A stretch of DNA of 64,000 bases from Sulfurihydrogenibium azorense Az-Fu1. Lineage in GTDB: Bacteria > Aquificota > Aquificia > Aquificales > Hydrogenothermaceae. Where the stretch lies: NCBI RefSeq assembly GCF_000021545.1, contig NC_012438.1, positions 124,001-188,000 of the forward strand, read 5' to 3'. The notes under the pieces are model-generated. The model was not told the DNA's origin. It searched no databases and was given only the letters and a program-made list of their open reading frames with translations. Below, piece after piece: positions 1-64,000 of this stretch (position 1 is its first letter; every line of letters begins with the position of its first letter). The position numbers and the translations under genes are program-made.

Positions 1-537
1 TTCTCCTTCAAAGAGTTTAAATCCAAGATTTAATGCTTTGTTAAAGTCTTCATTACTATCGACATCTTCTGCTTTTAGCATAAAAGGTAGCTCATGAATA
101 AGACTTATAAATTTTTCTTTATCTGAGTTAAAGTTTTTTAAACTTACAGATAAATACTCAAATATACTTACGGCAGGTAGGTATGTGTCTGGGTTAAACT
201 CTCCTTCAGAGACTTCTAAAGAGAAGGTAAATCCTTCTTCCTTTAAGGATTTTAACTTATCTAATAAAATTTTAGATTTTAAATATTTTGACTCTACTTC
301 TAAAATAAATACTTCCTTGTTTATCAGATTTAAAAAATCTGTGAAAATTATTACATCCGGGTGAACCTTTATAAAGGCATTCTTTCCACTTAAAAATTTT
401 TTTATATCTAATTGAGATATGGTGTAGTATAAATCTTTTATCATTTGGTTTAGATTAGATTCTTCTCTTTCGTATTTTATTTCATAGGCATAGAGATTTT
501 TTTTATCATCAAAAACAGGAACCTTACATAAAATCAT
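1..537 (-). CDS. EAL/HDOD-type signalling protein, degenerate EAL domain (C-terminus beyond window)
   Basis: An uninterrupted minus-strand reading frame starts at an ATG at 537-535 and runs off the left edge after 179 codons. It opens with a VPVFDDKKNLYAYEIKY stretch that resembles the start of EAL domains in YuxH-type proteins (EAL plus HDOD). The EAL tripeptide itself is replaced by EIK at residues 19-21, so cyclic-di-GMP hydrolysis is unlikely; degenerate members usually act as regulatory or binding proteins. The end of the visible part (GFKLFEGE) resembles the late EAL-domain GxxLFQG segment, so an HDOD domain would be expected beyond the edge. Function is inferred from fold resemblance only. 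Confidence 0.6.
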   Translation of the reverse strand, partial: MILCKVPVFDDKKNLYAYEIKYEREESNLNQMIKDLYYTISQLDIKKFLSGKNAFIKVHPDVIIFTDFLNLINKEVFILEVESKYLKSKILLDKLKSLKEEGFTFSLEVSEGEFNPDTYLPAVSIFEYLSVSLKNFNSDKEKFISLIHELPFMLKAEDVDSNEDFNKALNLGFKLFEGE

Positions 538-570
538 GCTGAAAACCCCTTTTATTTTAAGGATGTAAAA

Positions 571-603
571 ATTATAGCATTTATTAAATTTTTTTGCTAT
601 AAT
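571..603. promoter_or_regulatory. Divergent -10 elements for rpsP (+) and the EAL-like gene (-)
   Basis: On the + strand a perfect TATAAT lies at 598-603, about 37 bases before the rpsP start. On the minus strand the complement of 571-576 also reads TATAAT, about 34 bases before the EAL-like gene start. The region is AT-rich and neither -35 box is strong. Confidence 0.5.
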
Positions 604-639
604 ATCTTATTCAAAAACTTTGTGAAGGAGGTTAACCTT

Positions 640-876
640 TTGGTTAAGATAAGACTTGCAAGAGCAGGAAGAAAGAAGCATCCAGTTTTTAGAATGGTAG
701 TTATAGATAGTAAAAAACCAAGAGAAGGAAAGGCTATAGAGTATTTAGGAACTTATGACCCAATATTAAAAACTGGGAATGTAAATGTAGAAAAGGCAAA
801 AGAATGGATCAGTAAAGGAGCTCAACCTACTGAAAGGGCGCTTAAAATATTGAAATCTTTCGGATTAGAAAACTAA
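640..876 (+). CDS. rpsP: 30S ribosomal protein S16
   Basis: The 78-residue product begins [20 protein letters not shown], the conserved S16 N-terminus, and has the usual S16 length. S16 is an assembly protein of the small ribosomal subunit. I choose the TTG at 640 because an AAGGAGG Shine-Dalgarno lies at 625-631 with 8 bases spacing. An in-frame GTG at 622 would place that sequence inside the gene and add six non-conserved residues. khpA follows after 22 bases, as in many bacteria. rimM and rplS, which usually complete this cluster with trmD, lie far away here (24.7 and 33.9 kb). Confidence 0.95.
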
Positions 877-898
877 CTACTTGAAAGGAGGAATGGTG

Positions 899-1138
899 AT
901 GAGCAAGCTTACAGAAATTGTAGAACAGATGGCAAAAGCTATCGTAGACCACCCTGAGAAAGTTGAAGTTAAAGAGATTGAGGGAGAAAAAACAACTGTT
1001 GTTGAGCTTAAAGTAGCTCCAGAAGACTTAGGAAAAGTAATCGGAAAGCAAGGTAGAACAGCAAGAGCTATGAGAACTATTCTGGCAGCTGTTTCAAGAA
1101 AAGCCAATAAGAAAGCAGTTTTAGAAATATTAGAATAA
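899..1138 (+). CDS. khpA: KhpA, KH-domain RNA-binding protein
   Basis: A 79-residue single KH-domain protein. The RNA-binding GxxG loop is GKQG at residues 49-52, preceded by the KVI strand typical of the KhpA/YlqC family. KhpA pairs with KhpB in other bacteria and binds many RNAs. The ATG at 899 sits 7 bases after AAAGGAGG (884-891). In-frame TTG 881 and ATG 893 are too early or too close to that site. It is co-transcribed with rpsP and ends just before a terminator shared with tsaE. Confidence 0.9.
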
Positions 1139-1144
1139 TTTTTG

Positions 1145-1164
1145 GAAGGGGGTTATCCCCCTTC
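1145..1164. terminator. Bidirectional hairpin between khpA and tsaE
   Basis: GAAGGGGG (1145-1152), loop TTAT, CCCCCTTC (1157-1164): a perfect 8-bp GC-rich stem between convergent genes. The right arm lies inside the last codons of tsaE and the loop contains its stop. The flanks are T/A-rich, so it probably works in both directions. Confidence 0.75.
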
Positions 1165-1548
1165 TATTATAAACAATCTACTATCATCTTCTAACTGGTT
1201 TATGGTTATCTTGTAAACATTTTTATAATCAATGTTTTCCTTTGGCCACTCAATGATAACTAATCCTTTCCCAATAAAGTCTGATATGTCAAAGCTGTTT
1301 ATTCTATACATATCCAGATGATATATATCAAAGTTTTTCCCTTCATACTGATTCATTATTCCAAAGGTAGGAGATGTTACTTCCTCTTCAACCCCTAAAG
1401 CTTTTAGTAAATACTTTGTAAAAGTTGTCTTTCCAGCTCCTAAGTCTCCTTCAAGTAAGATAACTTCGTTTCCTTTTAATCTTTTTGAAAAATCTTGTGT
1501 AAAGCTTTCCAACTCTTTTAAATTTTTTACTAAAACTTTCTCTTCCAT
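1153..1548 (-). CDS. tsaE: TsaE, ATPase of the tRNA t6A modification complex
   Basis: A 131-residue P-loop protein. The Walker A motif GDLGAGKTT lies at about residues 34-42, followed by the TSPTF and YHLDMYR segments that are hallmarks of TsaE (YjeE). TsaE hydrolyses ATP in the TsaBDE complex that makes threonylcarbamoyladenosine at position 37 of ANN-decoding tRNAs. Length is slightly short but complete for the family. It is transcribed divergently from dapA and converges on khpA, overlapping the terminator arm. Confidence 0.92.
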   Translation of the reverse strand: MEEKVLVKNLKELESFTQDFSKRLKGNEVILLEGDLGAGKTTFTKYLLKALGVEEEVTSPTFGIMNQYEGKNFDIYHLDMYRINSFDISDFIGKGLVIIEWPKENIDYKNVYKITINQLEDDSRLFIIEGG

Positions 1549-1561
1549 TTGATATACAACC

Positions 1562-1590
1562 TTGTAAGTTTATTAAAAAACATCTATAAT
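1562..1590 (+). promoter_or_regulatory. Sigma-70-type promoter of dapA
   Basis: TTGTAA at 1562-1567, 17-base spacer, TATAAT at 1585-1590, with the dapA ATG 31 bases downstream and GGAGG at 1611-1615. This is one of the best-formed promoters in the window. Confidence 0.65.
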
Positions 1591-1620
1591 TATTCTATCA
1601 TTTTAAAACCGGAGGCAGTT

Positions 1621-2502
1621 ATGTTTTACGGCTCTGTTGTTGCTCTTATAACGCCATTTAAAGATGGTTCCTTAGACAGAAAATCTCTAAAAAAATTAAT
1701 AGAGTTTCATATAGAAAATCAAACAGATGCAATCGTTGTAGCAGGAACAACGGGAGAGTCTCCTACTTTAACCTATGAAGAACATGAGCTTTTAATTGAG
1801 CTTGCTGTTGAGTATGCCCATAAGAGAATACCTATAATAGCAGGAACAGGAGCAAACTCTACCCATGAGGCTATACTCCTTACCAAGTTTGCAGAAAAAG
1901 TAGGAGCTGATGCTTCTTTACAGGTTGTACCTTACTACAATAAACCTACTCAGGAAGGGATATACCAGCACTTTAAAGCTATAGCAGAAGAAACCAACAT
2001 ACCACTTATCCTTTACAACATTCCATCAAGAACAGGTGTTGATATGCTACCAGAGACTTTTGCAAGACTTTACTCTGATTTTCCTAACGTAATTGGGATA
2101 AAAGAAGCAACTGGAAACGTTGCAAGAGTTTCAGAAACTATATCCCTTACAAACGAAGAGGTTTTAATACTATCTGGAGATGATGCTTTAACCCTTCCTA
2201 TGATGGCTGTCGGTGCAAAGGGAGTTATCTCAGTTGCAAACAATATAATTCCAAAAGAGATATCTCAGATGTGTAAGCTGGCCTTAGAAGGCAAGTTTGA
2301 CGAAGCTCTAAAAATTCACAACAAATATTGGGACTTGTTTAAAGTCCTGTTTATAGAAACAAACCCTATACCTGTAAAAACAGCTGCATACCTTATGGGA
2401 CTTATAGACAGTGGAGAGTTAAGACTTCCACTTTACTATATGAACTCAAAAAACGAAGAGAAGTTAAAAGATGTTCTAAAGAAGCACGGGCTGATTTCTT
2501 AA
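1621..2502 (+). CDS. dapA: 4-hydroxy-tetrahydrodipicolinate synthase
   Basis: A 293-residue TIM-barrel aldolase that condenses pyruvate with aspartate semialdehyde in the lysine and diaminopimelate pathway. Visible signatures are AGTTGES at residues 41-47, YYNKP at about 105-109, YNIPSRTG with the proton-relay Tyr132, and the Schiff-base lysine K161 in IGIKEATGN. The ATG at 1621 follows GGAGG with 5 bases spacing and gives the family N-terminus (FYGSVVALITPF). An earlier in-frame start at 1549 would precede the promoter -10 box. It has its own promoter and stands alone between tsaE and a sugar-metabolism pair. Confidence 0.95.
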   Translation: MFYGSVVALITPFKDGSLDRKSLKKLIEFHIENQTDAIVVAGTTGESPTLTYEEHELLIELAVEYAHKRIPIIAGTGANSTHEAILLTKFAEKVGADASLQVVPYYNKPTQEGIYQHFKAIAEETNIPLILYNIPSRTGVDMLPETFARLYSDFPNVIGIKEATGNVARVSETISLTNEEVLILSGDDALTLPMMAVGAKGVISVANNIIPKEISQMCKLALEGKFDEALKIHNKYWDLFKVLFIETNPIPVKTAAYLMGLIDSGELRLPLYYMNSKNEEKLKDVLKKHGLIS

Positions 2503-2564
2503 TTTTGCAAATTTTCAAAAAAATACTATAAGATTTTAATTTATTTTTAAAAAGTTTATTTTGG

Positions 2565-2570
2565 TATAAT
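2565..2570 (+). promoter_or_regulatory. Extended -10 element before the Gfo/Idh dehydrogenase
   Basis: TGG followed by TATAAT at 2565-2570, 37 bases before the chosen TTG start. The -35 region is poor, as is common for extended -10 promoters. Confidence 0.45.
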
Positions 2571-2607
2571 TTTTGCTTAATTTTTGGAAAAAGCGTTGGA
2601 GTGTGTT

Positions 2608-3423
2608 TTGAAGGTAGGAATAGTTGGCATAGGAAATATGGGAAGTAAATATGTAAATAAGTTTAGAGAGTTAAATTTAGACTATGTTCTCATAGACTCT
2701 AACCAGTCTCAGTTTGAGAAGTATCCAGAAGATGTGCCAAAATACACAGATTTAGAAGAAGCTCTTGAAAAAGAGAATATAAACTTTTTATTTGTTGCAA
2801 CCTCTCCAACCTCCCATATACCTATAGCAAGAAAAGCTATCGAGAGAAACATAAACGTAATGGTAGAAAAACCCCCTGCCCTTTCAAGAAGAGATTTTGA
2901 AGATATCTTAGATTTCGCATATAAAAACAACGTTATCTTAGCTGTGTCAGAAATTGAGCTTAACTCAAGTAGCGTTAGAAATTTAAAGATAAATGGTAAA
3001 GTCGAGAATGTTGAAGGTTATAGGTTAAACTTAGGAAAGGGATATATAAATCCTTTTTTTGACCTTGCGTGGCATGACCTTTATATATTTAACTATCTCT
3101 TTGGAAACTTTTCCATAAAAAAAGTTAGTATAGAAGGAAATAACGTTTACGTAAACGCAAACTCAGATAACACAGAGTTTAACCTTCAAGTTGCATGGCT
3201 TAACCCTTTCTTAAAAAGAAGCTGGCATTTAAAATCAGGTAGTGAAGAAACTTTGTTAGACTTTGTAGAGGACAAAATAATCTACCCATCAGGAGAAGTT
3301 GTAGAGAAGGATAACATTGATAAGTTAAAGATGATGATAGAAAAATTTATAAAAAATCCATCTTACGAAAGCTCCTTAAGAGCTTTAAACATTTTAAAAG
3401 AGATAGAAAAAATTAACATATAA
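2608..3423 (+). CDS. Gfo/Idh/MocA family oxidoreductase (probable nucleotide-sugar dehydrogenase)
   Basis: About 271 residues. The Rossmann motif GIVGIGNMG lies at residues 4-12, the family EKP motif (VEKPPALS) at about 86-93, and a conserved His-Asp pair (AWHDL) near 156. These enzymes oxidise or reduce sugars with NAD(P). I take the TTG at 2608, which follows GGAG and gives the family N-terminus; a TTG at 2584 adds eight poorly conserved residues. A DegT/DnrJ/EryC1 aminotransferase follows after 10 bases. This order suggests 3-keto-sugar formation followed by transamination, as in WlbA/WbpB pathways. Substrate is not determined. Confidence 0.8.
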   Translation: MKVGIVGIGNMGSKYVNKFRELNLDYVLIDSNQSQFEKYPEDVPKYTDLEEALEKENINFLFVATSPTSHIPIARKAIERNINVMVEKPPALSRRDFEDILDFAYKNNVILAVSEIELNSSSVRNLKINGKVENVEGYRLNLGKGYINPFFDLAWHDLYIFNYLFGNFSIKKVSIEGNNVYVNANSDNTEFNLQVAWLNPFLKRSWHLKSGSEETLLDFVEDKIIYPSGEVVEKDNIDKLKMMIEKFIKNPSYESSLRALNILKEIEKINI

Positions 3424-3433
3424 AGGAGATGTT

Positions 3434-4489
3434 ATGATTCCGATTATTAAACCTTTTTTTGGAAAAGAAGAGGAAGAAACAGTTTTAGAAATTATGAGAA
3501 GTGGACAGATTACAAGAGGAAAATGGACTTTAAAGTTTAGAGAGAGTTTTAAAGATTACATAGGAGTTGCATTTTGTCATACAGTTTGTAGTGGTACAGC
3601 TGCACTTTACATAGGTTTAAAGGCAATAGGCATAAGTAAAAAAGAAGATGTGGTTATAGTTCCATCTTTAAGTTTTATGGCAACTATAGATGCTGTTATA
3701 ATGGCAGGTGGGACGCCTGTTGTTATTGATGTTGATGAAAGTTATACAATGGATGTAAACCAGTTAGAAGATGCTATTAAAAAGTACAATCCAAAAGCAA
3801 TCATACCAGTACATCTGTTTGGTCAAACTGCAGACATGGACAGAATAAAATCTTTATGTCAAGAAAAAAATATAATAATTTTTGAAGATGCAGCACAGGC
3901 ACACGGAGCTGAGTATAAAGGTAAAAAAGCAGGAAGTTTAGGAGATTTATCTGCTTTTAGCTTTTACGCATCTAAAAACGTCGCAATGGGAGAAGGTGGA
4001 GCTATCCTTACAAGCTCTCCTTACATTGATGAAAAGATTACAAACTGGATTGAGTTTGGAGACCATCCAGCCTTAAATCTAAGAATTACAGAATTTCAAG
4101 CAGGTATAGGATACTGGCAGTTAAAAAGGTTAGAGGAGACAAACGAAAAAAGAAGAAAGATAGCTAAAGTATATAATGAAGAGTTTAAAGATTTACCGGG
4201 TTTAATACTTCCACAAGAACTTCCAGATAGAAAACACGTTTATCACATATACGCTTTAAGACATCCAGAGAGAAACAAAATAGTAGAAAAACTTATAGAA
4301 AACGGTATAGGTGCAAGGGTTTACTATGAGTACACATTACATGAGCTAAGAAACGTAGAACATTTACCTTGTGATTTTGGAGAAAAGTGTAGTAGAGAGC
4401 TGTTTGCAATTCCAATTCATGCTTCTTTAACAGAAAATGAAGTTGAATATATTGTTGATACGGTCAAAAAAGTTGTCAAAGAGATATAG
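3434..4489 (+). CDS. DegT/DnrJ/EryC1/StrS family sugar aminotransferase
   Basis: A 351-residue PLP-dependent aminotransferase. Visible features are SGTAAL at residues 53-58 (cofactor phosphate binding), EDAAQAHG at 151-158 (Asp152 on the pyridine nitrogen), and the Schiff-base lysine K181 in YASKNVAMGEGG. The family makes amino sugars for surface polysaccharide. It follows the Gfo/Idh dehydrogenase by 10 bases with a good AAAGGAG site, so the two likely act in sequence on one nucleotide sugar. Which sugar is made cannot be told from sequence alone; WlbC/WbpE-type 3-amino transfer is the first guess. Confidence 0.88.
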   Translation: MIPIIKPFFGKEEEETVLEIMRSGQITRGKWTLKFRESFKDYIGVAFCHTVCSGTAALYIGLKAIGISKKEDVVIVPSLSFMATIDAVIMAGGTPVVIDVDESYTMDVNQLEDAIKKYNPKAIIPVHLFGQTADMDRIKSLCQEKNIIIFEDAAQAHGAEYKGKKAGSLGDLSAFSFYASKNVAMGEGGAILTSSPYIDEKITNWIEFGDHPALNLRITEFQAGIGYWQLKRLEETNEKRRKIAKVYNEEFKDLPGLILPQELPDRKHVYHIYALRHPERNKIVEKLIENGIGARVYYEYTLHELRNVEHLPCDFGEKCSRELFAIPIHASLTENEVEYIVDTVKKVVKEI

Positions 4490-4493
4490 AAAA

Positions 4494-4910
4494 ATGAAAA
4501 AATTTTTATTTGCATTAATTTTTGGGTCTATAGCTACCTCCTGTGTTGTAGTTGCAAGGCCTGGTGGTACAGCTGTTATAGTAGATACTCCCAATAAAAT
4601 TGTTGTAAATCCAAGAGTTATCTACGTACCGAGATATGATGTATATGTAATAGACGATGATAGAGTTGAGGTTTATAAATACAAAAATAAATGGTACTGG
4701 TATAGAGGTGGTGTTTGGTACGTAGCTGAAAGATACGAAGGTCCTTGGATAATCTTAAGAGGAGAACCACCAATTGCAATACCCCCAGGTCAGTTAAGAA
4801 AAATGCAAGTTCATGAAAGAAATGAGGAAAGAAAATTCTTTAAAGAGTTAGAAAAAGAGAGAAAACGCGAAGAAAAAGAGTGGAAAAAGCACAACAAATG
4901 GGATGATTAA
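4494..4910 (+). CDS. Putative small lipoprotein, YWY-rich
   Basis: A 138-residue protein with a KKFLFALIFGSIATSC leader whose Cys17 could be lipidated, although ATSC is only a fair lipobox. The middle is rich in Tyr and Trp (NKWYWYRGGVWYVAERYEGPW). The last 35 residues are strongly charged (Glu/Lys) and probably helical. Similar WY-containing envelope proteins are common and uncharacterised. The ATG at 4494 lies 4 bases after the aminotransferase stop, so it is probably translated in the same operon. No function can be assigned. Confidence 0.65.
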   Translation: MKKFLFALIFGSIATSCVVVARPGGTAVIVDTPNKIVVNPRVIYVPRYDVYVIDDDRVEVYKYKNKWYWYRGGVWYVAERYEGPWIILRGEPPIAIPPGQLRKMQVHERNEERKFFKELEKERKREEKEWKKHNKWDD

Positions 4911-4922
4911 TGGAGGTAGTCT

Positions 4923-5387
4923 ATGAAAATAATAGAAGGGAATCTGGCAGCTGAAGGTTTAAAGTTTGGTATTGTACTTGGAAGGTTTAACAGCTTTATT
5001 ACAGAGAGACTCTTAGAGGGTGCGATTGATTGTATACTAAGACACGGTGGCAACAAGGAAAATATAGATGTTGTAAGAGTACCGGGTTCCTTTGAGATTC
5101 CTTTAATTGCAAAGAAGTTAGCTAAATCTGGGAAATACGACGCTGTTATATGTCTTGGAGCTGTAATAAGAGGGTCTACGCCTCATTTTGATTATGTTGC
5201 AAATGAAGTAACAAAAGGAATAGCTCAAGTTTCCTTAGAAACAGAAGTTCCTATATCTTACGGCATTTTAACAACAGACACAATAGAGCAAGCAATAGAA
5301 AGAGCCGGAACAAAAATGGGAAATAAAGGCTTTGACGCAGCTCTAACAGCTATAGAAATGGTAAACATAATAAAACAGATAGGATAA
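4923..5387 (+). CDS. ribH: 6,7-dimethyl-8-ribityllumazine synthase
   Basis: 154 residues, the standard length. It joins 5-amino-6-ribitylaminouracil with dihydroxybutanone phosphate in riboflavin synthesis and normally assembles into a 60-mer shell. Visible signatures are GRFN at 20-23, PGSFEIP at 54-60 and [14 protein letters not shown] at about 79-92 with catalytic His88. A GGAGG site lies just upstream. nusB follows after 4 bases; ribH-nusB is a common pair. ribF, which makes FMN and FAD from the final product, is at 21.1 kb. Confidence 0.95.
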
Positions 5388-5391
5388 ATTG

Positions 5392-5871
5392 ATGAAACAA
5401 AGTATAAAAAACATACAAAGACAAGCAAGAGAACTACTACTTAAAGTTTTTTACACATTTGACCAAAAAGGTGAACCTTTAGAAGATATTTTAAAAGAGT
5501 ATACAAATTTAAAAGAAATAAGTCCTGAAGTTATAAACTATGCTAAAGAGATAATTTCCTTCTTCAATGAAAAGAAAGATAAGGTAGATGAAATGATAAA
5601 ATCACATCTGGAAAAATGGAGGTTTGAAAGGTTAGGATATATAGAGAAAGCATTATTGAAAATAGCTATAACTGATTTTCTCAAGTTAAAAGAAAAAGGA
5701 AGAGAAGAAAATTTTATGATAAAACGAATAATATTAGATACGTTAGATTTAGTAGAATGTTATACAGGATCTAAAAAATCCGTAAAGTTTGTAAACGGAA
5801 TTCTTGGAAGAGTAGTAAGGGAGTTGTTTAAAGGATATGAGGATAGTTTTTATATCAGATCTACACAGTAA
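5392..5871 (+). CDS. nusB: Transcription antitermination protein NusB
   Basis: About 159 residues, mainly helical. It starts with the QRQARELLLKVFYTFD segment of NusB and ends with the KFVNGILGRVVRE signature. NusB with NusE (S10) binds boxA RNA during rRNA transcription. The ATG at 5392 is preferred over a TTG one codon earlier. Its 3' end overlaps the start of the broken metallophosphoesterase gene by 35 bases, so they were once translationally coupled. Confidence 0.88.
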   Translation: MKQSIKNIQRQARELLLKVFYTFDQKGEPLEDILKEYTNLKEISPEVINYAKEIISFFNEKKDKVDEMIKSHLEKWRFERLGYIEKALLKIAITDFLKLKEKGREENFMIKRIILDTLDLVECYTGSKKSVKFVNGILGRVVRELFKGYEDSFYIRSTQ

Positions 5872-6255
5872 TATATACGCTGTGGAAGCTTTAAAAAAAG
5901 ATTTAAAAAAAAGAAGTGTAGATAAAATTATATGTCTTGGAGATATTGTAGGTTATGGGGCAAATCCTGTAGAAGTTGTAGAATGGGTAAAAGAGAACTG
6001 TGATTTATCTTTACGAGGCAATCATGACACTTTAGTGTCGAATGCTGAGCCTATAGATATGCATAACCCTTACACACTAAAAGCAGCTTTTTATAACTCA
6101 GAAGTTTTAGAAGATAAACATAAAGAGTTTTTGAGATCTTTAGAAAAAGATTACGAAGACGATGAAATGGTCTTGACCCACGATGAGCCTTGTATCCCTG
6201 GAAGTATGATATAGAAAAAGCTGCAAAGGATATAACTAAAATTTTTTAGCAACTC

Positions 6256-6273
6256 TTGACAAAATGCAGTCAA
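6256..6273. repeat. Left-end subterminal palindrome of the tnpB element
   Basis: TTGAC (6256-6260) and GTCAA (6269-6273) form a 5-bp stem around an 8-base loop about 10 bases inside the left end, the place where TnpA recognition hairpins sit in IS200/IS605 elements. TTGACA here could also serve as a -35 box. Confidence 0.4.
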
Positions 6274-7814
6274 ATGATTACTTTAATCGTATGAAACCAC
6301 AAGAAAAAATAAAAAGAGTTCTTACCATAAGAGTAGGGGGAAAAGAAAGAAAAAGAAAAGTAAGAACTCTACTTTTAGACCTTGCTCACTTTAGAAACAT
6401 ACTTACAATCCTTATCACAAAATATTATACCCTTTATAAAGAACATTTACTAAACCAATCTATTCTCTATGGTCTTGTTGCAAAAAACTATACAGGTAAA
6501 TACAAAGAAGAGTTTGAAAAGGTCTTAAAAAATATAGAAAGTAATCCTGAATTAGCAGACCTACTTATAAAACTTAAAAATCAGAAAGAGAAAGTAGATA
6601 ATCCTCACTACATCCAATACATCATCCGTCAGACTATAAAAGACTTTAAAAACTTTTTCAAATCTCTTGAAAGCTTTAAAACCAATCCTGAAAAATTTAA
6701 AGAAATACCAAGACCACCTAAAGCTAAAAAACTTAAATATCTTATGAACTTTTCTGTAGAAGGAAATGTTAACACCTTTAAGCAAGAAGGAGATAAAATA
6801 ATAATCAGGCTCAAAAACAATAAGTATCTTAAAGTTAAATTACCTAAAGATTTCCCTTATAAAATTTCTTCACTAAGAATAAAACTCTTTGGAGATGACC
6901 TTTATGTAGATGCTGTTTATGAGCAAGAAGTAGAATTAAAAAATCCTGTAGGAGAATATAAAGCAGGAATAGATATTGGACTTGATGAAATGATATCTGT
7001 TGTAAGTGAAAATGTAGAGTTAAAAAGTTTTATAGTATCAGGAAAAGAAATAAAAGCTTTCAATCAGTGGTTTAACAAAGAAATGTCAAAACTTAGAGCT
7101 GAAATAAACAACTTAAAAAACTCTGTCAAGAGAGGTTTTATTGAAAACCAAGTTGCTACTAAGAAGATTTATGAATTAGAATTAAAGATGAAATCTCTAT
7201 CTTCCCACAGAAAGAGGTGGCTTGATAACAACTTTCACAAAATAGCAAGGAAACTGGTTGATTTACTCCATGAAACAGGACATAAAACCATCTACATAGG
7301 AAAAAATGCAATTGAAAGTAAAAACGGTATAGACTTAGGAAAGAAAACTAATCAAGAGTTTGTATCTATTCCTTTTAGAAGGTTGATAAAGTTAATAGAA
7401 TACAAAGCTTATGAGTATGGGATGGAAGTTATAGAGGTTGATGAGAGTTATACATCTAAAACATCACCGTTAGCTAATATATTTGAAGTAAAAGAGACAA
7501 AAAATAAAGAAGTATGTCAAGGAAAAAGGGATGGAGATATATTTAAAGATAAAGTTTTAAATAAAGTATTTCACGCAGATTTAGTGGGAGCAGTAAATAT
7601 TATTAGAGTAGGAGCCAAGCTCCTGAGACTTAGATTTTACGAAAATCTTAAAACTTTCTTTATAAAGCTTTGCAATCCTGTAAAGCTTAAGTTGATTGAT
7701 TTGTTTTACAAAGTATCTCCTGAGTCCTTACGGATAGGGAGTAGTAGGCAGGGAGTAAAATTCTCTGCAGGGTGGATGGAAAAATCAGGTTATTTGAATA
7801 CATTTGGAACTTAA
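6264..7814 (+). CDS. tnpB: TnpB, RNA-guided RuvC-type nuclease
   Basis: 516 residues, longer than the usual 350-450. The RuvC-I aspartate is D237 in AGIDIG and the RuvC-III aspartate is D439 in HADLVGAVN. The usual RuvC-II glutamate position reads IYIGKN with no acidic residue. A glutamate, E394, instead lies in the VDESYTSKTSP motif, as I recall for TnpB groups with a rearranged catalytic site. Only one Cys (C418) lies between these motifs, so the four-Cys zinc ribbon is absent. The reading frame is intact. Start choice is uncertain: ATG 6264 has no clear ribosome site and ATG 6291 is an alternative. Confidence 0.88.
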   Translation: MQSNDYFNRMKPQEKIKRVLTIRVGGKERKRKVRTLLLDLAHFRNILTILITKYYTLYKEHLLNQSILYGLVAKNYTGKYKEEFEKVLKNIESNPELADLLIKLKNQKEKVDNPHYIQYIIRQTIKDFKNFFKSLESFKTNPEKFKEIPRPPKAKKLKYLMNFSVEGNVNTFKQEGDKIIIRLKNNKYLKVKLPKDFPYKISSLRIKLFGDDLYVDAVYEQEVELKNPVGEYKAGIDIGLDEMISVVSENVELKSFIVSGKEIKAFNQWFNKEMSKLRAEINNLKNSVKRGFIENQVATKKIYELELKMKSLSSHRKRWLDNNFHKIARKLVDLLHETGHKTIYIGKNAIESKNGIDLGKKTNQEFVSIPFRRLIKLIEYKAYEYGMEVIEVDESYTSKTSPLANIFEVKETKNKEVCQGKRDGDIFKDKVLNKVFHADLVGAVNIIRVGAKLLRLRFYENLKTFFIKLCNPVKLKLIDLFYKVSPESLRIGSSRQGVKFSAGWMEKSGYLNTFGT

Positions 7815-7826
7815 AACCTGGTTTTT
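7780..7826 (+). repeat. Right-end hairpin at the tnpB 3' end (possible guide-RNA scaffold or terminator)
   Basis: AAAAATCAGGTT (7780-7791) pairs with AACCTGGTTTTT (7815-7826): a 12-bp stem with one G-T pair. The tnpB stop codon lies in the loop and a T-run closes the 3' arm. In related elements the guide (omega/re) RNA covers the end of tnpB and the right end. Confidence 0.5.
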
Positions 7827-7866
7827 CTATACCTACTAAATGCCAATCTACCACAGTTATTCGCTC

Positions 7867-8340
7867 TTAGACTTTATCGTGGTGTTTAGCTTCTCTTAAT
7901 ATTTTAAAAAAATCTTTTAACAGTTTTTCTGCTCTCTCGTCTGGAATGTAAGAATACTCTACTTTAAAAGGTAGTTTTTTATCATCAAATACAGTGTAAT
8001 TACTTAAAACAGCTCCACCTTTTTCATCTTTTGCAAGAAATACAACCTTTTTAATACGAGCTTGCATAATCGCACCGGCACACATAAGACAAGGCTCTAA
8101 GGTCGTATATAAAACAGTATCATCTAATCTCCAGCTTTTAAGTTTTTTACAGGCTCTTTCTATTGCAACAATTTCAGCATGGTACAAAGCATTTTTTTTA
8201 GAGATTCTTAAGTTATAACCCTTGGATACAACCTTATCATCTTTTACTAAAACAGCTCCTACCGGAACTTCTCCCTTTTTTAGAGCTTTCTCAGCTTCTT
8301 TTATAGCTAACTCAATAAATTTTGTGTTAATTTCTTTCAT
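7867..8340 (-). CDS. tadA: tRNA-specific adenosine deaminase
   Basis: 157 residues from the ATG at 8340; an in-frame GTG at 8352 would add four residues and neither start has a clear ribosome site. Zinc and catalytic residues are visible as HAE at 54-56 and PCLMC at 83-87, with the VPVGAVLV segment upstream. TadA converts A34 to inosine in tRNA-Arg(ACG). Length and motifs fit TadA better than cytosine or guanine deaminases of the same fold. Its last 23 bases overlap the surviving 3' tail of the metallophosphoesterase pseudogene on the other strand. Confidence 0.9.
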   Translation of the reverse strand: MKEINTKFIELAIKEAEKALKKGEVPVGAVLVKDDKVVSKGYNLRISKKNALYHAEIVAIERACKKLKSWRLDDTVLYTTLEPCLMCAGAIMQARIKKVVFLAKDEKGGAVLSNYTVFDDKKLPFKVEYSYIPDERAEKLLKDFFKILREAKHHDKV

Positions 8341-8455
8341 GTTAAGTATCACTTAAATAATTTATGTTGATTTTCTACAATAGATCTTTTTTCCATAACA
8401 AACCTAAATTAAAAACTACCTTTAGAAGGGTTTCAGCTTCTGTAAAATTTAAATT

Positions 8456-9994
8456 TTAAAGCCTTTCATACTCAAAATAAACTATATTCCTCTTTTCTTT
8501 ACTAAACTCTATCCCTACTAAATAAATCTCTTTGCAGCTGCCTATATACTTTTCATAATACTTCTTCTCTTTTATCTGGTTTAAAGCCTTTCCTTCACTA
8601 TCTTTCTCTACTACCTTAAACTCTATGATGTAAGCTCTATCTTGATAAAATACTGTTAAATCTATCTTTCCTATGTTTGTTGTATCTTCTGCTTTTGTGT
8701 TTAACCCACTTCCGGTAAATAGTGCATATACCACAGATGCGTAAAATCCCTCATAGCTGTCTAAATCATTCTTCCTATACCAATCGTTTGGTATACTTGC
8801 AAAGAAGCTGTGTAGGGCTGTTTTTATCTTTTCTAAATCGTTCTCTTCTATAGCTTCTACTATACTGTTTTGAGCATCTTCCTTGTCTGATACTGATGGA
8901 AGTATATCTGATAGGAAAAAGTTGTTAAAACTTGATTTTACTTCAAAGTTTGGATAAGTGAGGATGTAGATAGTCCTTAATCCTAATTTTTTAGTTTCTC
9001 TTATGGTTAGATATCCTGTTTGAAAGAGTAAATTCTCAATCTTCAAAAAGTCTACATCAAGGTTGGCAAGTATCTCATCGTTTGCTTTTATTTCTTCAAG
9101 TTTTGGTAAAAATACTTTGTTATTTAAAATAAGCTTCATCAAAAATGTAGGAGTTCCAGTCTCAAACCAGTAAGGTCTAAATATTTTCTCACTTAAAAAC
9201 AATAAAACATCAAAAGGATTGTAAACCTTTTCACCAAGCCAATTATAGCCGTTATACCAGTATTTTAGTTCTTCTAAGTTTACTCCTTCTAATCTATCTT
9301 TAAACACTGTTTCAAGCTCTGATTGAGTATATCCGCATATAGTTGCAAAGGTGGGAGAAAGGGTAATATCTTGAAGCTGATTTAAACCGCTAAATATGGA
9401 TACTTTTGAAAATCGTGATACACCTGTTAAAAATACAAACTTTAAATACTGGTCAGAAGCTTTTAAAATACTGTAAAACTCTCTTAAAACTTCTCTTATT
9501 TCTAAAGCTTTTTCTATGTTTTCTATATTATCAAGTATCGGCTTATCGTACTCGTCTACAAGGACTACAACTTCTAAGTTGTATTTTTTATAAAGTTTTT
9601 TTATCAGTTCTTCAAATTTTAGATTTGGGTATGGCTTTTCTAAAGCTATGGAGTAATCTTCCCCTATATCCTGTAAAATACAGTCTAAAGACCCTTTAAA
9701 GTTTTCTACATTATCGTTAACTGTTTTACTTAAATCTAAATGAATTACAGGATATTTTTTCTCCCAGTTCCAGTTGTTCTCTAAATATGTCCCTTCAAAC
9801 AAATGTAAATTTCCCAAGAAAGCCTGTTTTAGTGTGTCAACAAATAGGGACTTTCCAAATCTTCTTGGTCTGCTTAGGAAGTAGTATTTACCGTTATCTA
9901 CAAGCTTTTTAACAAAAGGAGTTTTATCCACATAGTAGTAATTGTCTCTTCTTATAAATTCTAAAGTTGATATTCCTATTGGCAGCTTCTTCAT
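8456..9994 (-). CDS. AAA-type ATPase with C-terminal PD-(D/E)XK nuclease-like domain (AAA-ATPase_like/DUF1703 family)
   Basis: 512 residues. The N-terminus (LPIGISTLEFIRRDNYYYVDKT) and a Walker-A-like SRPRRFGKS at 41-49 mark the PF09820 family. VLVDEYDKP around 145-152 is its Walker B. The C-terminal part shows D445, E458 and K460 (GKID...IIEFK), the PD-(D/E)XK core. Members are numerous in some genomes, often multicopy, and their role is unknown; mobile or host-defence functions have been suggested. A GAGGAG site precedes the ATG. The gene stands alone between tadA and carA, with an unusual dyad over its likely -10 box. Confidence 0.85.
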   Translation of the reverse strand: MKKLPIGISTLEFIRRDNYYYVDKTPFVKKLVDNGKYYFLSRPRRFGKSLFVDTLKQAFLGNLHLFEGTYLENNWNWEKKYPVIHLDLSKTVNDNVENFKGSLDCILQDIGEDYSIALEKPYPNLKFEELIKKLYKKYNLEVVVLVDEYDKPILDNIENIEKALEIREVLREFYSILKASDQYLKFVFLTGVSRFSKVSIFSGLNQLQDITLSPTFATICGYTQSELETVFKDRLEGVNLEELKYWYNGYNWLGEKVYNPFDVLLFLSEKIFRPYWFETGTPTFLMKLILNNKVFLPKLEEIKANDEILANLDVDFLKIENLLFQTGYLTIRETKKLGLRTIYILTYPNFEVKSSFNNFFLSDILPSVSDKEDAQNSIVEAIEENDLEKIKTALHSFFASIPNDWYRKNDLDSYEGFYASVVYALFTGSGLNTKAEDTTNIGKIDLTVFYQDRAYIIEFKVVEKDSEGKALNQIKEKKYYEKYIGSCKEIYLVGIEFSKEKRNIVYFEYERL

Positions 9995-10009
9995 TTTTTT
10001 ACTCCTCTA

Positions 10010-10047
10010 AAGGGTTTTGGGAGTTATTATAACAGCTCCCAGCCCTT
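10010..10047. promoter_or_regulatory. Large dyad spanning the -10 box of the AAA/nuclease gene
   Basis: AAGGG (10010-10014) and GGGAG (10019-10023) face CTCCC (10036-10040) and CCCTT (10043-10047). The 12-base centre contains TATAAT on the minus strand (10031-10026). The arrangement could be an operator or a leader hairpin. A second weak stem, AGCCC (10041-10045) with GGGCT followed by a T-run near 10076, lies next to it. I see no gene in 9995-10191. Confidence 0.45.
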
Positions 10048-10191
10048 AAAGGTTTTTTAAGAGAATATGGGCTTTTTTAATTTCTCAGCCGGAGTATGTT
10101 AAGTATTATAATAATTTTTTAAAAAAGTTAAAGACACAGTAAACACCAAAATGGTAAAATATCTTATGATAATAACTTTCTGAGGTTTTTT

Positions 10192-11319
10192 ATGGAAAAG
10201 GTGATTCTTGCTTTAGAAGATGGTCATTTTTTCTATGGATGGTCATTTTCTTCTCCTGTTAAAGAGACTGGAGGAGAAGTAATATTTAACACATCTATAA
10301 CTGGCTACCAAGAAATCCTTACAGACCCTTCCTACAAAGGACAGATTGTCGTTATGACAGCTGCAGAGATAGGAAATTACGGTATAAATCCGGAAGATGA
10401 CCAATCTGACAGAGTTTGGGTAAACGGTTTTGTTGTTAAAGACGTTCCAAACTTATATTCAAACTACAGGGCAACCCAAAGTTTAAAAGAGTATTTAGAA
10501 AAAAATAATGTCCTAGGAATTTTTGGTGTTGATACGAGAGCAATTGTTAGAATTTTAAGAACAAAAGGTGTAATGAAAGGTTATATAGGAGTTGGAGATA
10601 TATCTCCTGCAGAAGCTGTAAGAAAGGCAAGGAGTATCCCTGATATATCAGAGCTAAACTTAGTTGCTGAAGTATCAAAGCCACAAATCTATAAGTGGAC
10701 TCAAAAGAGCTGGAAATGGCCAGATGGATACCAAGACCAGACAGAGTTTCATTACAAAGTTGCAGTTTTAGACTATGGAGTAAAGAGAGATATATTAAGA
10801 CTCCTTGCAGATAGAAACTTAGAGCTTGTATGTTTTCCATACAATGCATCAGCTGAAGAAGTCTTATCTATCAACCCTGATGGTATATTCTTATCTAACG
10901 GTCCCGGAGACCCAGCTGTTTTAACTTACCAGATACAACAGATAAAAAAGTTAATAGCATCTGAAAAACCTATATTTGGAATATGTCTTGGACATCAGCT
11001 TCTATCTTGGGCTTTTGGAAGTAGGACTTATAAGTTAGAGTTTGGGCATCATGGGGGAAATCATCCTGTAAAAAACCTAAAAACAGGAAGAGTAGAGATA
11101 ACAGCACAAAACCACAACTACGCAACAGATGAGTCTAAATTGCCAGCCGACGTAGAGATAACCCATATAAACCTAAACGATAGCACCGTTGAAGGAATGA
11201 GACATAAAAACTACCCTGTATTTTCAATACAACACCACCCAGAAGCTGCACCTGGTCCCCACGACTCATTTTACATATTTGATGAGTTTTACAACCTTAT
11301 AAAAGAGTGTAAAAAGTAA
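10192..11319 (+). CDS. carA: Carbamoyl-phosphate synthase small (glutaminase) subunit
   Basis: 375 residues. A CarA N-domain (residues 1 to about 150, including GEVIFNTSITGYQEILTDPS) is followed by a class I glutaminase. The nucleophile is Cys265 in GICLGHQ and the His349/Glu351 pair lies in QHHPEA. It supplies ammonia to CarB for arginine and pyrimidine synthesis; carB is not in the window. The likely promoter is an extended -10, TGG followed by TAAAAT at 10155-10160. Its TAA stop overlaps the start of the CDF transporter by one base. Confidence 0.95.
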   Translation: MEKVILALEDGHFFYGWSFSSPVKETGGEVIFNTSITGYQEILTDPSYKGQIVVMTAAEIGNYGINPEDDQSDRVWVNGFVVKDVPNLYSNYRATQSLKEYLEKNNVLGIFGVDTRAIVRILRTKGVMKGYIGVGDISPAEAVRKARSIPDISELNLVAEVSKPQIYKWTQKSWKWPDGYQDQTEFHYKVAVLDYGVKRDILRLLADRNLELVCFPYNASAEEVLSINPDGIFLSNGPGDPAVLTYQIQQIKKLIASEKPIFGICLGHQLLSWAFGSRTYKLEFGHHGGNHPVKNLKTGRVEITAQNHNYATDESKLPADVEITHINLNDSTVEGMRHKNYPVFSIQHHPEAAPGPHDSFYIFDEFYNLIKECKK

Positions 11320-12500
11320 TGAATCAAAAACTAAAAGAGAGATGGATACTTGGTTCTCTCTTACTTAACCTTTTTTTATCCGTTTTAAAGTTAGTCTTTG
11401 GACTTATCACAAACAGTTTAGGACTTATAGCAGAGGCTATTCACTCTTTCTCTGATTTAGTTGCATCTGTTATCTCATTTATCGGTGTAAAACTATCAGC
11501 AAAAAAGTCTGAAGACTTTCCTTACGGACTTTACAAAATAGAAAACATCGCAGCTTTAATAATATCGCTTTTCCTATTCCTTGCTGGGTATGAGATAATC
11601 AAAGAGGCCTTTTTCCATCACGAAGAAAGACAAGTCTCTAACCCCGAGTATGCCATAATCGTTATGGCTGTTGCCATGATTTTGACATTTTTTTACTCAA
11701 GATTTGAAAAACAAGCCGGAAAAAAGTTAAACTCACCTACCTTAATTGCAGATGCAGAACATATCTGGGCAGACTTTTTATCTTCTGTGATTGTTTTAAT
11801 TGGTTTAATTGGAGTTTACTTTGGGTACAACATAGATAAATACGCAGCTGCTGTAGTATCTTTATTTATATTCCACAGCGGTTTTGAGATTATGAAAGAC
11901 TCAATAAAAGTTCTATTAGACTTTACCCTTGAAAAAGAAGAGCTACAAAAAATAAAAAACATAGTTCTAAAGCACCCTGCAATAGTAGACATAAAAAGTA
12001 TAAAAGGAAGGTCGGCAGGAAGTTATAAATTTTTAGAAATAGAGCTTCTTATGCACAATCTCTCCCTTAGAGAGGCACACAGAATAGTAGACGAAATAGC
12101 CCAGCAGATAAAAGAAAAAATACCTAACATAGACTCTGTTATTATTCATTACGAGCCTGCAAGACAGGAAGGTTTAAGAGTTGCATTCTTAACAGACAAA
12201 GAAGGAAACATTAAAGATTTTGAAACAGCCACTTACATGACTGTTTTTGACATAACTAAAGACTTTGAAATAGTAAGAAATCCACCTATAAAACTTTCAG
12301 ATAATAAAAGCAAAATAATTGAAAACTCACGGGCAGACGTAATAGTATCTAAAAACCATCCCCTTGACTTTGGCATAAGGTTTTCACTTTCAAGGTCAAG
12401 TATAATGGTTTGGGAAACAGAGAAACAAAAAATTGAAGATGCATTGCAGGAAGTGATAAAATCTTGGAAAGAATTTATTAATAAAGAGGGAAAATCATGA
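11319..12500 (+). CDS. CDF-family divalent-cation efflux protein with C-terminal NifX-like domain
   Basis: 393 residues. Residues 1 to about 200 hold six membrane segments with the two CDF metal motifs HSFSD (His42, Asp46) and HIWAD (His148, Asp152), followed by the cytoplasmic CDF domain to about 280. Residues about 287-385 (starting RVAFLTDKEGNIKDF and including ADVIVSKNHPLDFGI) resemble the NifX/NifB FeMo-cofactor-binding fold (DiNase_FeMo-Co). It probably exports Zn, Fe, Co or similar ions; metal choice is unknown. It overlaps carA by 1 base and usp by 4 bases. Confidence 0.85.
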   Translation: MNQKLKERWILGSLLLNLFLSVLKLVFGLITNSLGLIAEAIHSFSDLVASVISFIGVKLSAKKSEDFPYGLYKIENIAALIISLFLFLAGYEIIKEAFFHHEERQVSNPEYAIIVMAVAMILTFFYSRFEKQAGKKLNSPTLIADAEHIWADFLSSVIVLIGLIGVYFGYNIDKYAAAVVSLFIFHSGFEIMKDSIKVLLDFTLEKEELQKIKNIVLKHPAIVDIKSIKGRSAGSYKFLEIELLMHNLSLREAHRIVDEIAQQIKEKIPNIDSVIIHYEPARQEGLRVAFLTDKEGNIKDFETATYMTVFDITKDFEIVRNPPIKLSDNKSKIIENSRADVIVSKNHPLDFGIRFSLSRSSIMVWETEKQKIEDALQEVIKSWKEFINKEGKS

Positions 12501-13345
12501 TAGGAAGAATTTTAGTAGGGTTAGATGGGTCTAAAAGTTCAAAAGTTGCAGGAGAATATGGAATATACTTATCAAAAAACTTAAAAAGACCTGTTGTAGG
12601 CGTTCACATTATAGACATAAGACTACTTGAAGGACCATTTTTAGCAGACATATCTGGAGGACTTGGATTTTCTACCTATGCTGACATTTTACCAAAAATA
12701 AAAGAAGTCTTAGAAGCAAAAGCAGAGGCTATACTTGATGAGTTCGCAGTAGAGTGTAGAGAGAAAGGTGGAGACTGTTCAATAGCTGAAGCTTACGGTA
12801 TAGTGGTAAACGAGCTTGTAAATATGGCAGACCCAGAAGACATTATAATAGTAGGTAAAAAAGGTCAGCACCAAGGTTTTATGCCTCTACTACTTGGCTC
12901 CACTGCAGAGGCAGTTGCAAGAAAGTCTAACTGTCCTGTTATGATTACAGCTGATAACTTTAAAGAGATTAAAAATATTTTATTTGCTTTTGACGGCAGA
13001 GAAAAGTCAGTCCATGGAGCTGCATATGTAAACTATCTATCAAAACATCTAAATGTTAACTCTGTAAAAGTTATCTCAGTATTTGAAGATAAAGTAAAAG
13101 ACTCTGAAAAGAAACAAGAGTTTGAAAGTAGGTTAAAAAATCTTTTAGAGGTGAACTTTGAGTTTGTAGATAAGTACGGAGAACCAGAAGAGATGATAGA
13201 AGAGTTTATAAATTCTAACAAAGATAGCTTAGACCTTGTTATTATGGGTGCGTACGGAGAAAGCCCCGTTAGAGAACTTATACTTGGAAGTACTACAAAC
13301 TACATAACATCAAAATCTCCTATCCCAGTTTTACTTGTTAAGTAG
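12497..13345 (+). CDS. Tandem-domain universal stress protein
   Basis: 282 residues with two UspA folds, about 1-150 and 153-282. Each ends in the nucleotide-binding pattern G-x2-G-x9-G-[ST]: VGKKGQ...LLLGST in the first half, MGAYGE...LILGST in the second. This suggests ATP binding in both. The start ATGA overlaps the transporter stop, so expression is coupled. Its exact role is unknown; pairing with a metal exporter suggests a stress link, which is inference. Confidence 0.9.
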   Translation: MIGRILVGLDGSKSSKVAGEYGIYLSKNLKRPVVGVHIIDIRLLEGPFLADISGGLGFSTYADILPKIKEVLEAKAEAILDEFAVECREKGGDCSIAEAYGIVVNELVNMADPEDIIIVGKKGQHQGFMPLLLGSTAEAVARKSNCPVMITADNFKEIKNILFAFDGREKSVHGAAYVNYLSKHLNVNSVKVISVFEDKVKDSEKKQEFESRLKNLLEVNFEFVDKYGEPEEMIEEFINSNKDSLDLVIMGAYGESPVRELILGSTTNYITSKSPIPVLLVK

Positions 13346-13353
13346 AGGTAAAG

Positions 13354-14226
13354 ATGGAAAGAGACTTTGGAGGATTTAAAGGTATTCTTATAATTGGTCT
13401 TGGACTGATAGGAGGGTCTTTAGCCCTTTCTTTAAAAAAAGAAGGATACAAAGGAAAAATATACGGATACGACCTTAATGAAAGTAGAATAAAGAAAGCG
13501 TTAGAGTTAAATGCAATTGATGAAGGTTTTAACAGATTAGAAAATGTACCTTGGAATGATATAGATTTAGTGATTCTATCTACACCTGTAAAAACCTTTG
13601 CAGACATAGCAAATAAAATAAAACCTTTCTTGAAAGATGATACAGTGGTAAGTGATGTTGGAAGTGTAAAAGGAGACCTTGTTGTAAAACTGTATGAAAT
13701 TTTAAAACCTCACGTTTTTGTAGGAGTCCATCCAATAGCTGGAACAGAGAAAGAGGGAATAGAAAACGCAGTAGCAGACCTATTTAAAAATGCAAGACTT
13801 ATACTAACACCTTTAGGAGAAGATAAAGAGAAAATAGAAAAAGTAGAAAAGTTATGGAAGGATATAGGTTCAAAAACAGAAGTTATGGACCCACACTTAC
13901 ACGACTTTGTATTTGCAAGTGTGTCTCACCTACCCCACGCTATAGCCTTTGCCCTTGTAGATAGTCTAATTACTCTATCAAAAGAGACAGGTATAGACCT
14001 TTTTAAATACCCAGGTGGAGGGTTTAAAGACTTTACAAGAATCGCTGCCAGTTCCCCAACTATCTGGAAAGATATATTCTTAGAAAACAAAGAAAATATC
14101 CTTCACACAATAGATGTATTCTTAAACTCCCTTGAAAAACTAAAAGATGCGATAAAAGAAGAGGACGAAAAAAAGATTTTAGAAATACTTTCAGAAAGCC
14201 GAGAAAAGAGACTATCATTAGGATAG
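13354..14226 (+). CDS. tyrA: Prephenate dehydrogenase
   Basis: 290 residues, the class without a fused mutase or ACT domain. The Rossmann motif is GLGLIGGS at 15-22. Later segments (VGSVKGD-like SDVGSVKGD, VHPIAGTEKEG, VSHLPHAIAFAL) are the conserved TyrA active-site blocks with catalytic His. It makes 4-hydroxyphenylpyruvate (or acts on arogenate) for tyrosine. It follows usp by 8 bases with GAGGT upstream. Confidence 0.93.
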   Translation: MERDFGGFKGILIIGLGLIGGSLALSLKKEGYKGKIYGYDLNESRIKKALELNAIDEGFNRLENVPWNDIDLVILSTPVKTFADIANKIKPFLKDDTVVSDVGSVKGDLVVKLYEILKPHVFVGVHPIAGTEKEGIENAVADLFKNARLILTPLGEDKEKIEKVEKLWKDIGSKTEVMDPHLHDFVFASVSHLPHAIAFALVDSLITLSKETGIDLFKYPGGGFKDFTRIAASSPTIWKDIFLENKENILHTIDVFLNSLEKLKDAIKEEDEKKILEILSESREKRLSLG

Positions 14227-14234
14227 CTGATTAT

Positions 14235-14262
14235 TTGAAAATTTTTTAAGTTAGGCTAAAAT
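14235..14262 (+). promoter_or_regulatory. Promoter of prfB
   Basis: TTGAAA at 14235-14240, 16-base spacer, TAAAAT at 14257-14262, in the only sizeable gap (71 bases) between tyrA and prfB. The prfB ATG follows 36 bases later with GGAG just upstream. Confidence 0.5.
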
Positions 14263-14297
14263 TTATTATTTATAAAAATAAATAAAACTGGAGAAAG

Positions 14298-15410
14298 ATG
14301 ATTTTAGAAGAGATAAAGACTAAACAAGAAGAAATTATAGAAAAATGGAACAATTTAAAAGACATTTTAAAACCTGAAAAACTTCAGGAAGAGATAAAAG
14401 TGTTAGACAGTCAAATGGCAGACCCTAATTTTTGGAACGACCCTAAAAAAGCCCAAGAGATATCATCAAAAAGAAACTACCTTGGAGAAAAGTTAGAAGA
14501 AATCTTAAAAATAGATAAAAAAGTTAAAGACCTTCAAGATTACATTCAACTTCTTGAGATGGAAAAAGATGAAAGTTTATACACTGAAGTTGAAAAAGAG
14601 ATAAATCATCTGGAAAAAGAGTTAGAAAGACTTGAGATAAGCAGTCTTTTATCAGACGAGATGGACTCTAAAAACGCAATACTCACCCTTCAAGCAGGCT
14701 CTGGAGGTGTAGAGGCTTGTGATTGGACTCAGATGCTTATGAGAATGTATCTAAGATGGGCAGAAGGTAAAGGTTTTCAAGTTGAGATAGTAGACTATCA
14801 ACCAGATGATGTAGCAGGCATTAAAAGTGCAACGATAATAATAAAAGGTCCGTTTGCTTACGGTTATTTAAAAGGTGAGCAAGGAGTCCACAGGTTAGTT
14901 AGGATATCTCCTTTTGACGCAAATAAAAGAAGACATACTTCATTTGCAGCTGTATCAGTAATTCCAGAAATAGACGAAGAAATTAAAGTAGAGATAAATG
15001 AAGAAGACCTTAGAATAGACACATTTAGAGCTAGTGGAGCTGGAGGACAGCACGTAAACAAAACAGATTCAGCTGTAAGGATAACCCATATACCAACAGG
15101 TATAGTAGTAGCGTGTCAAAGTGAAAGGTCTCAACTCCAAAATAAACTAAAAGCTTTAAATATGCTAAAAGCAAAGCTTTATCAACTTGAGCTACAAAAA
15201 CAGAAAGAAAAACAGAAAGAGTTAGAAGGCGAGAAAAAAGACATCACTTGGGGTAACCAAATAAGGTCTTACGTATTCCAGCCTTATCAGATGGTAAAAG
15301 ACCTTAGAACAGGATACGAAGTAGGAAATGTAGAAGCTGTTATGGATGGTGATATAGACGGATTTATAGAAAGCTACCTTAAATGGAAGGCAAAAGAAAA
15401 AAATGATTAA
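14298..15410 (+). CDS. prfB: Peptide chain release factor 2
   Basis: 370 residues. The UGA-specific SPF tripeptide is at 204-206 and the peptidyl-hydrolysis GGQ motif at 249-251, followed by [10 protein letters not shown]. The gene reads straight through near codon 25 with no internal UGA, so the programmed +1 frameshift used by many bacteria to autoregulate RF2 is absent. The N-terminal domain is helical and charged. Its last 8 bases overlap queC. Confidence 0.95.
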
Positions 15411-16062
15411 GGAAAAAAATATAATAGTTTTACTGTCAGGTGGTATGGATAGTGCCACTTTACTTTGGCTTGCAAAACAAAACTTTGAAGAAGTTTACGC
15501 AATCTCTTTTATATACGGACAAAAACACAGTATAGAGATAGAGTACGCAAAAGAACTTGCCAAAATAGCTGACGTAAAACAGCATTTTATAGTTGAACTG
15601 CCCCATTTAAAACAACTTGGCAAAAGTGCACTTACAGACCCAAGTTTAGAAGTTCCTTCACAGGATTACACAGACCAACCACCAATTACAACAGTACCGA
15701 TGAGAAATCTAACGTTTCTATCCATCGCAGCTGCCTTCGCAGACGTTTACGAGATAGAAAACATAGGAATAGGAATACACTCTTTAGACTCTCCCTATCC
15801 AGACTGTAGAGCAGAGTTTGCTTCCGCAGCTGAGGCAGCTATAAACGCAAGCTCTGTAATGGTTGCAAACAAAAAAAACAGAATTAAAATATACACCCCG
15901 TTTTTAGGAATGAGTAAGGTAGATATAGCAAAGTTAGGATACAAGTTAGGAGTTCCTTTTGAAAAAACTTACTCCTGCTACAAAGGAACAAACCCACCTT
16001 GTGGAGAGTGTGCAACCTGTAGACAGAGAGAAGAAGCTCTAAAATCTATAAAAGAGGATTAA
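15403..16062 (+). CDS. queC: 7-cyano-7-deazaguanine synthase
   Basis: 219 residues. The ATP-pyrophosphatase loop SGGMDS is at 12-17. Four zinc-binding cysteines lie near the end (192, 200, 203, 206 in [15 protein letters not shown]). QueC turns carboxy-deazaguanine into preQ0 for queuosine. The product of QueE (42.3 kb in this window) is its substrate, and QueA (63.8 kb) acts later. Its start overlaps prfB by 8 bases. Confidence 0.95.
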
Positions 16063-16064
16063 GA

Positions 16065-18092
16065 TTGAAGAAAGTTTTAATAGTAGAGTCCCCAAAAAAA
16101 GCAAAAGAGATATCCCATTACTTAGGAAAAGACTTTATAGTAAAAGCAACTGTAGGACACTTTAAAGACCTTCCAGAAGACGAGATGGGAGTAGATTTAC
16201 AAACTTACCAACCAAAGTTCGTTATAAAGTCATCTAACCATAAAAAGATACTCTCAGAGATAAAAAAACTATCTCAAGACGCAGAGGTATACATAGCAAC
16301 AGACCCGGACAGAGAAGGGTACGCTATAGGCTACTTTATGTGGGAAGAGCTAAAGAAAAAAGCAAAAACAGTAAAAAGAGCAGAGTTCCATGAAATAACA
16401 AAAGACCACATAGTAGAAAAGATAAAAGAAGCTGTAGACTTTGAAAAGACAAACTTTGGACTTTTCAACGCATTTTTAGGCAGAAGAGTAGGAGATAGGA
16501 TAGTAGGTTATACACTGTCCCCAATAGCCTCAAGAGAGATAGGAGGAAGATTTAGTGTAGGAAGAGTCCAATCTCCGGCTGTCCGTCTCATAGTTGAAAG
16601 GGAAAGGGAGATACTTAACTTTAAACCCACTCCATACTACGTATTAACTGCTTTACTTGAAAAAGATGGTATAAAGTTTACTGCCTTATACGAAAAACAA
16701 AAGATAGAAGACAAACAAGAAGCTGAAAAGATATACCAAGATATAAAAGATGAAAAAACTGCGGCTGTAGAAAAAGTAGAGAAAAAGCAAATAAAACAAA
16801 GTCCAAAACCACCTTTTACCACTTCTACTTTGCAACAATCCGCAAACTCTGTTTACAGATTCCCACCAGAAAAGACTATGATGCTGGCACAAGACCTATT
16901 TGAAAGTGGACTTATTACTTACCATAGAACAGACAGCACAAGACTATCAGACCAAGCAATAACAGGTATAAGAAAACTGATAGAAAAAGAGTTTGGTAAA
17001 GAGTATTTACCAAAAAATCCAAGAGTGTATAAGTCAAAAAACACACAAGCAGACGCCCACGAAGCAATCAGGATAACTAACTTTGTCCCTTTAAAAGACC
17101 AAGAAGCACTTGTAAAAGAAAAAGGACTGTCTGAAGACCACTTTAAACTCCTTAAACTTATCTACGAGAGAACTGTAGCTTGCCAGATGGAAGATGCCGT
17201 TTTTGAAAGAACAAACATAACGTTAAAGATAAAGAACCACACATTTAAAGCAAGTGGTAGCATACTAAAATTCAAAGGATACAAAGCCGTTTACGACTTA
17301 GAAGAAGATGATGAAGAAAGTCAATCACTACCTAAGATAGAAAAAAATCAGCTAATAAACATACAATCTATAAACTTAGAAGAAAAGTTTACAAAACCAC
17401 CCGCAAGGTACACAGAAGGAAGCCTTGTAAAAAAGTTAGAAGAGTTAGGAATAGGAAGACCTTCAACGTACGCAACCATAATAAAAACCATAAAAGAAAG
17501 AGGGTACGTAGTAAAAGAAGGATCAAGTCTAAAACCAACAGATTTAGCTTTTCATCTTGTTGACTATCTAAACCAAAAGTACAACTGGGTTATTGATTAC
17601 AACTTTACCAAAAAGATGGAAGAGTTTTTAGACAAGGTAGAAGAAAATAAAAAAGATTGGAAAGAGTTTGTAAAGCATCTCCATCAAAAATCCGTCTCAA
17701 CAACAAGATCAAAAGTATCTAAAAAGATGTTAGACTACGCAAAAGATTTAGCAAAAAAACATGGAAAAGATATAGACGCTATATTAGATGACCCACAAAA
17801 GTTAAAAGAGTTTATAAACGATCACGCAGATAAAAAACCATCAGAAAAACAGATAACTTACGCCAAATCACTATCAGAAAAAACAGGGCTACCCCTTACA
17901 GAAAAAGAGCTTTCAGACAAAAAACTACTAACAAAATGGATAAATAAAGCAAAAAAAGAAGCACTGAAAAATTATCAGTTGTCAGAAAAACAAAAAAATG
18001 TTTTAATAAAGTATGGAAGGGAAGATTTGATAGAAAAACCAGCAGAAGCTCTAAAGTTTATAGCAAGTAAGTTAAAAAGATTTAAGAAATAA
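16065..18092 (+). CDS. topA: DNA topoisomerase I (type IA)
   Basis: 675 residues from a TTG start 2 bases after queC. The Toprim metal residues are Glu8 (VESP) and D80, D82, E84 in TDPDREG. The strand-passing tyrosine is Tyr286 in LITYHRTDS. There is no four-Cys zinc ribbon at the C-terminus. Instead residues about 545-675 hold three related segments beginning SKKMLDYAKDL, SEKQITYAKSL and LSEKQKNVLIKYG, a Lys-rich repeat tail. It relaxes negative supercoils. A strong hairpin follows at 18099-18118. Confidence 0.93.
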   Translation: MKKVLIVESPKKAKEISHYLGKDFIVKATVGHFKDLPEDEMGVDLQTYQPKFVIKSSNHKKILSEIKKLSQDAEVYIATDPDREGYAIGYFMWEELKKKAKTVKRAEFHEITKDHIVEKIKEAVDFEKTNFGLFNAFLGRRVGDRIVGYTLSPIASREIGGRFSVGRVQSPAVRLIVEREREILNFKPTPYYVLTALLEKDGIKFTALYEKQKIEDKQEAEKIYQDIKDEKTAAVEKVEKKQIKQSPKPPFTTSTLQQSANSVYRFPPEKTMMLAQDLFESGLITYHRTDSTRLSDQAITGIRKLIEKEFGKEYLPKNPRVYKSKNTQADAHEAIRITNFVPLKDQEALVKEKGLSEDHFKLLKLIYERTVACQMEDAVFERTNITLKIKNHTFKASGSILKFKGYKAVYDLEEDDEESQSLPKIEKNQLINIQSINLEEKFTKPPARYTEGSLVKKLEELGIGRPSTYATIIKTIKERGYVVKEGSSLKPTDLAFHLVDYLNQKYNWVIDYNFTKKMEEFLDKVEENKKDWKEFVKHLHQKSVSTTRSKVSKKMLDYAKDLAKKHGKDIDAILDDPQKLKEFINDHADKKPSEKQITYAKSLSEKTGLPLTEKELSDKKLLTKWINKAKKEALKNYQLSEKQKNVLIKYGREDLIEKPAEALKFIASKLKRFKK

Positions 18093-18098
18093 AAAAGG

Positions 18099-18118
18099 GG
18101 CTGGGATAGCTCCCAGCC
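18099..18118. terminator. Hairpin after topA
   Basis: GGCTGGGA (18099-18106), loop TAGC, TCCCAGCC (18111-18118): perfect 8-bp stem immediately after the topA stop. It lacks a downstream T-run but has an A-run upstream, so it may stop or protect the transcript without being a classical intrinsic terminator. It shares AGCTCCCAGCC with the dyad at 10034-10044. Confidence 0.55.
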
Positions 18119-18124
18119 AGGTAT

Positions 18125-18142
18125 GGAGGGGGAGGGAGGGGG
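18125..18142 (+). other. G-rich tract (possible quadruplex)
   Basis: GG-A-GGGGG-A-GGG-A-GGGGG in 18 bases, within a genome near one third G+C. It lies between the topA hairpin and the gatC promoter. Two-tier quadruplex formation is possible; three-tier would need a fourth long run. Confidence 0.5.
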
Positions 18143-18169
18143 ATGCGAGATTAAGTAATTAAAATATAT

Positions 18170-18206
18170 TATAATGCGAATATATTTAAAATGATAATCA
18201 TCATAT
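18170..18206 (+). promoter_or_regulatory. gatC-recA promoter -10 with adjacent Fur-like palindrome
   Basis: TATAAT at 18170-18175 is followed by AATGATAATCAT at 18190-18201, centred on the perfect dyad ATGAT-A-ATCAT. The surrounding 17 bases match the classical 19-bp Fur box core at about 15 positions. It would lie just after the start of transcription, 14 bases before the gatC ATG. Regulator identity is a guess. Confidence 0.45.
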
Positions 18207-18219
18207 ACGAGGTGAATGC

Positions 18220-18507
18220 ATGATAGACAAAGACACAGTTGTAAAAGTTGCACAACTTTCTAAGTTGAAGTTAAACGAAAATGAGGTGAATTTATTTTCT
18301 AAACAGTTTAACGACATTATATCATTTGTAGAAAAGTTAAAAGAAGTTGACACGGAAGGTGTGCCACCATTTTACGAGCTAAACTTAGAAGAAGGCATTT
18401 ACAGAGAAGATGAACCTCACCAGTCCATATCAAACGAAGAAGCTCTATCTAACGCACCACAAAAAGAAGGTGGATTTTTCATAGTCCCAAGAGTTGTAGG
18501 ACAGTAA
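18220..18507 (+). CDS. gatC: Asp/Glu-tRNA(Asn/Gln) amidotransferase subunit C
   Basis: 95 residues, standard length. The N-terminal VVKVAQLSKLKLNENEV and the C-terminal FFIVPRVVGQ blocks are GatC signatures. GatC stabilises the GatA/GatB pair that amidates mischarged tRNAs. gatA and gatB are not nearby. GAGGTG precedes the ATG. recA follows after 15 bases, so gatC leads the recA operon here. Confidence 0.92.
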   Translation: MIDKDTVVKVAQLSKLKLNENEVNLFSKQFNDIISFVEKLKEVDTEGVPPFYELNLEEGIYREDEPHQSISNEEALSNAPQKEGGFFIVPRVVGQ

Positions 18508-18522
18508 AAGGAGGTTTTTTAA

Positions 18523-19545
18523 ATGACTGAAGAAAAAGATTTAGAAGCAAAGAAGAAAGCTTTAGAAAGTGCTATCTTACAGATAGAGAAAAGGTACGGG
18601 AAAGGGTCTTTAATGACACTATCTTCAGAAGGTGTAAAATCTGTTGAGGTAATACCATCTGGGTCTATATCACTGGATATAGCAACTGGTATAGGTGGAA
18701 TACCAAAAGGTAGAGTGATTGAGATATACGGTCCTGAATCATCAGGGAAAACAACGTTAACTTTACACATAATAGCAGAAGCTCAGAAAAAAGGTGGTAA
18801 AGCAGTTTTCATAGATGCAGAACACGCCTTTGACCCTAAGTATGCAAAAGCAATCGGTGTAAATCTTGATGACTTAATCATCTCCCAACCAGATTACGGA
18901 GAACAAGCAATAGAGATAGCAGAGACATTAGTAAGAAGTAATGCTATTGATGTTATAGTCATAGACTCTGTGGCAGCTTTAGTTCCAAAGGCAGAGTTAG
19001 AGGGAGATATAGAAGACTCAAACGTAGGACTTCATGCAAGACTTATGTCTAAGGCAATGAGAGTGTTGAAAGGTGCAGTTAATAAAAGTAATACCGCCTT
19101 AATTCTTATAAACCAGATAAGAGAAAAAGTAGGAGTTATGTTTGGAAACCCAGAAACAACAACAGGTGGTAGAGCTATAAAGTTTTTTGCAGATATGAGA
19201 ATGGAGGTAAGAAAGAGTGATTTAAAAACAGACGGAGAAAAGGTAGGAAGTAGAGTTAAAGTAAAAGTTGTAAAAAATAAACTTGCACCACCTTTTAAAG
19301 AAGCTGAGTTTGACGTTATATACGGAGAAGGCATATCAAAAGAAGGGGAGATATTGGACTTAGGAGAAGAGATTGGTGTTATAAAGAAAAGTGGATCTTG
19401 GTACTCTTACAAAGATGAAGACACAAAAGAAGAGATAAAACTTGGACAAGGTAGAGAAAAAGCAAGAGAGTTTTTAAAGCAAAACCCAGATGTTACCCAA
19501 AAAATAGAAAACCTCATAAAAGGGAGGTTATTAAATGGAACTTGA
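18523..19545 (+). CDS. recA: Recombinase RecA
   Basis: 340 residues. The Walker A motif is GPESSGKTT at 70-78. The MAW-type segments [14 protein letters not shown] and [22 protein letters not shown] (loop L2 region) are clear. It carries out strand exchange in recombination and repair. AAAGGAGG precedes the ATG. The 3' end overlaps pilT by 11 bases. I see no LexA-type operator upstream; the nearest palindrome is the Fur-like one before gatC. Confidence 0.97.
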
Positions 19546-20650
19546 TGCTGTTTTAACAGAAGCAGTAAAATCAGGAGCTTCTGACATACATCTAAAGATA
19601 GGTTCTAAACCTAAAATGAGAGTGAATACTATTTTAAGAGATATTCCCGGATTTGATACTATAACACCTCAAGATATGGTTGGTTTTGTTAATAAAATCC
19701 TTGAAAAGTCAGAAAACAAAAAAGCAGAACTTGTCAAAAGTGGTGAGGTTGATATATCTTACTCAATACACGGGTTAAGTAGATTCAGAGTTAACATATA
19801 CAAGCAGAGGGGTACGTATGCAATAGCCCTAAGAGTACTTAAAACTGTTATACCTTCTCTTGAGTCTTTAATGCTTCCAGAAGTTATCAAAAAAATAGCA
19901 GAAGAGCCAAGAGGTTTAGTATTAGTTACAGGACCAACAGGTTCAGGTAAATCTACAACCCTTGCATCAATGCTTGATTATAGAAACGAAATTTTTGAAG
20001 AAACTATCATAACTATCGAAGATCCCATAGAATACATATTTAGAGATAAAAAAGCTTATATAGTTCAAAGAGAAGTTGATTTAGATACAAAGGATTTTTA
20101 CACAGGATTAAGAGCTGCACTTCGTGAAGACCCTGATGTTATAATGGTTGGTGAGATGAGGGATTTGGAAACGATCCAAACTGCACTAAGGGCAGCTGAA
20201 ACTGGACACTTTGTTTTATCAACACTTCATACACAAGACGCAAAAGACACAATCAGCAGGATAATAAACATGTTTCCCGCAGAAGAACAAAATCATCTTA
20301 GGATACTCCTTGCTGCTGTGCTAAAAGCCATCATATCCCAAAGACTTATACCAAGAAAAGACGGAAACGGGGTAGTGCCTGCTGTTGAGATACTAATAAA
20401 CACAGGAGCAATAACAGATGCTATACAAAATCCAGATAAACTGTTTATGATTCAAGACTTAATGGAAAAAGGTAAAAAGCAGTACGGAATGCAAACTTTT
20501 GATCAGGCAGTTGTTGAGCTTTACGAAAAAGGTTTAATATCTTATGAAGATGCATTACTCTACGCTACAAACCCTTCAGATGTAGAATTAAAAATAAAAG
20601 GAATAACAACAGGAGAAGAAGAAACAGATTTTGGAACCTATGGATTCTAA
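19535..20650 (+). CDS. pilT: Type IV pilus retraction ATPase
   Basis: 371 residues. It starts with the [11 protein letters not shown] segment of PilT. The Walker A motif is GPTGSGKST at 133-141. The Asp box EDPIEYIF, the Walker B region and the His box [20 protein letters not shown] follow. PilT powers pilus retraction for twitching and DNA uptake. It lies between recA and recX and overlaps both, an unusual insertion into the common recA-recX pair. PilB and pilin genes are not in the window; dprA is at 40.5 kb. Confidence 0.94.
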
Positions 20651-21059
20651 TGTCAAAAAATATGCTTACAAACTTTTATCAAGAAGAGACTACTTTAAAG
20701 AAGAGCTAAGAAACAAACTTTTGAGGAAAGGTTTCGAAGAGGAAAAAGTAGACGAAGTTATAAAACATTTAGAAAATCAAGGACTTTTAAACGATGAAAA
20801 ACTGAAAGAAAGATACAAAGAGATTTACATAAACAAAGGTAAAAGTTTTGCAAAATTAAAAAACAGCCTTTTCAGAAAAGGCATTACAGAAATAGACCTT
20901 TCTGAAGAAGAAGAACTTAAGTCAGCTTTAAATCTTTTAAAAAAATCCTTTAAAAAAGAAAAAACTTTTGAGAATATGGTAAAATTTCTTAAGAACAGAG
21001 GATTTAGATACAGTGTTATTAAAAAAGCCATTGAAATAACCCTTAAAGAGGAAGAATGA
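20640..21059 (+). CDS. recX: RecA regulator RecX
   Basis: 139 residues from ATG 20640, overlapping the end of pilT by 11 bases. Short helical repeats are typical: YAYKLLSRRDYFKEELRNKL, GFEEEKVDEVIKHLENQGLL with NDEKLKERY, and a final FLKNRGFRYSVIKKAI. RecX binds the RecA filament and limits its activity. An upstream TTG at 20631 would add three residues. It overlaps ribF by 4 bases. Confidence 0.88.
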   Translation: MDSNVKKYAYKLLSRRDYFKEELRNKLLRKGFEEEKVDEVIKHLENQGLLNDEKLKERYKEIYINKGKSFAKLKNSLFRKGITEIDLSEEEELKSALNLLKKSFKKEKTFENMVKFLKNRGFRYSVIKKAIEITLKEEE

Positions 21060-21991
21060 CTAAAATCCTACACTTAAAAGACCTTCCTATAACAGAGAGC
21101 ACTGTTTGTACTGTAGGAAACTTTGACGGCTTACACTTAGGCCATAAAGAAATAATTAAAAAAGTAAAAGATATAGCAAAAAAAGAAAATTTAAAATCTT
21201 TAGTAATAACTTTCCATCCCCATCCAAGAAAAATACTAAATCCAAAAAAGTACAAATGTAGTATAGTAAACTTGGAAACGAAAATATACCTATTTAAAAA
21301 AGAAAACATAGATTATTTACTTATCGTAGAGTTTAATAAAGATTTTTACCAAAAGTCAGCATTTGAGTTTTTAAATTTTTTAAAAAATGCCCTTAAATGT
21401 AAAGTCTTGATAGTAGGAAAAGACTGGAAGTTTGGTTTCAAACAAGAGGGAGATATACAGTACGCAAAGAAGGTAGGAAGCTCCATTGGAATAAAAGTTA
21501 TTCCGATTGAAGATATAAAATCAAACAGTAGTAGAATAAGTAGTAGTTTGATAAGAGAACTTTTATCAAAAGGAGAGTTAAAAAAAGTAGAAAAACTTCT
21601 TGGGAGAAGATACTTTTTAATAGAAAAGGTTGTTAAAGGAGATGGAAAAGGCAGAGAGATAGGATTTCCTACTATAAACCTTAAACCTGATGATGACCTA
21701 TGTTTAAAAAAAGGAGTTTACGTAGGATACTTAGAAAAAGATGAAAAAGTATACAAAGCAGTTATAAATTACGGAAACAGACCAACCTTAGACGGAAAAA
21801 AAACCTTTATAGAAGTTCATCTTATAGAAGATAAAGTTGACCTAAAAACTGAAGAAGATTACGTAAAAGTTTACTTTATAGAGTATCTAAGAGAAGAAAA
21901 AAAATTTGAATCTGTAGAAGACTTAAAAAATCAGATAAAATTAGATATACAAAAAGCAAAAGAGGTTTTAGAAGTTGAAAAAGTGGTTTAG
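21056..21991 (+). CDS. ribF: Bifunctional riboflavin kinase/FAD synthetase
   Basis: 311 residues. The N-terminal nucleotidyltransferase has VGNFDGLHLGHKEI (HxGH at about residues 24-27) and the SSSLIRELL block (ISSSLIR...). The C-terminal flavokinase begins near residue 180 with GRRYFLIEKVVKGDGKGREI and GFPTINL. It makes FMN and then FAD. Start ATGA overlaps recX; the end overlaps the TPR protein by 17 bases. Confidence 0.94.
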   Translation: MTKILHLKDLPITESTVCTVGNFDGLHLGHKEIIKKVKDIAKKENLKSLVITFHPHPRKILNPKKYKCSIVNLETKIYLFKKENIDYLLIVEFNKDFYQKSAFEFLNFLKNALKCKVLIVGKDWKFGFKQEGDIQYAKKVGSSIGIKVIPIEDIKSNSSRISSSLIRELLSKGELKKVEKLLGRRYFLIEKVVKGDGKGREIGFPTINLKPDDDLCLKKGVYVGYLEKDEKVYKAVINYGNRPTLDGKKTFIEVHLIEDKVDLKTEEDYVKVYFIEYLREEKKFESVEDLKNQIKLDIQKAKEVLEVEKVV

Positions 21992-24740
21992 TATAATAAT
22001 TTTACTCTTTTTATCACATTACTCATTTGCAAATCAGGTAAAACTTCCAGAAGTAGTATTCCCTATTGAGATAGTGTCCCAGATATTAGAAGAGAAAAAA
22101 CCATTACCACCACCAAATAAGATAGAATTTCAACCACTTTACGATATCTTACAGATAAAACAGTATCTACCAATACAAAAACCTTACTCTGTAAAACTAC
22201 CAGTCCTAACTATAGAAAAACCTACAGCATACTTAGGAATACCACCCTCTAACGCCCTACTTGCAGACAGTATAGACTACTTCCAAAGAGGAGACTTTAT
22301 ATTTGCCCAAGAAAACTTAAAAAAGTTTGTAGAAAAATACAAAGACCACAAATACCTATTTTACGCTTACTACTTACTTGGGTATATAAACTTTGAGTTT
22401 AAAAATTTTCAAGAGAGTATGGAAAATTTAGAAAAAAGTTGTACTTTAAACCCCCTTAAAGAAAACTGCCTATCTTACGCAATTACACTTATTATAAACA
22501 ACAATTTAGACAAAGCAAAAGAAGTATTAGACAGCATAAACCAAGACCAAGATGTAAAATTTTATAAAATAGTGGTACAAACCCTAAAATCTAATCAACA
22601 AAACACACAAAAAATAAACTGTGATGATTTAGATGTAGGAAGTATTAGCTACTGTAAATACTTTTTAAAACATACTCTATTCTTAGTAGATAAGTATAAA
22701 GACTCTTTAGACTATACTTATAAAGGAGAAGACAAAAATCTTCAAAAAATCTCCACAATTTTAGATGGCTTTAACTACTACTTTTTAAAAGATTACACAA
22801 AAACAAAATACACCTTTGAAAAATTTTTAAGTAAAAACCTTTCTAACGATATTCTAACAAACTTAGCCTACTTTGGACTTGATTTAGTAGATACAAGCAA
22901 ATCAAAAGATTACGCTCAAATTTTAGAGACGAGAGACACTTACCTAAGCTACTACCTTTATTTAAAGGTTATAAACAACTATGCATCGTCAAACAACTGG
23001 CTTGATACTTTCATACACATACAGAAAGTTTTAAACTTAACAGATAGAAATAAAGATAACTTAAGATTAGCATTGGCAGTAGCACTTTACAACATGAAAA
23101 ATTACGAGTATGCCCTTAACATATTCAACGATTTAGCAAAAGAAAAAAATGATGAAGAAACATATTTTTACTGTGGACTTTCGGCTTATGCAGCAAAACT
23201 CTACAAAAAAGCCCAAGAATGTTTATTTAATATTATAGAAAGTAAGGATTTAGAAAGGAAAAAAACAGCTTTAACATACCTAGCAGAAATTTACTACATA
23301 ACAGATGATGAAGAAAACTATATAAACATAGTCTCTTTACTTAAAGACATAGATGAAGACCTTGCATACAACTACCTTGGATGGTACTTCTTTAAAAATA
23401 AAGACTATCTAAACGCCTACAAATCCTTTAAAGACCCTTATATGAAAGCAGTCTCTTTATTTAACTACGGAGACGTTCAAAAAGCAAAAGAGTTGATCAA
23501 TGGAAGAAATGACAGAAAATCTTTATTTCTGTCAGCTTACATAGATATAAAACAAGGAGATTTAGAATCTGCAAGGTCTAAACTAAAAGAGATAGCACAG
23601 CAGTACAACGATGAACTGGCAAAAAAAGCTATGTACCTTTACGCATACCTTTACTTCTCAGAAGGAAATTTCCAGCAAGCTATAAAAGAGTTTGAAAACT
23701 TTAGAAACACCTTTAAAGAAGATGATGTATACAACCAAAAAGCACTTTTAAGAATAGCAGACAGCTACTATAACTTGGGAGAAAAAGACCTTGCAAGAAG
23801 TATATACAAAGAGTTCATAGAAAAATATAAAGATAGAAAAGAAGCTGTAGATGCAGCTTACAACTTAGTTCTACTTGAAACAAAAGGAGAAAATCAAGAA
23901 AAGGATAAAATTATTGAAGACTTCATCTCTAAATATCCAGATTATCCACTTGTAAACACATTAAAACTTCAACTTGCATCTATCTACGAAGAAAAAGGAG
24001 AGATAGAAAAAGCCATTAAAATATACCAGCAACTGTCAAATTCTAACGATAAAGACTCTCTACTTGCCAAGTATAAGCTTGCTGAAATTTATGAAAAATC
24101 AGGTCAAAACGACAAAGCAAAAGAGATACTACTTAATATTATAAACTCACAAGACCAAGATATAAGATTTAAAAGCAGTCTACTTTTAGCTCAGATATAC
24201 GAAAAAGAATCAAACCTTGACCAAGCAATACAAATTTATCAAAGTATATCAGACAACGATGACGTTAAATTTAAACTTTCTACAGTCCTTATTCAAGCAG
24301 GAAGGTACAACGAAGCCCTTAATTACCTAAAAGAACTTTTAGACAAGTACCCAGAAAAGTCTACTGAAATATCTTTTTATATAGGTAAGATAAAGTTTCT
24401 ACAAGGATTAAACGACGAAGCTTTAAACTACTTAGAAGTATCAATAAAGTCTCAAAACTACACAGTTGCATCAGAAAGCTACTTTCTAATTGGAGAGATA
24501 TACAACAGTAAGAAAGATTTAAATAAAGCTTTAAACGTATACTTAAACGCTATATACACAAACCCCCAACTAAACAATACAACAGCCCAAGCAAGATTAA
24601 AAGCAGCTGACATTTTAATAAAAGCAGAAAAAAGGAAAGAAGCATCTTGCCTACTTACACCACTACTGGATTATAATAATGAAGATATAAAAGCAACTGT
24701 AAAAGAAAAACTAAAGAATTTACCAAAGTGTTTAAGGTAG
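21975..24740 (+). CDS. Large exported TPR-repeat protein
   Basis: 921 residues from a TTG start inside ribF. A signal peptide (KKWFSIIILLFLSHYSFA, likely cut near residue 19) is followed by a Pro-rich linker and then many tetratricopeptide-type helical pairs from about residue 90 to the end, for example YYLLGYINFEFKNFQESM and IYEEKGEIEKAIKIYQQLS. It is probably periplasmic or outer-membrane associated and acts as a protein-binding scaffold; partners are unknown. rimM follows after 4 bases. Confidence 0.8.
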   Translation: MKKWFSIIILLFLSHYSFANQVKLPEVVFPIEIVSQILEEKKPLPPPNKIEFQPLYDILQIKQYLPIQKPYSVKLPVLTIEKPTAYLGIPPSNALLADSIDYFQRGDFIFAQENLKKFVEKYKDHKYLFYAYYLLGYINFEFKNFQESMENLEKSCTLNPLKENCLSYAITLIINNNLDKAKEVLDSINQDQDVKFYKIVVQTLKSNQQNTQKINCDDLDVGSISYCKYFLKHTLFLVDKYKDSLDYTYKGEDKNLQKISTILDGFNYYFLKDYTKTKYTFEKFLSKNLSNDILTNLAYFGLDLVDTSKSKDYAQILETRDTYLSYYLYLKVINNYASSNNWLDTFIHIQKVLNLTDRNKDNLRLALAVALYNMKNYEYALNIFNDLAKEKNDEETYFYCGLSAYAAKLYKKAQECLFNIIESKDLERKKTALTYLAEIYYITDDEENYINIVSLLKDIDEDLAYNYLGWYFFKNKDYLNAYKSFKDPYMKAVSLFNYGDVQKAKELINGRNDRKSLFLSAYIDIKQGDLESARSKLKEIAQQYNDELAKKAMYLYAYLYFSEGNFQQAIKEFENFRNTFKEDDVYNQKALLRIADSYYNLGEKDLARSIYKEFIEKYKDRKEAVDAAYNLVLLETKGENQEKDKIIEDFISKYPDYPLVNTLKLQLASIYEEKGEIEKAIKIYQQLSNSNDKDSLLAKYKLAEIYEKSGQNDKAKEILLNIINSQDQDIRFKSSLLLAQIYEKESNLDQAIQIYQSISDNDDVKFKLSTVLIQAGRYNEALNYLKELLDKYPEKSTEISFYIGKIKFLQGLNDEALNYLEVSIKSQNYTVASESYFLIGEIYNSKKDLNKALNVYLNAIYTNPQLNNTTAQARLKAADILIKAEKRKEASCLLTPLLDYNNEDIKATVKEKLKNLPKCLR

Positions 24741-24744
24741 GAAG

Positions 24745-25251
24745 ATGAAAAGGGAAGATATGGTAGTAGCAGGAAAATTACATTCAACTCATGGAGTAAA
24801 AGGAAATCTAAAGTTAGAGCTTTTTCACGAAAAAATAAGACTCCCAAACATAGTTTATGTAGAAGACGAAGAAACAAAAAAGTTAGTTCCATTAGAGATA
24901 GAATTTATAGACAGAGTAAAAAAACTTATAAAGTTTAAAGGATACGATACCCCAGAAAAAGCAAAAGAGATATCCCAAAAACTTATATACATACCCCAAG
25001 AGAACCTGCCAAAGCTAAATAAAGATGAGTACTACATATTCCAGATAGAAGGTTGTGAGATTGTATTTAAAGACAAAATAGTTGGGAAAGTTGAAAAAGT
25101 CGATGACAGACTTCCACAAGTCTATCTAATTATAAAATGTAAAGACGATAAAATTAGGTATTTACCTTTTATAAACCAGTTTGTAAAAACCGTTGATGTT
25201 GAAAACAAAAAGATAATCATAACACCTCCTGAAGGATGGTTTAGCCTGTAG
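24745..25251 (+). CDS. rimM: 16S rRNA processing protein RimM
   Basis: 168 residues. The N-terminal domain has AGKLHSTHGVKGNLKLELF, the RimM hallmark, and the C-terminal PRC-barrel ends in LPFINQFVKTVDVENKKI and PPEGW. RimM binds S19 and helps 30S head maturation. In most bacteria it lies between rpsP/khpA and trmD; here it sits between the TPR protein and lptF/G. GGAAG precedes the ATG and the next gene starts directly after its stop. Confidence 0.92.
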   Translation: MKREDMVVAGKLHSTHGVKGNLKLELFHEKIRLPNIVYVEDEETKKLVPLEIEFIDRVKKLIKFKGYDTPEKAKEISQKLIYIPQENLPKLNKDEYYIFQIEGCEIVFKDKIVGKVEKVDDRLPQVYLIIKCKDDKIRYLPFINQFVKTVDVENKKIIITPPEGWFSL

Positions 25252-26271
25252 ATGAAAATACTACACAGGTACATCCTAAAAAACTTTTTTAAAAAGTTTA
25301 TAATCTTAATAGGACTTTTTTCTATTGTGATAACTTCATCTCAGCTCCTTCACCTTCCAAACTTTGCCTACAGTATGAATTTAATAGACTTTTTACAGCT
25401 CCTTGTTATGATAGATATATCTTTCCTAAAGTACCAAATTTTGTTTGGATTTTTTATCGCTTGGCTCTTAGTAGGAGTAAGTATAAGAGAAAATAATGAG
25501 ATATACGCTGTATACTCATTAGGAGTATCTCAAAAAGAGCTTTTAAAACCAGTTTTTATAACAACTACACTTTTTACAGCTTTAGCACTAATAGTATCAA
25601 TCACACTTATACCTTATGCAAATCAAGAAAGATCAAAGTTTTTAACTTTAAAAGTAAAAAATTACATTTTAGAAAGCATCCAGCCTAAAAACTTCTCAAA
25701 AATAAATGAAAATATATCAGTTTACACTGAAAGTAAAGAAAATAGCACCTTACACAAAATTATAATATATAACAAATCAAATAAATACCTAATAACAGCA
25801 AAAGAAGGAATATTCTTCCAAGATAAAGTTGTGCTAAAAGATGGATACATTCACATTCCTTCAGAAAAGTCATTCAGCGTTATAAAGTATGAAAAATACA
25901 GCTTCAGTTTAGATACTTCTTATGTAAAAGAGATTCCTCTTGAAGATTACAAAACATCTCAGCTTATCAACGTGTTCTTTTCAAAAGAAAAAGATTACCA
26001 AAAAGCTTACTCTGTACTGATTGATAGAATATTTTTCCCAATTCCGTTTATCTTTATAGGTTTTATTGGTTTTTTACTTGGATTGAATTTCTCAAAATCT
26101 AAAGAAACTCTTTTATCTTTAGTTATCTCAATTTCTATACTTTACATGGTCATAAACTACCTATTTATAAGAGTTATAGAGAAAAATACCTTTATATCCT
26201 TTGTTTATCTTTTAGTCTTAATTTTACTTTTTAGCGGTATTTTAAGATTTGTCTGGAAAAAATCAGAGTAA
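25252..26271 (+). CDS. LptF/LptG family lipopolysaccharide export permease
   Basis: 339 residues. Membrane segments lie near residues 15-35, 55-78 and 100-120, and three more near 265-335, separated by a periplasmic beta-rich domain of about 140 residues. This is the YjgP/YjgQ (LptF/G) layout. The start MKILHRYILKNFFKKF is typical. It forms, with LptB, the ABC motor that pulls LPS from the inner membrane. Whether it is LptF or LptG is not clear. Its ATG follows the rimM stop with no gap. Confidence 0.88.
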   Translation: MKILHRYILKNFFKKFIILIGLFSIVITSSQLLHLPNFAYSMNLIDFLQLLVMIDISFLKYQILFGFFIAWLLVGVSIRENNEIYAVYSLGVSQKELLKPVFITTTLFTALALIVSITLIPYANQERSKFLTLKVKNYILESIQPKNFSKINENISVYTESKENSTLHKIIIYNKSNKYLITAKEGIFFQDKVVLKDGYIHIPSEKSFSVIKYEKYSFSLDTSYVKEIPLEDYKTSQLINVFFSKEKDYQKAYSVLIDRIFFPIPFIFIGFIGFLLGLNFSKSKETLLSLVISISILYMVINYLFIRVIEKNTFISFVYLLVLILLFSGILRFVWKKSE

Positions 26272-26316
26272 AGCCTATATTTATTTACTGAAAAAATAAA
26301 ATAAAAAGGTTTAAAG

Positions 26317-27114
26317 ATGTTAACAGTAAGAAAACCAGCTGTTGCAAATCTATTTTATACAGGAGATAAAGAAAGACTTTACTACACAGTAAAGAGTTAT
26401 ATTGAAAAAGCTCCCCTCTACCCTTATAAACCAGAAGGTTTAATATCTCCCCATGCCGGCTATATGTACAGTGGTATAGTTGCAGGTGTTTCTTATAAAC
26501 AACTTTTAAATTTAGATTTAGATAAACATTACACATTTTTACTTATTGGACCTTCTCATTACGTTTATTTACAAGGTATCTCTTTTGGATACTACGACTT
26601 TTGGCAAACACCCCTTGGAAACGTAAAGGTAGCAAAGGAAAAGATAGAAGCTTTTATTAAATCTTATCCAAATTTCCCTATCACCTTAAACACTTTACCC
26701 CATCAAAAGGAACACTCTTTAGAGGTTCAAGTACCTTTTTTACAGGTAATTATGAAAAACTTTGATATAATTCCTGTTGTCTATGGAGATATAGATAGTA
26801 TTTACGTTAAAAAAGTCATAGATTTCTTTAAAGATGAAAATACGGTTGTAATAATCAGCTCCGATTTGAGCCATTACTATCCAGATAGTATTGCAAGGGA
26901 GATTGATAAAAACTGTCATATAGCAGTTGAAAGATTAAATGAAACATACCTTGAAAACTGTGAAGCTTGTGGAAAAATAGGAATAGAAGCGATGATAAAG
27001 TATGCAAAAGAAAATGGATTAAAAGCAAAGATGTTAGATTATAAAACATCTGGAGATACAGGAGGAGATTATAGTAGTGTCGTTGGATATGGAAGTTATA
27101 TCTTTTATAAGTGA
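26317..27114 (+). CDS. amrB: MEMO family protein (AmmeMemoRadiSam system protein B)
   Basis: 265 residues. The N-terminal VRKPAVANLFYTGDKERL and the ISPHAGYMYSG block with its His are MEMO signatures; the family resembles extradiol dioxygenases. It is a widely conserved family of uncertain chemistry, usually with AMMECR1 and a radical SAM partner. Here AMMECR1 overlaps its end by about 26-38 bases; the radical SAM gene is not in the window. The 45-base gap before it separates it from lptF/G. Confidence 0.88.
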   Translation: MLTVRKPAVANLFYTGDKERLYYTVKSYIEKAPLYPYKPEGLISPHAGYMYSGIVAGVSYKQLLNLDLDKHYTFLLIGPSHYVYLQGISFGYYDFWQTPLGNVKVAKEKIEAFIKSYPNFPITLNTLPHQKEHSLEVQVPFLQVIMKNFDIIPVVYGDIDSIYVKKVIDFFKDENTVVIISSDLSHYYPDSIAREIDKNCHIAVERLNETYLENCEACGKIGIEAMIKYAKENGLKAKMLDYKTSGDTGGDYSSVVGYGSYIFYK

Positions 27115-27670
27115 AGAAGAAGGCAAATTTTTACTTAAATTAGCGAGAAAATCTATAGAGTATTATTTAACCTATAGGTCTATTTTGCCTATTGATGAAA
27201 GAGATATACCATTTGATAATTTAAAAAGAAAAGGAGCTTCTTTTGTAACTATAGAAACCAAGTATGGAAATTTAAGAGGTTGTATAGGTTCAATAATTCC
27301 ATATAGACCATTATACGAAGATGTGGTACATAACGCGGTATCAGCTGCAGTATCAGACCCAAGATTTCCACCTTTAACGTTAGAGGAACTTCCTAACGTT
27401 AAAATAAAGGTATCTGTGCTGACATATCCAAAACCACTTATTTATAAAGACTGGAAAGATTTACTTGAAAAATTAAAACCATTTGAAGATGGAGTGATAA
27501 TAAAGTATAAAAATCACAGTGCTACATTTTTACCAGATGTATGGGAAGAAATCCCAGAAAAAGAGTTGTTTTTATCCCATCTATGCTTAAAGGCAGGATT
27601 ACCACCAGATTTTTGGAAAACAGGACTGTTAGAAGTATACACCTACAAGACCATCCGTTTTAGTGAGTAA
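27077..27670 (+). CDS. amrA: AMMECR1 domain protein (AmmeMemoRadiSam system protein A)
   Basis: 197 residues from GTG 27077 (GGAGGAG about 10 bases upstream); ATG 27089 is a possible alternative. The AMMECR1 blocks FVTIETKYGNLRGCIGSI and VSDPRFPPL are clear. The function is unknown, possibly modification chemistry with MEMO and a radical SAM enzyme. It overlaps MEMO strongly, indicating coupled translation, and its 3' end overlaps the convergent glycosyltransferase by 28 bases. Confidence 0.88.
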   Translation: MSLDMEVISFISEEEGKFLLKLARKSIEYYLTYRSILPIDERDIPFDNLKRKGASFVTIETKYGNLRGCIGSIIPYRPLYEDVVHNAVSAAVSDPRFPPLTLEELPNVKIKVSVLTYPKPLIYKDWKDLLEKLKPFEDGVIIKYKNHSATFLPDVWEEIPEKELFLSHLCLKAGLPPDFWKTGLLEVYTYKTIRFSE

Positions 27671-28536
27671 TAAGATAAATACTTGTCTATTCTAAAGCCT
27701 CTTTTAAGAAGAGTTATTATATTTTTAAATGTTAATAAATCTTTTTCTTTAAAACTTTGCAATATATACTTCCAACCTTTAGGTAAATCTCCATACCTTA
27801 AGTACATATCGCCAAGATGAAACTTTATATAGTTAATATACTTGTCAGGAATTAAATTTTTATACTTTTTATAAATCAAAACAGTATTTAAAAGCATATC
27901 CAAGTTTTTTTTACTTGTTCTACCTGAATGTTCTCTTATCTTTACTTTGTTGTTATCCAAAACTTTAATCTTAAAGCCCAATAGAAAACTTCTTACAAAC
28001 AACTCCCAATCTTCTCTATAACTTAAATTCTCATCGTACATTAAAAAGCTGTTCCTATTAAACCCTGATGCAGAAGGATAACCAATGTTCCCTGAAAAAA
28101 TAATTTTTCCAACATCTTCTGGAAGTTTTTTAGATGACACCCTTTTGATATTTCCATTTGAATCTATAAATGTTCGTGGAAAGCTGTAAACTATGTCGTT
28201 ATCGGTTAAATATTTGACACTTTCACTTATATAGTCCTTATCCCATTCATCATCGTAATCTAAAAAAAATATATACTTTCCAGAAGATATACTATAGCCT
28301 TTATTTCTACTGTAAGACCTTTCCATATTTTTAGGATTTTTATAGTAGATAATTTTCTTTGACTTAATTTCATTTCTAAAATTTTCAAAAATAACCTTTT
28401 CCGTACTGTCTGTAGACGCATCGTTTACAACAACTATCTCTAAATCTTTAAATGTTTGATTCAAAACACTGTTTATAGACTCTTTTATATACTTTTCTCC
28501 GTTGTAGACAGGAATAATTACACTAACTTGTGGCAC
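27643..28536 (-). CDS. Family 2 glycosyltransferase
   Basis: 297 residues from a GTG at 28536, chosen because AAGGAG lies 8 bases upstream and the protein then begins with VSVIIPVYNGEKYI, the usual GT2 start. Other signatures are VVVNDASTDST (nucleotide binding) and the metal-binding FFLDYDDEWD region. It transfers a sugar onto surface glycan; donor and acceptor are unknown. It is a single gene convergent with AMMECR1 and divergent from the ferredoxin gene. Confidence 0.85.
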   Translation of the reverse strand: MPQVSVIIPVYNGEKYIKESINSVLNQTFKDLEIVVVNDASTDSTEKVIFENFRNEIKSKKIIYYKNPKNMERSYSRNKGYSISSGKYIFFLDYDDEWDKDYISESVKYLTDNDIVYSFPRTFIDSNGNIKRVSSKKLPEDVGKIIFSGNIGYPSASGFNRNSFLMYDENLSYREDWELFVRSFLLGFKIKVLDNNKVKIREHSGRTSKKNLDMLLNTVLIYKKYKNLIPDKYINYIKFHLGDMYLRYGDLPKGWKYILQSFKEKDLLTFKNIITLLKRGFRIDKYLSYYSLKRMVL

Positions 28537-28656
28537 TGTTTTTTCTCCTTGATAAACTAACAAACGAAAATTATATATCATTTCTAACAAAAATCATTTA
28601 TTATTAAAAAACAAACATCTAAAATAATCAAAAATCTTTTTAGGAGGAGCTGTAAG

Positions 28657-28983
28657 ATGGCAGAGTTTAGACACGTTTTTGTATGTATGCAGAGAAAACC
28701 ACCGGGAATGCCTTCTTGTGGTGATAAAGGTTCAGATCAAATTTTTATGAAATTCCAAGAAGCTCTCATGACAAAAGGACTTTTTAACAAGATGGCTGTT
28801 ACTGCAACTGGATGTTTAGGTCCTTGTATGTTCGGTCCAAACGTCGTTGTTTACCCGGATGCTATATGGTACGGCAATGTAACCCCTGCAGATGTTGAAG
28901 AAATCATTCAAAAACACATAATAGAAGGTCAACCAGTAGAAAGACTAATAGTATCAAAAGGTAAACCACCCGGAATGTTCTAA
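28657..28983 (+). CDS. Thioredoxin-like 2Fe-2S ferredoxin
   Basis: 108 residues. Cys10, Cys21, Cys53 and Cys57 (VFVCMQ, PSCGD, TGCLGPC) match the ligand set of the thioredoxin-fold 2Fe-2S ferredoxins first studied in Aquifex and Clostridium. It is a small soluble electron carrier. A strong AGGAGG site precedes the ATG. A long terminator follows at once, so it is probably a high-level single-gene transcript. Confidence 0.93.
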   Translation: MAEFRHVFVCMQRKPPGMPSCGDKGSDQIFMKFQEALMTKGLFNKMAVTATGCLGPCMFGPNVVVYPDAIWYGNVTPADVEEIIQKHIIEGQPVERLIVSKGKPPGMF

Positions 28984-28989
28984 ATCTCT

Positions 28990-29018
28990 ATCAGGGCAGT
29001 TTTACTGCCCTGATTTTC
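28990..29018 (+). terminator. Rho-independent terminator of the ferredoxin gene
   Basis: ATCAGGGCAGT (28990-29000), loop TTT, ACTGCCCTGAT (29004-29014): a perfect 11-bp stem, then TTTT. It is the best intrinsic terminator in the window and shields the repeat region to its right from read-through. Confidence 0.9.
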
Positions 29019-29048
29019 CTCTTTAAGCATTCTCTATTACAACTTCCA

Positions 29049-29169
29049 CTGTCAATAAACTGTTTACAACCTGTTGATAGAATGTTTATAACCTGTTCAT
29101 AACTTGTTGATAAGTTGTCGACAACCTGTTGACAACCTGTTGATAACCTGTCGACAACTTGTTAATAAC
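29049..29169. repeat. Eleven tandem 11-bp units, consensus CTGTTGATAAC
   Basis: The units start at 29049, 29060, 29071, 29082, 29093, 29104, 29115, 29126, 29137, 29148 and 29159 with no insertions. TGT at positions 2-4 and A at positions 7 and 9 are present in all eleven. Units 7 and 10 carry TGTCGACA, making short palindromes. The reverse complement of the consensus is GTTATCAACAG. Confidence 0.9.
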
Positions 29170-29196
29170 TGCCGGTTATACTAATTAATTTCTAAA

Positions 29197-29218
29197 GTTA
29201 TCAACAAGTTATCAACAA
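29197..29218. repeat. Two tandem inverted units GTTATCAACAA
   Basis: Two perfect adjacent 11-mers at 29197-29207 and 29208-29218, opposite in orientation to the long array and in the same 11-bp register. Confidence 0.9.
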
Positions 29219-29298
29219 AAAACCTATAAAAATTTTTAATAAAATTTCAAATACTTGTAAAAACATATTAAGTTAAGTCGTTGAAAAATAATTAAAAA

Positions 29299-29320
29299 GT
29301 TATCAACAAGTTATCAACAG
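29299..29320. repeat. Two further tandem inverted units GTTATCAACA(A/G)
   Basis: Adjacent 11-mers at 29299-29309 and 29310-29320, same orientation as the pair at 29197, inside AT-rich sequence. Confidence 0.9.
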
Positions 29321-29366
29321 ACAATTTTACACTTTAAATTACTGATATATAGATATTCTCGTAAAA

Positions 29367-29377
29367 GTTATCAACAA
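29367..29377. repeat. Single inverted unit GTTATCAACAA
   Basis: One perfect copy, the last before the A/T-only stretch that leads to the next gene. Confidence 0.85.
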
Positions 29378-29473
29378 TTTTCGCCATCTATTATTCTTAT
29401 TATTTATTATTTATTTAACTAAATATAAAATGATAAAATAATAAAAAGAAAAATAAATAAATAAGGTTAAAAA

Positions 29474-30049
29474 ATGCTTGAAAATTTAAAAAAGGAGCTA
29501 AGTAATTTAAAAGAAAAAGTTAATATAAGGTACAATACATTTGAAGAAGATGATTTTGAGAAATTTTTAAAAGAGATTTCTCAAGAAAACAGTTCTATAA
29601 AATTACAAAAAGATACTTTTTTAGGTGAGAAACCTATATTTTTAATTGAAAAAGATAAAATATCTATCAAATTTTTGGGAAAAGTTTCAGGTGGAGAAGT
29701 TAAATCGTTTTTAGACAGCATAAAAATAGTAGCAAATAATGAGTATCATATATCAAGTAGAATTTTAGAGTTTGCTCAGGAGATAGATAAACCTGTAGAT
29801 ATTAAAGTTTTTACTACAAACTCTTGTGGATGGTGTCATCCTGCCATTTTAAAAGCTGTAAGTTTTTCTGTCGTTAATCCAAATATCAAAGTTAGTATAA
29901 TAGATTGTTATTCTTTTCCTGAATTGGCTATGAAGTATAATGTATCGGCTGTTCCAAAAATAGTTATAAACGATAAGGTAGAGTTTGTTGGTGCTAGAGA
30001 TGACAATGAGTTTTTTGGATATATAGTCAAAGCTTTAGGAGAAGTGTGA
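29474..30049 (+). CDS. Protein disulfide oxidoreductase-like protein (two thioredoxin folds)
   Basis: 191 residues. The C-terminal half is a thioredoxin/glutaredoxin fold with the redox pair CGWC at 118-121 and the cis-proline segment SAVPKIVIN. The N-terminal half (residues 1 to about 100) looks like a second fold without cysteines. This is the layout of thermophilic PDO-type or glutaredoxin-like proteins. It may act in protein disulfide formation or as a thioredoxin-reductase partner. dxr follows after 3 bases. It is the first gene after the repeat region. Confidence 0.75.
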   Translation: MLENLKKELSNLKEKVNIRYNTFEEDDFEKFLKEISQENSSIKLQKDTFLGEKPIFLIEKDKISIKFLGKVSGGEVKSFLDSIKIVANNEYHISSRILEFAQEIDKPVDIKVFTTNSCGWCHPAILKAVSFSVVNPNIKVSIIDCYSFPELAMKYNVSAVPKIVINDKVEFVGARDDNEFFGYIVKALGEV

Positions 30050-30052
30050 AAG

Positions 30053-31180
30053 TTGATAGAAATTGGACTGCTTGGTTCTACTGGTTCCGTAGGTACTCAG
30101 GTTTTAGATATTGTAAGAAAAAATAAAGATAAAATAAAAGTAAAACTCTTAGGAGCTTCAAAACCATCTGAGAAACTTTTATCCCAGATAAAAGAGTTTA
30201 ATCCACGTTATGTGTACATTGAAAGTGGAGAGCTCCTAAATTTTAAAAATACAAAAGTGTTTGTTGGTGAAAATAGTCTTGATTTTTTAAGAGATTTAGA
30301 TTTAGACCTTTTTATAATAGCCATAGCCGGAGTGAAAGGAATAAAACCTACTTATATACTACTTGAAAGTAATAAAAAGGTTGCTACGGCTAACAAAGAA
30401 GCTATAATATGTTTAGGAGAGTTAGAAAAAGATAAGTATAAAAACATAATACCGATAGACAGTGAACATTCTGCCATATTCCAGATAATAGATAGAAAAC
30501 CATTAGATGATGTAAGAAGAATAATACTAACAGCTTCAGGTGGACCTTTTTTAAATCTACCTTTAAAAGAACTTGAAAATGTTACTATAGACCAAACCCT
30601 TAACCATCCAAGATGGAGTATGGGAAAAAAGATATCTGTAGATAGTGCTACATTGATAAACAAAGGATTTGAAGTTATAGAAGCTCACTACCTCTTTAAC
30701 ATACCTTACGAAAAAATAGATGTGGTAATACATCCTGAGAGTATAATTCACGGTATGGTAGAGTACATAGACGGAACTGTTGTAGCTAACATGTCTAACC
30801 CTGATATGAGAATTCCTATATCTTACGCCATCTTTTATCCTGAAAGAAAGTATATAAATAACAATTATTTAGATTTCACAAAATTAAAAAGTCTAAATTT
30901 TTTAACTCCTGATTATAAGAAGTTTCCACTTTTAAAAGTAGCTATAGAGTGTGGGAAGAAGGCAGGTGTGTATCCAACAGCTCTAACAATGGCAGATGAA
31001 GTTGCTGTAAACCTTTACTTACAAGGTAAGATAAAGTTTTTAGATATATACAAAATAGTTATAGAAGTTATAGAAAGTGTAAAAAATGACAAGATAAATA
31101 GTATTCAAGACCTCTTAGAATTTATTAAGTACGTTGAAAAATACTCATTATTGATAGCCGAAAAATATGGAAGTTCTTGA
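30053..31180 (+). CDS. dxr: 1-deoxy-D-xylulose 5-phosphate reductoisomerase
   Basis: 375 residues from a TTG with GGAGAAG upstream. The NADPH-binding LLGSTGSVG is at 7-15. ATANKEAI, the metal-binding PIDSEHSAI (Asp and Glu), the ASGGPF block and HPRWSMGKKISVDSATLINK (kept short here) are classic Dxr signatures. It makes methylerythritol phosphate for isoprenoids. Its end overlaps the LysR regulator by 14 bases. Confidence 0.95.
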   Translation: MIEIGLLGSTGSVGTQVLDIVRKNKDKIKVKLLGASKPSEKLLSQIKEFNPRYVYIESGELLNFKNTKVFVGENSLDFLRDLDLDLFIIAIAGVKGIKPTYILLESNKKVATANKEAIICLGELEKDKYKNIIPIDSEHSAIFQIIDRKPLDDVRRIILTASGGPFLNLPLKELENVTIDQTLNHPRWSMGKKISVDSATLINKGFEVIEAHYLFNIPYEKIDVVIHPESIIHGMVEYIDGTVVANMSNPDMRIPISYAIFYPERKYINNNYLDFTKLKSLNFLTPDYKKFPLLKVAIECGKKAGVYPTALTMADEVAVNLYLQGKIKFLDIYKIVIEVIESVKNDKINSIQDLLEFIKYVEKYSLLIAEKYGSS

Positions 31181-32048
31181 TTACCATAAACTTAAAATAT
31201 TCAAAACAGTAGCTGACTTAAAGAGTTTTTCAAAAGCAGCTGAGATACTTTTTTTATCTCAGCCTACAGTCACACTTCAAATAAAGAAGATTGAAAACTA
31301 TTTAGGTGTTACCCTCTTTCAAAGAAAAAAGAATCAACTTGAACTTACAGAAGAAGGAAAGATACTTTATCGTTATGCATCTAAAATATTAGATGACTAT
31401 ACTCAACTTGAAAACGAGATATCTTCATTGCTTTCTTTATCTAAATCATTTTTGTTTATCGGTGCAAGCTCTACAATAGGTGAATACTATTTACCAGAGA
31501 TTTTGTCGGATTTTTATAAAGAAAATCCAGATATAAAGGTCAACCTATTTGTTGGAAACTCAAAAGAAGTGGCAGATGGTGTTTTATCTAAAGTTTTTAA
31601 TATAGGTCTTGTTGAAGATAACATTGAGTCAAATAAGTTTGATATAAGACCATTTTGTATCGATGAGATTATTTTGATAGCTTCTGCAAAAAACAATGTA
31701 CCTGAAGTTCTAAAAATAGATGATTTAAAAAAGTTTAAATTTGTGTCAAGGGAAGTAGGGTCAGGAACGAGGAATGTGGTTGAAGAAGCTCTCGGAACAG
31801 ATTTAAATACAGTTATGGAAGTGTCAAGTTCTAAAGCCATCGTTAATATAGTAGAGAATACAGATTTTTTAGCCTTTGTGTCAAAGCTTGTTGCTTTAAA
31901 ATCTTTAAGTGAAGGTTTTATTAAATCTATAAATATAGAAAATGTGAGTATAAAAAGAAAATTCTCAATTATCACTCAGAAGAATGTAAGACTATCTTTT
32001 ATTGAAAATAAATTTTTTGTATATCTTTGTAAAAAGGGGTGCATTTAA
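31167..32048 (+). CDS. LysR family transcriptional regulator
   Basis: 293 residues. The N-terminal helix-turn-helix (residues about 5-65: LKIFKTVADLKSFSKAAEIL, SQPTVTLQIKKIE) is typical of LysR. The rest is a periplasmic-binding-protein-like effector domain (SSTIGEYYLPEIL...). The effector is unknown; CysB/CbbR-type regulators share this form. It overlaps dxr and converges with sdhA across a shared terminator. Confidence 0.9.
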   Translation: MEVLDYHKLKIFKTVADLKSFSKAAEILFLSQPTVTLQIKKIENYLGVTLFQRKKNQLELTEEGKILYRYASKILDDYTQLENEISSLLSLSKSFLFIGASSTIGEYYLPEILSDFYKENPDIKVNLFVGNSKEVADGVLSKVFNIGLVEDNIESNKFDIRPFCIDEIILIASAKNNVPEVLKIDDLKKFKFVSREVGSGTRNVVEEALGTDLNTVMEVSSSKAIVNIVENTDFLAFVSKLVALKSLSEGFIKSINIENVSIKRKFSIITQKNVRLSFIENKFFVYLCKKGCI

Positions 32049-32063
32049 CACCCCTTTTGTTTT
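32032..32063. terminator. Bidirectional terminator between the LysR gene and sdhA
   Basis: AAAAGGGGTG (32032-32041), 7-base loop, CACCCCTTTT (32049-32058), then GTTTTT. The symmetrical A and T runs allow use from both strands. The loop contains the LysR-gene stop codon. Confidence 0.85.
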
Positions 32064-33769
32064 TAGTATTTTCTTTCTTGTGGTTGGTACTTCGTTATTC
32101 TAACTTCACAGTATTCTACTTTAGGACCTTCTGGTGTGTAGTAAGCCAAACTGTGTTTTAAGAAGTTTTCATCGTCTCTGTTTGGATAATCTCTTCTTGC
32201 GTGAGCTCCTCTACTTTCTTTTCTTAAAACTGCTGTTGTAGCAATTGCTTCTGCAAGGTCAAGTAAAAATCCAAGTTCAATGTAATTTATAAGTGCAGTG
32301 TTGAATATTTTACCACTATCTCCAGGTGCAAGGTTTTTGTACCTTTCTTTTAACTCTTTAATTTTTTCTATTGCCTCGAGCATAGGTTTTTCTTCTCTAA
32401 ATATTCCTACTTTATCCCACATTGTTTGAGCCATTTCAATTCTTATATCGTTTATATTTTCTTTACTTTCTTTTTTAAGTAGATTTTCTATCTCTCTTCT
32501 TGCCCTTTCTTCTTCTGATTTTAAGTTAAAGTTATCATCAGGTTTATTTCTCGCATACTCAACCGCAGCAGCTCCTGCTGGTTTTCCAAATACTACTAAG
32601 TCTAATAATGAGTTTCCACCTAATCTGTTTGCTCCGTGGACCGATACACAAGCACATTCACCTACTGCAAATACACCGTTTACCCCTGTCATACTTGTTT
32701 TGTAATCTCTAACATCTATTCCACCCATAGAGTAGTGGGCTGTAGGTCTTACTGGTATAGGCTCTTCAATTGGGTCTACACCTTCAAAGTCTATACAAAG
32801 TTGTCTTATCTGAGGAAGTCTTGATTTTATCTTTTCAGCTCCAAGGTGTCTAAGGTCAAGATGGACATAAGCCATCATACCTTCTCCCCATCCTCTTCCT
32901 TCTAGTATCTCCGTTTCTATAGACCTTGCAACTAAGTCCCTTGGTGCGAGCTCCATCTTTTGAGGAGCGTATCTTTCCATAAATCTTTCTCCTCTGTTGT
33001 TTATAAGGTATCCACCTTCACCTCTTGCTCCTTCAGTGACAAGTATTCCTGTTGACCTTAAACCAGTTGGGTGGAATTGAACAAACTCCATATCTTTAAG
33101 TGGAATTCCTGCTCTGTAGCATATTGCCATTCCATCTCCTGTTGAACCTATTGCGTTTGTGTTTCTAACCCAGTAAACCCTTGCATAACCACCTGTTGCA
33201 AAGATTATGGCTTTTGCTTTTATTGCGTGAACTTCTCCACTTCTTATGTCGATAGCGATAACACCTTTTGCTTCATTGTTATCAATTATTAACTCAAAAA
33301 CAAACCATTCGTTTAAAAATTCCACGTCGTTTTTTAAACATTGTTCGTATAATGTATGTAATATAACGTGTCCTGTTTTGTCAGCTGCATAACAAGTCCT
33401 TGGGAATCCTGCTCCACCAAAAGGTCTTTGGGCTATTCTACCGTCAGGTAGTCTTGAAAATGGAACTCCAAGATGCTCAAGCTCGTATATTCTCTTTGGA
33501 GCCTCATAACACATAAACTCTATAGCGTCTTGGTCACCAAGGTAGTCACTACCTTTTACAGTATCAAAGGTATGAACTTCTGGATTATCTGAAGGGTCTA
33601 CGTTTGCGAGAGCTGCGTTTATACCACCCTGAGCAGCTCCTGTGTGGGATCTTGTAGGATAAACTTTAGAGATAACGGCAACTTTTACATCTTTAGCTTT
33701 ACTTGCTTCAAGGGCAGCCATTAATCCGGCACCGCCTGCTCCCACTATTAAAACGTCATAGCTAAGCAT
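32063..33769 (-). CDS. sdhA: Succinate dehydrogenase/fumarate reductase flavoprotein subunit
   Basis: 568 residues. The FAD dinucleotide motif is GAGGAG at 10-15. SHTGAAQGGINAAL contains the His that carries covalent FAD. RPFGGAGFPRTCYAADKTGH, the HPTGL block and the C-terminal RGAHARRDYPNRDD are family signatures. It interconverts succinate and fumarate; in Aquificota it is expected to run as fumarate reductase in the reductive TCA cycle (inference). The iron-sulfur and membrane subunits are not nearby. A TATAAT on the minus strand at 33810-33805 is the likely -10. Confidence 0.94.
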   Translation of the reverse strand: MLSYDVLIVGAGGAGLMAALEASKAKDVKVAVISKVYPTRSHTGAAQGGINAALANVDPSDNPEVHTFDTVKGSDYLGDQDAIEFMCYEAPKRIYELEHLGVPFSRLPDGRIAQRPFGGAGFPRTCYAADKTGHVILHTLYEQCLKNDVEFLNEWFVFELIIDNNEAKGVIAIDIRSGEVHAIKAKAIIFATGGYARVYWVRNTNAIGSTGDGMAICYRAGIPLKDMEFVQFHPTGLRSTGILVTEGARGEGGYLINNRGERFMERYAPQKMELAPRDLVARSIETEILEGRGWGEGMMAYVHLDLRHLGAEKIKSRLPQIRQLCIDFEGVDPIEEPIPVRPTAHYSMGGIDVRDYKTSMTGVNGVFAVGECACVSVHGANRLGGNSLLDLVVFGKPAGAAAVEYARNKPDDNFNLKSEEERARREIENLLKKESKENINDIRIEMAQTMWDKVGIFREEKPMLEAIEKIKELKERYKNLAPGDSGKIFNTALINYIELGFLLDLAEAIATTAVLRKESRGAHARRDYPNRDDENFLKHSLAYYTPEGPKVEYCEVRITKYQPQERKY

Positions 33770-33884
33770 CTTTATCCTCCTAATAATAAATAAAACGATG
33801 TTTTATTATAGCATTAACAAAAGGATAATTTCCATATTTTTTGTTTAAGAAGGTATAAAACTTTTTAACTTAAGTGTATTGTGG

Positions 33885-33890
33885 TATAAT
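33885..33890 (+). promoter_or_regulatory. Extended -10 promoter of the rplS operon
   Basis: TGTGG followed by TATAAT at 33885-33890, 36 bases before the rplS start. It drives rplS-rnhB-trpD and possibly fabL. Confidence 0.6.
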
Positions 33891-33925
33891 ATTCCTTTCA
33901 AAAATTTAACCGGAGGATGAAAGAT

Positions 33926-34327
33926 ATGCATCAATTAATAAGAGAGATTGAAGAAAGGTATCTTCCTAAGGATATTCCACAGTTTAGGCCGGGAGATACT
34001 GTAAGAGTACATTTAAAAGTAAAAGAAGGAGAAAAAGAAAGAACACAGATTTTCGAAGGGCTTGTTATCAGAGTTAGAGGAAGTGGATTAGGTAAAACAT
34101 TTACAGTTAGAAAAGTTTCTTACGGAGTTGGTATGGAAAGGATATTCCCTATAGCATGTCCGTCTATTCAAAAAATAGAAATAGTTAAAAGAGGTATTGT
34201 CAGAAGAGCTAAACTTTACTACATCAGAAATCTCAAAGGTAAATCTGCAAGAATTAGAGAGCTTAAAGAGTGGGAAATTAAGAAAAGATCTCAGGAATCT
34301 CAAGCTGCTAAAGAAAATAATGGATAG
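33926..34327 (+). CDS. rplS: 50S ribosomal protein L19
   Basis: 133 residues from ATG 33926, which is 9 bases after CGGAGG; ATG 33917 is too close to that site. L19 blocks are visible: [39 protein letters not shown] and the basic [18 protein letters not shown] tail. L19 sits at the 30S-50S interface. It is separated from its usual partners rpsP, rimM and trmD, and its 3' end overlaps rnhB by 8 bases. Confidence 0.95.
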
Positions 34328-34901
34328 CCTTGAAAAAAAGATTTATAAAAACGGTTATAAATACATAGTAGGAATAGATGAAGCCGGAAGAGGGCCTATT
34401 GCTGGTCCTCTTGTTATTTCAGCTGTTATTTTTAAATATAACCAAAAACCTTTTGTATATGCAGATTCTAAAAAGTTATCTCCCAAAGAAAGAGATAGTC
34501 TTTACAACGAGATACTTGAAAACGCTTTAGATTACAGTATAGTTGTAGTAGATAATGAAAAAATTGACTCTTTAGGGATTTCTTCTGCATTAAAAGAAGG
34601 TATTTACAAAGCTATAGAAAAGCTTTACATAAAACCAGATTATGCAATTTTAGATTTTATAAATATTGACCTTGATTTTGACAGTATATCTATACCAAAA
34701 GCAGATGAAGTATCTCATACGGTTGCAGCTGCAAGTATCTTATCAAAAATAACAAGAGACAGAATTATGGAAGATTACTCAAAAATTTACCCTAACTTTT
34801 CTTTTGACAAACATAAAGGTTATCCTACGAAGCAACATTATCAAGAGATAAAAATGTACGGAATAACTCCAATTCATAGAAAATCTTATAGGTTATTTTA
34901 G
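34320..34901 (+). CDS. rnhB: Ribonuclease HII
   Basis: 193 residues. The catalytic motif DEAGRGP starts at Asp20-Glu21 in [17 protein letters not shown]. The later [12 protein letters not shown] and HKGYPTKQH blocks are RNase HII signatures. It removes RNA from RNA-DNA hybrids and single ribonucleotides. The ATG at 34320 overlaps rplS; an upstream in-frame start would lie deep inside rplS. rplS-rnhB is a common pair. Confidence 0.94.
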
Positions 34902-34903
34902 AT

Positions 34904-35914
34904 ATGATAAAAGAACTTATAAAAAAGATTACGGAAAAGAAGAATCTATCTAAAGAAGAAGTCTTATTCCTATTCCAAGAGATAATGGATAGAAAACTTA
35001 CAGACGCTCAACTGGGAGCTGTTCTTATTGGCCTTAAAATGAAAGGAGAAACGGTAAATGAGATATCTGCAGCTGCTACTGTAATGAGAGATAAAGCTAT
35101 TAAAGTAAACGTTAAAGATAAATCTAAGTTGGTAGATACTTGTGGAACAGGTGGTGATAATATAGGTACTTTTAATGTCTCAACAATATCAGCTTTTGTA
35201 GTTGCGGCAAGTGGTGCAAAAGTTGCAAAACACGGAAACAGGTCTGTATCTTCCAAATGTGGTAGTGCAGACCTTATGGAAAGTTTAGGCGTTAAAATAG
35301 ATATGCCTCCAGAAAAAGTTGAAAGATGTATAGATGAAGTAGGTCTTGGATTCTTGTTTGCTCCTATTTTTCATCCTGCTATGAAAAATGTTGTAAGACA
35401 GAGAAGGGAAATTGGTGTAAGAACTATTTTTAACATTTTAGGTCCTCTTTCAAATCCAGCTGATGCACCTTACCAGTTGATGGGAGTGTATGATAAAGAT
35501 TTAGTTGAGCCTATAGCAAAGGTTTTGGTAAATTTAGGAATAAAGAGAGCATTTGTTGTTCATGGACTGGAAGGTTTAGATGAGGTCTCTCTAACAGCAG
35601 AGACTTTAGTGGCTCAGGTAGATGGAGAAGATATTAAAGTTTACACAGTAAAGCCAGAAGATTTTGGTTTAAAAAGAGTATCTATAGAAGATTTAAAAGG
35701 TGGAGATATAATAGAAAATAAAGAGATAGCTCTTAACATACTAACAGGGAAAGACTACAGTCCTAAAACTGATTTTGTAGCTTTAAACAGCGGATTTGCT
35801 TTAAAGGTTGCAGGTGTAGTTAGTAGTATTAAAGAAGGTATAGAACTGGCAAAGGAGTCTATATACTCTAAAAAGGCTTACGAAGTTTTAGAAAAACTTA
35901 GAAACTTATCATAA
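34904..35914 (+). CDS. trpD: Anthranilate phosphoribosyltransferase
   Basis: 336 residues. The phosphoribosyl pyrophosphate loop DTCGTGGD is near 78-85, followed by [39 protein letters not shown] (shown in parts) and the late [14 protein letters not shown] segment. It makes phosphoribosyl anthranilate in tryptophan synthesis. It is 2 bases after rnhB. trpG is at 59.2 kb, so tryptophan genes are dispersed. Confidence 0.95.
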
Positions 35915-35926
35915 AAGGAGGATTTT

Positions 35927-36706
35927 ATGGTTTTAGAGGAGAAGTTAGCATTTATTACAGGAGCAAGTAGAGGAATAGGGAGAGCTATAGCCTTAAAACT
36001 TGCTTCTATGGGATGTGATGTAATAGTAAACTACTACAAAAGTAAAGAAAAAGCAGAAGAAGTTGTAAAGGAGATAGAATCAATGGGTAGAAAAGGGTAT
36101 GCAATACAGGGGGATTTTGGGGTAAAAGAAGATATTGATAGGGTATTTGATGAGATAACTGAGAAGTTTGGATATTTAGATATTTTTGTAAGTAATGCAG
36201 TAGCTTCAGGAAGAGAAGTTGTTGGTGGATTTGCACCGTTTTTAAGATTAAAAGAAAAAGGAACTTTAAGAATATACAACATAACCACTTTTGGTTTTAT
36301 CTGGTCTTCTCAAAGAGCTGTAAAATTGATGGAAGGTAGAGAAGGTAAAATAATTGCAATCTCTTCTACAGGAACAAGGGACTACATGCCAAACTATGCT
36401 ATACACGGTTCTGCAAAGGCAGCTTTAGAAACTTTAGTTAGATATTTAGCTGTAGAAGTAGGTCCTATGGGTATAAACGTAAACTGTGTATCTGGAGGTC
36501 CTATAGACACAGAAGCTATTCAACTGTTTCCCAACTACGAAGAAGTAAAAGAAGGAACTATAAAACTTACACCACTTGGAAGAATGGGACAACCTGAAGA
36601 TATAGCAGGAGTTGTTGGATTTCTGTGTACTCCAGATGCAAGATGGATACAAGGACAAACCATTATTGTAGATGGAGGATTATCACTAGTCAGAGGAGGC
36701 CGTTAA
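35927..36706 (+). CDS. fabL: FabL-like enoyl-ACP reductase III (SDR family)
   Basis: 259 residues. The cofactor loop TGASRGIG is at 11-18. Tyr157 and Lys164 are six residues apart (Y-x6-K) instead of the usual Y-x3-K, which is the FabL pattern. VSGGPIDTEAIQLFPNYEE and GQTIIVDGG also match the Bacillus FabL arrangement. It would reduce enoyl-ACP in the last step of fatty acid elongation. A different SDR substrate cannot be excluded. AAAGGAGG precedes the ATG. Confidence 0.82.
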   Translation: MVLEEKLAFITGASRGIGRAIALKLASMGCDVIVNYYKSKEKAEEVVKEIESMGRKGYAIQGDFGVKEDIDRVFDEITEKFGYLDIFVSNAVASGREVVGGFAPFLRLKEKGTLRIYNITTFGFIWSSQRAVKLMEGREGKIIAISSTGTRDYMPNYAIHGSAKAALETLVRYLAVEVGPMGINVNCVSGGPIDTEAIQLFPNYEEVKEGTIKLTPLGRMGQPEDIAGVVGFLCTPDARWIQGQTIIVDGGLSLVRGGR

Positions 36707-37188
36707 CTGTATCGGCTTCCTTTTTGTGATACTTTTGATAAGTATCCAAAAAACATTGACGCATCTTTAAGGTTGTTTGCAATGTCTTCTGAGTAGTATT
36801 TTGAAGATTTTATATCTTCTGAAATGTTTTCTAACTCAATCATACTTTGGGCTAAAAAGTCTACTATGTCTTTATTGTGTATCTTAAAGTTTTCTGGAAA
36901 TAAAGGAGTGTGTATTTCTAAAGATGGTAGCGTAAATATAATCCATCCAAGGGTATGAAGTGTTAAATCGTATATATTTTTTATTGTAGATAAGTTATCT
37001 ATCTCCACAGCTTTGTAAAGAAGTTCCGATAGTTTATATAAACTTTCTGAGAAATTTTTAAATATAAAAGAAGATTCATCAACAGATAAAATATCTTTTT
37101 CTTTTATTAATTTGTCTATCTTTTTTTGCTGGAAATAAACAAATGTTTCCGTATCAAAAATTAAAATCTCAAGTTGTTCTTTTTTCAT
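36703..37188 (-). CDS. Unknown helical protein downstream of fliA
   Basis: 161 residues. I do not recognise the family. It is predicted mostly helical, acidic-basic mixed, with no signal peptide, membrane segment or cysteine pair. Notable parts are a Lys-rich stretch at 21-31 and a central hydrophobic TLGWIIFTLPSLEI. It begins 6 bases after fliA stops, so it is probably made with the sigma factor. A partner or modulator of FliA or a flagellar chaperone is a guess. Its stop overlaps the fabL stop by 4 bases. Confidence 0.6.
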   Translation of the reverse strand: MKKEQLEILIFDTETFVYFQQKKIDKLIKEKDILSVDESSFIFKNFSESLYKLSELLYKAVEIDNLSTIKNIYDLTLHTLGWIIFTLPSLEIHTPLFPENFKIHNKDIVDFLAQSMIELENISEDIKSSKYYSEDIANNLKDASMFFGYLSKVSQKGSRYS

Positions 37189-37194
37189 AATTCT

Positions 37195-37917
37195 TTACTC
37201 TAAGTATTTCATTACTAAATTTTTAAGTTTAAGCATTATCTTAGTATGGAGCTGTGAAACCCTTGATTCGGTTATACCGAGTATGTCAGCTATTTCTTTC
37301 ATATTTAACTCTTCATAGTAGTATAAGCTTATCAAAAGTCTCTCTCTTTCATCAAGATGATTTAATATTATATCAGAAAGTATTTCTTTTAACTGTTTTT
37401 CTTCAACTACTTTATCTGGTGTATCATCGTTAGAGGATATAACTTCCCATAGATGCAAACTTTCATCATCATCTTTACTTACGTCTGAGTCAAGGGAAAT
37501 TAATACTTTGTTTGCTAAAACTTCAGCGTAAGTCATATACTCTTCTACAGTCATACCAAGATAGTTTGCTATTTCTTCTGTTTTTGCCTGTCTTCCAAGC
37601 TGAGCTTCAAGTTGAGCTATTTTATTTTCAAGGTTTTTTATTTTAGACCTTACAGACCTTGGAACCCAGTCAAGTTGTCTTAAATGGTCTATTATGTATC
37701 CTCTGATTCTTATCTCTGCGTATGTTGATAACTTTATACCTTTTGATGGGTCATACTTTTCTAGAGCATCGTATAGACCTAAAACCCCTACTTGAATTAA
37801 ATCTTCTTCATCAACTATTGGTGGTAAATTTTCGTGTTTTAATGCTTTTACAATATACTTTATTTTTGGTAGATACTCTATTATTATTTCGTTTTTATTT
37901 ACTGTTTGTACCTGCAT
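37195..37917 (-). CDS. fliA: Flagellar sigma factor FliA (sigma-28)
   Basis: 240 residues from ATG 37917, which follows GGGAGGT. Region 2 includes DLIQVGVLGLYDALEKYDPS and LSTYAEIRIRGYIIDHLRQL, followed by DWVPRSVR, the hallmark of sigma-28. Region 4 is at the end (LNMKEIADILGITESRVSQLH). It directs transcription of late flagellar genes. No other flagellar genes are in the window, so it is an orphan here with one unknown gene downstream. Confidence 0.93.
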   Translation of the reverse strand: MQVQTVNKNEIIIEYLPKIKYIVKALKHENLPPIVDEEDLIQVGVLGLYDALEKYDPSKGIKLSTYAEIRIRGYIIDHLRQLDWVPRSVRSKIKNLENKIAQLEAQLGRQAKTEEIANYLGMTVEEYMTYAEVLANKVLISLDSDVSKDDDESLHLWEVISSNDDTPDKVVEEKQLKEILSDIILNHLDERERLLISLYYYEELNMKEIADILGITESRVSQLHTKIMLKLKNLVMKYLE

Positions 37918-38019
37918 ATTGCCACCTCCCACTATTATTAATGTTGTTTTAAGCAAGATTTATGCCAATTGTTAATCGTTTATTTAATTAGTATTTACAA
38001 ATTATGGATGCAAACAAAG

Positions 38020-38388
38020 TTATGCAGTATAGATGATAACTACTGCAACAGAATAGTTTTTTTCGTGAGAGATTGAAATAGATATATTAAGGTTTTTGGT
38101 ATGATAGATATCATTGTGCAGTAAAATTTCTGCAGGAGCTCCTTTTTTACCTACTACTTCTATATCTTTATACCGGAGGGTTTTACATGATAATTGATAG
38201 TAAGCTTTTATGGTTGCCTCTTTGGCAGCAAATCTTGCAGCTAAACAGGGAATAAAATCATTTTTTTTCAGGCAGTACTCAATTTCTCTTTGTGTGTACA
38301 CTTTTTTTAAAAATTTTTCTTTGAATCTACTGTAAGCTTTTTCTATTCTACTGTTTTCTACTATGTCTATGCCTGTGTATATTTTCAT
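38020..38388 (-). CDS. acpS: Holo-acyl-carrier-protein synthase
   Basis: 122 residues. The N-terminal GIDIVENSRIEKA has the metal-binding Asp, and FAAKEATIKA is the second AcpS signature. It transfers phosphopantetheine from CoA to acyl carrier protein. The C-terminal ISISHEKNYSVAVVI is conserved. Its ATG overlaps the aroK stop by 4 bases. Confidence 0.93.
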   Translation of the reverse strand: MKIYTGIDIVENSRIEKAYSRFKEKFLKKVYTQREIEYCLKKNDFIPCLAARFAAKEATIKAYYQLSCKTLRYKDIEVVGKKGAPAEILLHNDIYHTKNLNISISISHEKNYSVAVVIIYTA

Positions 38389-38885
38389 TTTGTTTTTATC
38401 TTGTTTAAGATTTCTTCTACTATCTGGAAGGGTGTTTTATTTTCTGCATTTATCCTGTAGGTTGCAAGTCCGTACACTTTTTTTCTTTCATCGAAGAGCT
38501 TTTTAATTTTATCTAGGGGTTGGTTTAAAAGAGGTCTGTTTTCATCATTTTTTATTCTTTCTAATATAGTGTTAAGATTCAAATCTAACCATATAACTAT
38601 ACCGTTTTTTTTCATTTGGTTCATGTTTTCAGCGTCAGCTCCTAATCCTCCTCCTGTTGATACTACAAGGTTTTGTGTGTTTAGTAATTCTTGAAGGTAT
38701 TTTTTTTCTAGTTCTCTAAAGTAAAGTTCTCCTTTTTTTTCAAAAATATCTTTAATTTTCATTTTTTCTCTTTCTTCTATAAGTTTGTCTACGTCAACAA
38801 AATCTCTAGAAGTTTTATCTGCTAGTAATTTTCCTACCGTTGACTTTCCACTTCCCATAAAGCCTACTAAGTATATGTTTTTCAT
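38385..38885 (-). CDS. aroK: Shikimate kinase
   Basis: 166 residues. Walker A is GFMGSGKST at 8-16. DVDKLIEE (substrate Asp), GELYFRELE and STGGG are shikimate kinase signatures, with the RPLL lid region later. It phosphorylates shikimate in aromatic amino acid synthesis, feeding tyrA and trp genes elsewhere in the window. It is divergent from the GT39 gene and overlaps acpS. Confidence 0.95.
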   Translation of the reverse strand: MKNIYLVGFMGSGKSTVGKLLADKTSRDFVDVDKLIEEREKMKIKDIFEKKGELYFRELEKKYLQELLNTQNLVVSTGGGLGADAENMNQMKKNGIVIWLDLNLNTILERIKNDENRPLLNQPLDKIKKLFDERKKVYGLATYRINAENKTPFQIVEEILNKIKTK

Positions 38886-38926
38886 GGTAGAATAATTCTA
38901 CCATAAAAGTCTTTTAGATTCTTAGG

Positions 38927-40528
38927 ATGGATAGTAGAGAAAATTTAAAGTTTTACCTTTTTGCTTTTATAACAGTATTTATATTTTTCTGGAACTTTTG
39001 GTATAACGATGTATGGATACCTAACGAGAGTTTTTATGCTGAAGCTGTAAGAGAGATGTTTGAATCTAAAAACTTTCTTGATATTTACTACAACTATGAA
39101 CCAAGGTTTAATAAACCTCCCCTTACTTACTGGGTTATAGCTTTATCTTCTTTAATATTTGGTTTAAACGAGTTTGCCATAAGACTTCCTATTGTTTTGA
39201 TGGCTGTTGGGTCTTTATTTTTAACTTATAAGATAGGAGAGCTTCTTTACGGTAGGTATGTTGGTATTTTTTCTTTCTTTGTGATGGCTTTTAGTTTTCA
39301 GTTTGTTATAAACTCAAGATATGCATCTCCCGAAGTCCCTCTTCTTTTCTTTTTTACACTTACTTTGTATTTATTTTTAAAAGGTTATAAAAAAAAGAAC
39401 CTTTTGTATATTTTCCTTTCTTACGTATCCCTTGGTTTAACTGTTCTTACTAAGGGGTATCCTTACTTTTTTGTTTTAGGTGGTATCGTGGGTTTTTATC
39501 TTTTGATTGAAAGTAATTTTAATTTAAAAGAGTTTTTCAAGAAGTTAATTGATATAAAAATCTATATAGGCGTTCCTATTTCCTTGGTTATAGGGCTTAG
39601 CTGGATTGTTTATATGAGTCTAAAGTTTGGGGATACATTCTGGAGTGTTTATAATGAAGAGACAGTAAAAAGGGCTTTTGGGGAAGAATCAAGGATTAGT
39701 GATTTATTCTTTTATCTAATAGTTATTCTTTGGGGATTTTTGCCTTACTCTCTGGCGTTTTACTACTCTTTTGTAGATAGTTTTAAAAGGTTGTTAAAGG
39801 ATTTTTCTTTTATATTCAGCTGGATTTTTGTAATGTTTGTAGTGTTTACAGTAGCAAAAGGAAAGATACCTACTTACTTTATTCAAGCTCATCCTGCTTT
39901 GTCTGTTTTAGTTGGATATTATCTTGTTAATCATAATCCTTCTGGATTTAAAAAGGTTTTATGGGGAGCTTCTTTTGTTATTCCTACTGTTGTTATTACT
40001 GTTTTAAATGGTTATATGGTCTCTACATTTAATTTAGACTACTTTTACTACTTTATAATTTTATCTCCGTTCATTTTTCTTTTAAGATATAGAGATTACA
40101 AGTTGATTCCTTTTTTATCTACGATGATAACATTTTTTATTTTGACAGTATCTCTACTTGTAAAGGTAGAAAAATATAGACCTTACAAAGAGATTGGAGA
40201 GATTATAAACTACAACGTTCCTGATAGGTCTGTGCCTTTGATTATTCAAAATAGATTTTTCCATAATATGCCTTTTTACGCCAAAAGAAAAGTTTTAAGA
40301 GATTACTCAGAAGGTCAGATAGTTCAGTACTGGCAAAGTCATAACTATATGGTTGCATTGGTGGAAGAAAACACTTTAAATAAAATAAACGGAAAAGTTC
40401 TTTGGAGTGGTTATCTTTATCCTAATAGCGAGTCAAGGTTTGCCATCTTTCTAAAGAATGTTGCAAAAGCAGAGAAAGGAGATTACTCTGGATTTGTGAA
40501 AATGTATCTCATTTACACAACGCGGTAG
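38927..40528 (+). CDS. GT39-family membrane glycosyltransferase (ArnT/PMT-like)
   Basis: 533 residues, about ten to twelve membrane segments. The first periplasmic loop has WIPNESFYAEAVREM, with the acidic residue typical of ArnT/PMT-type enzymes, and RFNKPPLTYW. The C-terminal 150 residues are outside the membrane. Such enzymes move a sugar or aminosugar from a polyprenyl phosphate onto lipid A or protein. Target is unknown. It lies between divergent aroK and convergent dprA, overlapping dprA by 16 bases. Confidence 0.85.
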   Translation: MDSRENLKFYLFAFITVFIFFWNFWYNDVWIPNESFYAEAVREMFESKNFLDIYYNYEPRFNKPPLTYWVIALSSLIFGLNEFAIRLPIVLMAVGSLFLTYKIGELLYGRYVGIFSFFVMAFSFQFVINSRYASPEVPLLFFFTLTLYLFLKGYKKKNLLYIFLSYVSLGLTVLTKGYPYFFVLGGIVGFYLLIESNFNLKEFFKKLIDIKIYIGVPISLVIGLSWIVYMSLKFGDTFWSVYNEETVKRAFGEESRISDLFFYLIVILWGFLPYSLAFYYSFVDSFKRLLKDFSFIFSWIFVMFVVFTVAKGKIPTYFIQAHPALSVLVGYYLVNHNPSGFKKVLWGASFVIPTVVITVLNGYMVSTFNLDYFYYFIILSPFIFLLRYRDYKLIPFLSTMITFFILTVSLLVKVEKYRPYKEIGEIINYNVPDRSVPLIIQNRFFHNMPFYAKRKVLRDYSEGQIVQYWQSHNYMVALVEENTLNKINGKVLWSGYLYPNSESRFAIFLKNVAKAEKGDYSGFVKMYLIYTTR

Positions 40529-41583
40529 TAAAACATGCTATCTGACTGTATTAGATTTTTCAGTTGCAGATTAAACAGTATAGAATCTATATCTGGATAC
40601 TTATTTGAAAACTTTTCTAATATCTCATCGTAGTACTTTTTACTGTCTAAAAACATTAAAACTTCTTTTTCCTGCTCTGTTAGGTCAGATAGATAGTCAA
40701 TGTTTACACTGGATTTTAAAAATGGTAAAAACTCTTTTAAATCTTTAAACTCTGTTATAGCTATAGCTCCTTCTTTTATAAGAGAGTTATTACCCTTAGC
40801 TGTAGATAGATTTATGTTTGCAGGAACTGTAAAGACAAGCCTTCCGTATTCGTTTCCATAGTTTGCTGTTATCAAACTTCCAGATTTATCTGGAGCTTCA
40901 ATAATAAAAACACCATAAGATAGTCCTGCTATTGACCTATTTCTTTGAGGAAATGTGTAAGAAGAAGGTTTAGTTCCAATTGGAAACTCTGATATAACAC
41001 AGCCATTTTCAGTTATCTTATCGTAAAGTTTTCTGTTCTCAAAAGGGTAAACTACATCAATGCCACTTCCTAAAACTGCCGTTGTAAAACTTCCCTCTTC
41101 CAATGCAACTTTGTGGGCTATAGTGTCTATCCCTAAAGCCATTCCGGAGACTATATTTACACCTGATTTAGCAAGTTCTCTAACTATACTGTTTACAACA
41201 TAAACACCGTAGCTTGAATGTTTTCTACTGCCTACTACTGCAACGGTATTTTCTGGAATGGGGAAAATGCCTTTAATGTAGATAACTGGTGGCGGGTCCG
41301 GAATATTTTTTAACAAAAAAGGGTAATCTTGATAAGAGAGGGGAACTATTTTTACACCTAATTTTTCTGCTTTTTCATACTCTTTTAAAGCCTTTTCTTT
41401 TAAAGATGTATCTCTGTTTGTTATTAACTTTGCTATATTTTCTCCAAAGTTTTCTTTTAAGTCATTAAAGTCTGCATTTAAAACGCTAGTTGCAGTAGAG
41501 TAATGTTCAATTAACTTTTTAATAGATACATTTCCCAAACCTTTTATAAAGTACAACTCTAAACAAGATAATATCTCTTCCAT
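40513..41583 (-). CDS. dprA: DNA-processing protein DprA
   Basis: 356 residues. An N-terminal helical domain is followed by the Rossmann-like core with VVGSRKHSSYG, SGMALGIDTIAHKVAL, VLGSGIDVVYP and FPQRNRSIAGLS, all DprA signatures, and a small C-terminal winged-helix-like domain. DprA loads RecA on incoming single strands during transformation. With pilT and recA in the window this fits natural competence, though no uptake channel gene is seen here. Confidence 0.94.
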   Translation of the reverse strand: MEEILSCLELYFIKGLGNVSIKKLIEHYSTATSVLNADFNDLKENFGENIAKLITNRDTSLKEKALKEYEKAEKLGVKIVPLSYQDYPFLLKNIPDPPPVIYIKGIFPIPENTVAVVGSRKHSSYGVYVVNSIVRELAKSGVNIVSGMALGIDTIAHKVALEEGSFTTAVLGSGIDVVYPFENRKLYDKITENGCVISEFPIGTKPSSYTFPQRNRSIAGLSYGVFIIEAPDKSGSLITANYGNEYGRLVFTVPANINLSTAKGNNSLIKEGAIAITEFKDLKEFLPFLKSSVNIDYLSDLTEQEKEVLMFLDSKKYYDEILEKFSNKYPDIDSILFNLQLKNLIQSDSMFYYRVV

Positions 41584-41643
41584 CTTTAAAATCCATGATT
41601 TTCTTGTTAAAATACTATTATAACAAATTGAGGTAAATCATTA

Positions 41644-42285
41644 ATGGAAGGAACAATAAATAGATTGTTAGAAGATTTAGAAAAAAAGAAAAAGGGAGAG
41701 TTTTTTATATTTTATGAAGAAGTTCCTATAAAGGTAATACTAAATGTATTTGAGATAAATTTTTTGAAAAAGCAGATTGAGTTTGAAATAAATCCTAAAA
41801 TAGAAGTTATGATTAGTCAGGAAAAGGAGTTATATGCAAGAGTAAATGATGATATTTTAGTCTTAAAAGCTTTAATGTGGAACAGGGAAGTACTTATTAC
41901 GTCCTTTCCTTCTTTTGCAATAGAACCAAAGATAAAAAGAAATTTTGTAAGAGTCAAATGTCCAGCTAAACATCCTGTAAATTTGGAAATAGATTCTGAG
42001 TTGTGTGTTAATTTAAGGGATATATCTGAAGAAGGATTTAGTTTCAAACTTCCTAAAAGTGCTACATTTGAGATAGACAAAGAGTATGAGGGTAGATTAA
42101 ACGTAAATAGTAAGACTTTCCCAATAATATTTAAACCTTTATACAAAATTGAAAGACCAGATAATACTTATAGGTATGGGTGTAAAATTACACAAGCAAG
42201 ACCAATTGTTCAGAATGAGATTGCAAAGTATGTTGGAGATAGACAAAGAGAATTAGCTAAAATACTAAGTAATTTTGCAGATTAA
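41644..42285 (+). CDS. PilZ-domain protein
   Basis: 213 residues. The c-di-GMP pattern is visible as KRNFVRVKC (RxxxR) near residue 99 and LRDISEEGF ([DN]xSxxG) near 122. The N-terminal 95 residues resemble a YcgR-type N-domain. It probably binds c-di-GMP and affects pili or motility. It is a single gene between divergent dprA and convergent queE, overlapping queE by 4 bases. Confidence 0.8.
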   Translation: MEGTINRLLEDLEKKKKGEFFIFYEEVPIKVILNVFEINFLKKQIEFEINPKIEVMISQEKELYARVNDDILVLKALMWNREVLITSFPSFAIEPKIKRNFVRVKCPAKHPVNLEIDSELCVNLRDISEEGFSFKLPKSATFEIDKEYEGRLNVNSKTFPIIFKPLYKIERPDNTYRYGCKITQARPIVQNEIAKYVGDRQRELAKILSNFAD

Positions 42286-42944
42286 GGAAGTCCTAAAACT
42301 TTGTGACATTGAGGGATGATTCTACTTTCAATACCAAGTTGTAGTAGCTGGTCTTGTAAGTTTAAAGCTTTTTTTACCATTTCTGGTTTATTACTTTCAG
42401 GTTGTAAAACGATTATATCACTTTTTATTATATCTATAAAATCTGGTTTTATTATGTGGTTTAAAGATAGGTTTTCATCTACAACGAATTTTAGCTCTTT
42501 TATGTAAGGGATTAAATCTTTGTTTACAAAGTAAAATGGTGGTTTTGGAGAGCAGGTAATGTATAGTCTATCTAAATTTAAATCTTTAAATCTTTCATTC
42601 CATAGAGTTCCGTTTGTTTCAATAAAAACGTAGTAATCCTCATCAAGTAGTGATTTTACTAAAATATCTAAATTCGATGTTAAGAAAGGCTCTCCACCTG
42701 TTATACATACCCTTTTGAGGTTATAGGTACTAACTTCTTTTAATATTTCTTCTAATGTCTTTACTGTATAGGTTTTTCCATCGTAAGAGTATGTTGTATC
42801 ACACCAGCTACATCTTAGATTACATCCTTCAAGTCTTATAAAAACAACGGGAAGGCCAACCCATCTACCTTCTCCTTCAACTGTTCTAAATATTTCAACA
42901 ACTTTAAAAGTTTCTTTATACAGGTTTTTCTTCAACAATCTCAT
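42282..42944 (-). CDS. queE: 7-carboxy-7-deazaguanine synthase (radical SAM)
   Basis: 220 residues. The cluster-binding cysteines are Cys41, Cys45 and Cys48 in [10 protein letters not shown], preceded by [14 protein letters not shown], a QueE substrate segment. ITGGEP and ETNG follow. It makes carboxy-deazaguanine, which QueC then converts to preQ0. Its start overlaps the infB end by 29 bases. It ends the rimP-nusA-infB operon. Confidence 0.93.
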
Positions 42945-45708
42945 AGGCTTCTATAATATCACCAACTTTTATATCATTATAATCCTTTAAAGTTAAGCCA
43001 CACTCAAATCCTTTTTGAACCTCTTTAACATCTTCTTTGAATCTTTTTAGAGAGGCTATTTCTCCATCGTATATAACTACTCCGTTTCTTACTAGCCTTG
43101 CTTTTGCGTTTCTTCTTATAACTCCTTCTGTTACATAACATCCAGCTATTGTACCTATAGACTTTGCCTTGAATGTAGCCCTTACTTCAGCTGTTCCAAG
43201 TAATACTTCCCTAAAGGTTGGTTTTAACATTCCTTTCATTGCTTTTTCAAGGTCTTCAATAGCTTGGTATATAATGTTATAAAGTCTTATGTCTACATTT
43301 TCTTGCTCTGCTGCTTTCCTTGCTGCTGCATCTGGTCTTACATTAAATCCTATGATGATAGCGTTTGAAGCAGCTGCAAGCATAACATCACTTTCTGTTA
43401 TACCACCTACAGCTGCATGGATTATATTTATCTTTACTTCTTCAAACTTTTCAGATAAATCTTCAATAGATTTCTTTAAAGCTTCTAAAGAACCTTGAAC
43501 ATCAGCTTTTATAATTATGTTTATCTCTTTTGCCTCACCTAAATTTTCAAGGCTAATTCTGGTTTTCTTAGCTAATAACTCTTCCTCTCTTCTTTGTTTT
43601 CTTACTTCCGCTAACTGTTTTGCCTCTCTTTCTGTTGCTTTTGCTATAAATTTATCTCCAGCTTGGGGAACCTCATCAAAACCCAGTACCTCAACAGGTG
43701 TTCCCGGTTTTGCCTCTTTTAATCTTTCTCCTCTTTCATTGAATAAAGCTTTAACTTTTCCCCACGTATATCCTGCTACAAAGTAATCTCCAACGTGTAG
43801 GGTTCCATCTTCTATTAAAACTGTAGCAACTGGTCCTTTTTTAGGATCTAACTTTGATTCTATAACTGTTCCAACAGCAAGTTTATTAGGGTTGGCTTTA
43901 AGTTCAAGCATTTCTGCTACTAAAAGTATCATTTCAAGAAGCTCTTCAACGTTTTTACCTGTTTTTGCTGAGATATCTACAAATATCGTATCTCCACCCC
44001 ACTCTTCTGGTATAAGTCCGTACTGGGTTAGTTCTTGCCTTACTCTCATTGGATCTGCACCGGGTTTGTCTATCTTGTTTACAGCTACTATTATAGGAAC
44101 TTTTGCGTTTTTAGCGTGGTTTATTGCTTCTACAGTTTGAGGTTTTACTCCATCATCTGCAGCTACTACAAGTACAGCTATATCTGCTACTTTTGAACCT
44201 CTCGCTCTTAAGGTTGTAAATGCTTCGTGTCCTGGTGTATCTAAGAAAGTTATCTCTTTTCCATTTGGAAGTTTTATTTTGTAAGCACCTATATGCTGTG
44301 TTATACCACCGTGTTCTCTTGCTGCTACATCAGTTTTTCTAATAGTATCAAGTAACGTTGTTTTTCCATGGTCAACGTGTCCCATTACAGTTACGACTGG
44401 TGGTCTTTCTTCTAACTGTCCTATTTCTTCTTCTCTAACCTCTACCTCTTCTTTTATTTCTTCTTCAGGCTCTTCACCTTCTACTTTCAACTCTGCTAAG
44501 AATCCGTGTTTTTCTGCTATTTCTAATGCAATTTTAGGGTCTATAGTCTGGTTTACGGTTGCAAGTATTTTCTTTTGTAATAAGTCCATGAGTATCTGAT
44601 TAACGGGTATATCTAAAAGGTCTGCTAACTCTCTTACGGTTATAACTTCTGGTATTTGAATGATTTTAATCTCTTCTTCTTTAGATTCTTCAACTTCTCT
44701 TTTCTTTTCTTCTTTTTTAGGTTTTTTCTTCTTAGGATGCCCTTCCATAAGTTTTCTGAGAGCTTCCATCTCTTCCTTTTCTTCTTTAGCTATACGAGCA
44801 ATCCTTTCTTCTTTTGTCTCTTTTTTCTCTGGTTTTTTCTCTTCTTTTATAGATTCGGGAGTAAAGGCTAAAGTTGGTCTTTCCTCAGGTTTTCTTAAAG
44901 GTTTTTCTTCTTTCCTTTCGAATTCTTGTGCTTTTACTGGTTGCTTTTCGTCTTTTCTTTCGAATTTTTCCTTTCTTTCAAACTTTTCTTTCCTTTCAAA
45001 AGGCTTTTTCTCTTCTTTTTTCTCAAATCTTTCTCTTTTTTCAAAAGGTTTTCTTTCCTCTCTCTTTTCAAATTTTTCCTTTTTTTCAAACCTTTCTCTT
45101 TTCTCAAAAGGTTTTTTCTCTTCTCTTCTATAAACTTTTTTTCTCTCTTCCTCAGGTACTACACCTTCTATAACTTCTGGCTGTTTTGGGAGAGATTCTA
45201 CTTTTTTTTCTTTTATTTCCTCTTTTGGCTTTTCTTCAACTTTTTCTTCTACTACTTCAGGCTGCTGTTTAATTTTCTCTTCTTCAAGTTTCTTTTGTTC
45301 TTCTAATTTTCTTCTTTTTTCCTCTTCTTGTCTTCTCAATTCTTCTTCTATTTTCCTTTTTTCTTCTTTCACTTTTTCTTCTACATTCTTAGCTAATTCA
45401 AAAGGAATTATAGAAAGATTAGAGACTTCTTTTGTATAACCTAACTCTCTAAGTTTTTGCTCTAATTCTGATAACGTAATACCTAATTTATGGTACAGGT
45501 CAAAAGCTTTTATTCCTTCTCCTTCCTTTTTTTCTTTTTTCTCTACGGTTTCTTCTTTCTGTGTAAATCTGTCTTTAATAACGTCAATAACGTCTTTATC
45601 TACTTTATCAGTTATCTTTTTTATGTTTAAACCAAACTCCTCATTTAAAATTTTCTTTAGTTCTTGAGGGTCTATATTTAACTGGATAGCTAAATCTTTT
45701 ACTTTCAA
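42916..45708 (-). CDS. infB: Translation initiation factor IF-2
   Basis: 930 residues. An IF2 N-domain (residues 1-50), a second helical N-domain near 65-115, and a very charged linker (about 115-340) precede a third N-domain near 350-400. The GTPase core starts with GHVDHGKT at 443-450, then DTPGHEAF and [10 protein letters not shown]. Residues 199-253 consist of repeats of a [12 protein letters not shown]-like unit. IF-2 brings fMet-tRNA to the 30S subunit. It overlaps queE downstream and abuts ylxQ. Confidence 0.95.
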
Positions 45709-46011
45709 TTAAAAAACCTCCTGCAGCTTCTTAAAAATTTCTTTTATTTTTAGATTAAGTTCGTTTTTAGGTAAAATTATAACTCCTACTTCGTTTTTTC
45801 CAAACAACCTACCTAAATCTTTTTTTGTTTTGTACTGGTAAATATCACCTTTAAATTTATTTAATATATATCTTTTTGTGTTTTCTGAAAGGTCTTTTGC
45901 TATAATAACAAAAGTATCACCCTTTACTTTATCAATATTCTCATACCCAAATTTTATTTTACGAGCTTTAAAGCTAAGTTGTAATAAACTGTCTATTTTC
46001 TTTTCATCCAT
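45709..46011 (-). CDS. L7Ae-family RNA-binding protein (YlxQ-like)
   Basis: 100 residues. The weak but clear L7Ae/L30e pattern (LLQLSFKARKIKFGYENI, FVIIAKDLSENT, YQYKTKKDLGRLFGKNEVGVI) together with its place between nusA and infB identifies the YlxQ family. It probably binds kink-turn RNA; its role is unknown. The ATG overlaps the nusA TGA by one base. The YlxR protein that usually sits next to it is absent. Confidence 0.75.
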   Translation of the reverse strand: MDEKKIDSLLQLSFKARKIKFGYENIDKVKGDTFVIIAKDLSENTKRYILNKFKGDIYQYKTKKDLGRLFGKNEVGVIILPKNELNLKIKEIFKKLQEVF

Positions 46012-47123
46012 CACTTTGTTGGTAGTTTCTGTATCTTTTCAAAATCTTCTTCACTTAGTATATCTATATGCCAACCTGTCAACTTATGTGCTAATTTTGC
46101 GTTTATACCATTTTTTCCTATTGCCAAAGATAACTCTTCTTTTGGTACAGCAACTTCTATTCTCTTTTCCTTTGGAAGTAATCTATACTTTGTTGGTCTT
46201 GCAGGAGATAAGGCTCTTATAACAAATCTTGCAGGGTCTTCAGACCATTCTATCACGTCTATTTTTTCATCTGATAGTTCGTTAGATACGTTTTGTATTC
46301 TACTTCCTTTTAAACCTACTACTACTCCTACAGGATCTATATTTTTATCTTTGGTATAAACTGCTACCTTTGCCCTTTCTCCCGGTTCCCTTGCCACAGC
46401 TTTTACTTCAATTTCACCTTCTTGAATCTCAGGTACTTCTATTTCTAATAATTTTTTTAAGAAGTTTGGATGTGTTCTTGATAAAATTATAAGGGGTCCC
46501 TCGCTAACTTTTATAACTCTTTTTACTTTACCTTTTTCCAGTATAGGATACTTATTTTCTTTTAAAACTTTTAAAACAAGGGCTCTTACTCTATCTCCTA
46601 TTTTATATTTTTCTTTTGGTATCTGTTCTTCTTTTGGTAGTATTGCTTCTACTCTACCTAAATCTACTATAATATCTTCACCTTCAAATCTACGAACTGT
46701 CCCTGTTATTATTTTGCCTTCATACTCTTTAAATTCTTTATATAGAATATCTCTTTCTACTCTTGAAACTTTTTCTGCTATTACCTCTTTTGCAACAGAT
46801 AGAGCTATTCTCCCTATATCTTCCAGATCTAATGGGACTTCGACAAACTTTCCATAATCAACATTAGGGTTATACTTTTTTGCTTCTTCTAAAGATATTT
46901 CTTTTTTTTCATCTTCAACAAAAGGTGTAACTTTCTTTTTAATTAAAACTTTTAACTCATCTTTATCTTTGTCATAAATCACTTTAATCTGGTCATTTCT
47001 TAGTTTGTACTCTTTTTTCACAGCAACAAATATTCCATCTTTTAATGCTCTTTCTATAACTTCTTCTGGAATGTTTTTCTCTTTTGCTACTGTTTCTATA
47101 ACATTCTTTAATTTTATAGGCAT
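46011..47123 (-). CDS. nusA: Transcription termination/antitermination protein NusA
   Basis: 370 residues. The N-terminal RNA polymerase-binding domain is followed by an S1 domain (IITGTVRRFEGEDIIVDLG), then KH domains (EVPEIQEGEIEVKAVAREPG, VGVVVGLKGSRIQNV and IGKNGINAKLAHKLTGW). There are no C-terminal acidic repeats. It controls pausing, termination and rRNA antitermination with NusB (5.4 kb). It lies 8 bases after rimP. Confidence 0.95.
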   Translation of the reverse strand: MPIKLKNVIETVAKEKNIPEEVIERALKDGIFVAVKKEYKLRNDQIKVIYDKDKDELKVLIKKKVTPFVEDEKKEISLEEAKKYNPNVDYGKFVEVPLDLEDIGRIALSVAKEVIAEKVSRVERDILYKEFKEYEGKIITGTVRRFEGEDIIVDLGRVEAILPKEEQIPKEKYKIGDRVRALVLKVLKENKYPILEKGKVKRVIKVSEGPLIILSRTHPNFLKKLLEIEVPEIQEGEIEVKAVAREPGERAKVAVYTKDKNIDPVGVVVGLKGSRIQNVSNELSDEKIDVIEWSEDPARFVIRALSPARPTKYRLLPKEKRIEVAVPKEELSLAIGKNGINAKLAHKLTGWHIDILSEEDFEKIQKLPTK

Positions 47124-47131
47124 ACCTGCTC

Positions 47132-47575
47132 CTAAAAATCTAATTTTGTTTGTGATATCTTATCTAAAGGTATTTCAACTACTATATTATCTTGTTTTAA
47201 TTTAACTATGCCATCTTCAAGACCTTCTAAAATACCTTTAAATATCTTTTTATCTTCTATAGGTTCTTTTGTTTTAACAACAACATCTTTACCTTTAAAT
47301 ATGTTGTACTCTTCTATATTTTTAAACTTTCTGTCCAGTCCGGGGGACGATACTTCTAGAGTGTAAGATGTTTTTATTAAATCCTCAACATCTAATATAG
47401 AACCTATTCTTTGGCTTACATACTCACAATCATCTATAGAAGTCCCTTCAGGGTTGTATATGTATATTCTAAGTACTGGTCTTTTACCTGTAATATACTC
47501 TATATCGACTAATTTTAAACCTCTGTCTTCCAGTATTGGACTTAGTAATTCTTTAACTTTTTCCTCTAACTTCAT
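47132..47575 (-). CDS. rimP: Ribosome maturation factor RimP
   Basis: 147 residues from ATG 47575. SSPGLDRKF is the RimP signature, with RGLKLVDIEYITG before it and an Sm-like C-terminal domain. It aids 30S assembly. GGGGA precedes the ATG; an in-frame start at 47617 would lie upstream of the likely promoter -10. It is the first gene of the rimP-nusA-ylxQ-infB-queE unit. Confidence 0.92.
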   Translation of the reverse strand: MKLEEKVKELLSPILEDRGLKLVDIEYITGKRPVLRIYIYNPEGTSIDDCEYVSQRIGSILDVEDLIKTSYTLEVSSPGLDRKFKNIEEYNIFKGKDVVVKTKEPIEDKKIFKGILEGLEDGIVKLKQDNIVVEIPLDKISQTKLDF

Positions 47576-47607
47576 TCTTTCCCCAAATTTAAAATTTAAG
47601 AATATTA

Positions 47608-47636
47608 ATTTTATCATAAATTAAGCTAAATTTCGA
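47608..47636 (-). promoter_or_regulatory. Likely promoter of the rimP operon
   Basis: On the minus strand TCGAAA (47636-47631), 17-base spacer, TAAAAT (47613-47608), 32 bases before the rimP ATG. Just upstream, in the frr-rimP gap, AAGGA-GTTT-TCCTT followed by a pyrimidine-rich run looks like a weak terminator for the rpsB unit (about 47650-47670). Confidence 0.4.
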
Positions 47637-47674
47637 AAAAGAAAAGAGAGGAAGGAAAACTCCTTTTGAGATTT

Positions 47675-48229
47675 TTATATAGATAAAATTTCTTTTTCTT
47701 TTGCTTCTGCTAGCTGATTAATCTCTTCTATGTATTTGTCAGTTAGTTTTTGAAGTTTTTCCAATGCTTTTTTAACATCATCTTCTGAAAAGCCTTCTTT
47801 TTTAAGTTTTTCTATGTTTTCTTTCTCGTCCCTTCTTACGTTTCTTACAGCTACCCTCGCTTCTTCTGCAAACTTATGTATTATCTTAACTACTTCTTTT
47901 CTCCTTTCTTCTGTCATAGGTGGAAGGTTTAGTCTTATTGTGTTACCTTCTGTTTGAGGATTGGCACCGAGGTTTGCTTCTATAAGAGCTTTTTCTATTG
48001 ATTTTACAGCACTTTTGTCCCATGTTTGGATAACTATTTGAGATGGTTCAGGTGTGGATATTGTTGCAAGTTGTTTTAGTGGTATTTCAGATCCATAGTA
48101 ATCAACTTTTATGTTCTCAACTAATCCAGTTGATGCTCTTCCTGTTCTAATACCTGTAAGCTCTTCTTTAAATTTTGCTACAGCACCTTTCATTCTTTTT
48201 TCAGCTTCTTTAAGATACTCCTCTATCAT
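47675..48229 (-). CDS. frr: Ribosome recycling factor
   Basis: 184 residues. The conserved N-terminal AEKRMKGAVAKFKEELTGIR and TGRAS blocks and the C-terminal helical VRNVRRDEKENIEKLKKEG are clear. It splits post-termination ribosomes with EF-G. It follows pyrH by 12 bases, completing the classical rpsB-tsf-pyrH-frr order. Confidence 0.96.
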   Translation of the reverse strand: MIEEYLKEAEKRMKGAVAKFKEELTGIRTGRASTGLVENIKVDYYGSEIPLKQLATISTPEPSQIVIQTWDKSAVKSIEKALIEANLGANPQTEGNTIRLNLPPMTEERRKEVVKIIHKFAEEARVAVRNVRRDEKENIEKLKKEGFSEDDVKKALEKLQKLTDKYIEEINQLAEAKEKEILSI

Positions 48230-48241
48230 CCCTATACCTCC

Positions 48242-48955
<714 letters not shown>

Positions 48956-49549
48956 TTACTCTCCTAATTCGTATCTACAGAATCTTCTTACTTGAATATT
49001 TTCTCCTATCTTTGCAATGTACTCTTTTATAAGCTCTTCTATAGTCTTTTTGTCATCTTTTATGTAGGGTTGTTCGTAAAGACAGACTTCTTTGTAGAAT
49101 TTTTCTAGCTTTCCTTCAGCTATTTTTTCTGCTATATGAGGAGGTTTTCCTTCTGCTATAGCGGCTTCTCTTGCAATTTCTCCTTCTTTTTCAACAACTT
49201 CTCTTGGTACATCTTCTCTTTTTACGTATTGAGGTTTCATCGCTGCTATTTGAAGGGCTATCTCATTTGCAAGTTCTTTAAATAGATCGTTTCTTGCTAC
49301 AAAATCTGTTTCACAGTTTAACTCAAGTAAAACGCCTATTCTTCCACCTGCGTGGATGTAGGAATGTATTAAACCTTCCTTTGTCTCCCTTCCAGCTTTT
49401 TTAGCTGCTTTTGCAATACCTTTTTTTCTAAGTATCTCTACAGCAGCCTCTAAATCTCCGTTTGCTTCTTCTAAAGCTGCTTTACACTCGAGCATTCCTG
49501 CTCCAGTCATCTCCCTTAACGTTTTAACTAACTTTGCATCTACAGCCAT
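48956..49549 (-). CDS. tsf: Elongation factor Ts
   Basis: 197 residues, a short form as found in several thermophiles. The N-terminal [20 protein letters not shown] and the TDFVAR motif (ETDFVARND) contact EF-Tu. It exchanges nucleotide on EF-Tu. It begins 1 base after the rpsB stop. Confidence 0.95.
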
Positions 49550-49550
49550 G

Positions 49551-50417
49551 TCACAATTCCTCCTTTGCTTCTTCTACCGATTCTTTTGCTTCTTTTTCAA
49601 CTATTTCTGCAAGTCTTTCTTCTTTAGAGTAGTTTTTAGCTCCCATGTATCCGGATTCTACTATTTCTGCTTCTTTTGCAAGGAGCTCTTCTTCAATTGT
49701 TTTTGTTTCAACAGCTGTTCCCAGACTTTCTCTCATTTTCTTTCCTTCTATAACTGCATCGGCAATTTTAGAGGTGATTAAACTTATAGCCTTTATTGCG
49801 TCATCGTTCCCCGGTATTGGGTAGTCTATTTTGTCAGGATCACAGTTTGTATCTGCTATAGCTACAACCGTAACCCCAAGTTTATTAGCTTCCGTTACAG
49901 CTAAATCTTCCCTAACTGTATCTACTACGAAGATAATATCTGGGACTCTGTTCATATCAACTATACCTTTTAAGTACTTTTCAAGTTTTTCTTTTTGTTT
50001 TTTTAACTTCATAACTTCTTTTTTAGGAAGTATCTCAAATGCACCTTCTGCTTCCATCTTTTGGAGCTTTCTGAGTTTTGCTATGCTTTTTCTAACTGTT
50101 TGGAAGTTTGTAAACATTCCACCAAGCCATCTATAGTTAACGTAGTAAGCCCCACATCTTTGAGCTTGCTCTTCTATGATGGCTTGAGCTTGCTTTTTAG
50201 TTCCGAGGAATAGGATTTCTGCACCGTTTGCCACTTCATTGATGATAAAGTCTATTGCTTGTTTGAAAAGTGGTACTGACTTAGATAAGTCGATGATATG
50301 AATGCCGTTTCTTTTTGTGTAGATGTACGGCTTCATCTTAGGGTTCCATCTTCTTACCTGATGGCCAAAGTGTACTCCAGCTTCTAAAAGCTCTCTCATA
50401 CTAATTTCTACTGACAT
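49551..50417 (-). CDS. rpsB: 30S ribosomal protein S2
   Basis: 288 residues. [20 protein letters not shown] and the [10 protein letters not shown] and [19 protein letters not shown] blocks are S2 signatures. A Glu/Lys-rich tail of about 50 residues extends beyond the usual end. AGGAGGT precedes the ATG. It has its own promoter and a structured 5' leader. Confidence 0.97.
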
Positions 50418-50447
50418 AAAAATACCTCCTATAAGGGTTTTTTCTTC

Positions 50448-50524
50448 CGCTTTCTCTAAGTTTTAACCCTGATATTAGGGCAACCCTCTAAGAGAAAGCG
50501 TGCTTAGTTAAGTATATTATTATA
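50448..50524 (-). promoter_or_regulatory. rpsB promoter and structured mRNA leader
   Basis: On the minus strand an extended -10 (TGG then TATAAT, 50524-50519) overlaps the AEC-transporter stop. The transcript then folds CGCTTTCTCT (50500-50491) with AGAGAAAGCG (50457-50448). Inside, CCCT (50480-50477) can pair with either the AGGG before it (50487-50484) or the AGGG after it (50470-50467), giving two exclusive hairpins. An autoregulatory S2 leader is plausible. Confidence 0.55.
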
Positions 50525-51428
50525 CCATATTTTCTATTATGTAATATATCAGAGGAACTGTTAAGAAACTTAAAATAATACCTAAAGCAACTGAAGACAC
50601 AGCTATATCTTTGTTTAAATTTGCTTCTATTACAAAGATTGATGCTAAAACCATCGGTGGCATTGAAAGTTGTAGTATTGCCACCTTCCACGGAAGAGTT
50701 AAAGAAACTCCTAAAAGTAAAAGTATAGTTAAAACAGTTAAAGGTAGTAGAATTTGTTTAATAAGTAAAACTAAAGATATGATTTTTATATCTTTCTTAA
50801 TAGATGTAAACCTTAGATTCATACCTACAGAAAAAAGAATAAGTGGTATTACTGTAGAACCGAGCATGTCTAATATTTTTAGCACTATACTTGGAAGCTG
50901 GAAAGGTTTTAAAGATAGTGCTATTAAAAGGGCGGTAAACGGTGGAAAAAGTAAAAGTTTTTTTAAATCTACTTTAAATGATTTTTCATCTTTTGCAAAG
51001 GATATAAGTATTGGAGCAAGGATGTAAATAGGTAAAAACATTGCAAGATTGTCAAATATGACCGCATACCTTAAACCTTCACTTCCATAAAGTGAAAGTA
51101 TAAAGGGATATCCTAAGAATCCTGTATTTGCAAACGTTGCAACCATAACAAACGAGATTGCCGATTTTTTGTCAAGTTTAATTAAGGTGGCTACTTTGTA
51201 AGAAAAGAGAATGTTGAGTATAAGTGCTATCCATCCTGTTAACAGTGCCATAAACACGTCAGAGGTAAACTTTAAATGGTAGATGTTGTTTATAACTAAA
51301 GCAGGAAAACCCACGTACATTATAAAGTCTATGTATGGTTTTGAGTAATTTTCTGAGAATATTTTTAGTTTTCTATAGATATATCCAAGGAAAAAGAAGA
51401 AAAAGATTATAATTAAGTTTTGTATCAT
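50520..51428 (-). CDS. AEC-family membrane transporter
   Basis: 302 residues with about ten membrane segments, two sets of five, as in auxin-efflux-carrier family proteins. Segments such as MYVGFPALVINNIY, FANTGFLGYPFILSLYG and LQLSMPPMVLASIF match conserved family regions. Substrate is unknown; bacterial members move malate or other organic acids. It starts 4 bases after secA and its stop lies in the rpsB promoter. Confidence 0.83.
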   Translation of the reverse strand: MIQNLIIIFFFFFLGYIYRKLKIFSENYSKPYIDFIMYVGFPALVINNIYHLKFTSDVFMALLTGWIALILNILFSYKVATLIKLDKKSAISFVMVATFANTGFLGYPFILSLYGSEGLRYAVIFDNLAMFLPIYILAPILISFAKDEKSFKVDLKKLLLFPPFTALLIALSLKPFQLPSIVLKILDMLGSTVIPLILFSVGMNLRFTSIKKDIKIISLVLLIKQILLPLTVLTILLLLGVSLTLPWKVAILQLSMPPMVLASIFVIEANLNKDIAVSSVALGIILSFLTVPLIYYIIENMV

Positions 51429-51432
51429 CTAT

Positions 51433-54222
51433 TTATTTTTTTCTTCTTTCCATTCTGTTTTTGTATTTTATAACTTTCTTTTTCTTCTCTTCCTCTTTAT
51501 TGGTATCAGCTTTCCTTAATGTTTTTTCAGCTTCTTTTTCTTTTTTGGCTTTTTCTTCTTCTAAAACTTCCTCTGATTGAATTTGAAGTTTGTATAGGTA
51601 TTCTATAGTGTTGTACTTTAACTTAAACATCATATCTTCAAACAGTTCAAAAGACTCCTTTTTGTACTCTACAAGAGGGTCTCTCTGGGCGTATCCTCTC
51701 AGGTAAACACTTTCCCTTAATCTATCAAGGTTATGTAGGTGGTCTTTCCACAAGTTGTCTAAAACTTGTAGAGTCATGTACCTTTCAAACTCTCTCATCA
51801 GTGAGCTTCCTAATTTTTCCTCTTTTTGATTGTAGTACTCTTCAAGATGTTTTAGTATATACTCTTCAAGCTCTTTTCTATCCCATTCTTTATCTGTAGG
51901 AATATCTATATCTACACCCAGCCACTCTTTGAATGTCTTCTTTAACTCTTCAAAGTTCCATTTTTCTTGATACTGGTCTGCAGGAGCGTACTTATCTAAA
52001 AAGTATAAAACTATATCTGTAAGCCAGAGTTTAATCTCATCTTTAAGGTTTACACCTTCTAATATATCTCTTCTTAATGAGTATATAACTTGTCTTTGTT
52101 TGTTCATTACGTCATCAAACTCAAGGAGTCTTTTCCTTATTTGGAAGTTCTGTCCTTCTACTCTCTTTTGTGCGTTTTCTATGGCCTTAGACACCATTGT
52201 ACTTTCTATAGGTTCATTTTCAGGTATTTTTAACCTATCCATCAATGCTTTAAGTCTATCTCCACCAAACAGTCTAAGTAAATCATCTTCAAGGGATAGG
52301 TAAAATCTAGAGCTTCCCGGGTCTCCCTGTCTACCTGCTCTACCTCGGAGCTGGTTGTCTATTCTTCTACTTTCGTGTCTTTCTGTACCTATTACTGCAA
52401 GACCTCCCAGCTCTATAACTTTTTGTTTTTCTTCTTGGGTTATTTTTTGAGCTTTTTTTAGAGCTTGGGCGTACTGTTCTTCTGTTGCTGTTTCTGGAGT
52501 TAGTCCTTTCTTTTTAAGTATCTCTTTTGCTAAAAACTCAGGGTTTCCACCAAGTAAGATATCTGTTCCTCTACCTGCCATGTTTGTTGATATAGTAACA
52601 GCTCCAACTCTACCAGCTTGGGCTATTATCTCTGCTTCTTTTTCGTGATTTTTTGCGTTTAAAACATTGTGTGGTATTCCTCTTTTCTTAAGAAGTCCTG
52701 ATAGATACTCAGATGTTTCAACAGAAACTGTTCCCACTAAAACAGGTCTTCCTTGTTTGTGGAGTCTTTCTATCTCTTCTATAACTTGGTTGAATTTTTC
52801 TTTCTTTGTTTTGTAGACTAAATCTGGATAGTCTATCCTTTTGACAGGTTTGTTTGTAGGTATTACTAAAACATCAAGGTTGTATATCTCTTTAAATTCT
52901 AAGGCTTCTGTTTCAGCCGTTCCTGTCATTCCTGCAAGTTTTTTGTACATTCTAAAGTAGTTTTGGAATGTTATAGATGCAAGAGTTTGATTTTCTGCTT
53001 GAATTTTTACTCCTTCTTTTGCCTCTATTGCCTGATGAAGACCGTCAGACCATCTTCTTCCAGGCATAAGTCTTCCTGTAAACTCATCTACTATTATAAC
53101 TTCTCCATCTTTCACAACATAATCTACATCTCTGTGGTATAGAGTATTTGCCCTTAAAGACTGGTTGATCGCGTGAAGGATATCAACGTTCCTTGGGTCG
53201 TAGAGGTTTTCTAAGTTAAAGTACTTTTCAGCTTTTTCTACTCCTTTTTCCGTTAAAACAGCCGTCTTATTTTTTTCATCAACTATATAATCTTCATCTT
53301 TTATAAGTGTCTTAACAAAAGCGTCTGTCATATAGTAAATTGATACATCTTCTCCGGATGGACCTGATATTATAAGAGGTGTTCTTGCTTCATCTATAAG
53401 GATAGAGTCTACTTCGTCTACAATTGCGTAGTGATGTCCTTTAACTTGTACCATCTGGTCTTTTGAAAATACCATGTTATCCCTTAAGTAATCAAATCCA
53501 AACTCGTTGTTTGTTCCGTAGGTTATGTCAGCTGCGTAAGCAGACCTTCTATCACTTTCTACTGCAACTGTAAAGAAATCCTTCCTTGCTTCTATATCAA
53601 ATTTTTCAGGTGGTAAAAGTTCACCAAAAAATCCCTTTTCCCATACTCTCTTATCTAACTCTAAAGCTCTTTTAAACTTTTCTTCATCTGCCCACTCGAT
53701 CACATAAGAGGCATGGTTTGTATTTATTACTCCAACAGACAAACCTAAAAATTTATAGATAGACCCCATTGTAAGGGCATCTCTTTTTGCTAGGTAATCG
53801 TTTACAGTGACAAGATGAACACCTTTTCCAGTTAAAGCGTTGAGGTATATTGCTATGGCTGCAACTAATGTTTTTCCCTCGCCTGTTTTCATTTCTGCTA
53901 TCATACCTTTATGTAGGGCAAGGGCACCTATAAGTTGGACATCAAAAGGGCGAAGCCCAAGTGTTCTTTTTGCAGCTTCTCTTGCAAGAGCAAAAGCAAG
54001 GGGTAACTCTTCTACAATTTCTCCTTCTGTTATTGCTTCTGATAAGTGATTGTTATTTCTTACCTTTTCTATAAGTTTTAAACTTTCTTGTCTTAACTCT
54101 AAATTAGATAGCGAATCAAGATCCGGTTCTAACTTATTTATCTTCTCAACGATTGATTTTAACTTTTTTATCTCTCTTTCGTTTTTTGTTCCAAATAGTT
54201 TTTTGACTAAAAATCCTATCAA
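51433..54222 (-). CDS. secA: Preprotein translocase ATPase SecA
   Basis: 929 residues. Walker A is MKTGEGKT at 111-118; VDEVDSILIDEARTPLIISG and GRAGRQGDPGSSRF mark the motor. Between VGVIN and YAADITYGTNN there are about 55 extra residues (roughly 169-226) compared with E. coli SecA. The usual C-terminal zinc-binding tail is missing; the protein ends in a Lys/Arg-rich stretch. SecA drives export through SecYEG. It follows lspA by 22 bases. Confidence 0.96.
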   Translation of the reverse strand: MIGFLVKKLFGTKNEREIKKLKSIVEKINKLEPDLDSLSNLELRQESLKLIEKVRNNNHLSEAITEGEIVEELPLAFALAREAAKRTLGLRPFDVQLIGALALHKGMIAEMKTGEGKTLVAAIAIYLNALTGKGVHLVTVNDYLAKRDALTMGSIYKFLGLSVGVINTNHASYVIEWADEEKFKRALELDKRVWEKGFFGELLPPEKFDIEARKDFFTVAVESDRRSAYAADITYGTNNEFGFDYLRDNMVFSKDQMVQVKGHHYAIVDEVDSILIDEARTPLIISGPSGEDVSIYYMTDAFVKTLIKDEDYIVDEKNKTAVLTEKGVEKAEKYFNLENLYDPRNVDILHAINQSLRANTLYHRDVDYVVKDGEVIIVDEFTGRLMPGRRWSDGLHQAIEAKEGVKIQAENQTLASITFQNYFRMYKKLAGMTGTAETEALEFKEIYNLDVLVIPTNKPVKRIDYPDLVYKTKKEKFNQVIEEIERLHKQGRPVLVGTVSVETSEYLSGLLKKRGIPHNVLNAKNHEKEAEIIAQAGRVGAVTISTNMAGRGTDILLGGNPEFLAKEILKKKGLTPETATEEQYAQALKKAQKITQEEKQKVIELGGLAVIGTERHESRRIDNQLRGRAGRQGDPGSSRFYLSLEDDLLRLFGGDRLKALMDRLKIPENEPIESTMVSKAIENAQKRVEGQNFQIRKRLLEFDDVMNKQRQVIYSLRRDILEGVNLKDEIKLWLTDIVLYFLDKYAPADQYQEKWNFEELKKTFKEWLGVDIDIPTDKEWDRKELEEYILKHLEEYYNQKEEKLGSSLMREFERYMTLQVLDNLWKDHLHNLDRLRESVYLRGYAQRDPLVEYKKESFELFEDMMFKLKYNTIEYLYKLQIQSEEVLEEEKAKKEKEAEKTLRKADTNKEEEKKKKVIKYKNRMERRKK

Positions 54223-54244
54223 AACTTCCTCCTAAAACAACCAA

Positions 54245-54739
54245 TTAATTATTTATTATACTCCTCTTTTTTAGATGGAGTTCGTAAAATATAAACAGTC
54301 CTATTCCTACAGTAATTGAAGCATCAGCTATATTAAAAGCAGGCCAGTGATGGTCTTTTATGTAAAAATCTAAAAAGTCCCTAACCTGTCCTAAAAAAAA
54401 TCTATCGTATAAGTTTCCAAGAGATCCACCACCTATTAAAGCAAGAGAGATGATTTCTAAATTTGAAAGTTTATCTTTAGACTTTAAAAAGTAAACTACT
54501 GAAACTATGATAGCTACTATAGAAGACCCAACTAGAATAAATTTTCTTACATACTCTGGAGCTTCCGCTAACATTCCAAAAGCCGCACCTTTATTCCACA
54601 CTAACGTTAAGTCAAAAAAGTTTGGAATAACAGAAACAGTTCTGTCTAGTAGTAAAGTTTCAGCCAAGTATTTTGTAATTAAATCTAAAAAAAATACTAA
54701 AAAGAAAACACCCCAAAAAGCTACACTTTTTTTGTTCAT
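54245..54739 (-). CDS. lspA: Lipoprotein signal peptidase II
   Basis: 164 residues, four membrane segments. The catalytic aspartates are Asp112 (GNLYDR) and Asp139 (FNIADA), with VRDFLDFY between. It removes signal peptides from diacylglyceryl-modified prolipoproteins. One base overlaps dksA. The downstream gene is secA, so export functions are grouped. Confidence 0.95.
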   Translation of the reverse strand: MNKKSVAFWGVFFLVFFLDLITKYLAETLLLDRTVSVIPNFFDLTLVWNKGAAFGMLAEAPEYVRKFILVGSSIVAIIVSVVYFLKSKDKLSNLEIISLALIGGGSLGNLYDRFFLGQVRDFLDFYIKDHHWPAFNIADASITVGIGLFIFYELHLKKRSIINN

Positions 54740-55173
54740 TAGTCAGCCTGAAGATTTTTAGAAGATTCTTCTTCCTCTCCTAATGTTGGCGGGATGATGT
54801 TGTATATCATTTCTTCTTCGTTTCTTTGTTGGAACTGTCTAACTATCTCTTCGTTTTGGCTACAATCTATACAAAGTCTAACCCATGGTATTGCTTCCAA
54901 TCTTTTCTCTCCTATTACTGCACCACACTCTTCACATATACCGTATATTCCGCTGTCTATCTTTCTTAAAGCAAGGTCTATAAGGTATAAAGTTTCTCTA
55001 TCTGCTTGGGTAAGCCTGTAATGGGTCTCTCTACTTAACTCATCTGTTACGGTGTCAGCGTCGTCTCCTACGCCTGTTTTTTCGTTTATATCACTTTTAG
55101 CAGACTCTTCTAAAGATTTTAAGATCTGATTTCTTTTCTCTAAGAGCTTTTCTCTGATTGTTTCTAAATCCAT
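54739..55173 (-). CDS. DksA/TraR-family zinc-finger protein
   Basis: 144 residues. A coiled-coil N-terminal half is followed by a four-cysteine zinc finger: Cys80, Cys83 (CEEC), Cys101 and Cys104 (CIDC). DDADTVTDELSRET resembles the acidic tip region of DksA. It probably binds RNA polymerase and modulates initiation with (p)ppGpp. A TTGACA at 55228-55223 with TATCAT 16 bases on is a possible promoter. Confidence 0.85.
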   Translation of the reverse strand: MDLETIREKLLEKRNQILKSLEESAKSDINEKTGVGDDADTVTDELSRETHYRLTQADRETLYLIDLALRKIDSGIYGICEECGAVIGEKRLEAIPWVRLCIDCSQNEEIVRQFQQRNEEEMIYNIIPPTLGEEEESSKNLQAD

Positions 55174-55224
55174 AATTTAAACCTCCAAAAATAAGCAATA
55201 ATGATATACTAAATTATAACTTTG

Positions 55225-56286
55225 TCAAGATTGTTTTTTATAAAGTTCAGCTAGCTTTTTCTGTTCTCTTCTTACAAACTCAAATATATGTTTTTGTTGA
55301 GATTCTTTAATATCTACAAACTTAACGCCATAACAGAGTATATTCTGTTTTTGATGAATGTTGACTATTTCTGCTTCTTCTTGGAATTCTTTTTCTAAAA
55401 GATTAAAAGAAAGTATGATTTTATCTCCTATGCCTAACTTAAGCTTATCTTTCTCTTCTGGACTTATACACACTTTTGCTCCTGAAGGGCTTATATCTAA
55501 AATCTTAGCAGTAATCCATAGAAGAATTTCTTGTCCATCTTTTTTTACTTTTTTACCTATTAAAGATTCTATTTCTACTTCAACCCTTGGATATTCTCTT
55601 CTTTGTATTCTAATAAGTTCAAAAGTGTGAGGGATTTTAATGATAACCCTTCCATTTTCATTTATAACATCTATAACTTGCCCTTCTAAGGTATAAGCAG
55701 CATCTGATTTTCTTGTAAAAGATACTTTTACTTTATCTTCAGGATTTATTTTTGGGATGGTTTTGTCTGTTATGACCCAGTACATGTAAAGTTCATCTTT
55801 ATCGTAAAGTGCAACGCTGTAAGTTCTACCATCTTCTGTTTTTAAAGATCCACCTTGGAAAAGTTCAATATCTTTTGTTGTTGTTAGAGGTACAAAGTAA
55901 GGTATATAATCAAATCCAAGTTTTTCTCTCATATCTTTTATTAGGTCTTCGTCAAAGTTAGGATTTTCTTTTATATACACATCTATAATTTTTTCGAAAG
56001 GAGCCTTAAACTCAATTGCAAGGAAAGGGTCTCTCCCCAACTTTTTTGAATAATCCCAAAGTAGTTTTATCTGCTGGTCTGTTAGATTTTTTTCTTTTGC
56101 ATACTTTATAAAATCTTCGTATTGTTTCTTTGCTTTTATTTTTTTAGACAAATTTCCTAAGATTATGATAGATAAAACAATAAAAATTAAAAAGAGAAGT
56201 AAAAATATAACAGCGTTAGCGTCAACACTACTTAATCTATCTACTGCCCTTTGATAACCTTCTACCGCTAAATTTCTATTATCCAT
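55225..56286 (-). CDS. Membrane-anchored PilZ (YcgR-like) protein
   Basis: 353 residues. One membrane segment near 27-46 (VIFLLLFLIFIVLSIIILG) is followed by a helical linker, a YcgR-type N-domain (about 120-220) and a C-terminal PilZ domain with RREYPR near 237-242 and DISPSGAKV near 267. It is expected to bind c-di-GMP and act on motility or envelope processes. It is divergent from alr and upstream of the dksA-like gene. Confidence 0.82.
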   Translation of the reverse strand: MDNRNLAVEGYQRAVDRLSSVDANAVIFLLLFLIFIVLSIIILGNLSKKIKAKKQYEDFIKYAKEKNLTDQQIKLLWDYSKKLGRDPFLAIEFKAPFEKIIDVYIKENPNFDEDLIKDMREKLGFDYIPYFVPLTTTKDIELFQGGSLKTEDGRTYSVALYDKDELYMYWVITDKTIPKINPEDKVKVSFTRKSDAAYTLEGQVIDVINENGRVIIKIPHTFELIRIQRREYPRVEVEIESLIGKKVKKDGQEILLWITAKILDISPSGAKVCISPEEKDKLKLGIGDKIILSFNLLEKEFQEEAEIVNIHQKQNILCYGVKFVDIKESQQKHIFEFVRREQKKLAELYKKQS

Positions 56287-56354
56287 GTTAAAAACCAGTT
56301 TTTGTTAATTATGATATCATATTTAAAGTAATTTTTTCAAAGTAAAGGACAGGA

Positions 56355-57425
56355 TTGGATTTTATTAGAAGTGTTGCCTTAATAAATACAGAAAATTTAA
56401 AAAAAAATGTAGAAAATCTTTATAAATTCTCTAATAAAAAAATATTTGCAGTAGTTAAAGCAGATGCCTATGGACACGATGCTTGTATAGTTTCAAAGAC
56501 CCTCTCTTCTTTAGATATAGTTGAAGGTTTCTGTGTTGCTACTGGCTATGAAGGTTATCTTTTAAGAGAAGCAGGGATAACAAAGCCCATAATCGTTTTA
56601 GGTGGCATACTAAAGCAAGAGTTAGAGCTGTTTAATCGTTATAGTTTAACACCAGTTATTTCCGATTTTTCTCATTTTGAAGTCGCTCAAAAGTTAGAAC
56701 ACAAGAAGATACACATAAAGTTTGATACAGGAATGAGAAGACTTGGTTTTTACCAGTCTGATATAGAAAAGTTAAAAGAAAAGATAAAAGACTTTGAAGT
56801 GGAAGGAATTTTATCTCACTTTCCATCAGCTGACACAGACCCTGATTATACTAAAAGCCAGATAGAAGAGTTTAAAGAGATAGTGAAAATGTTAGATGTC
56901 AACCCTAAGTACATTCATATACAAAACTCAGCTGGTGTGGTTTATGACTGTCCTTTCTGTAATACTATCAGATTAGGTATTGCTATATACGGAGAAAAAC
57001 CTACACAAGATTACCCAGTAAGTCTTTACCCTGTTATGACTGTTTTATCTAAGGTAATATCTGTTAAAAGTGTTAAAAAGGGAGATAGGATATCTTACTG
57101 TGGAACTTTTAAAGCTGATAGGGATATGAAGGTTGCAGTAGTCTCTTTTGGGTATGCAGACGGTCTTCCAAGGTCGTTGTCTAATAAAGGTTATGTGCTC
57201 ATAAACGGAAAATACTGTAAAATAGTTGGAAATATCACTATGGATATGACTATCGTCGATGTATCAGATTTAGATACTGTTAATGTAGGGGATGATGTGG
57301 TAATTGTTGGAAAACTTCAGGATAAAGAGATAAAATTTTCTGATATTGCAAAAATATCAGGAACCATTGCCTACGAGATTATGTGTGGTATATCTAAGAG
57401 GGTAATTAGGAAAGAGGTAAAGTAA
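56355..57425 (+). CDS. alr: Alanine racemase
   Basis: 356 residues from a TTG start. The PLP lysine is Lys35 in FAVVKADAYGHD. The RISYCGTF region contains the second catalytic base (Tyr), and SFGYADGLPRSLSNKG and GNITMDMTIVDV are family signatures. It makes D-alanine for peptidoglycan, alongside murF at 60.9 kb. The next gene begins 1 base after its stop. Confidence 0.95.
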   Translation: MDFIRSVALINTENLKKNVENLYKFSNKKIFAVVKADAYGHDACIVSKTLSSLDIVEGFCVATGYEGYLLREAGITKPIIVLGGILKQELELFNRYSLTPVISDFSHFEVAQKLEHKKIHIKFDTGMRRLGFYQSDIEKLKEKIKDFEVEGILSHFPSADTDPDYTKSQIEEFKEIVKMLDVNPKYIHIQNSAGVVYDCPFCNTIRLGIAIYGEKPTQDYPVSLYPVMTVLSKVISVKSVKKGDRISYCGTFKADRDMKVAVVSFGYADGLPRSLSNKGYVLINGKYCKIVGNITMDMTIVDVSDLDTVNVGDDVVIVGKLQDKEIKFSDIAKISGTIAYEIMCGISKRVIRKEVK

Positions 57426-57426
57426 G

Positions 57427-58782
57427 ATGCTAAATATTTTAGTTGTAGATGATGAAAAGAATATACAAGACTTGATGAAAGACATTTTAACCGATGAAGG
57501 TTATTACGTTGGTACTACTGGTAGTATAACAACTGCTAAAGATTTTATAAAGAAAAACTCTTATGATGTGATTTTTTTAGATGTCTGGCTTCCAGACGGT
57601 GAAGGTTTAGATTTACTACCATTTATAAAAGAAAACTCTCCGAATTCAAGTGTAGTTATGATTTCAGGTCATGCAAACATTCCTATAGCAGTAAAAGCTA
57701 TAAAAGAAGGTGCCTTTGACTTTTTAGAAAAACCTTTATCAACAGAAACCATAATGGCAACCATCGAGAAAGTAGAAAAGCAGATAAAAGTAAAACAGAG
57801 CCTAGAATACTTTAAAGAGAAAGAAGAAAAACAGATAGAGATAATAGGAAACAGTCCTAAGATAGTTGAACTTAAAAGACAGATTGAAAAAGTGGCAAAA
57901 ACAAACGCTTGGGTTATGATTTTAGGTGAAAACGGTACAGGTAAAGAACTTGTAGCTAAGTCTATCCATTACCAATCTCCAAGAAAAGATTATCCTTTTG
58001 TTGATATAAACTGTGCAGCTATCCCAGATGAACTTTTTGAAGCTGAATTTTTTGGGTATGAAAAAGGAGCCTTTACAAATGCATTTACAAGAAAGATAGG
58101 AAAACTTGAACTTGCAGACAAAGGAACGTTGTTTTTAGATGAAGTTGCAGATATGAGTTTATCATCACAGGCAAAACTACTGAGGGTTTTGGAGGAAAAG
58201 CAGTTTTCAAGACTTGGTAGTAATACAAAAATTACAGTTGATTTAAGAGTTATATCAGCTACAAACAAAGATATACAAAAAGAAGTGGAAAAAGGAACAT
58301 TCAGACAAGACCTTGCCTTTAGACTCTCAGTTATTCCTATCTACGTTCCTCCGTTAAGGGAAAGAGAGGAAGACATACTACTACTTGCAAACTACTTTTT
58401 AAGAAAATTTTCAGTAGAAAACAAAGTAGAACCACCTATACTCTCAGACGAAGTAAAAAACACATTTTTAAACTACAACTGGCCTGGAAACGTTAGAGAG
58501 TTAAAAAATCTTATGGAAAGGTTGGTGATACTAAACAGTGAGTCTATTATTTACAACAAAGACCTACCTCCCCATATGCTTGGGAATGTAAAATTGGAAA
58601 AAGAAGAATCTATTCCTATCACTATAAGACCTTTAAAAGATGCAAAAGAAGAGTTGGAAAAACAGATGATAAAAAAAGCTTTAAAGGTTTACAATAACAA
58701 TCTTAAAGAGATTGCAAAAGCTTTAGATATAGATTTATCATCTCTCTATAGAAAAATTAAACAGTACAATTTGGAGGAGTAA
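57427..58782 (+). CDS. NtrC/NtrX-type sigma-54 response regulator with altered GAFTGA loop
   Basis: 451 residues. A receiver domain with phospho-acceptor Asp52 (FLDVWLPDGEG) is followed by an AAA+ domain with Walker A GENGTGKE at 167-174. The sigma-54-contact loop reads GAFTNA at 214-219 instead of GAFTGA. The C-terminal Fis-type helix-turn-helix (LKEIAKALDIDLSSLYRKI) is intact. The layout resembles NtrX. Whether it still activates sigma-54 is open. No histidine kinase is adjacent; alr is upstream. Confidence 0.9.
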   Translation: MLNILVVDDEKNIQDLMKDILTDEGYYVGTTGSITTAKDFIKKNSYDVIFLDVWLPDGEGLDLLPFIKENSPNSSVVMISGHANIPIAVKAIKEGAFDFLEKPLSTETIMATIEKVEKQIKVKQSLEYFKEKEEKQIEIIGNSPKIVELKRQIEKVAKTNAWVMILGENGTGKELVAKSIHYQSPRKDYPFVDINCAAIPDELFEAEFFGYEKGAFTNAFTRKIGKLELADKGTLFLDEVADMSLSSQAKLLRVLEEKQFSRLGSNTKITVDLRVISATNKDIQKEVEKGTFRQDLAFRLSVIPIYVPPLREREEDILLLANYFLRKFSVENKVEPPILSDEVKNTFLNYNWPGNVRELKNLMERLVILNSESIIYNKDLPPHMLGNVKLEKEESIPITIRPLKDAKEELEKQMIKKALKVYNNNLKEIAKALDIDLSSLYRKIKQYNLEE

Positions 58783-58784
58783 AG

Positions 58785-58970
58785 ATGCCTTACGTAAACG
58801 TAAAAGTTGCAGGAAAACTTACAAAAGAACAAAAAGAAAAAATAGTAGAAGGAATAACGAAACTTTTAGAAGAAGTTGCAAACAAACCCCCACAATCTAC
58901 TTACGTGGTGATAGATGAAGTAGACAGAGAAAATTGGGGTAAAGGTGGAAAGCTACTTAGCGACCTTTAA
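58785..58970 (+). CDS. 4-oxalocrotonate tautomerase family protein
   Basis: 61 residues. The catalytic proline follows the initiator Met (PYVNVKVAGKLTKEQKEKI), and the length is exactly that of 4-OT monomers. Such proteins tautomerise enol acids; in organisms with no aromatic degradation the role is unknown. TTGGAGGAG precedes the ATG, 2 bases after the response regulator stop. Confidence 0.88.
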   Translation: MPYVNVKVAGKLTKEQKEKIVEGITKLLEEVANKPPQSTYVVIDEVDRENWGKGGKLLSDL

Positions 58971-58983
58971 TTTTAATCTGTAA

Positions 58984-59037
58984 ATATTTCCTTTTTGAAA
59001 GGAAATATATGGTAAAATTTTCCTTATGAAAAGGAAA
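58984..59037 (+). promoter_or_regulatory. Two matching 19-bp dyads flanking a -10 box
   Basis: TTTCCTTTTTGAAAGGAAA (58987-59005; the stem extends to 11 bp, 58984-59008) and TTTCCTTATGAAAAGGAAA (59019-59037) have centres 32 bases apart, close to three helical turns. TGG TAAAAT lies between them (about 59010-59018). The second dyad covers the start codon of the AAA-ATPase remnant. This looks like a repressor-controlled promoter; the first dyad may also terminate the tautomerase transcript. Confidence 0.5.
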
Positions 59038-59247
59038 GAAATATTTAAACAGCTTATCGTTGAATTTCATCAAAATGGTATACCTGACTTTGTTAATAGG
59101 GATTTAAACGGACTGTTGGAAGCTGCAAGATTTTTAAATGTTAAAAAAGCTGTCATACTAACATTTGATGATTTTGATACTATTTTAGTTGATGATGTAA
59201 AGGTTCATATACTGCCTGCTTATTACTATTTTACTGTTTTGATGTAG
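59026..59247 (+). pseudogene. Remnant of an AAA ATPase (DUF4143-type) gene with internal deletion
   Basis: A 73-codon open frame joins two pieces that I recognise as the ends of a full-length (about 400 residue) ATP-binding protein. Residues 1-28 (KRKEIFKQLIVEFHQNGIPD, then FVNRDLN) match the usual N-terminus before the Walker A strand. Residues 29-73 (GLLEAARFLNVKKAVILTFDD, then VKVHILPAYYYF in part) match the C-terminal nuclease-like end. The Walker motifs are gone. The gene converges on trpG and overlaps it by 17 bases. Confidence 0.6.
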
Positions 59248-59827
59248 TCTTTGCTTTTTCTGCAAGGTGTATGAAATTTTCCAGTAGTTTTAGACCATAC
59301 TCTGTAAGTATTGATTCAGGATGGAATTGAACTCCCCAGATTGGATACTTTTTATGCTGGATAGCCATTATCTCTCCATCGTCTGACCTTGCTGTAATTT
59401 CTATATCTTCAGGTAAAGTGGATTCGTCTATAACAAGGGAATGGTACCTTACTGCATTAAACGGATTTGGTATGCCTTCAAAAAGACCTTTTTCATTGTG
59501 GTATATTTTTGAAGTTTTACCATGCATAAGACACTTTGCTTTTACTATTTTTGCACCGAAAGCTTGTCCTATAGACTGATGCCCTAAACATACACCAAGT
59601 ATAGGATACACACCTTTAAACTCCTTTATTACATCAACTGATATTCCAGCTTCGTTTGGAGTACATGGACCGGGAGATATAACTATAGCATCTACGTTAT
59701 CCATACGTTTTATATCTTCTACCGTTATCTCGTCATTTCTTTTTACTAAAACATCTTGTCCAAGTTCGTAAAAGTACTGGACTATGTTGTAAGTAAAAGA
59801 GTCGTAGTTATCTATCATTAGTATCAT
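59231..59827 (-). CDS. trpG: Anthranilate/aminodeoxychorismate synthase glutaminase subunit
   Basis: 198 residues. The nucleophile is Cys80 in GVCLGHQSIGQAFG, with His169 and Glu171 in FHPES completing the triad. It provides ammonia to TrpE or PabB; which one is not decided by sequence, and many bacteria use one subunit for both. trpD is at 34.9 kb. It lies just after the gap terminator. Confidence 0.92.
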   Translation of the reverse strand: MILMIDNYDSFTYNIVQYFYELGQDVLVKRNDEITVEDIKRMDNVDAIVISPGPCTPNEAGISVDVIKEFKGVYPILGVCLGHQSIGQAFGAKIVKAKCLMHGKTSKIYHNEKGLFEGIPNPFNAVRYHSLVIDESTLPEDIEITARSDDGEIMAIQHKKYPIWGVQFHPESILTEYGLKLLENFIHLAEKAKTTSKQ

Positions 59828-59847
59828 TTTTCTACCTTCTAAATTAA

Positions 59848-59867
59848 TTGGGGGATTAATCCCCCAA
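59848..59867. terminator. Terminator of gap
   Basis: TTGGGGGATTAATCCCCCAA is a perfect 20-base palindrome immediately downstream of the gap stop on the minus strand, followed there by TTAATTTAG. It separates gap from trpG. Confidence 0.8.
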
Positions 59868-59875
59868 CTTTAGAT

Positions 59876-60892
<1,017 letters not shown>

Positions 60893-62194
60893 TTAATTTT
60901 TTAAATATTCTATCACTTCTTCCATTTTCATGCCACGAGAACCTTTTACTAAAACAGTTGGACTGCTATTTTCTAACTTTTTTAACTGGTTTGCTATTTC
61001 TTTTTTATCAGTGTGTAAAACATACTTTTTACCTTCTAACTCTTGTTTTATGTACTTTGTTTCTTCTCCGTATAAAAATACATAGTCAATGTGTGATTTT
61101 AGTATCTCTTTGGCTATACTTCTGTGTAGCTTTTCTGATTCTTCTCCCAGTTCCAGCATATCTCCAAGGACTAACACTTTTACAGTTGGTATCTCGTTTA
61201 GGGTTTCTATTGCATTTTTCACAGACAGAGGATTTGCATTGTAAGAGTCATCTATAATGGTTAAATTTCCTATCTTTATAATCTTTCCTCTACCTTGAAT
61301 CTGGTTAAACTCTTTTAACACTTTTAAACTCTCTATAGGGTCTAAGCCTAAGTGGTAAAGTACTCCTGCTACAGCTCCTATATTTTTAAAAATACCCTTG
61401 TTAAAGATAGGTATAGTTAAATCTAACACTTGATTTTTGTAAGCAACTTTTCCTGTCGTTCCCTCAGGAATAATTTTTATGTCGTATACTTTTATGTTTC
61501 CTTCTTCTCCGAAGGTAATGAATTTTTTCAGTTTATCTTTGTAGTAGTTTAAAAGGTCAAATGGTAAGACATGGTAATGGGAAGTGTTGAATATCTCTCC
61601 TTTACCTTTTATTATGTTTTCAAAACTGCCAAACTTCTCTACGTGGGCATGTCCTACTGAGACTAAAACTCCTATATCTGGGTTAACTATATTATTTAAA
61701 TAATCTATATCTCCTACTTTTCCAGCTCCCATCTCTATGATTGCAATGTGAGTATTTTCTGGTGTATTTGCTAAGGTTAATGGCACACCTATCTCGTTGT
61801 TGTAGTTCCCTGATGTTGCATAGGTTTTGTAGAAGTTAGATAAAACAAAGTTTAGTAATTCTTTTGTTGAAGTTTTTCCGCTACTTCCTGTAATACCTAC
61901 TACGGTGTCAATACTTTTTCTTTTATAAATAGCTATCTTTTTTAAAGCTTGATATGTGTCCTTTACCAGTATGCCGTTTTTAAAGTTTAAAGGTTTTTCT
62001 GTTAGATACCCTACAGACCATTTTTTTAGAGCATCTTCAATGTAACTATGTCCATCTGTGTTTCCTTTTAAAGGTATAAATACGCTATCCTGTGTTGAGC
62101 TTCGGCTGTCTATGGTAAAGGACTTAACCTCTAAATCTTCTTCAATGTTTAAAATCTTACCTTCAACTACTTTAGCTAAGTCTGTTAATCTCAC
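60893..62194 (-). CDS. murF: UDP-MurNAc-tripeptide:D-Ala-D-Ala ligase
   Basis: 433 residues. The ATP loop is GITGSSGKTSTK near 104-115. The N-terminal substrate domain (SFTIDSRSSTQDSVFIPLKG), the GNYNNEIGVPLTLA block and the DDSYNANPLS C-terminal segment are MurF signatures. It adds D-Ala-D-Ala to the peptidoglycan precursor. It overlaps the preceding methyltransferase by 4 bases. Confidence 0.94.
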   Translation of the reverse strand: MRLTDLAKVVEGKILNIEEDLEVKSFTIDSRSSTQDSVFIPLKGNTDGHSYIEDALKKWSVGYLTEKPLNFKNGILVKDTYQALKKIAIYKRKSIDTVVGITGSSGKTSTKELLNFVLSNFYKTYATSGNYNNEIGVPLTLANTPENTHIAIIEMGAGKVGDIDYLNNIVNPDIGVLVSVGHAHVEKFGSFENIIKGKGEIFNTSHYHVLPFDLLNYYKDKLKKFITFGEEGNIKVYDIKIIPEGTTGKVAYKNQVLDLTIPIFNKGIFKNIGAVAGVLYHLGLDPIESLKVLKEFNQIQGRGKIIKIGNLTIIDDSYNANPLSVKNAIETLNEIPTVKVLVLGDMLELGEESEKLHRSIAKEILKSHIDYVFLYGEETKYIKQELEGKKYVLHTDKKEIANQLKKLENSSPTVLVKGSRGMKMEEVIEYLKN

Positions 62195-62802
62195 TTCCTA
62201 CCTACCATTAAAAATATTGGATATTCTCTATTTTGCCCATCCCTTTCTTTTACTACAGTATAAGCTATATCGTATTGAACATCTTTAAACCCTACCTTTT
62301 CAAAAAGGGACTTTAACTCTTCTAAATCAAAGCCAAAATGCTCTACTCCTTCGTTATCATCGTGAAATGTTCCATCTTCTTTTACAAGGTCAGCTATTGC
62401 TATGTATCCTCCATCGTTTAACAAAGAGTAAAATTTTTTAAGTATGTTTTGAGTATCTTTAACGTGGTGAAGAGCCATAGAGCTTACTATCACGTCAAAC
62501 TTCTGGTCAATATCTTGTTTTTCTAAGTCTACATTTAAAACTTCTACATTATCTATGTTGTTTTCTTTAGCTTTCTTTAAAAAAACTTCACACATTCCTT
62601 GAGAGCTATCAACTCCTACAGCCCTACCAACCTTATCAATAAGGAAAAATGTAAGTAGTCCAGTGCCACAGCCAAAGTCAAGAAGTTTCATATCCTTATT
62701 TAAAGGAATATGTTTTTTTATATTTTCTGCTACACTTTTAGCAATATTTACTCTCATAGGTTTTTCGTCCCAAGTTAGAGCTGCTATATCAAATCTGCTC
62801 AT
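62191..62802 (-). CDS. Class I SAM-dependent methyltransferase
   Basis: 203 residues. SAM motif I is LLDFGCGTGLLTFFL near 40-54; the acidic loop (VGVDSSQGM) and SSMALHHVKD follow. It resembles small-molecule UbiE-like methyltransferases. Substrate is unknown. It is embedded in the rlmB-murF-gap operon with 4-base overlaps on both sides. Confidence 0.88.
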   Translation of the reverse strand: MSRFDIAALTWDEKPMRVNIAKSVAENIKKHIPLNKDMKLLDFGCGTGLLTFFLIDKVGRAVGVDSSQGMCEVFLKKAKENNIDNVEVLNVDLEKQDIDQKFDVIVSSMALHHVKDTQNILKKFYSLLNDGGYIAIADLVKEDGTFHDDNEGVEHFGFDLEELKSLFEKVGFKDVQYDIAYTVVKERDGQNREYPIFLMVGRK

Positions 62803-63542
62803 ATTAAAGCCTCCTTCTTTTTAAATACTTCCCAAAGTGCTATTGCTGTTGCATTTGATACATTAAAAGATGTAATTTTACCTTTCATAGGAATTGATGC
62901 AACTATATCAGCTTCTTCTAACACTGACTTTGAGACTCCTTTACCTTCAGACCCAACCACTAACGCAAGAGGAAACGGAAAATCTATCTCGTGTATGTTT
63001 TTACCTCCTTTTTCTACTGCCACAACCCATCCCCCTTTTTTCTTAAACTTTTCCAGTGTATTCCTTAAACTTCCTACCTTTGCTATAGGAAGGTAAAATA
63101 CAGCTCCAGTTGAAGCTTTTACGACTACTTCATTTATTGGGCTTGACCTTTCTTTTGGTAGGATTATACCGCTTACTCCCAGTATTTCTGCTGTTCTCAT
63201 TATACTTCCAACATTTTGAGGGTCTGTAATATGGTCTAAGACAAGTAGTATCCCTTTTTCTTTAATAACTTTATCTATAATCTTATCTTCATTCCAGTAT
63301 TGGATGGGACTTAGTAGTGCAACTACACCTTGAGTTTTTTTTGTACCTGCTAATTCTTCAACCTTTTGTCTTGGAACTTTTTGAACTTTTACTTTCCTTT
63401 CTTCTGCTAACTTTAAAAGGTCTTTAGGTGGATGGGAATCATGGGCTACAAGGATTTTTTCTAAACTTTTCCCCGACCTTAGAGCCTCTATTACTGGATT
63501 TCTACCCCATATTACTAACTTTTCTCCTTTTTCTTCTTTCAA
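62799..63542 (-). CDS. rlmB: 23S rRNA (guanosine-2'-O)-methyltransferase RlmB (SpoU family)
   Basis: 247 residues from a TTG with AAGGAG 7 bases upstream. An L30e-like N-domain (GRNPVIEALRSGKSLEKIL) is followed by the SpoU knot motifs DPQNVGSIMRTAEILG, VVGSEGKGVS and SFNVSNATAIALWE. It methylates G2251 of 23S rRNA in E. coli numbering; other RNA targets are possible in this family. It heads the operon. Confidence 0.9.
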   Translation of the reverse strand: MKEEKGEKLVIWGRNPVIEALRSGKSLEKILVAHDSHPPKDLLKLAEERKVKVQKVPRQKVEELAGTKKTQGVVALLSPIQYWNEDKIIDKVIKEKGILLVLDHITDPQNVGSIMRTAEILGVSGIILPKERSSPINEVVVKASTGAVFYLPIAKVGSLRNTLEKFKKKGGWVVAVEKGGKNIHEIDFPFPLALVVGSEGKGVSKSVLEEADIVASIPMKGKITSFNVSNATAIALWEVFKKKEALI

Positions 63543-63611
63543 ATAAACACTCCTTGATAAACTCTATAGTTGATGTTAAATTATACTATCATAATTTTAA
63601 CAAAGGTAATG

Positions 63612-63836
63612 ATGGAAACCATAGGAAAAACTCTCGTATTTTTAGGTTTGGTTTTGGTAGTAATGGGATTTTTGTTTATTTTTTTAGAAAAACTACCTTT
63701 TGGAATAGGAAAACTTCCGGGTGATATACTTATAAAAAAAGATAACTTTACATTTTACTTTCCTTTAACCACATCTTTAATTTTAAGTGTTATTCTTTCC
63801 CTAATTTTTATACTCCTATCTAAATTTTCAAAATGA
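63612..63836 (+). CDS. DUF2905 family small membrane protein
   Basis: 74 residues, two membrane segments (about 8-27 and 48-70) joined by [19 protein letters not shown], the DUF2905 signature. Function is unknown. ATG 63612 follows AAAGG by 6 bases; ATG 63609 is also possible. Its stop overlaps the queA start. Confidence 0.85.
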
Positions 63837-64000
63837 TGAAATTGTCTGATTTTGATTACCATCTTCCAAAAGAACTTATTGCTAAATACCCAGTAGAGCC
63901 AAGGGATAGCTGTCGTTTGATGGTTTTAAATAGAGAAAAAAAGTCTATAGAGCATAGAGTATTTAGAGACATCGTTGATTACCTTCAAGAAGGAGATTTA
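63836..64000 (+). CDS. queA: tRNA preQ1(34) S-adenosylmethionine ribosyltransferase-isomerase (5' part)
   Basis: The first 55 codons run to the right edge. [20 protein letters not shown], then [11 protein letters not shown] and [11 protein letters not shown], are the QueA N-terminus. It adds the cyclopentene precursor to 7-aminomethyl-deazaguanine in tRNA, after QueE and QueC in the queuosine pathway. ATG 63833 one codon earlier is an equal choice; both overlap the DUF2905 stop. Confidence 0.92.

Follow-up and report, generated by a model that had tools for sequence, protein, structure and literature searches.

Bacterial origins of replication (oriC) are marked by clusters of DnaA boxes, with TTATNCACA as the canonical box. 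In E. coli, oriC carries two oppositely oriented arrays of same-direction boxes, most of them weak sites, with the boxes of a group 2-4 bp apart and an AT-rich unwinding element beside one group (PMC5742627, PMC10316083). In the basal unwinding system (BUS) of the B. subtilis type, a tandem pair of TTATCCACA-like boxes is followed by a spacer, with a published length peak of 10-13 bp, and by DnaA-trios (PMC6669920, PMC8287927, PMC10721633). Some lineages use a box consensus of their own, including the TTATTCACN-type box of Epsilonproteobacteria (PMC5043019), TT(T/A)TCAACA in mollicutes (PMC3322544) and a 12-mer in T. maritima (PMC10316083). On the protein side, D433 of E. coli DnaA is described as a base-contacting residue that is highly conserved among bacteria (PMC8235120, PMC5043019).

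Here, we analyzed a 64,000-nt stretch (hereafter the window) of the chromosome of the hot-spring bacterium Sulfurihydrogenibium azorense Az-Fu1 (Hydrogenothermaceae). The original prediction had noted eleven tandem 11-bp units whose core lies one base from a DnaA box, and had inferred an array for DnaA or a similar initiator. We find that the array is real, that it is one arm of an oriC-like region (29049-~29440) which is very probably the chromosomal origin, and that nearly all of its boxes carry a one-base change. This change goes with a substitution in the recognition helix of DnaA, an association that recurs in several unrelated bacterial groups.

A phased box array within an oriC-like region

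The array consists of consecutive 11-mers starting at 29049, 29060 and so on to 29159 without insertion, with TGT (unit positions 2-4) and A at positions 7 and 9 invariant. Read on the minus strand, every unit is within two mismatches of TTATCAACA, which differs from TTATCCACA at one base (position 6, C to A). The longest 11-bp-phased run in the window is 11 units, while in 60 dinucleotide-preserving shuffles the longest is 2 (≤2 mismatches) or 4 (≤3 mismatches), and no other period from 9 to 15 gives a run above 4. TRF also reports the repeat (29055-29169, period 11, 10.5 copies). Elsewhere in the window, positions 44954-45383 contain dense overlapping tandem repeats with periods 18, 21, 25, 45 and 63, pyrimidine-rich on the plus strand. 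Most of these periods are multiples of three, so this is possibly a low-complexity coding region on the minus strand.

Two points extend the original prediction. Only 2 of the 11 units are exact TTATCAACA, and the cluster goes on beyond the array with five perfect TTATCAACA boxes on the plus strand (Table 1). No TTATCCACA occurs in the cluster: base 6 is A in 8 and G in 3 of the TT[ATG]TCNACA sites counted, and T, A or G in the other array units. In the 1,640,877-base genome, GTTATCAACA occurs 14 times, 6 of them here, and TTATCMACA occurs 83 times, 7 of them within 271 bp here, with no second cluster. The last forward box is followed by a spacer whose length falls within the published BUS peak, and then by a DnaA-trio-like element with five of six trio triplets. 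Nine of 5000 shuffles do as well, and the element aligns in three other species of the genus.

Table 1. Features of the oriC-like region and its flanks (window coordinates)
Position	Strand	Feature	Detail
28657..28983	+	Flanking gene, thioredoxin-like [2Fe-2S] ferredoxin	PF01257 just over its cut-off; NCBIfam 2Fe-2S ferredoxin models below cut-off
28990..29014	+	Probable intrinsic terminator hairpin	ATCAGGGCAG-TTTTA-CTGCCCTGAT, then T-rich; separates the ferredoxin gene from the origin
29049..29169	-	Array of eleven DnaA-box-like sites in 11-bp register	Consensus GTTATCAACAG
29198..29217	+	Pair of TTATCAACA boxes, 11-bp spacing	Boxes at 29198 and 29209
29300..29319	+	Second pair of TTATCAACA boxes, 11-bp spacing	Boxes at 29300 and 29311
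29368..29376	+	Last (unwinding-proximal) TTATCAACA box	
29377..29387	+	11-nt spacer	ATTTTCGCCAT
29388..29405	-	DnaA-trio-like element	Plus strand CTATTATTCTTATTATTT; minus strand 3'-GAT AAT AAG AAT AAT AAA-5'
29406..29470	.	AT-rich continuation	Likely part of the DNA unwinding element (inferred)
29474..30049	+	Flanking gene, thioredoxin-fold / protein disulfide oxidoreductase-like	Conserved neighbor of the origin in the genus

We then asked whether this organization is conserved in relatives. Three other species of the genus (genomes G001, G003 and G006) have the same layout with TTATCAACA boxes upstream of the same thioredoxin-fold gene. In G003, the assembly breaks inside the cluster, and the far side (L025:1-200, contig G003:C104) carries a different gene from the ferredoxin and at least six further boxes, so the origin region is longer there and its left neighbor differs. 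Other Hydrogenothermaceae have box clusters made of canonical TTATCCACA, which in genomes G002, G004, G007, G012 and G017 lie upstream of the same gene (about 1.3 kb upstream in G007) and in others lie elsewhere. G002 shows five boxes in 11-bp register in the same reverse orientation relative to the gene. So the layout is shared while base 6 differs. A match in genome G015 had no box cluster around it and was taken as chance. Altogether, the presence of the array in close relatives in the same gene context and the rarity of the motif genome-wide, with one sharp peak here, support the original inference of a DnaA array, although DnaA binding itself remains inferred.

Box base 6 and DnaA residue 433

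We next examined the cognate initiator. One DnaA domain-IV match was found per genome, and in this genome (G000) it lies in a full DnaA encoded 544 kb away (G000:C1:697392). Aligned to E. coli DnaA (1J1V, with its sequence taken to start at residue 374), this protein has Asn at D433, Ser at T435 and Lys at R399. All four species with A at box position 6 (A6) have Asn433, while every other Hydrogenothermaceae DnaA read has Asp, except for His in genome G014, where the few boxes found are mostly C6. R399K and T435S also changed in the four A6 Sulfurihydrogenibium-like species, so Asn433 is not an isolated change there. T435S was nevertheless rejected as the determinant, because genome G008 has DHST with C6 boxes and Asn Poribacteria have NHTT.

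To look beyond this family, we scanned genome contigs for TTATCAACA-NN-TTATCAACA and obtained 119 loci, with DnaA found in 40 of 43 of these genomes looked at. Many of these pairs are chance or dispersed repeats, as in the Kiritimatiellae MAG RGIG7486, where the pair occurs at least six times (loci L185, L187, L192, L194, L202 and L203) and may be part of a dispersed repeat. Asn appeared with A6-dominated clusters in five Poribacteria, one Anaerolineae and one Lentisphaeria, and Ser in CSMAG_1513 (A6). Genomes with mixed A6/C6 clusters have Asp (one Bdellovibrionales has His). Chlorobiaceae and a small proteobacterial MAG have Asp with A6-only clusters, although it was not established that these are their origins. 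In Chlorobiaceae, loci L278:4640-4800 and L244:5850-6000 share a conserved hairpin made of TTATCAACA pairs with further boxes about 65-121 bp upstream, a possible origin or DnaA-regulated site. In the 0.8-Mb proteobacterial MAG RUG14087, which has an Asp433 DnaA, four TTATCAACA boxes in 11-bp register face four more in an inverted repeat (L258:6191-6300), forming a palindromic origin-like element. A Clostridium MAG (L168) that looked like an Asp/A6 exception also has a C6 group at 4601-4637 on the other side of dnaA. As this set is enriched for A6 by design, it was left out of the formal test.

We further investigated the association in genomes not chosen by box. DnaA genes were read from 59 Poribacteria genomes, four of which (G041, G042, G043 and G062) were also in the selected set. 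The origin-like cluster usually lies beside dnaA in these genomes, so that one stretch gives both. Of 23 Asp genomes, none is A6-dominated. Of the 30 Asn genomes, most favor A6, but G136, G141, G145, G155, G156 and G164 do not, and some have few recognizable boxes; about seven Asn genomes in the phylum are not A6-dominated. Nine Poribacteria (G114, G118, G121, G129, G141, G142, G143, G148 and G167) have a second match to the DnaA C-terminal domain, in most cases in an open frame of about 385-440 residues, a second DnaA-like protein. On a tree of DnaA without domain IV, a clade with Asp and C6 sits inside the Asn/A6 Poribacteria, and one Asn/A6 genome (G062) sits inside that clade, its inner placement weakly resolved, suggesting apparent reversals. 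Over 63 unselected Asp/Asn genomes (Poribacteria plus others), Asn goes with 186 A6 and 102 C6 boxes and Asp with 16 and 293, and Pagel's test supports correlated change (LR 25.4, 4 d.f., p = 4e-5). Of five independent residue contrasts, the box moves the same way in 4.2 on average and never the other way, although with so few contrasts the sign test alone is not significant (median p = 0.125).

In Anaerolineae relatives of G044 (loci L325-L352), the residue equivalent to D433 is hypervariable (D, S, T, N, A, R, K or H), unlike the near-fixed Asp reported for bacteria. Origins found with patterns blind to base 6 show Asn with A6 (genome G108, 12 boxes), Ala with T6 (G096, 9 boxes), Ser with G6 (G085, 8 boxes) and Asp with C6 or mixed C6/A6. 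Several Chloroflexota with Ser, Arg or Lys instead carry TTATCCCAA/TATCCCAAA repeats near dnaA (L380:8065-8302, L382:798-973, L384:8234-8471, L391:7581-7789 and L389:5097-5275), probably a further divergent DnaA box with bases 7 and 8 changed. Residue 433 is thus not the whole code.

Interpretation and alternative readings

We consider it very probable that this region is the chromosomal origin, where DnaA would bind the forward TTATCAACA boxes and be loaded from the last box onto the trios to open the duplex. The 11-unit array, with one box per about one helical turn (9 bp + 2 bp), would seed a second, oppositely pointing head-to-tail DnaA filament. In this view, the boxes have changed from ancestral TTATCCACA to TTATCAACA and the recognition helix of the cognate DnaA has changed with them. 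While the anatomy, its uniqueness, its conservation and the co-occurrence of the changes were established by computation, binding, initiation at this site, filament formation and the reading of base 6 by residue 433 are inferred. PMC8235120 assigns the D433 contact to base 7, next to base 6. A chemical reading that fits most cases, itself inferred, is that Asp accepts a hydrogen bond from the major-groove amino group of C or A, Asn pairs best with A, and Ala packs on the thymine methyl. The tolerance of Asp for A6 and of Asn for C6 would let box and protein change stepwise without losing the origin. It is somewhat more likely than not that residue 433 acts as a specificity dial for base 6 across bacteria (Asp: C, tolerating A; Asn: A, tolerating C; Ala: T; Ser: G in one case), in which case bacteria would have repeatedly re-coded most boxes of their origin together with the initiator, yielding natural initiator-origin pairs that may not cross-recognize.

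It remains possible, but unlikely, that the locus is oriC and the box change is neutral drift, with DnaA tolerating A or C at base 6 and Asn433 a coincidence. Asp DnaAs do co-occur with A6 boxes in Bacillota, Chlorobiaceae and others, some Asn genomes keep C6, and the paired test lacks significance. However, the Asn/A6 association appears in Aquificota, Poribacteria, Anaerolineae and a Lentisphaeria MAG, and Pagel's test on unselected genomes, the apparent Asn-to-Asp-to-Asn reversals in Poribacteria with the box following, and the Ala/T6 and Ser/G6 cases all speak against coincidence. A DnaA-titration or regulatory site (datA/DARS-like), with the true origin elsewhere, is very unlikely. In its favor, phased DnaA boxes also occur at datA (PMC5742627), there is no dnaA or dnaN neighbor (the distance to dnaA is not unusual, but gives no support to an origin here), and cumulative GC skew on 40 sampled 20-kb stretches shows no inflection here, although it is uninformative (permutation p = 0.24 for any signal at all). 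Against this reading, the genome has no other box cluster, a trio/AT-rich element follows the last box, and the position is conserved in the genus. Tandem direct repeats phased with the helix also resemble iterons of an integrated plasmid or mobile element bound by a Rep protein. This possibility seems remote, as no replication-protein gene was found among the four neighbors examined (ferredoxin, thioredoxin-fold, dxr and glycosyltransferase), the position is conserved in the genus, the element in relatives is made of canonical DnaA boxes, and Rfam gave no match.

Comparison with described origins

An oriC here is expected, and TTATCAACA-type boxes are already described for mollicutes (PMC3322544), with one listed in Cyanothece (PMC4674748). 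What appears undescribed is the recurrent link between base 6 and residue 433: literature searches found no paper tying the two, nothing relevant on DnaA/box co-evolution and no paper pairing Sulfurihydrogenibium with oriC, although most subscription papers fell outside these searches and priority is not certain. DnaA and its box are treated as nearly universal, and origin predictors fall back on TTATCCACA unless a divergent box is on file (PMC8287927). A recurrent, apparently reversible change tied to one recognition-helix residue gives a testable rule for predicting origins in uncultured lineages, a case of initiator-origin co-evolution across about a dozen sites at once, and candidate orthogonal initiator/origin pairs for synthetic replicons.

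Like E. coli oriC, the locus has two groups of same-direction boxes pointing opposite ways, most sites being weak, with an AT-rich unwinding element beside one group. It differs in having 11 units in strict 2-bp spacing, A instead of C at base 6, metabolic genes as neighbors and a recognizable trio element. It shares with the B. subtilis-type system a forward box, an 11-nt spacer and 3'-GAT-led trio repeats, but its last box is a single TTATCAACA rather than a tandem pair of TTATCCACA-like boxes. As in Epsilonproteobacteria, mollicutes and T. maritima, the box consensus has changed in a lineage-specific manner at an otherwise ordinary origin, but here the base-6 change is matched to the highly conserved residue D433, and the pair recurs in separate phyla.
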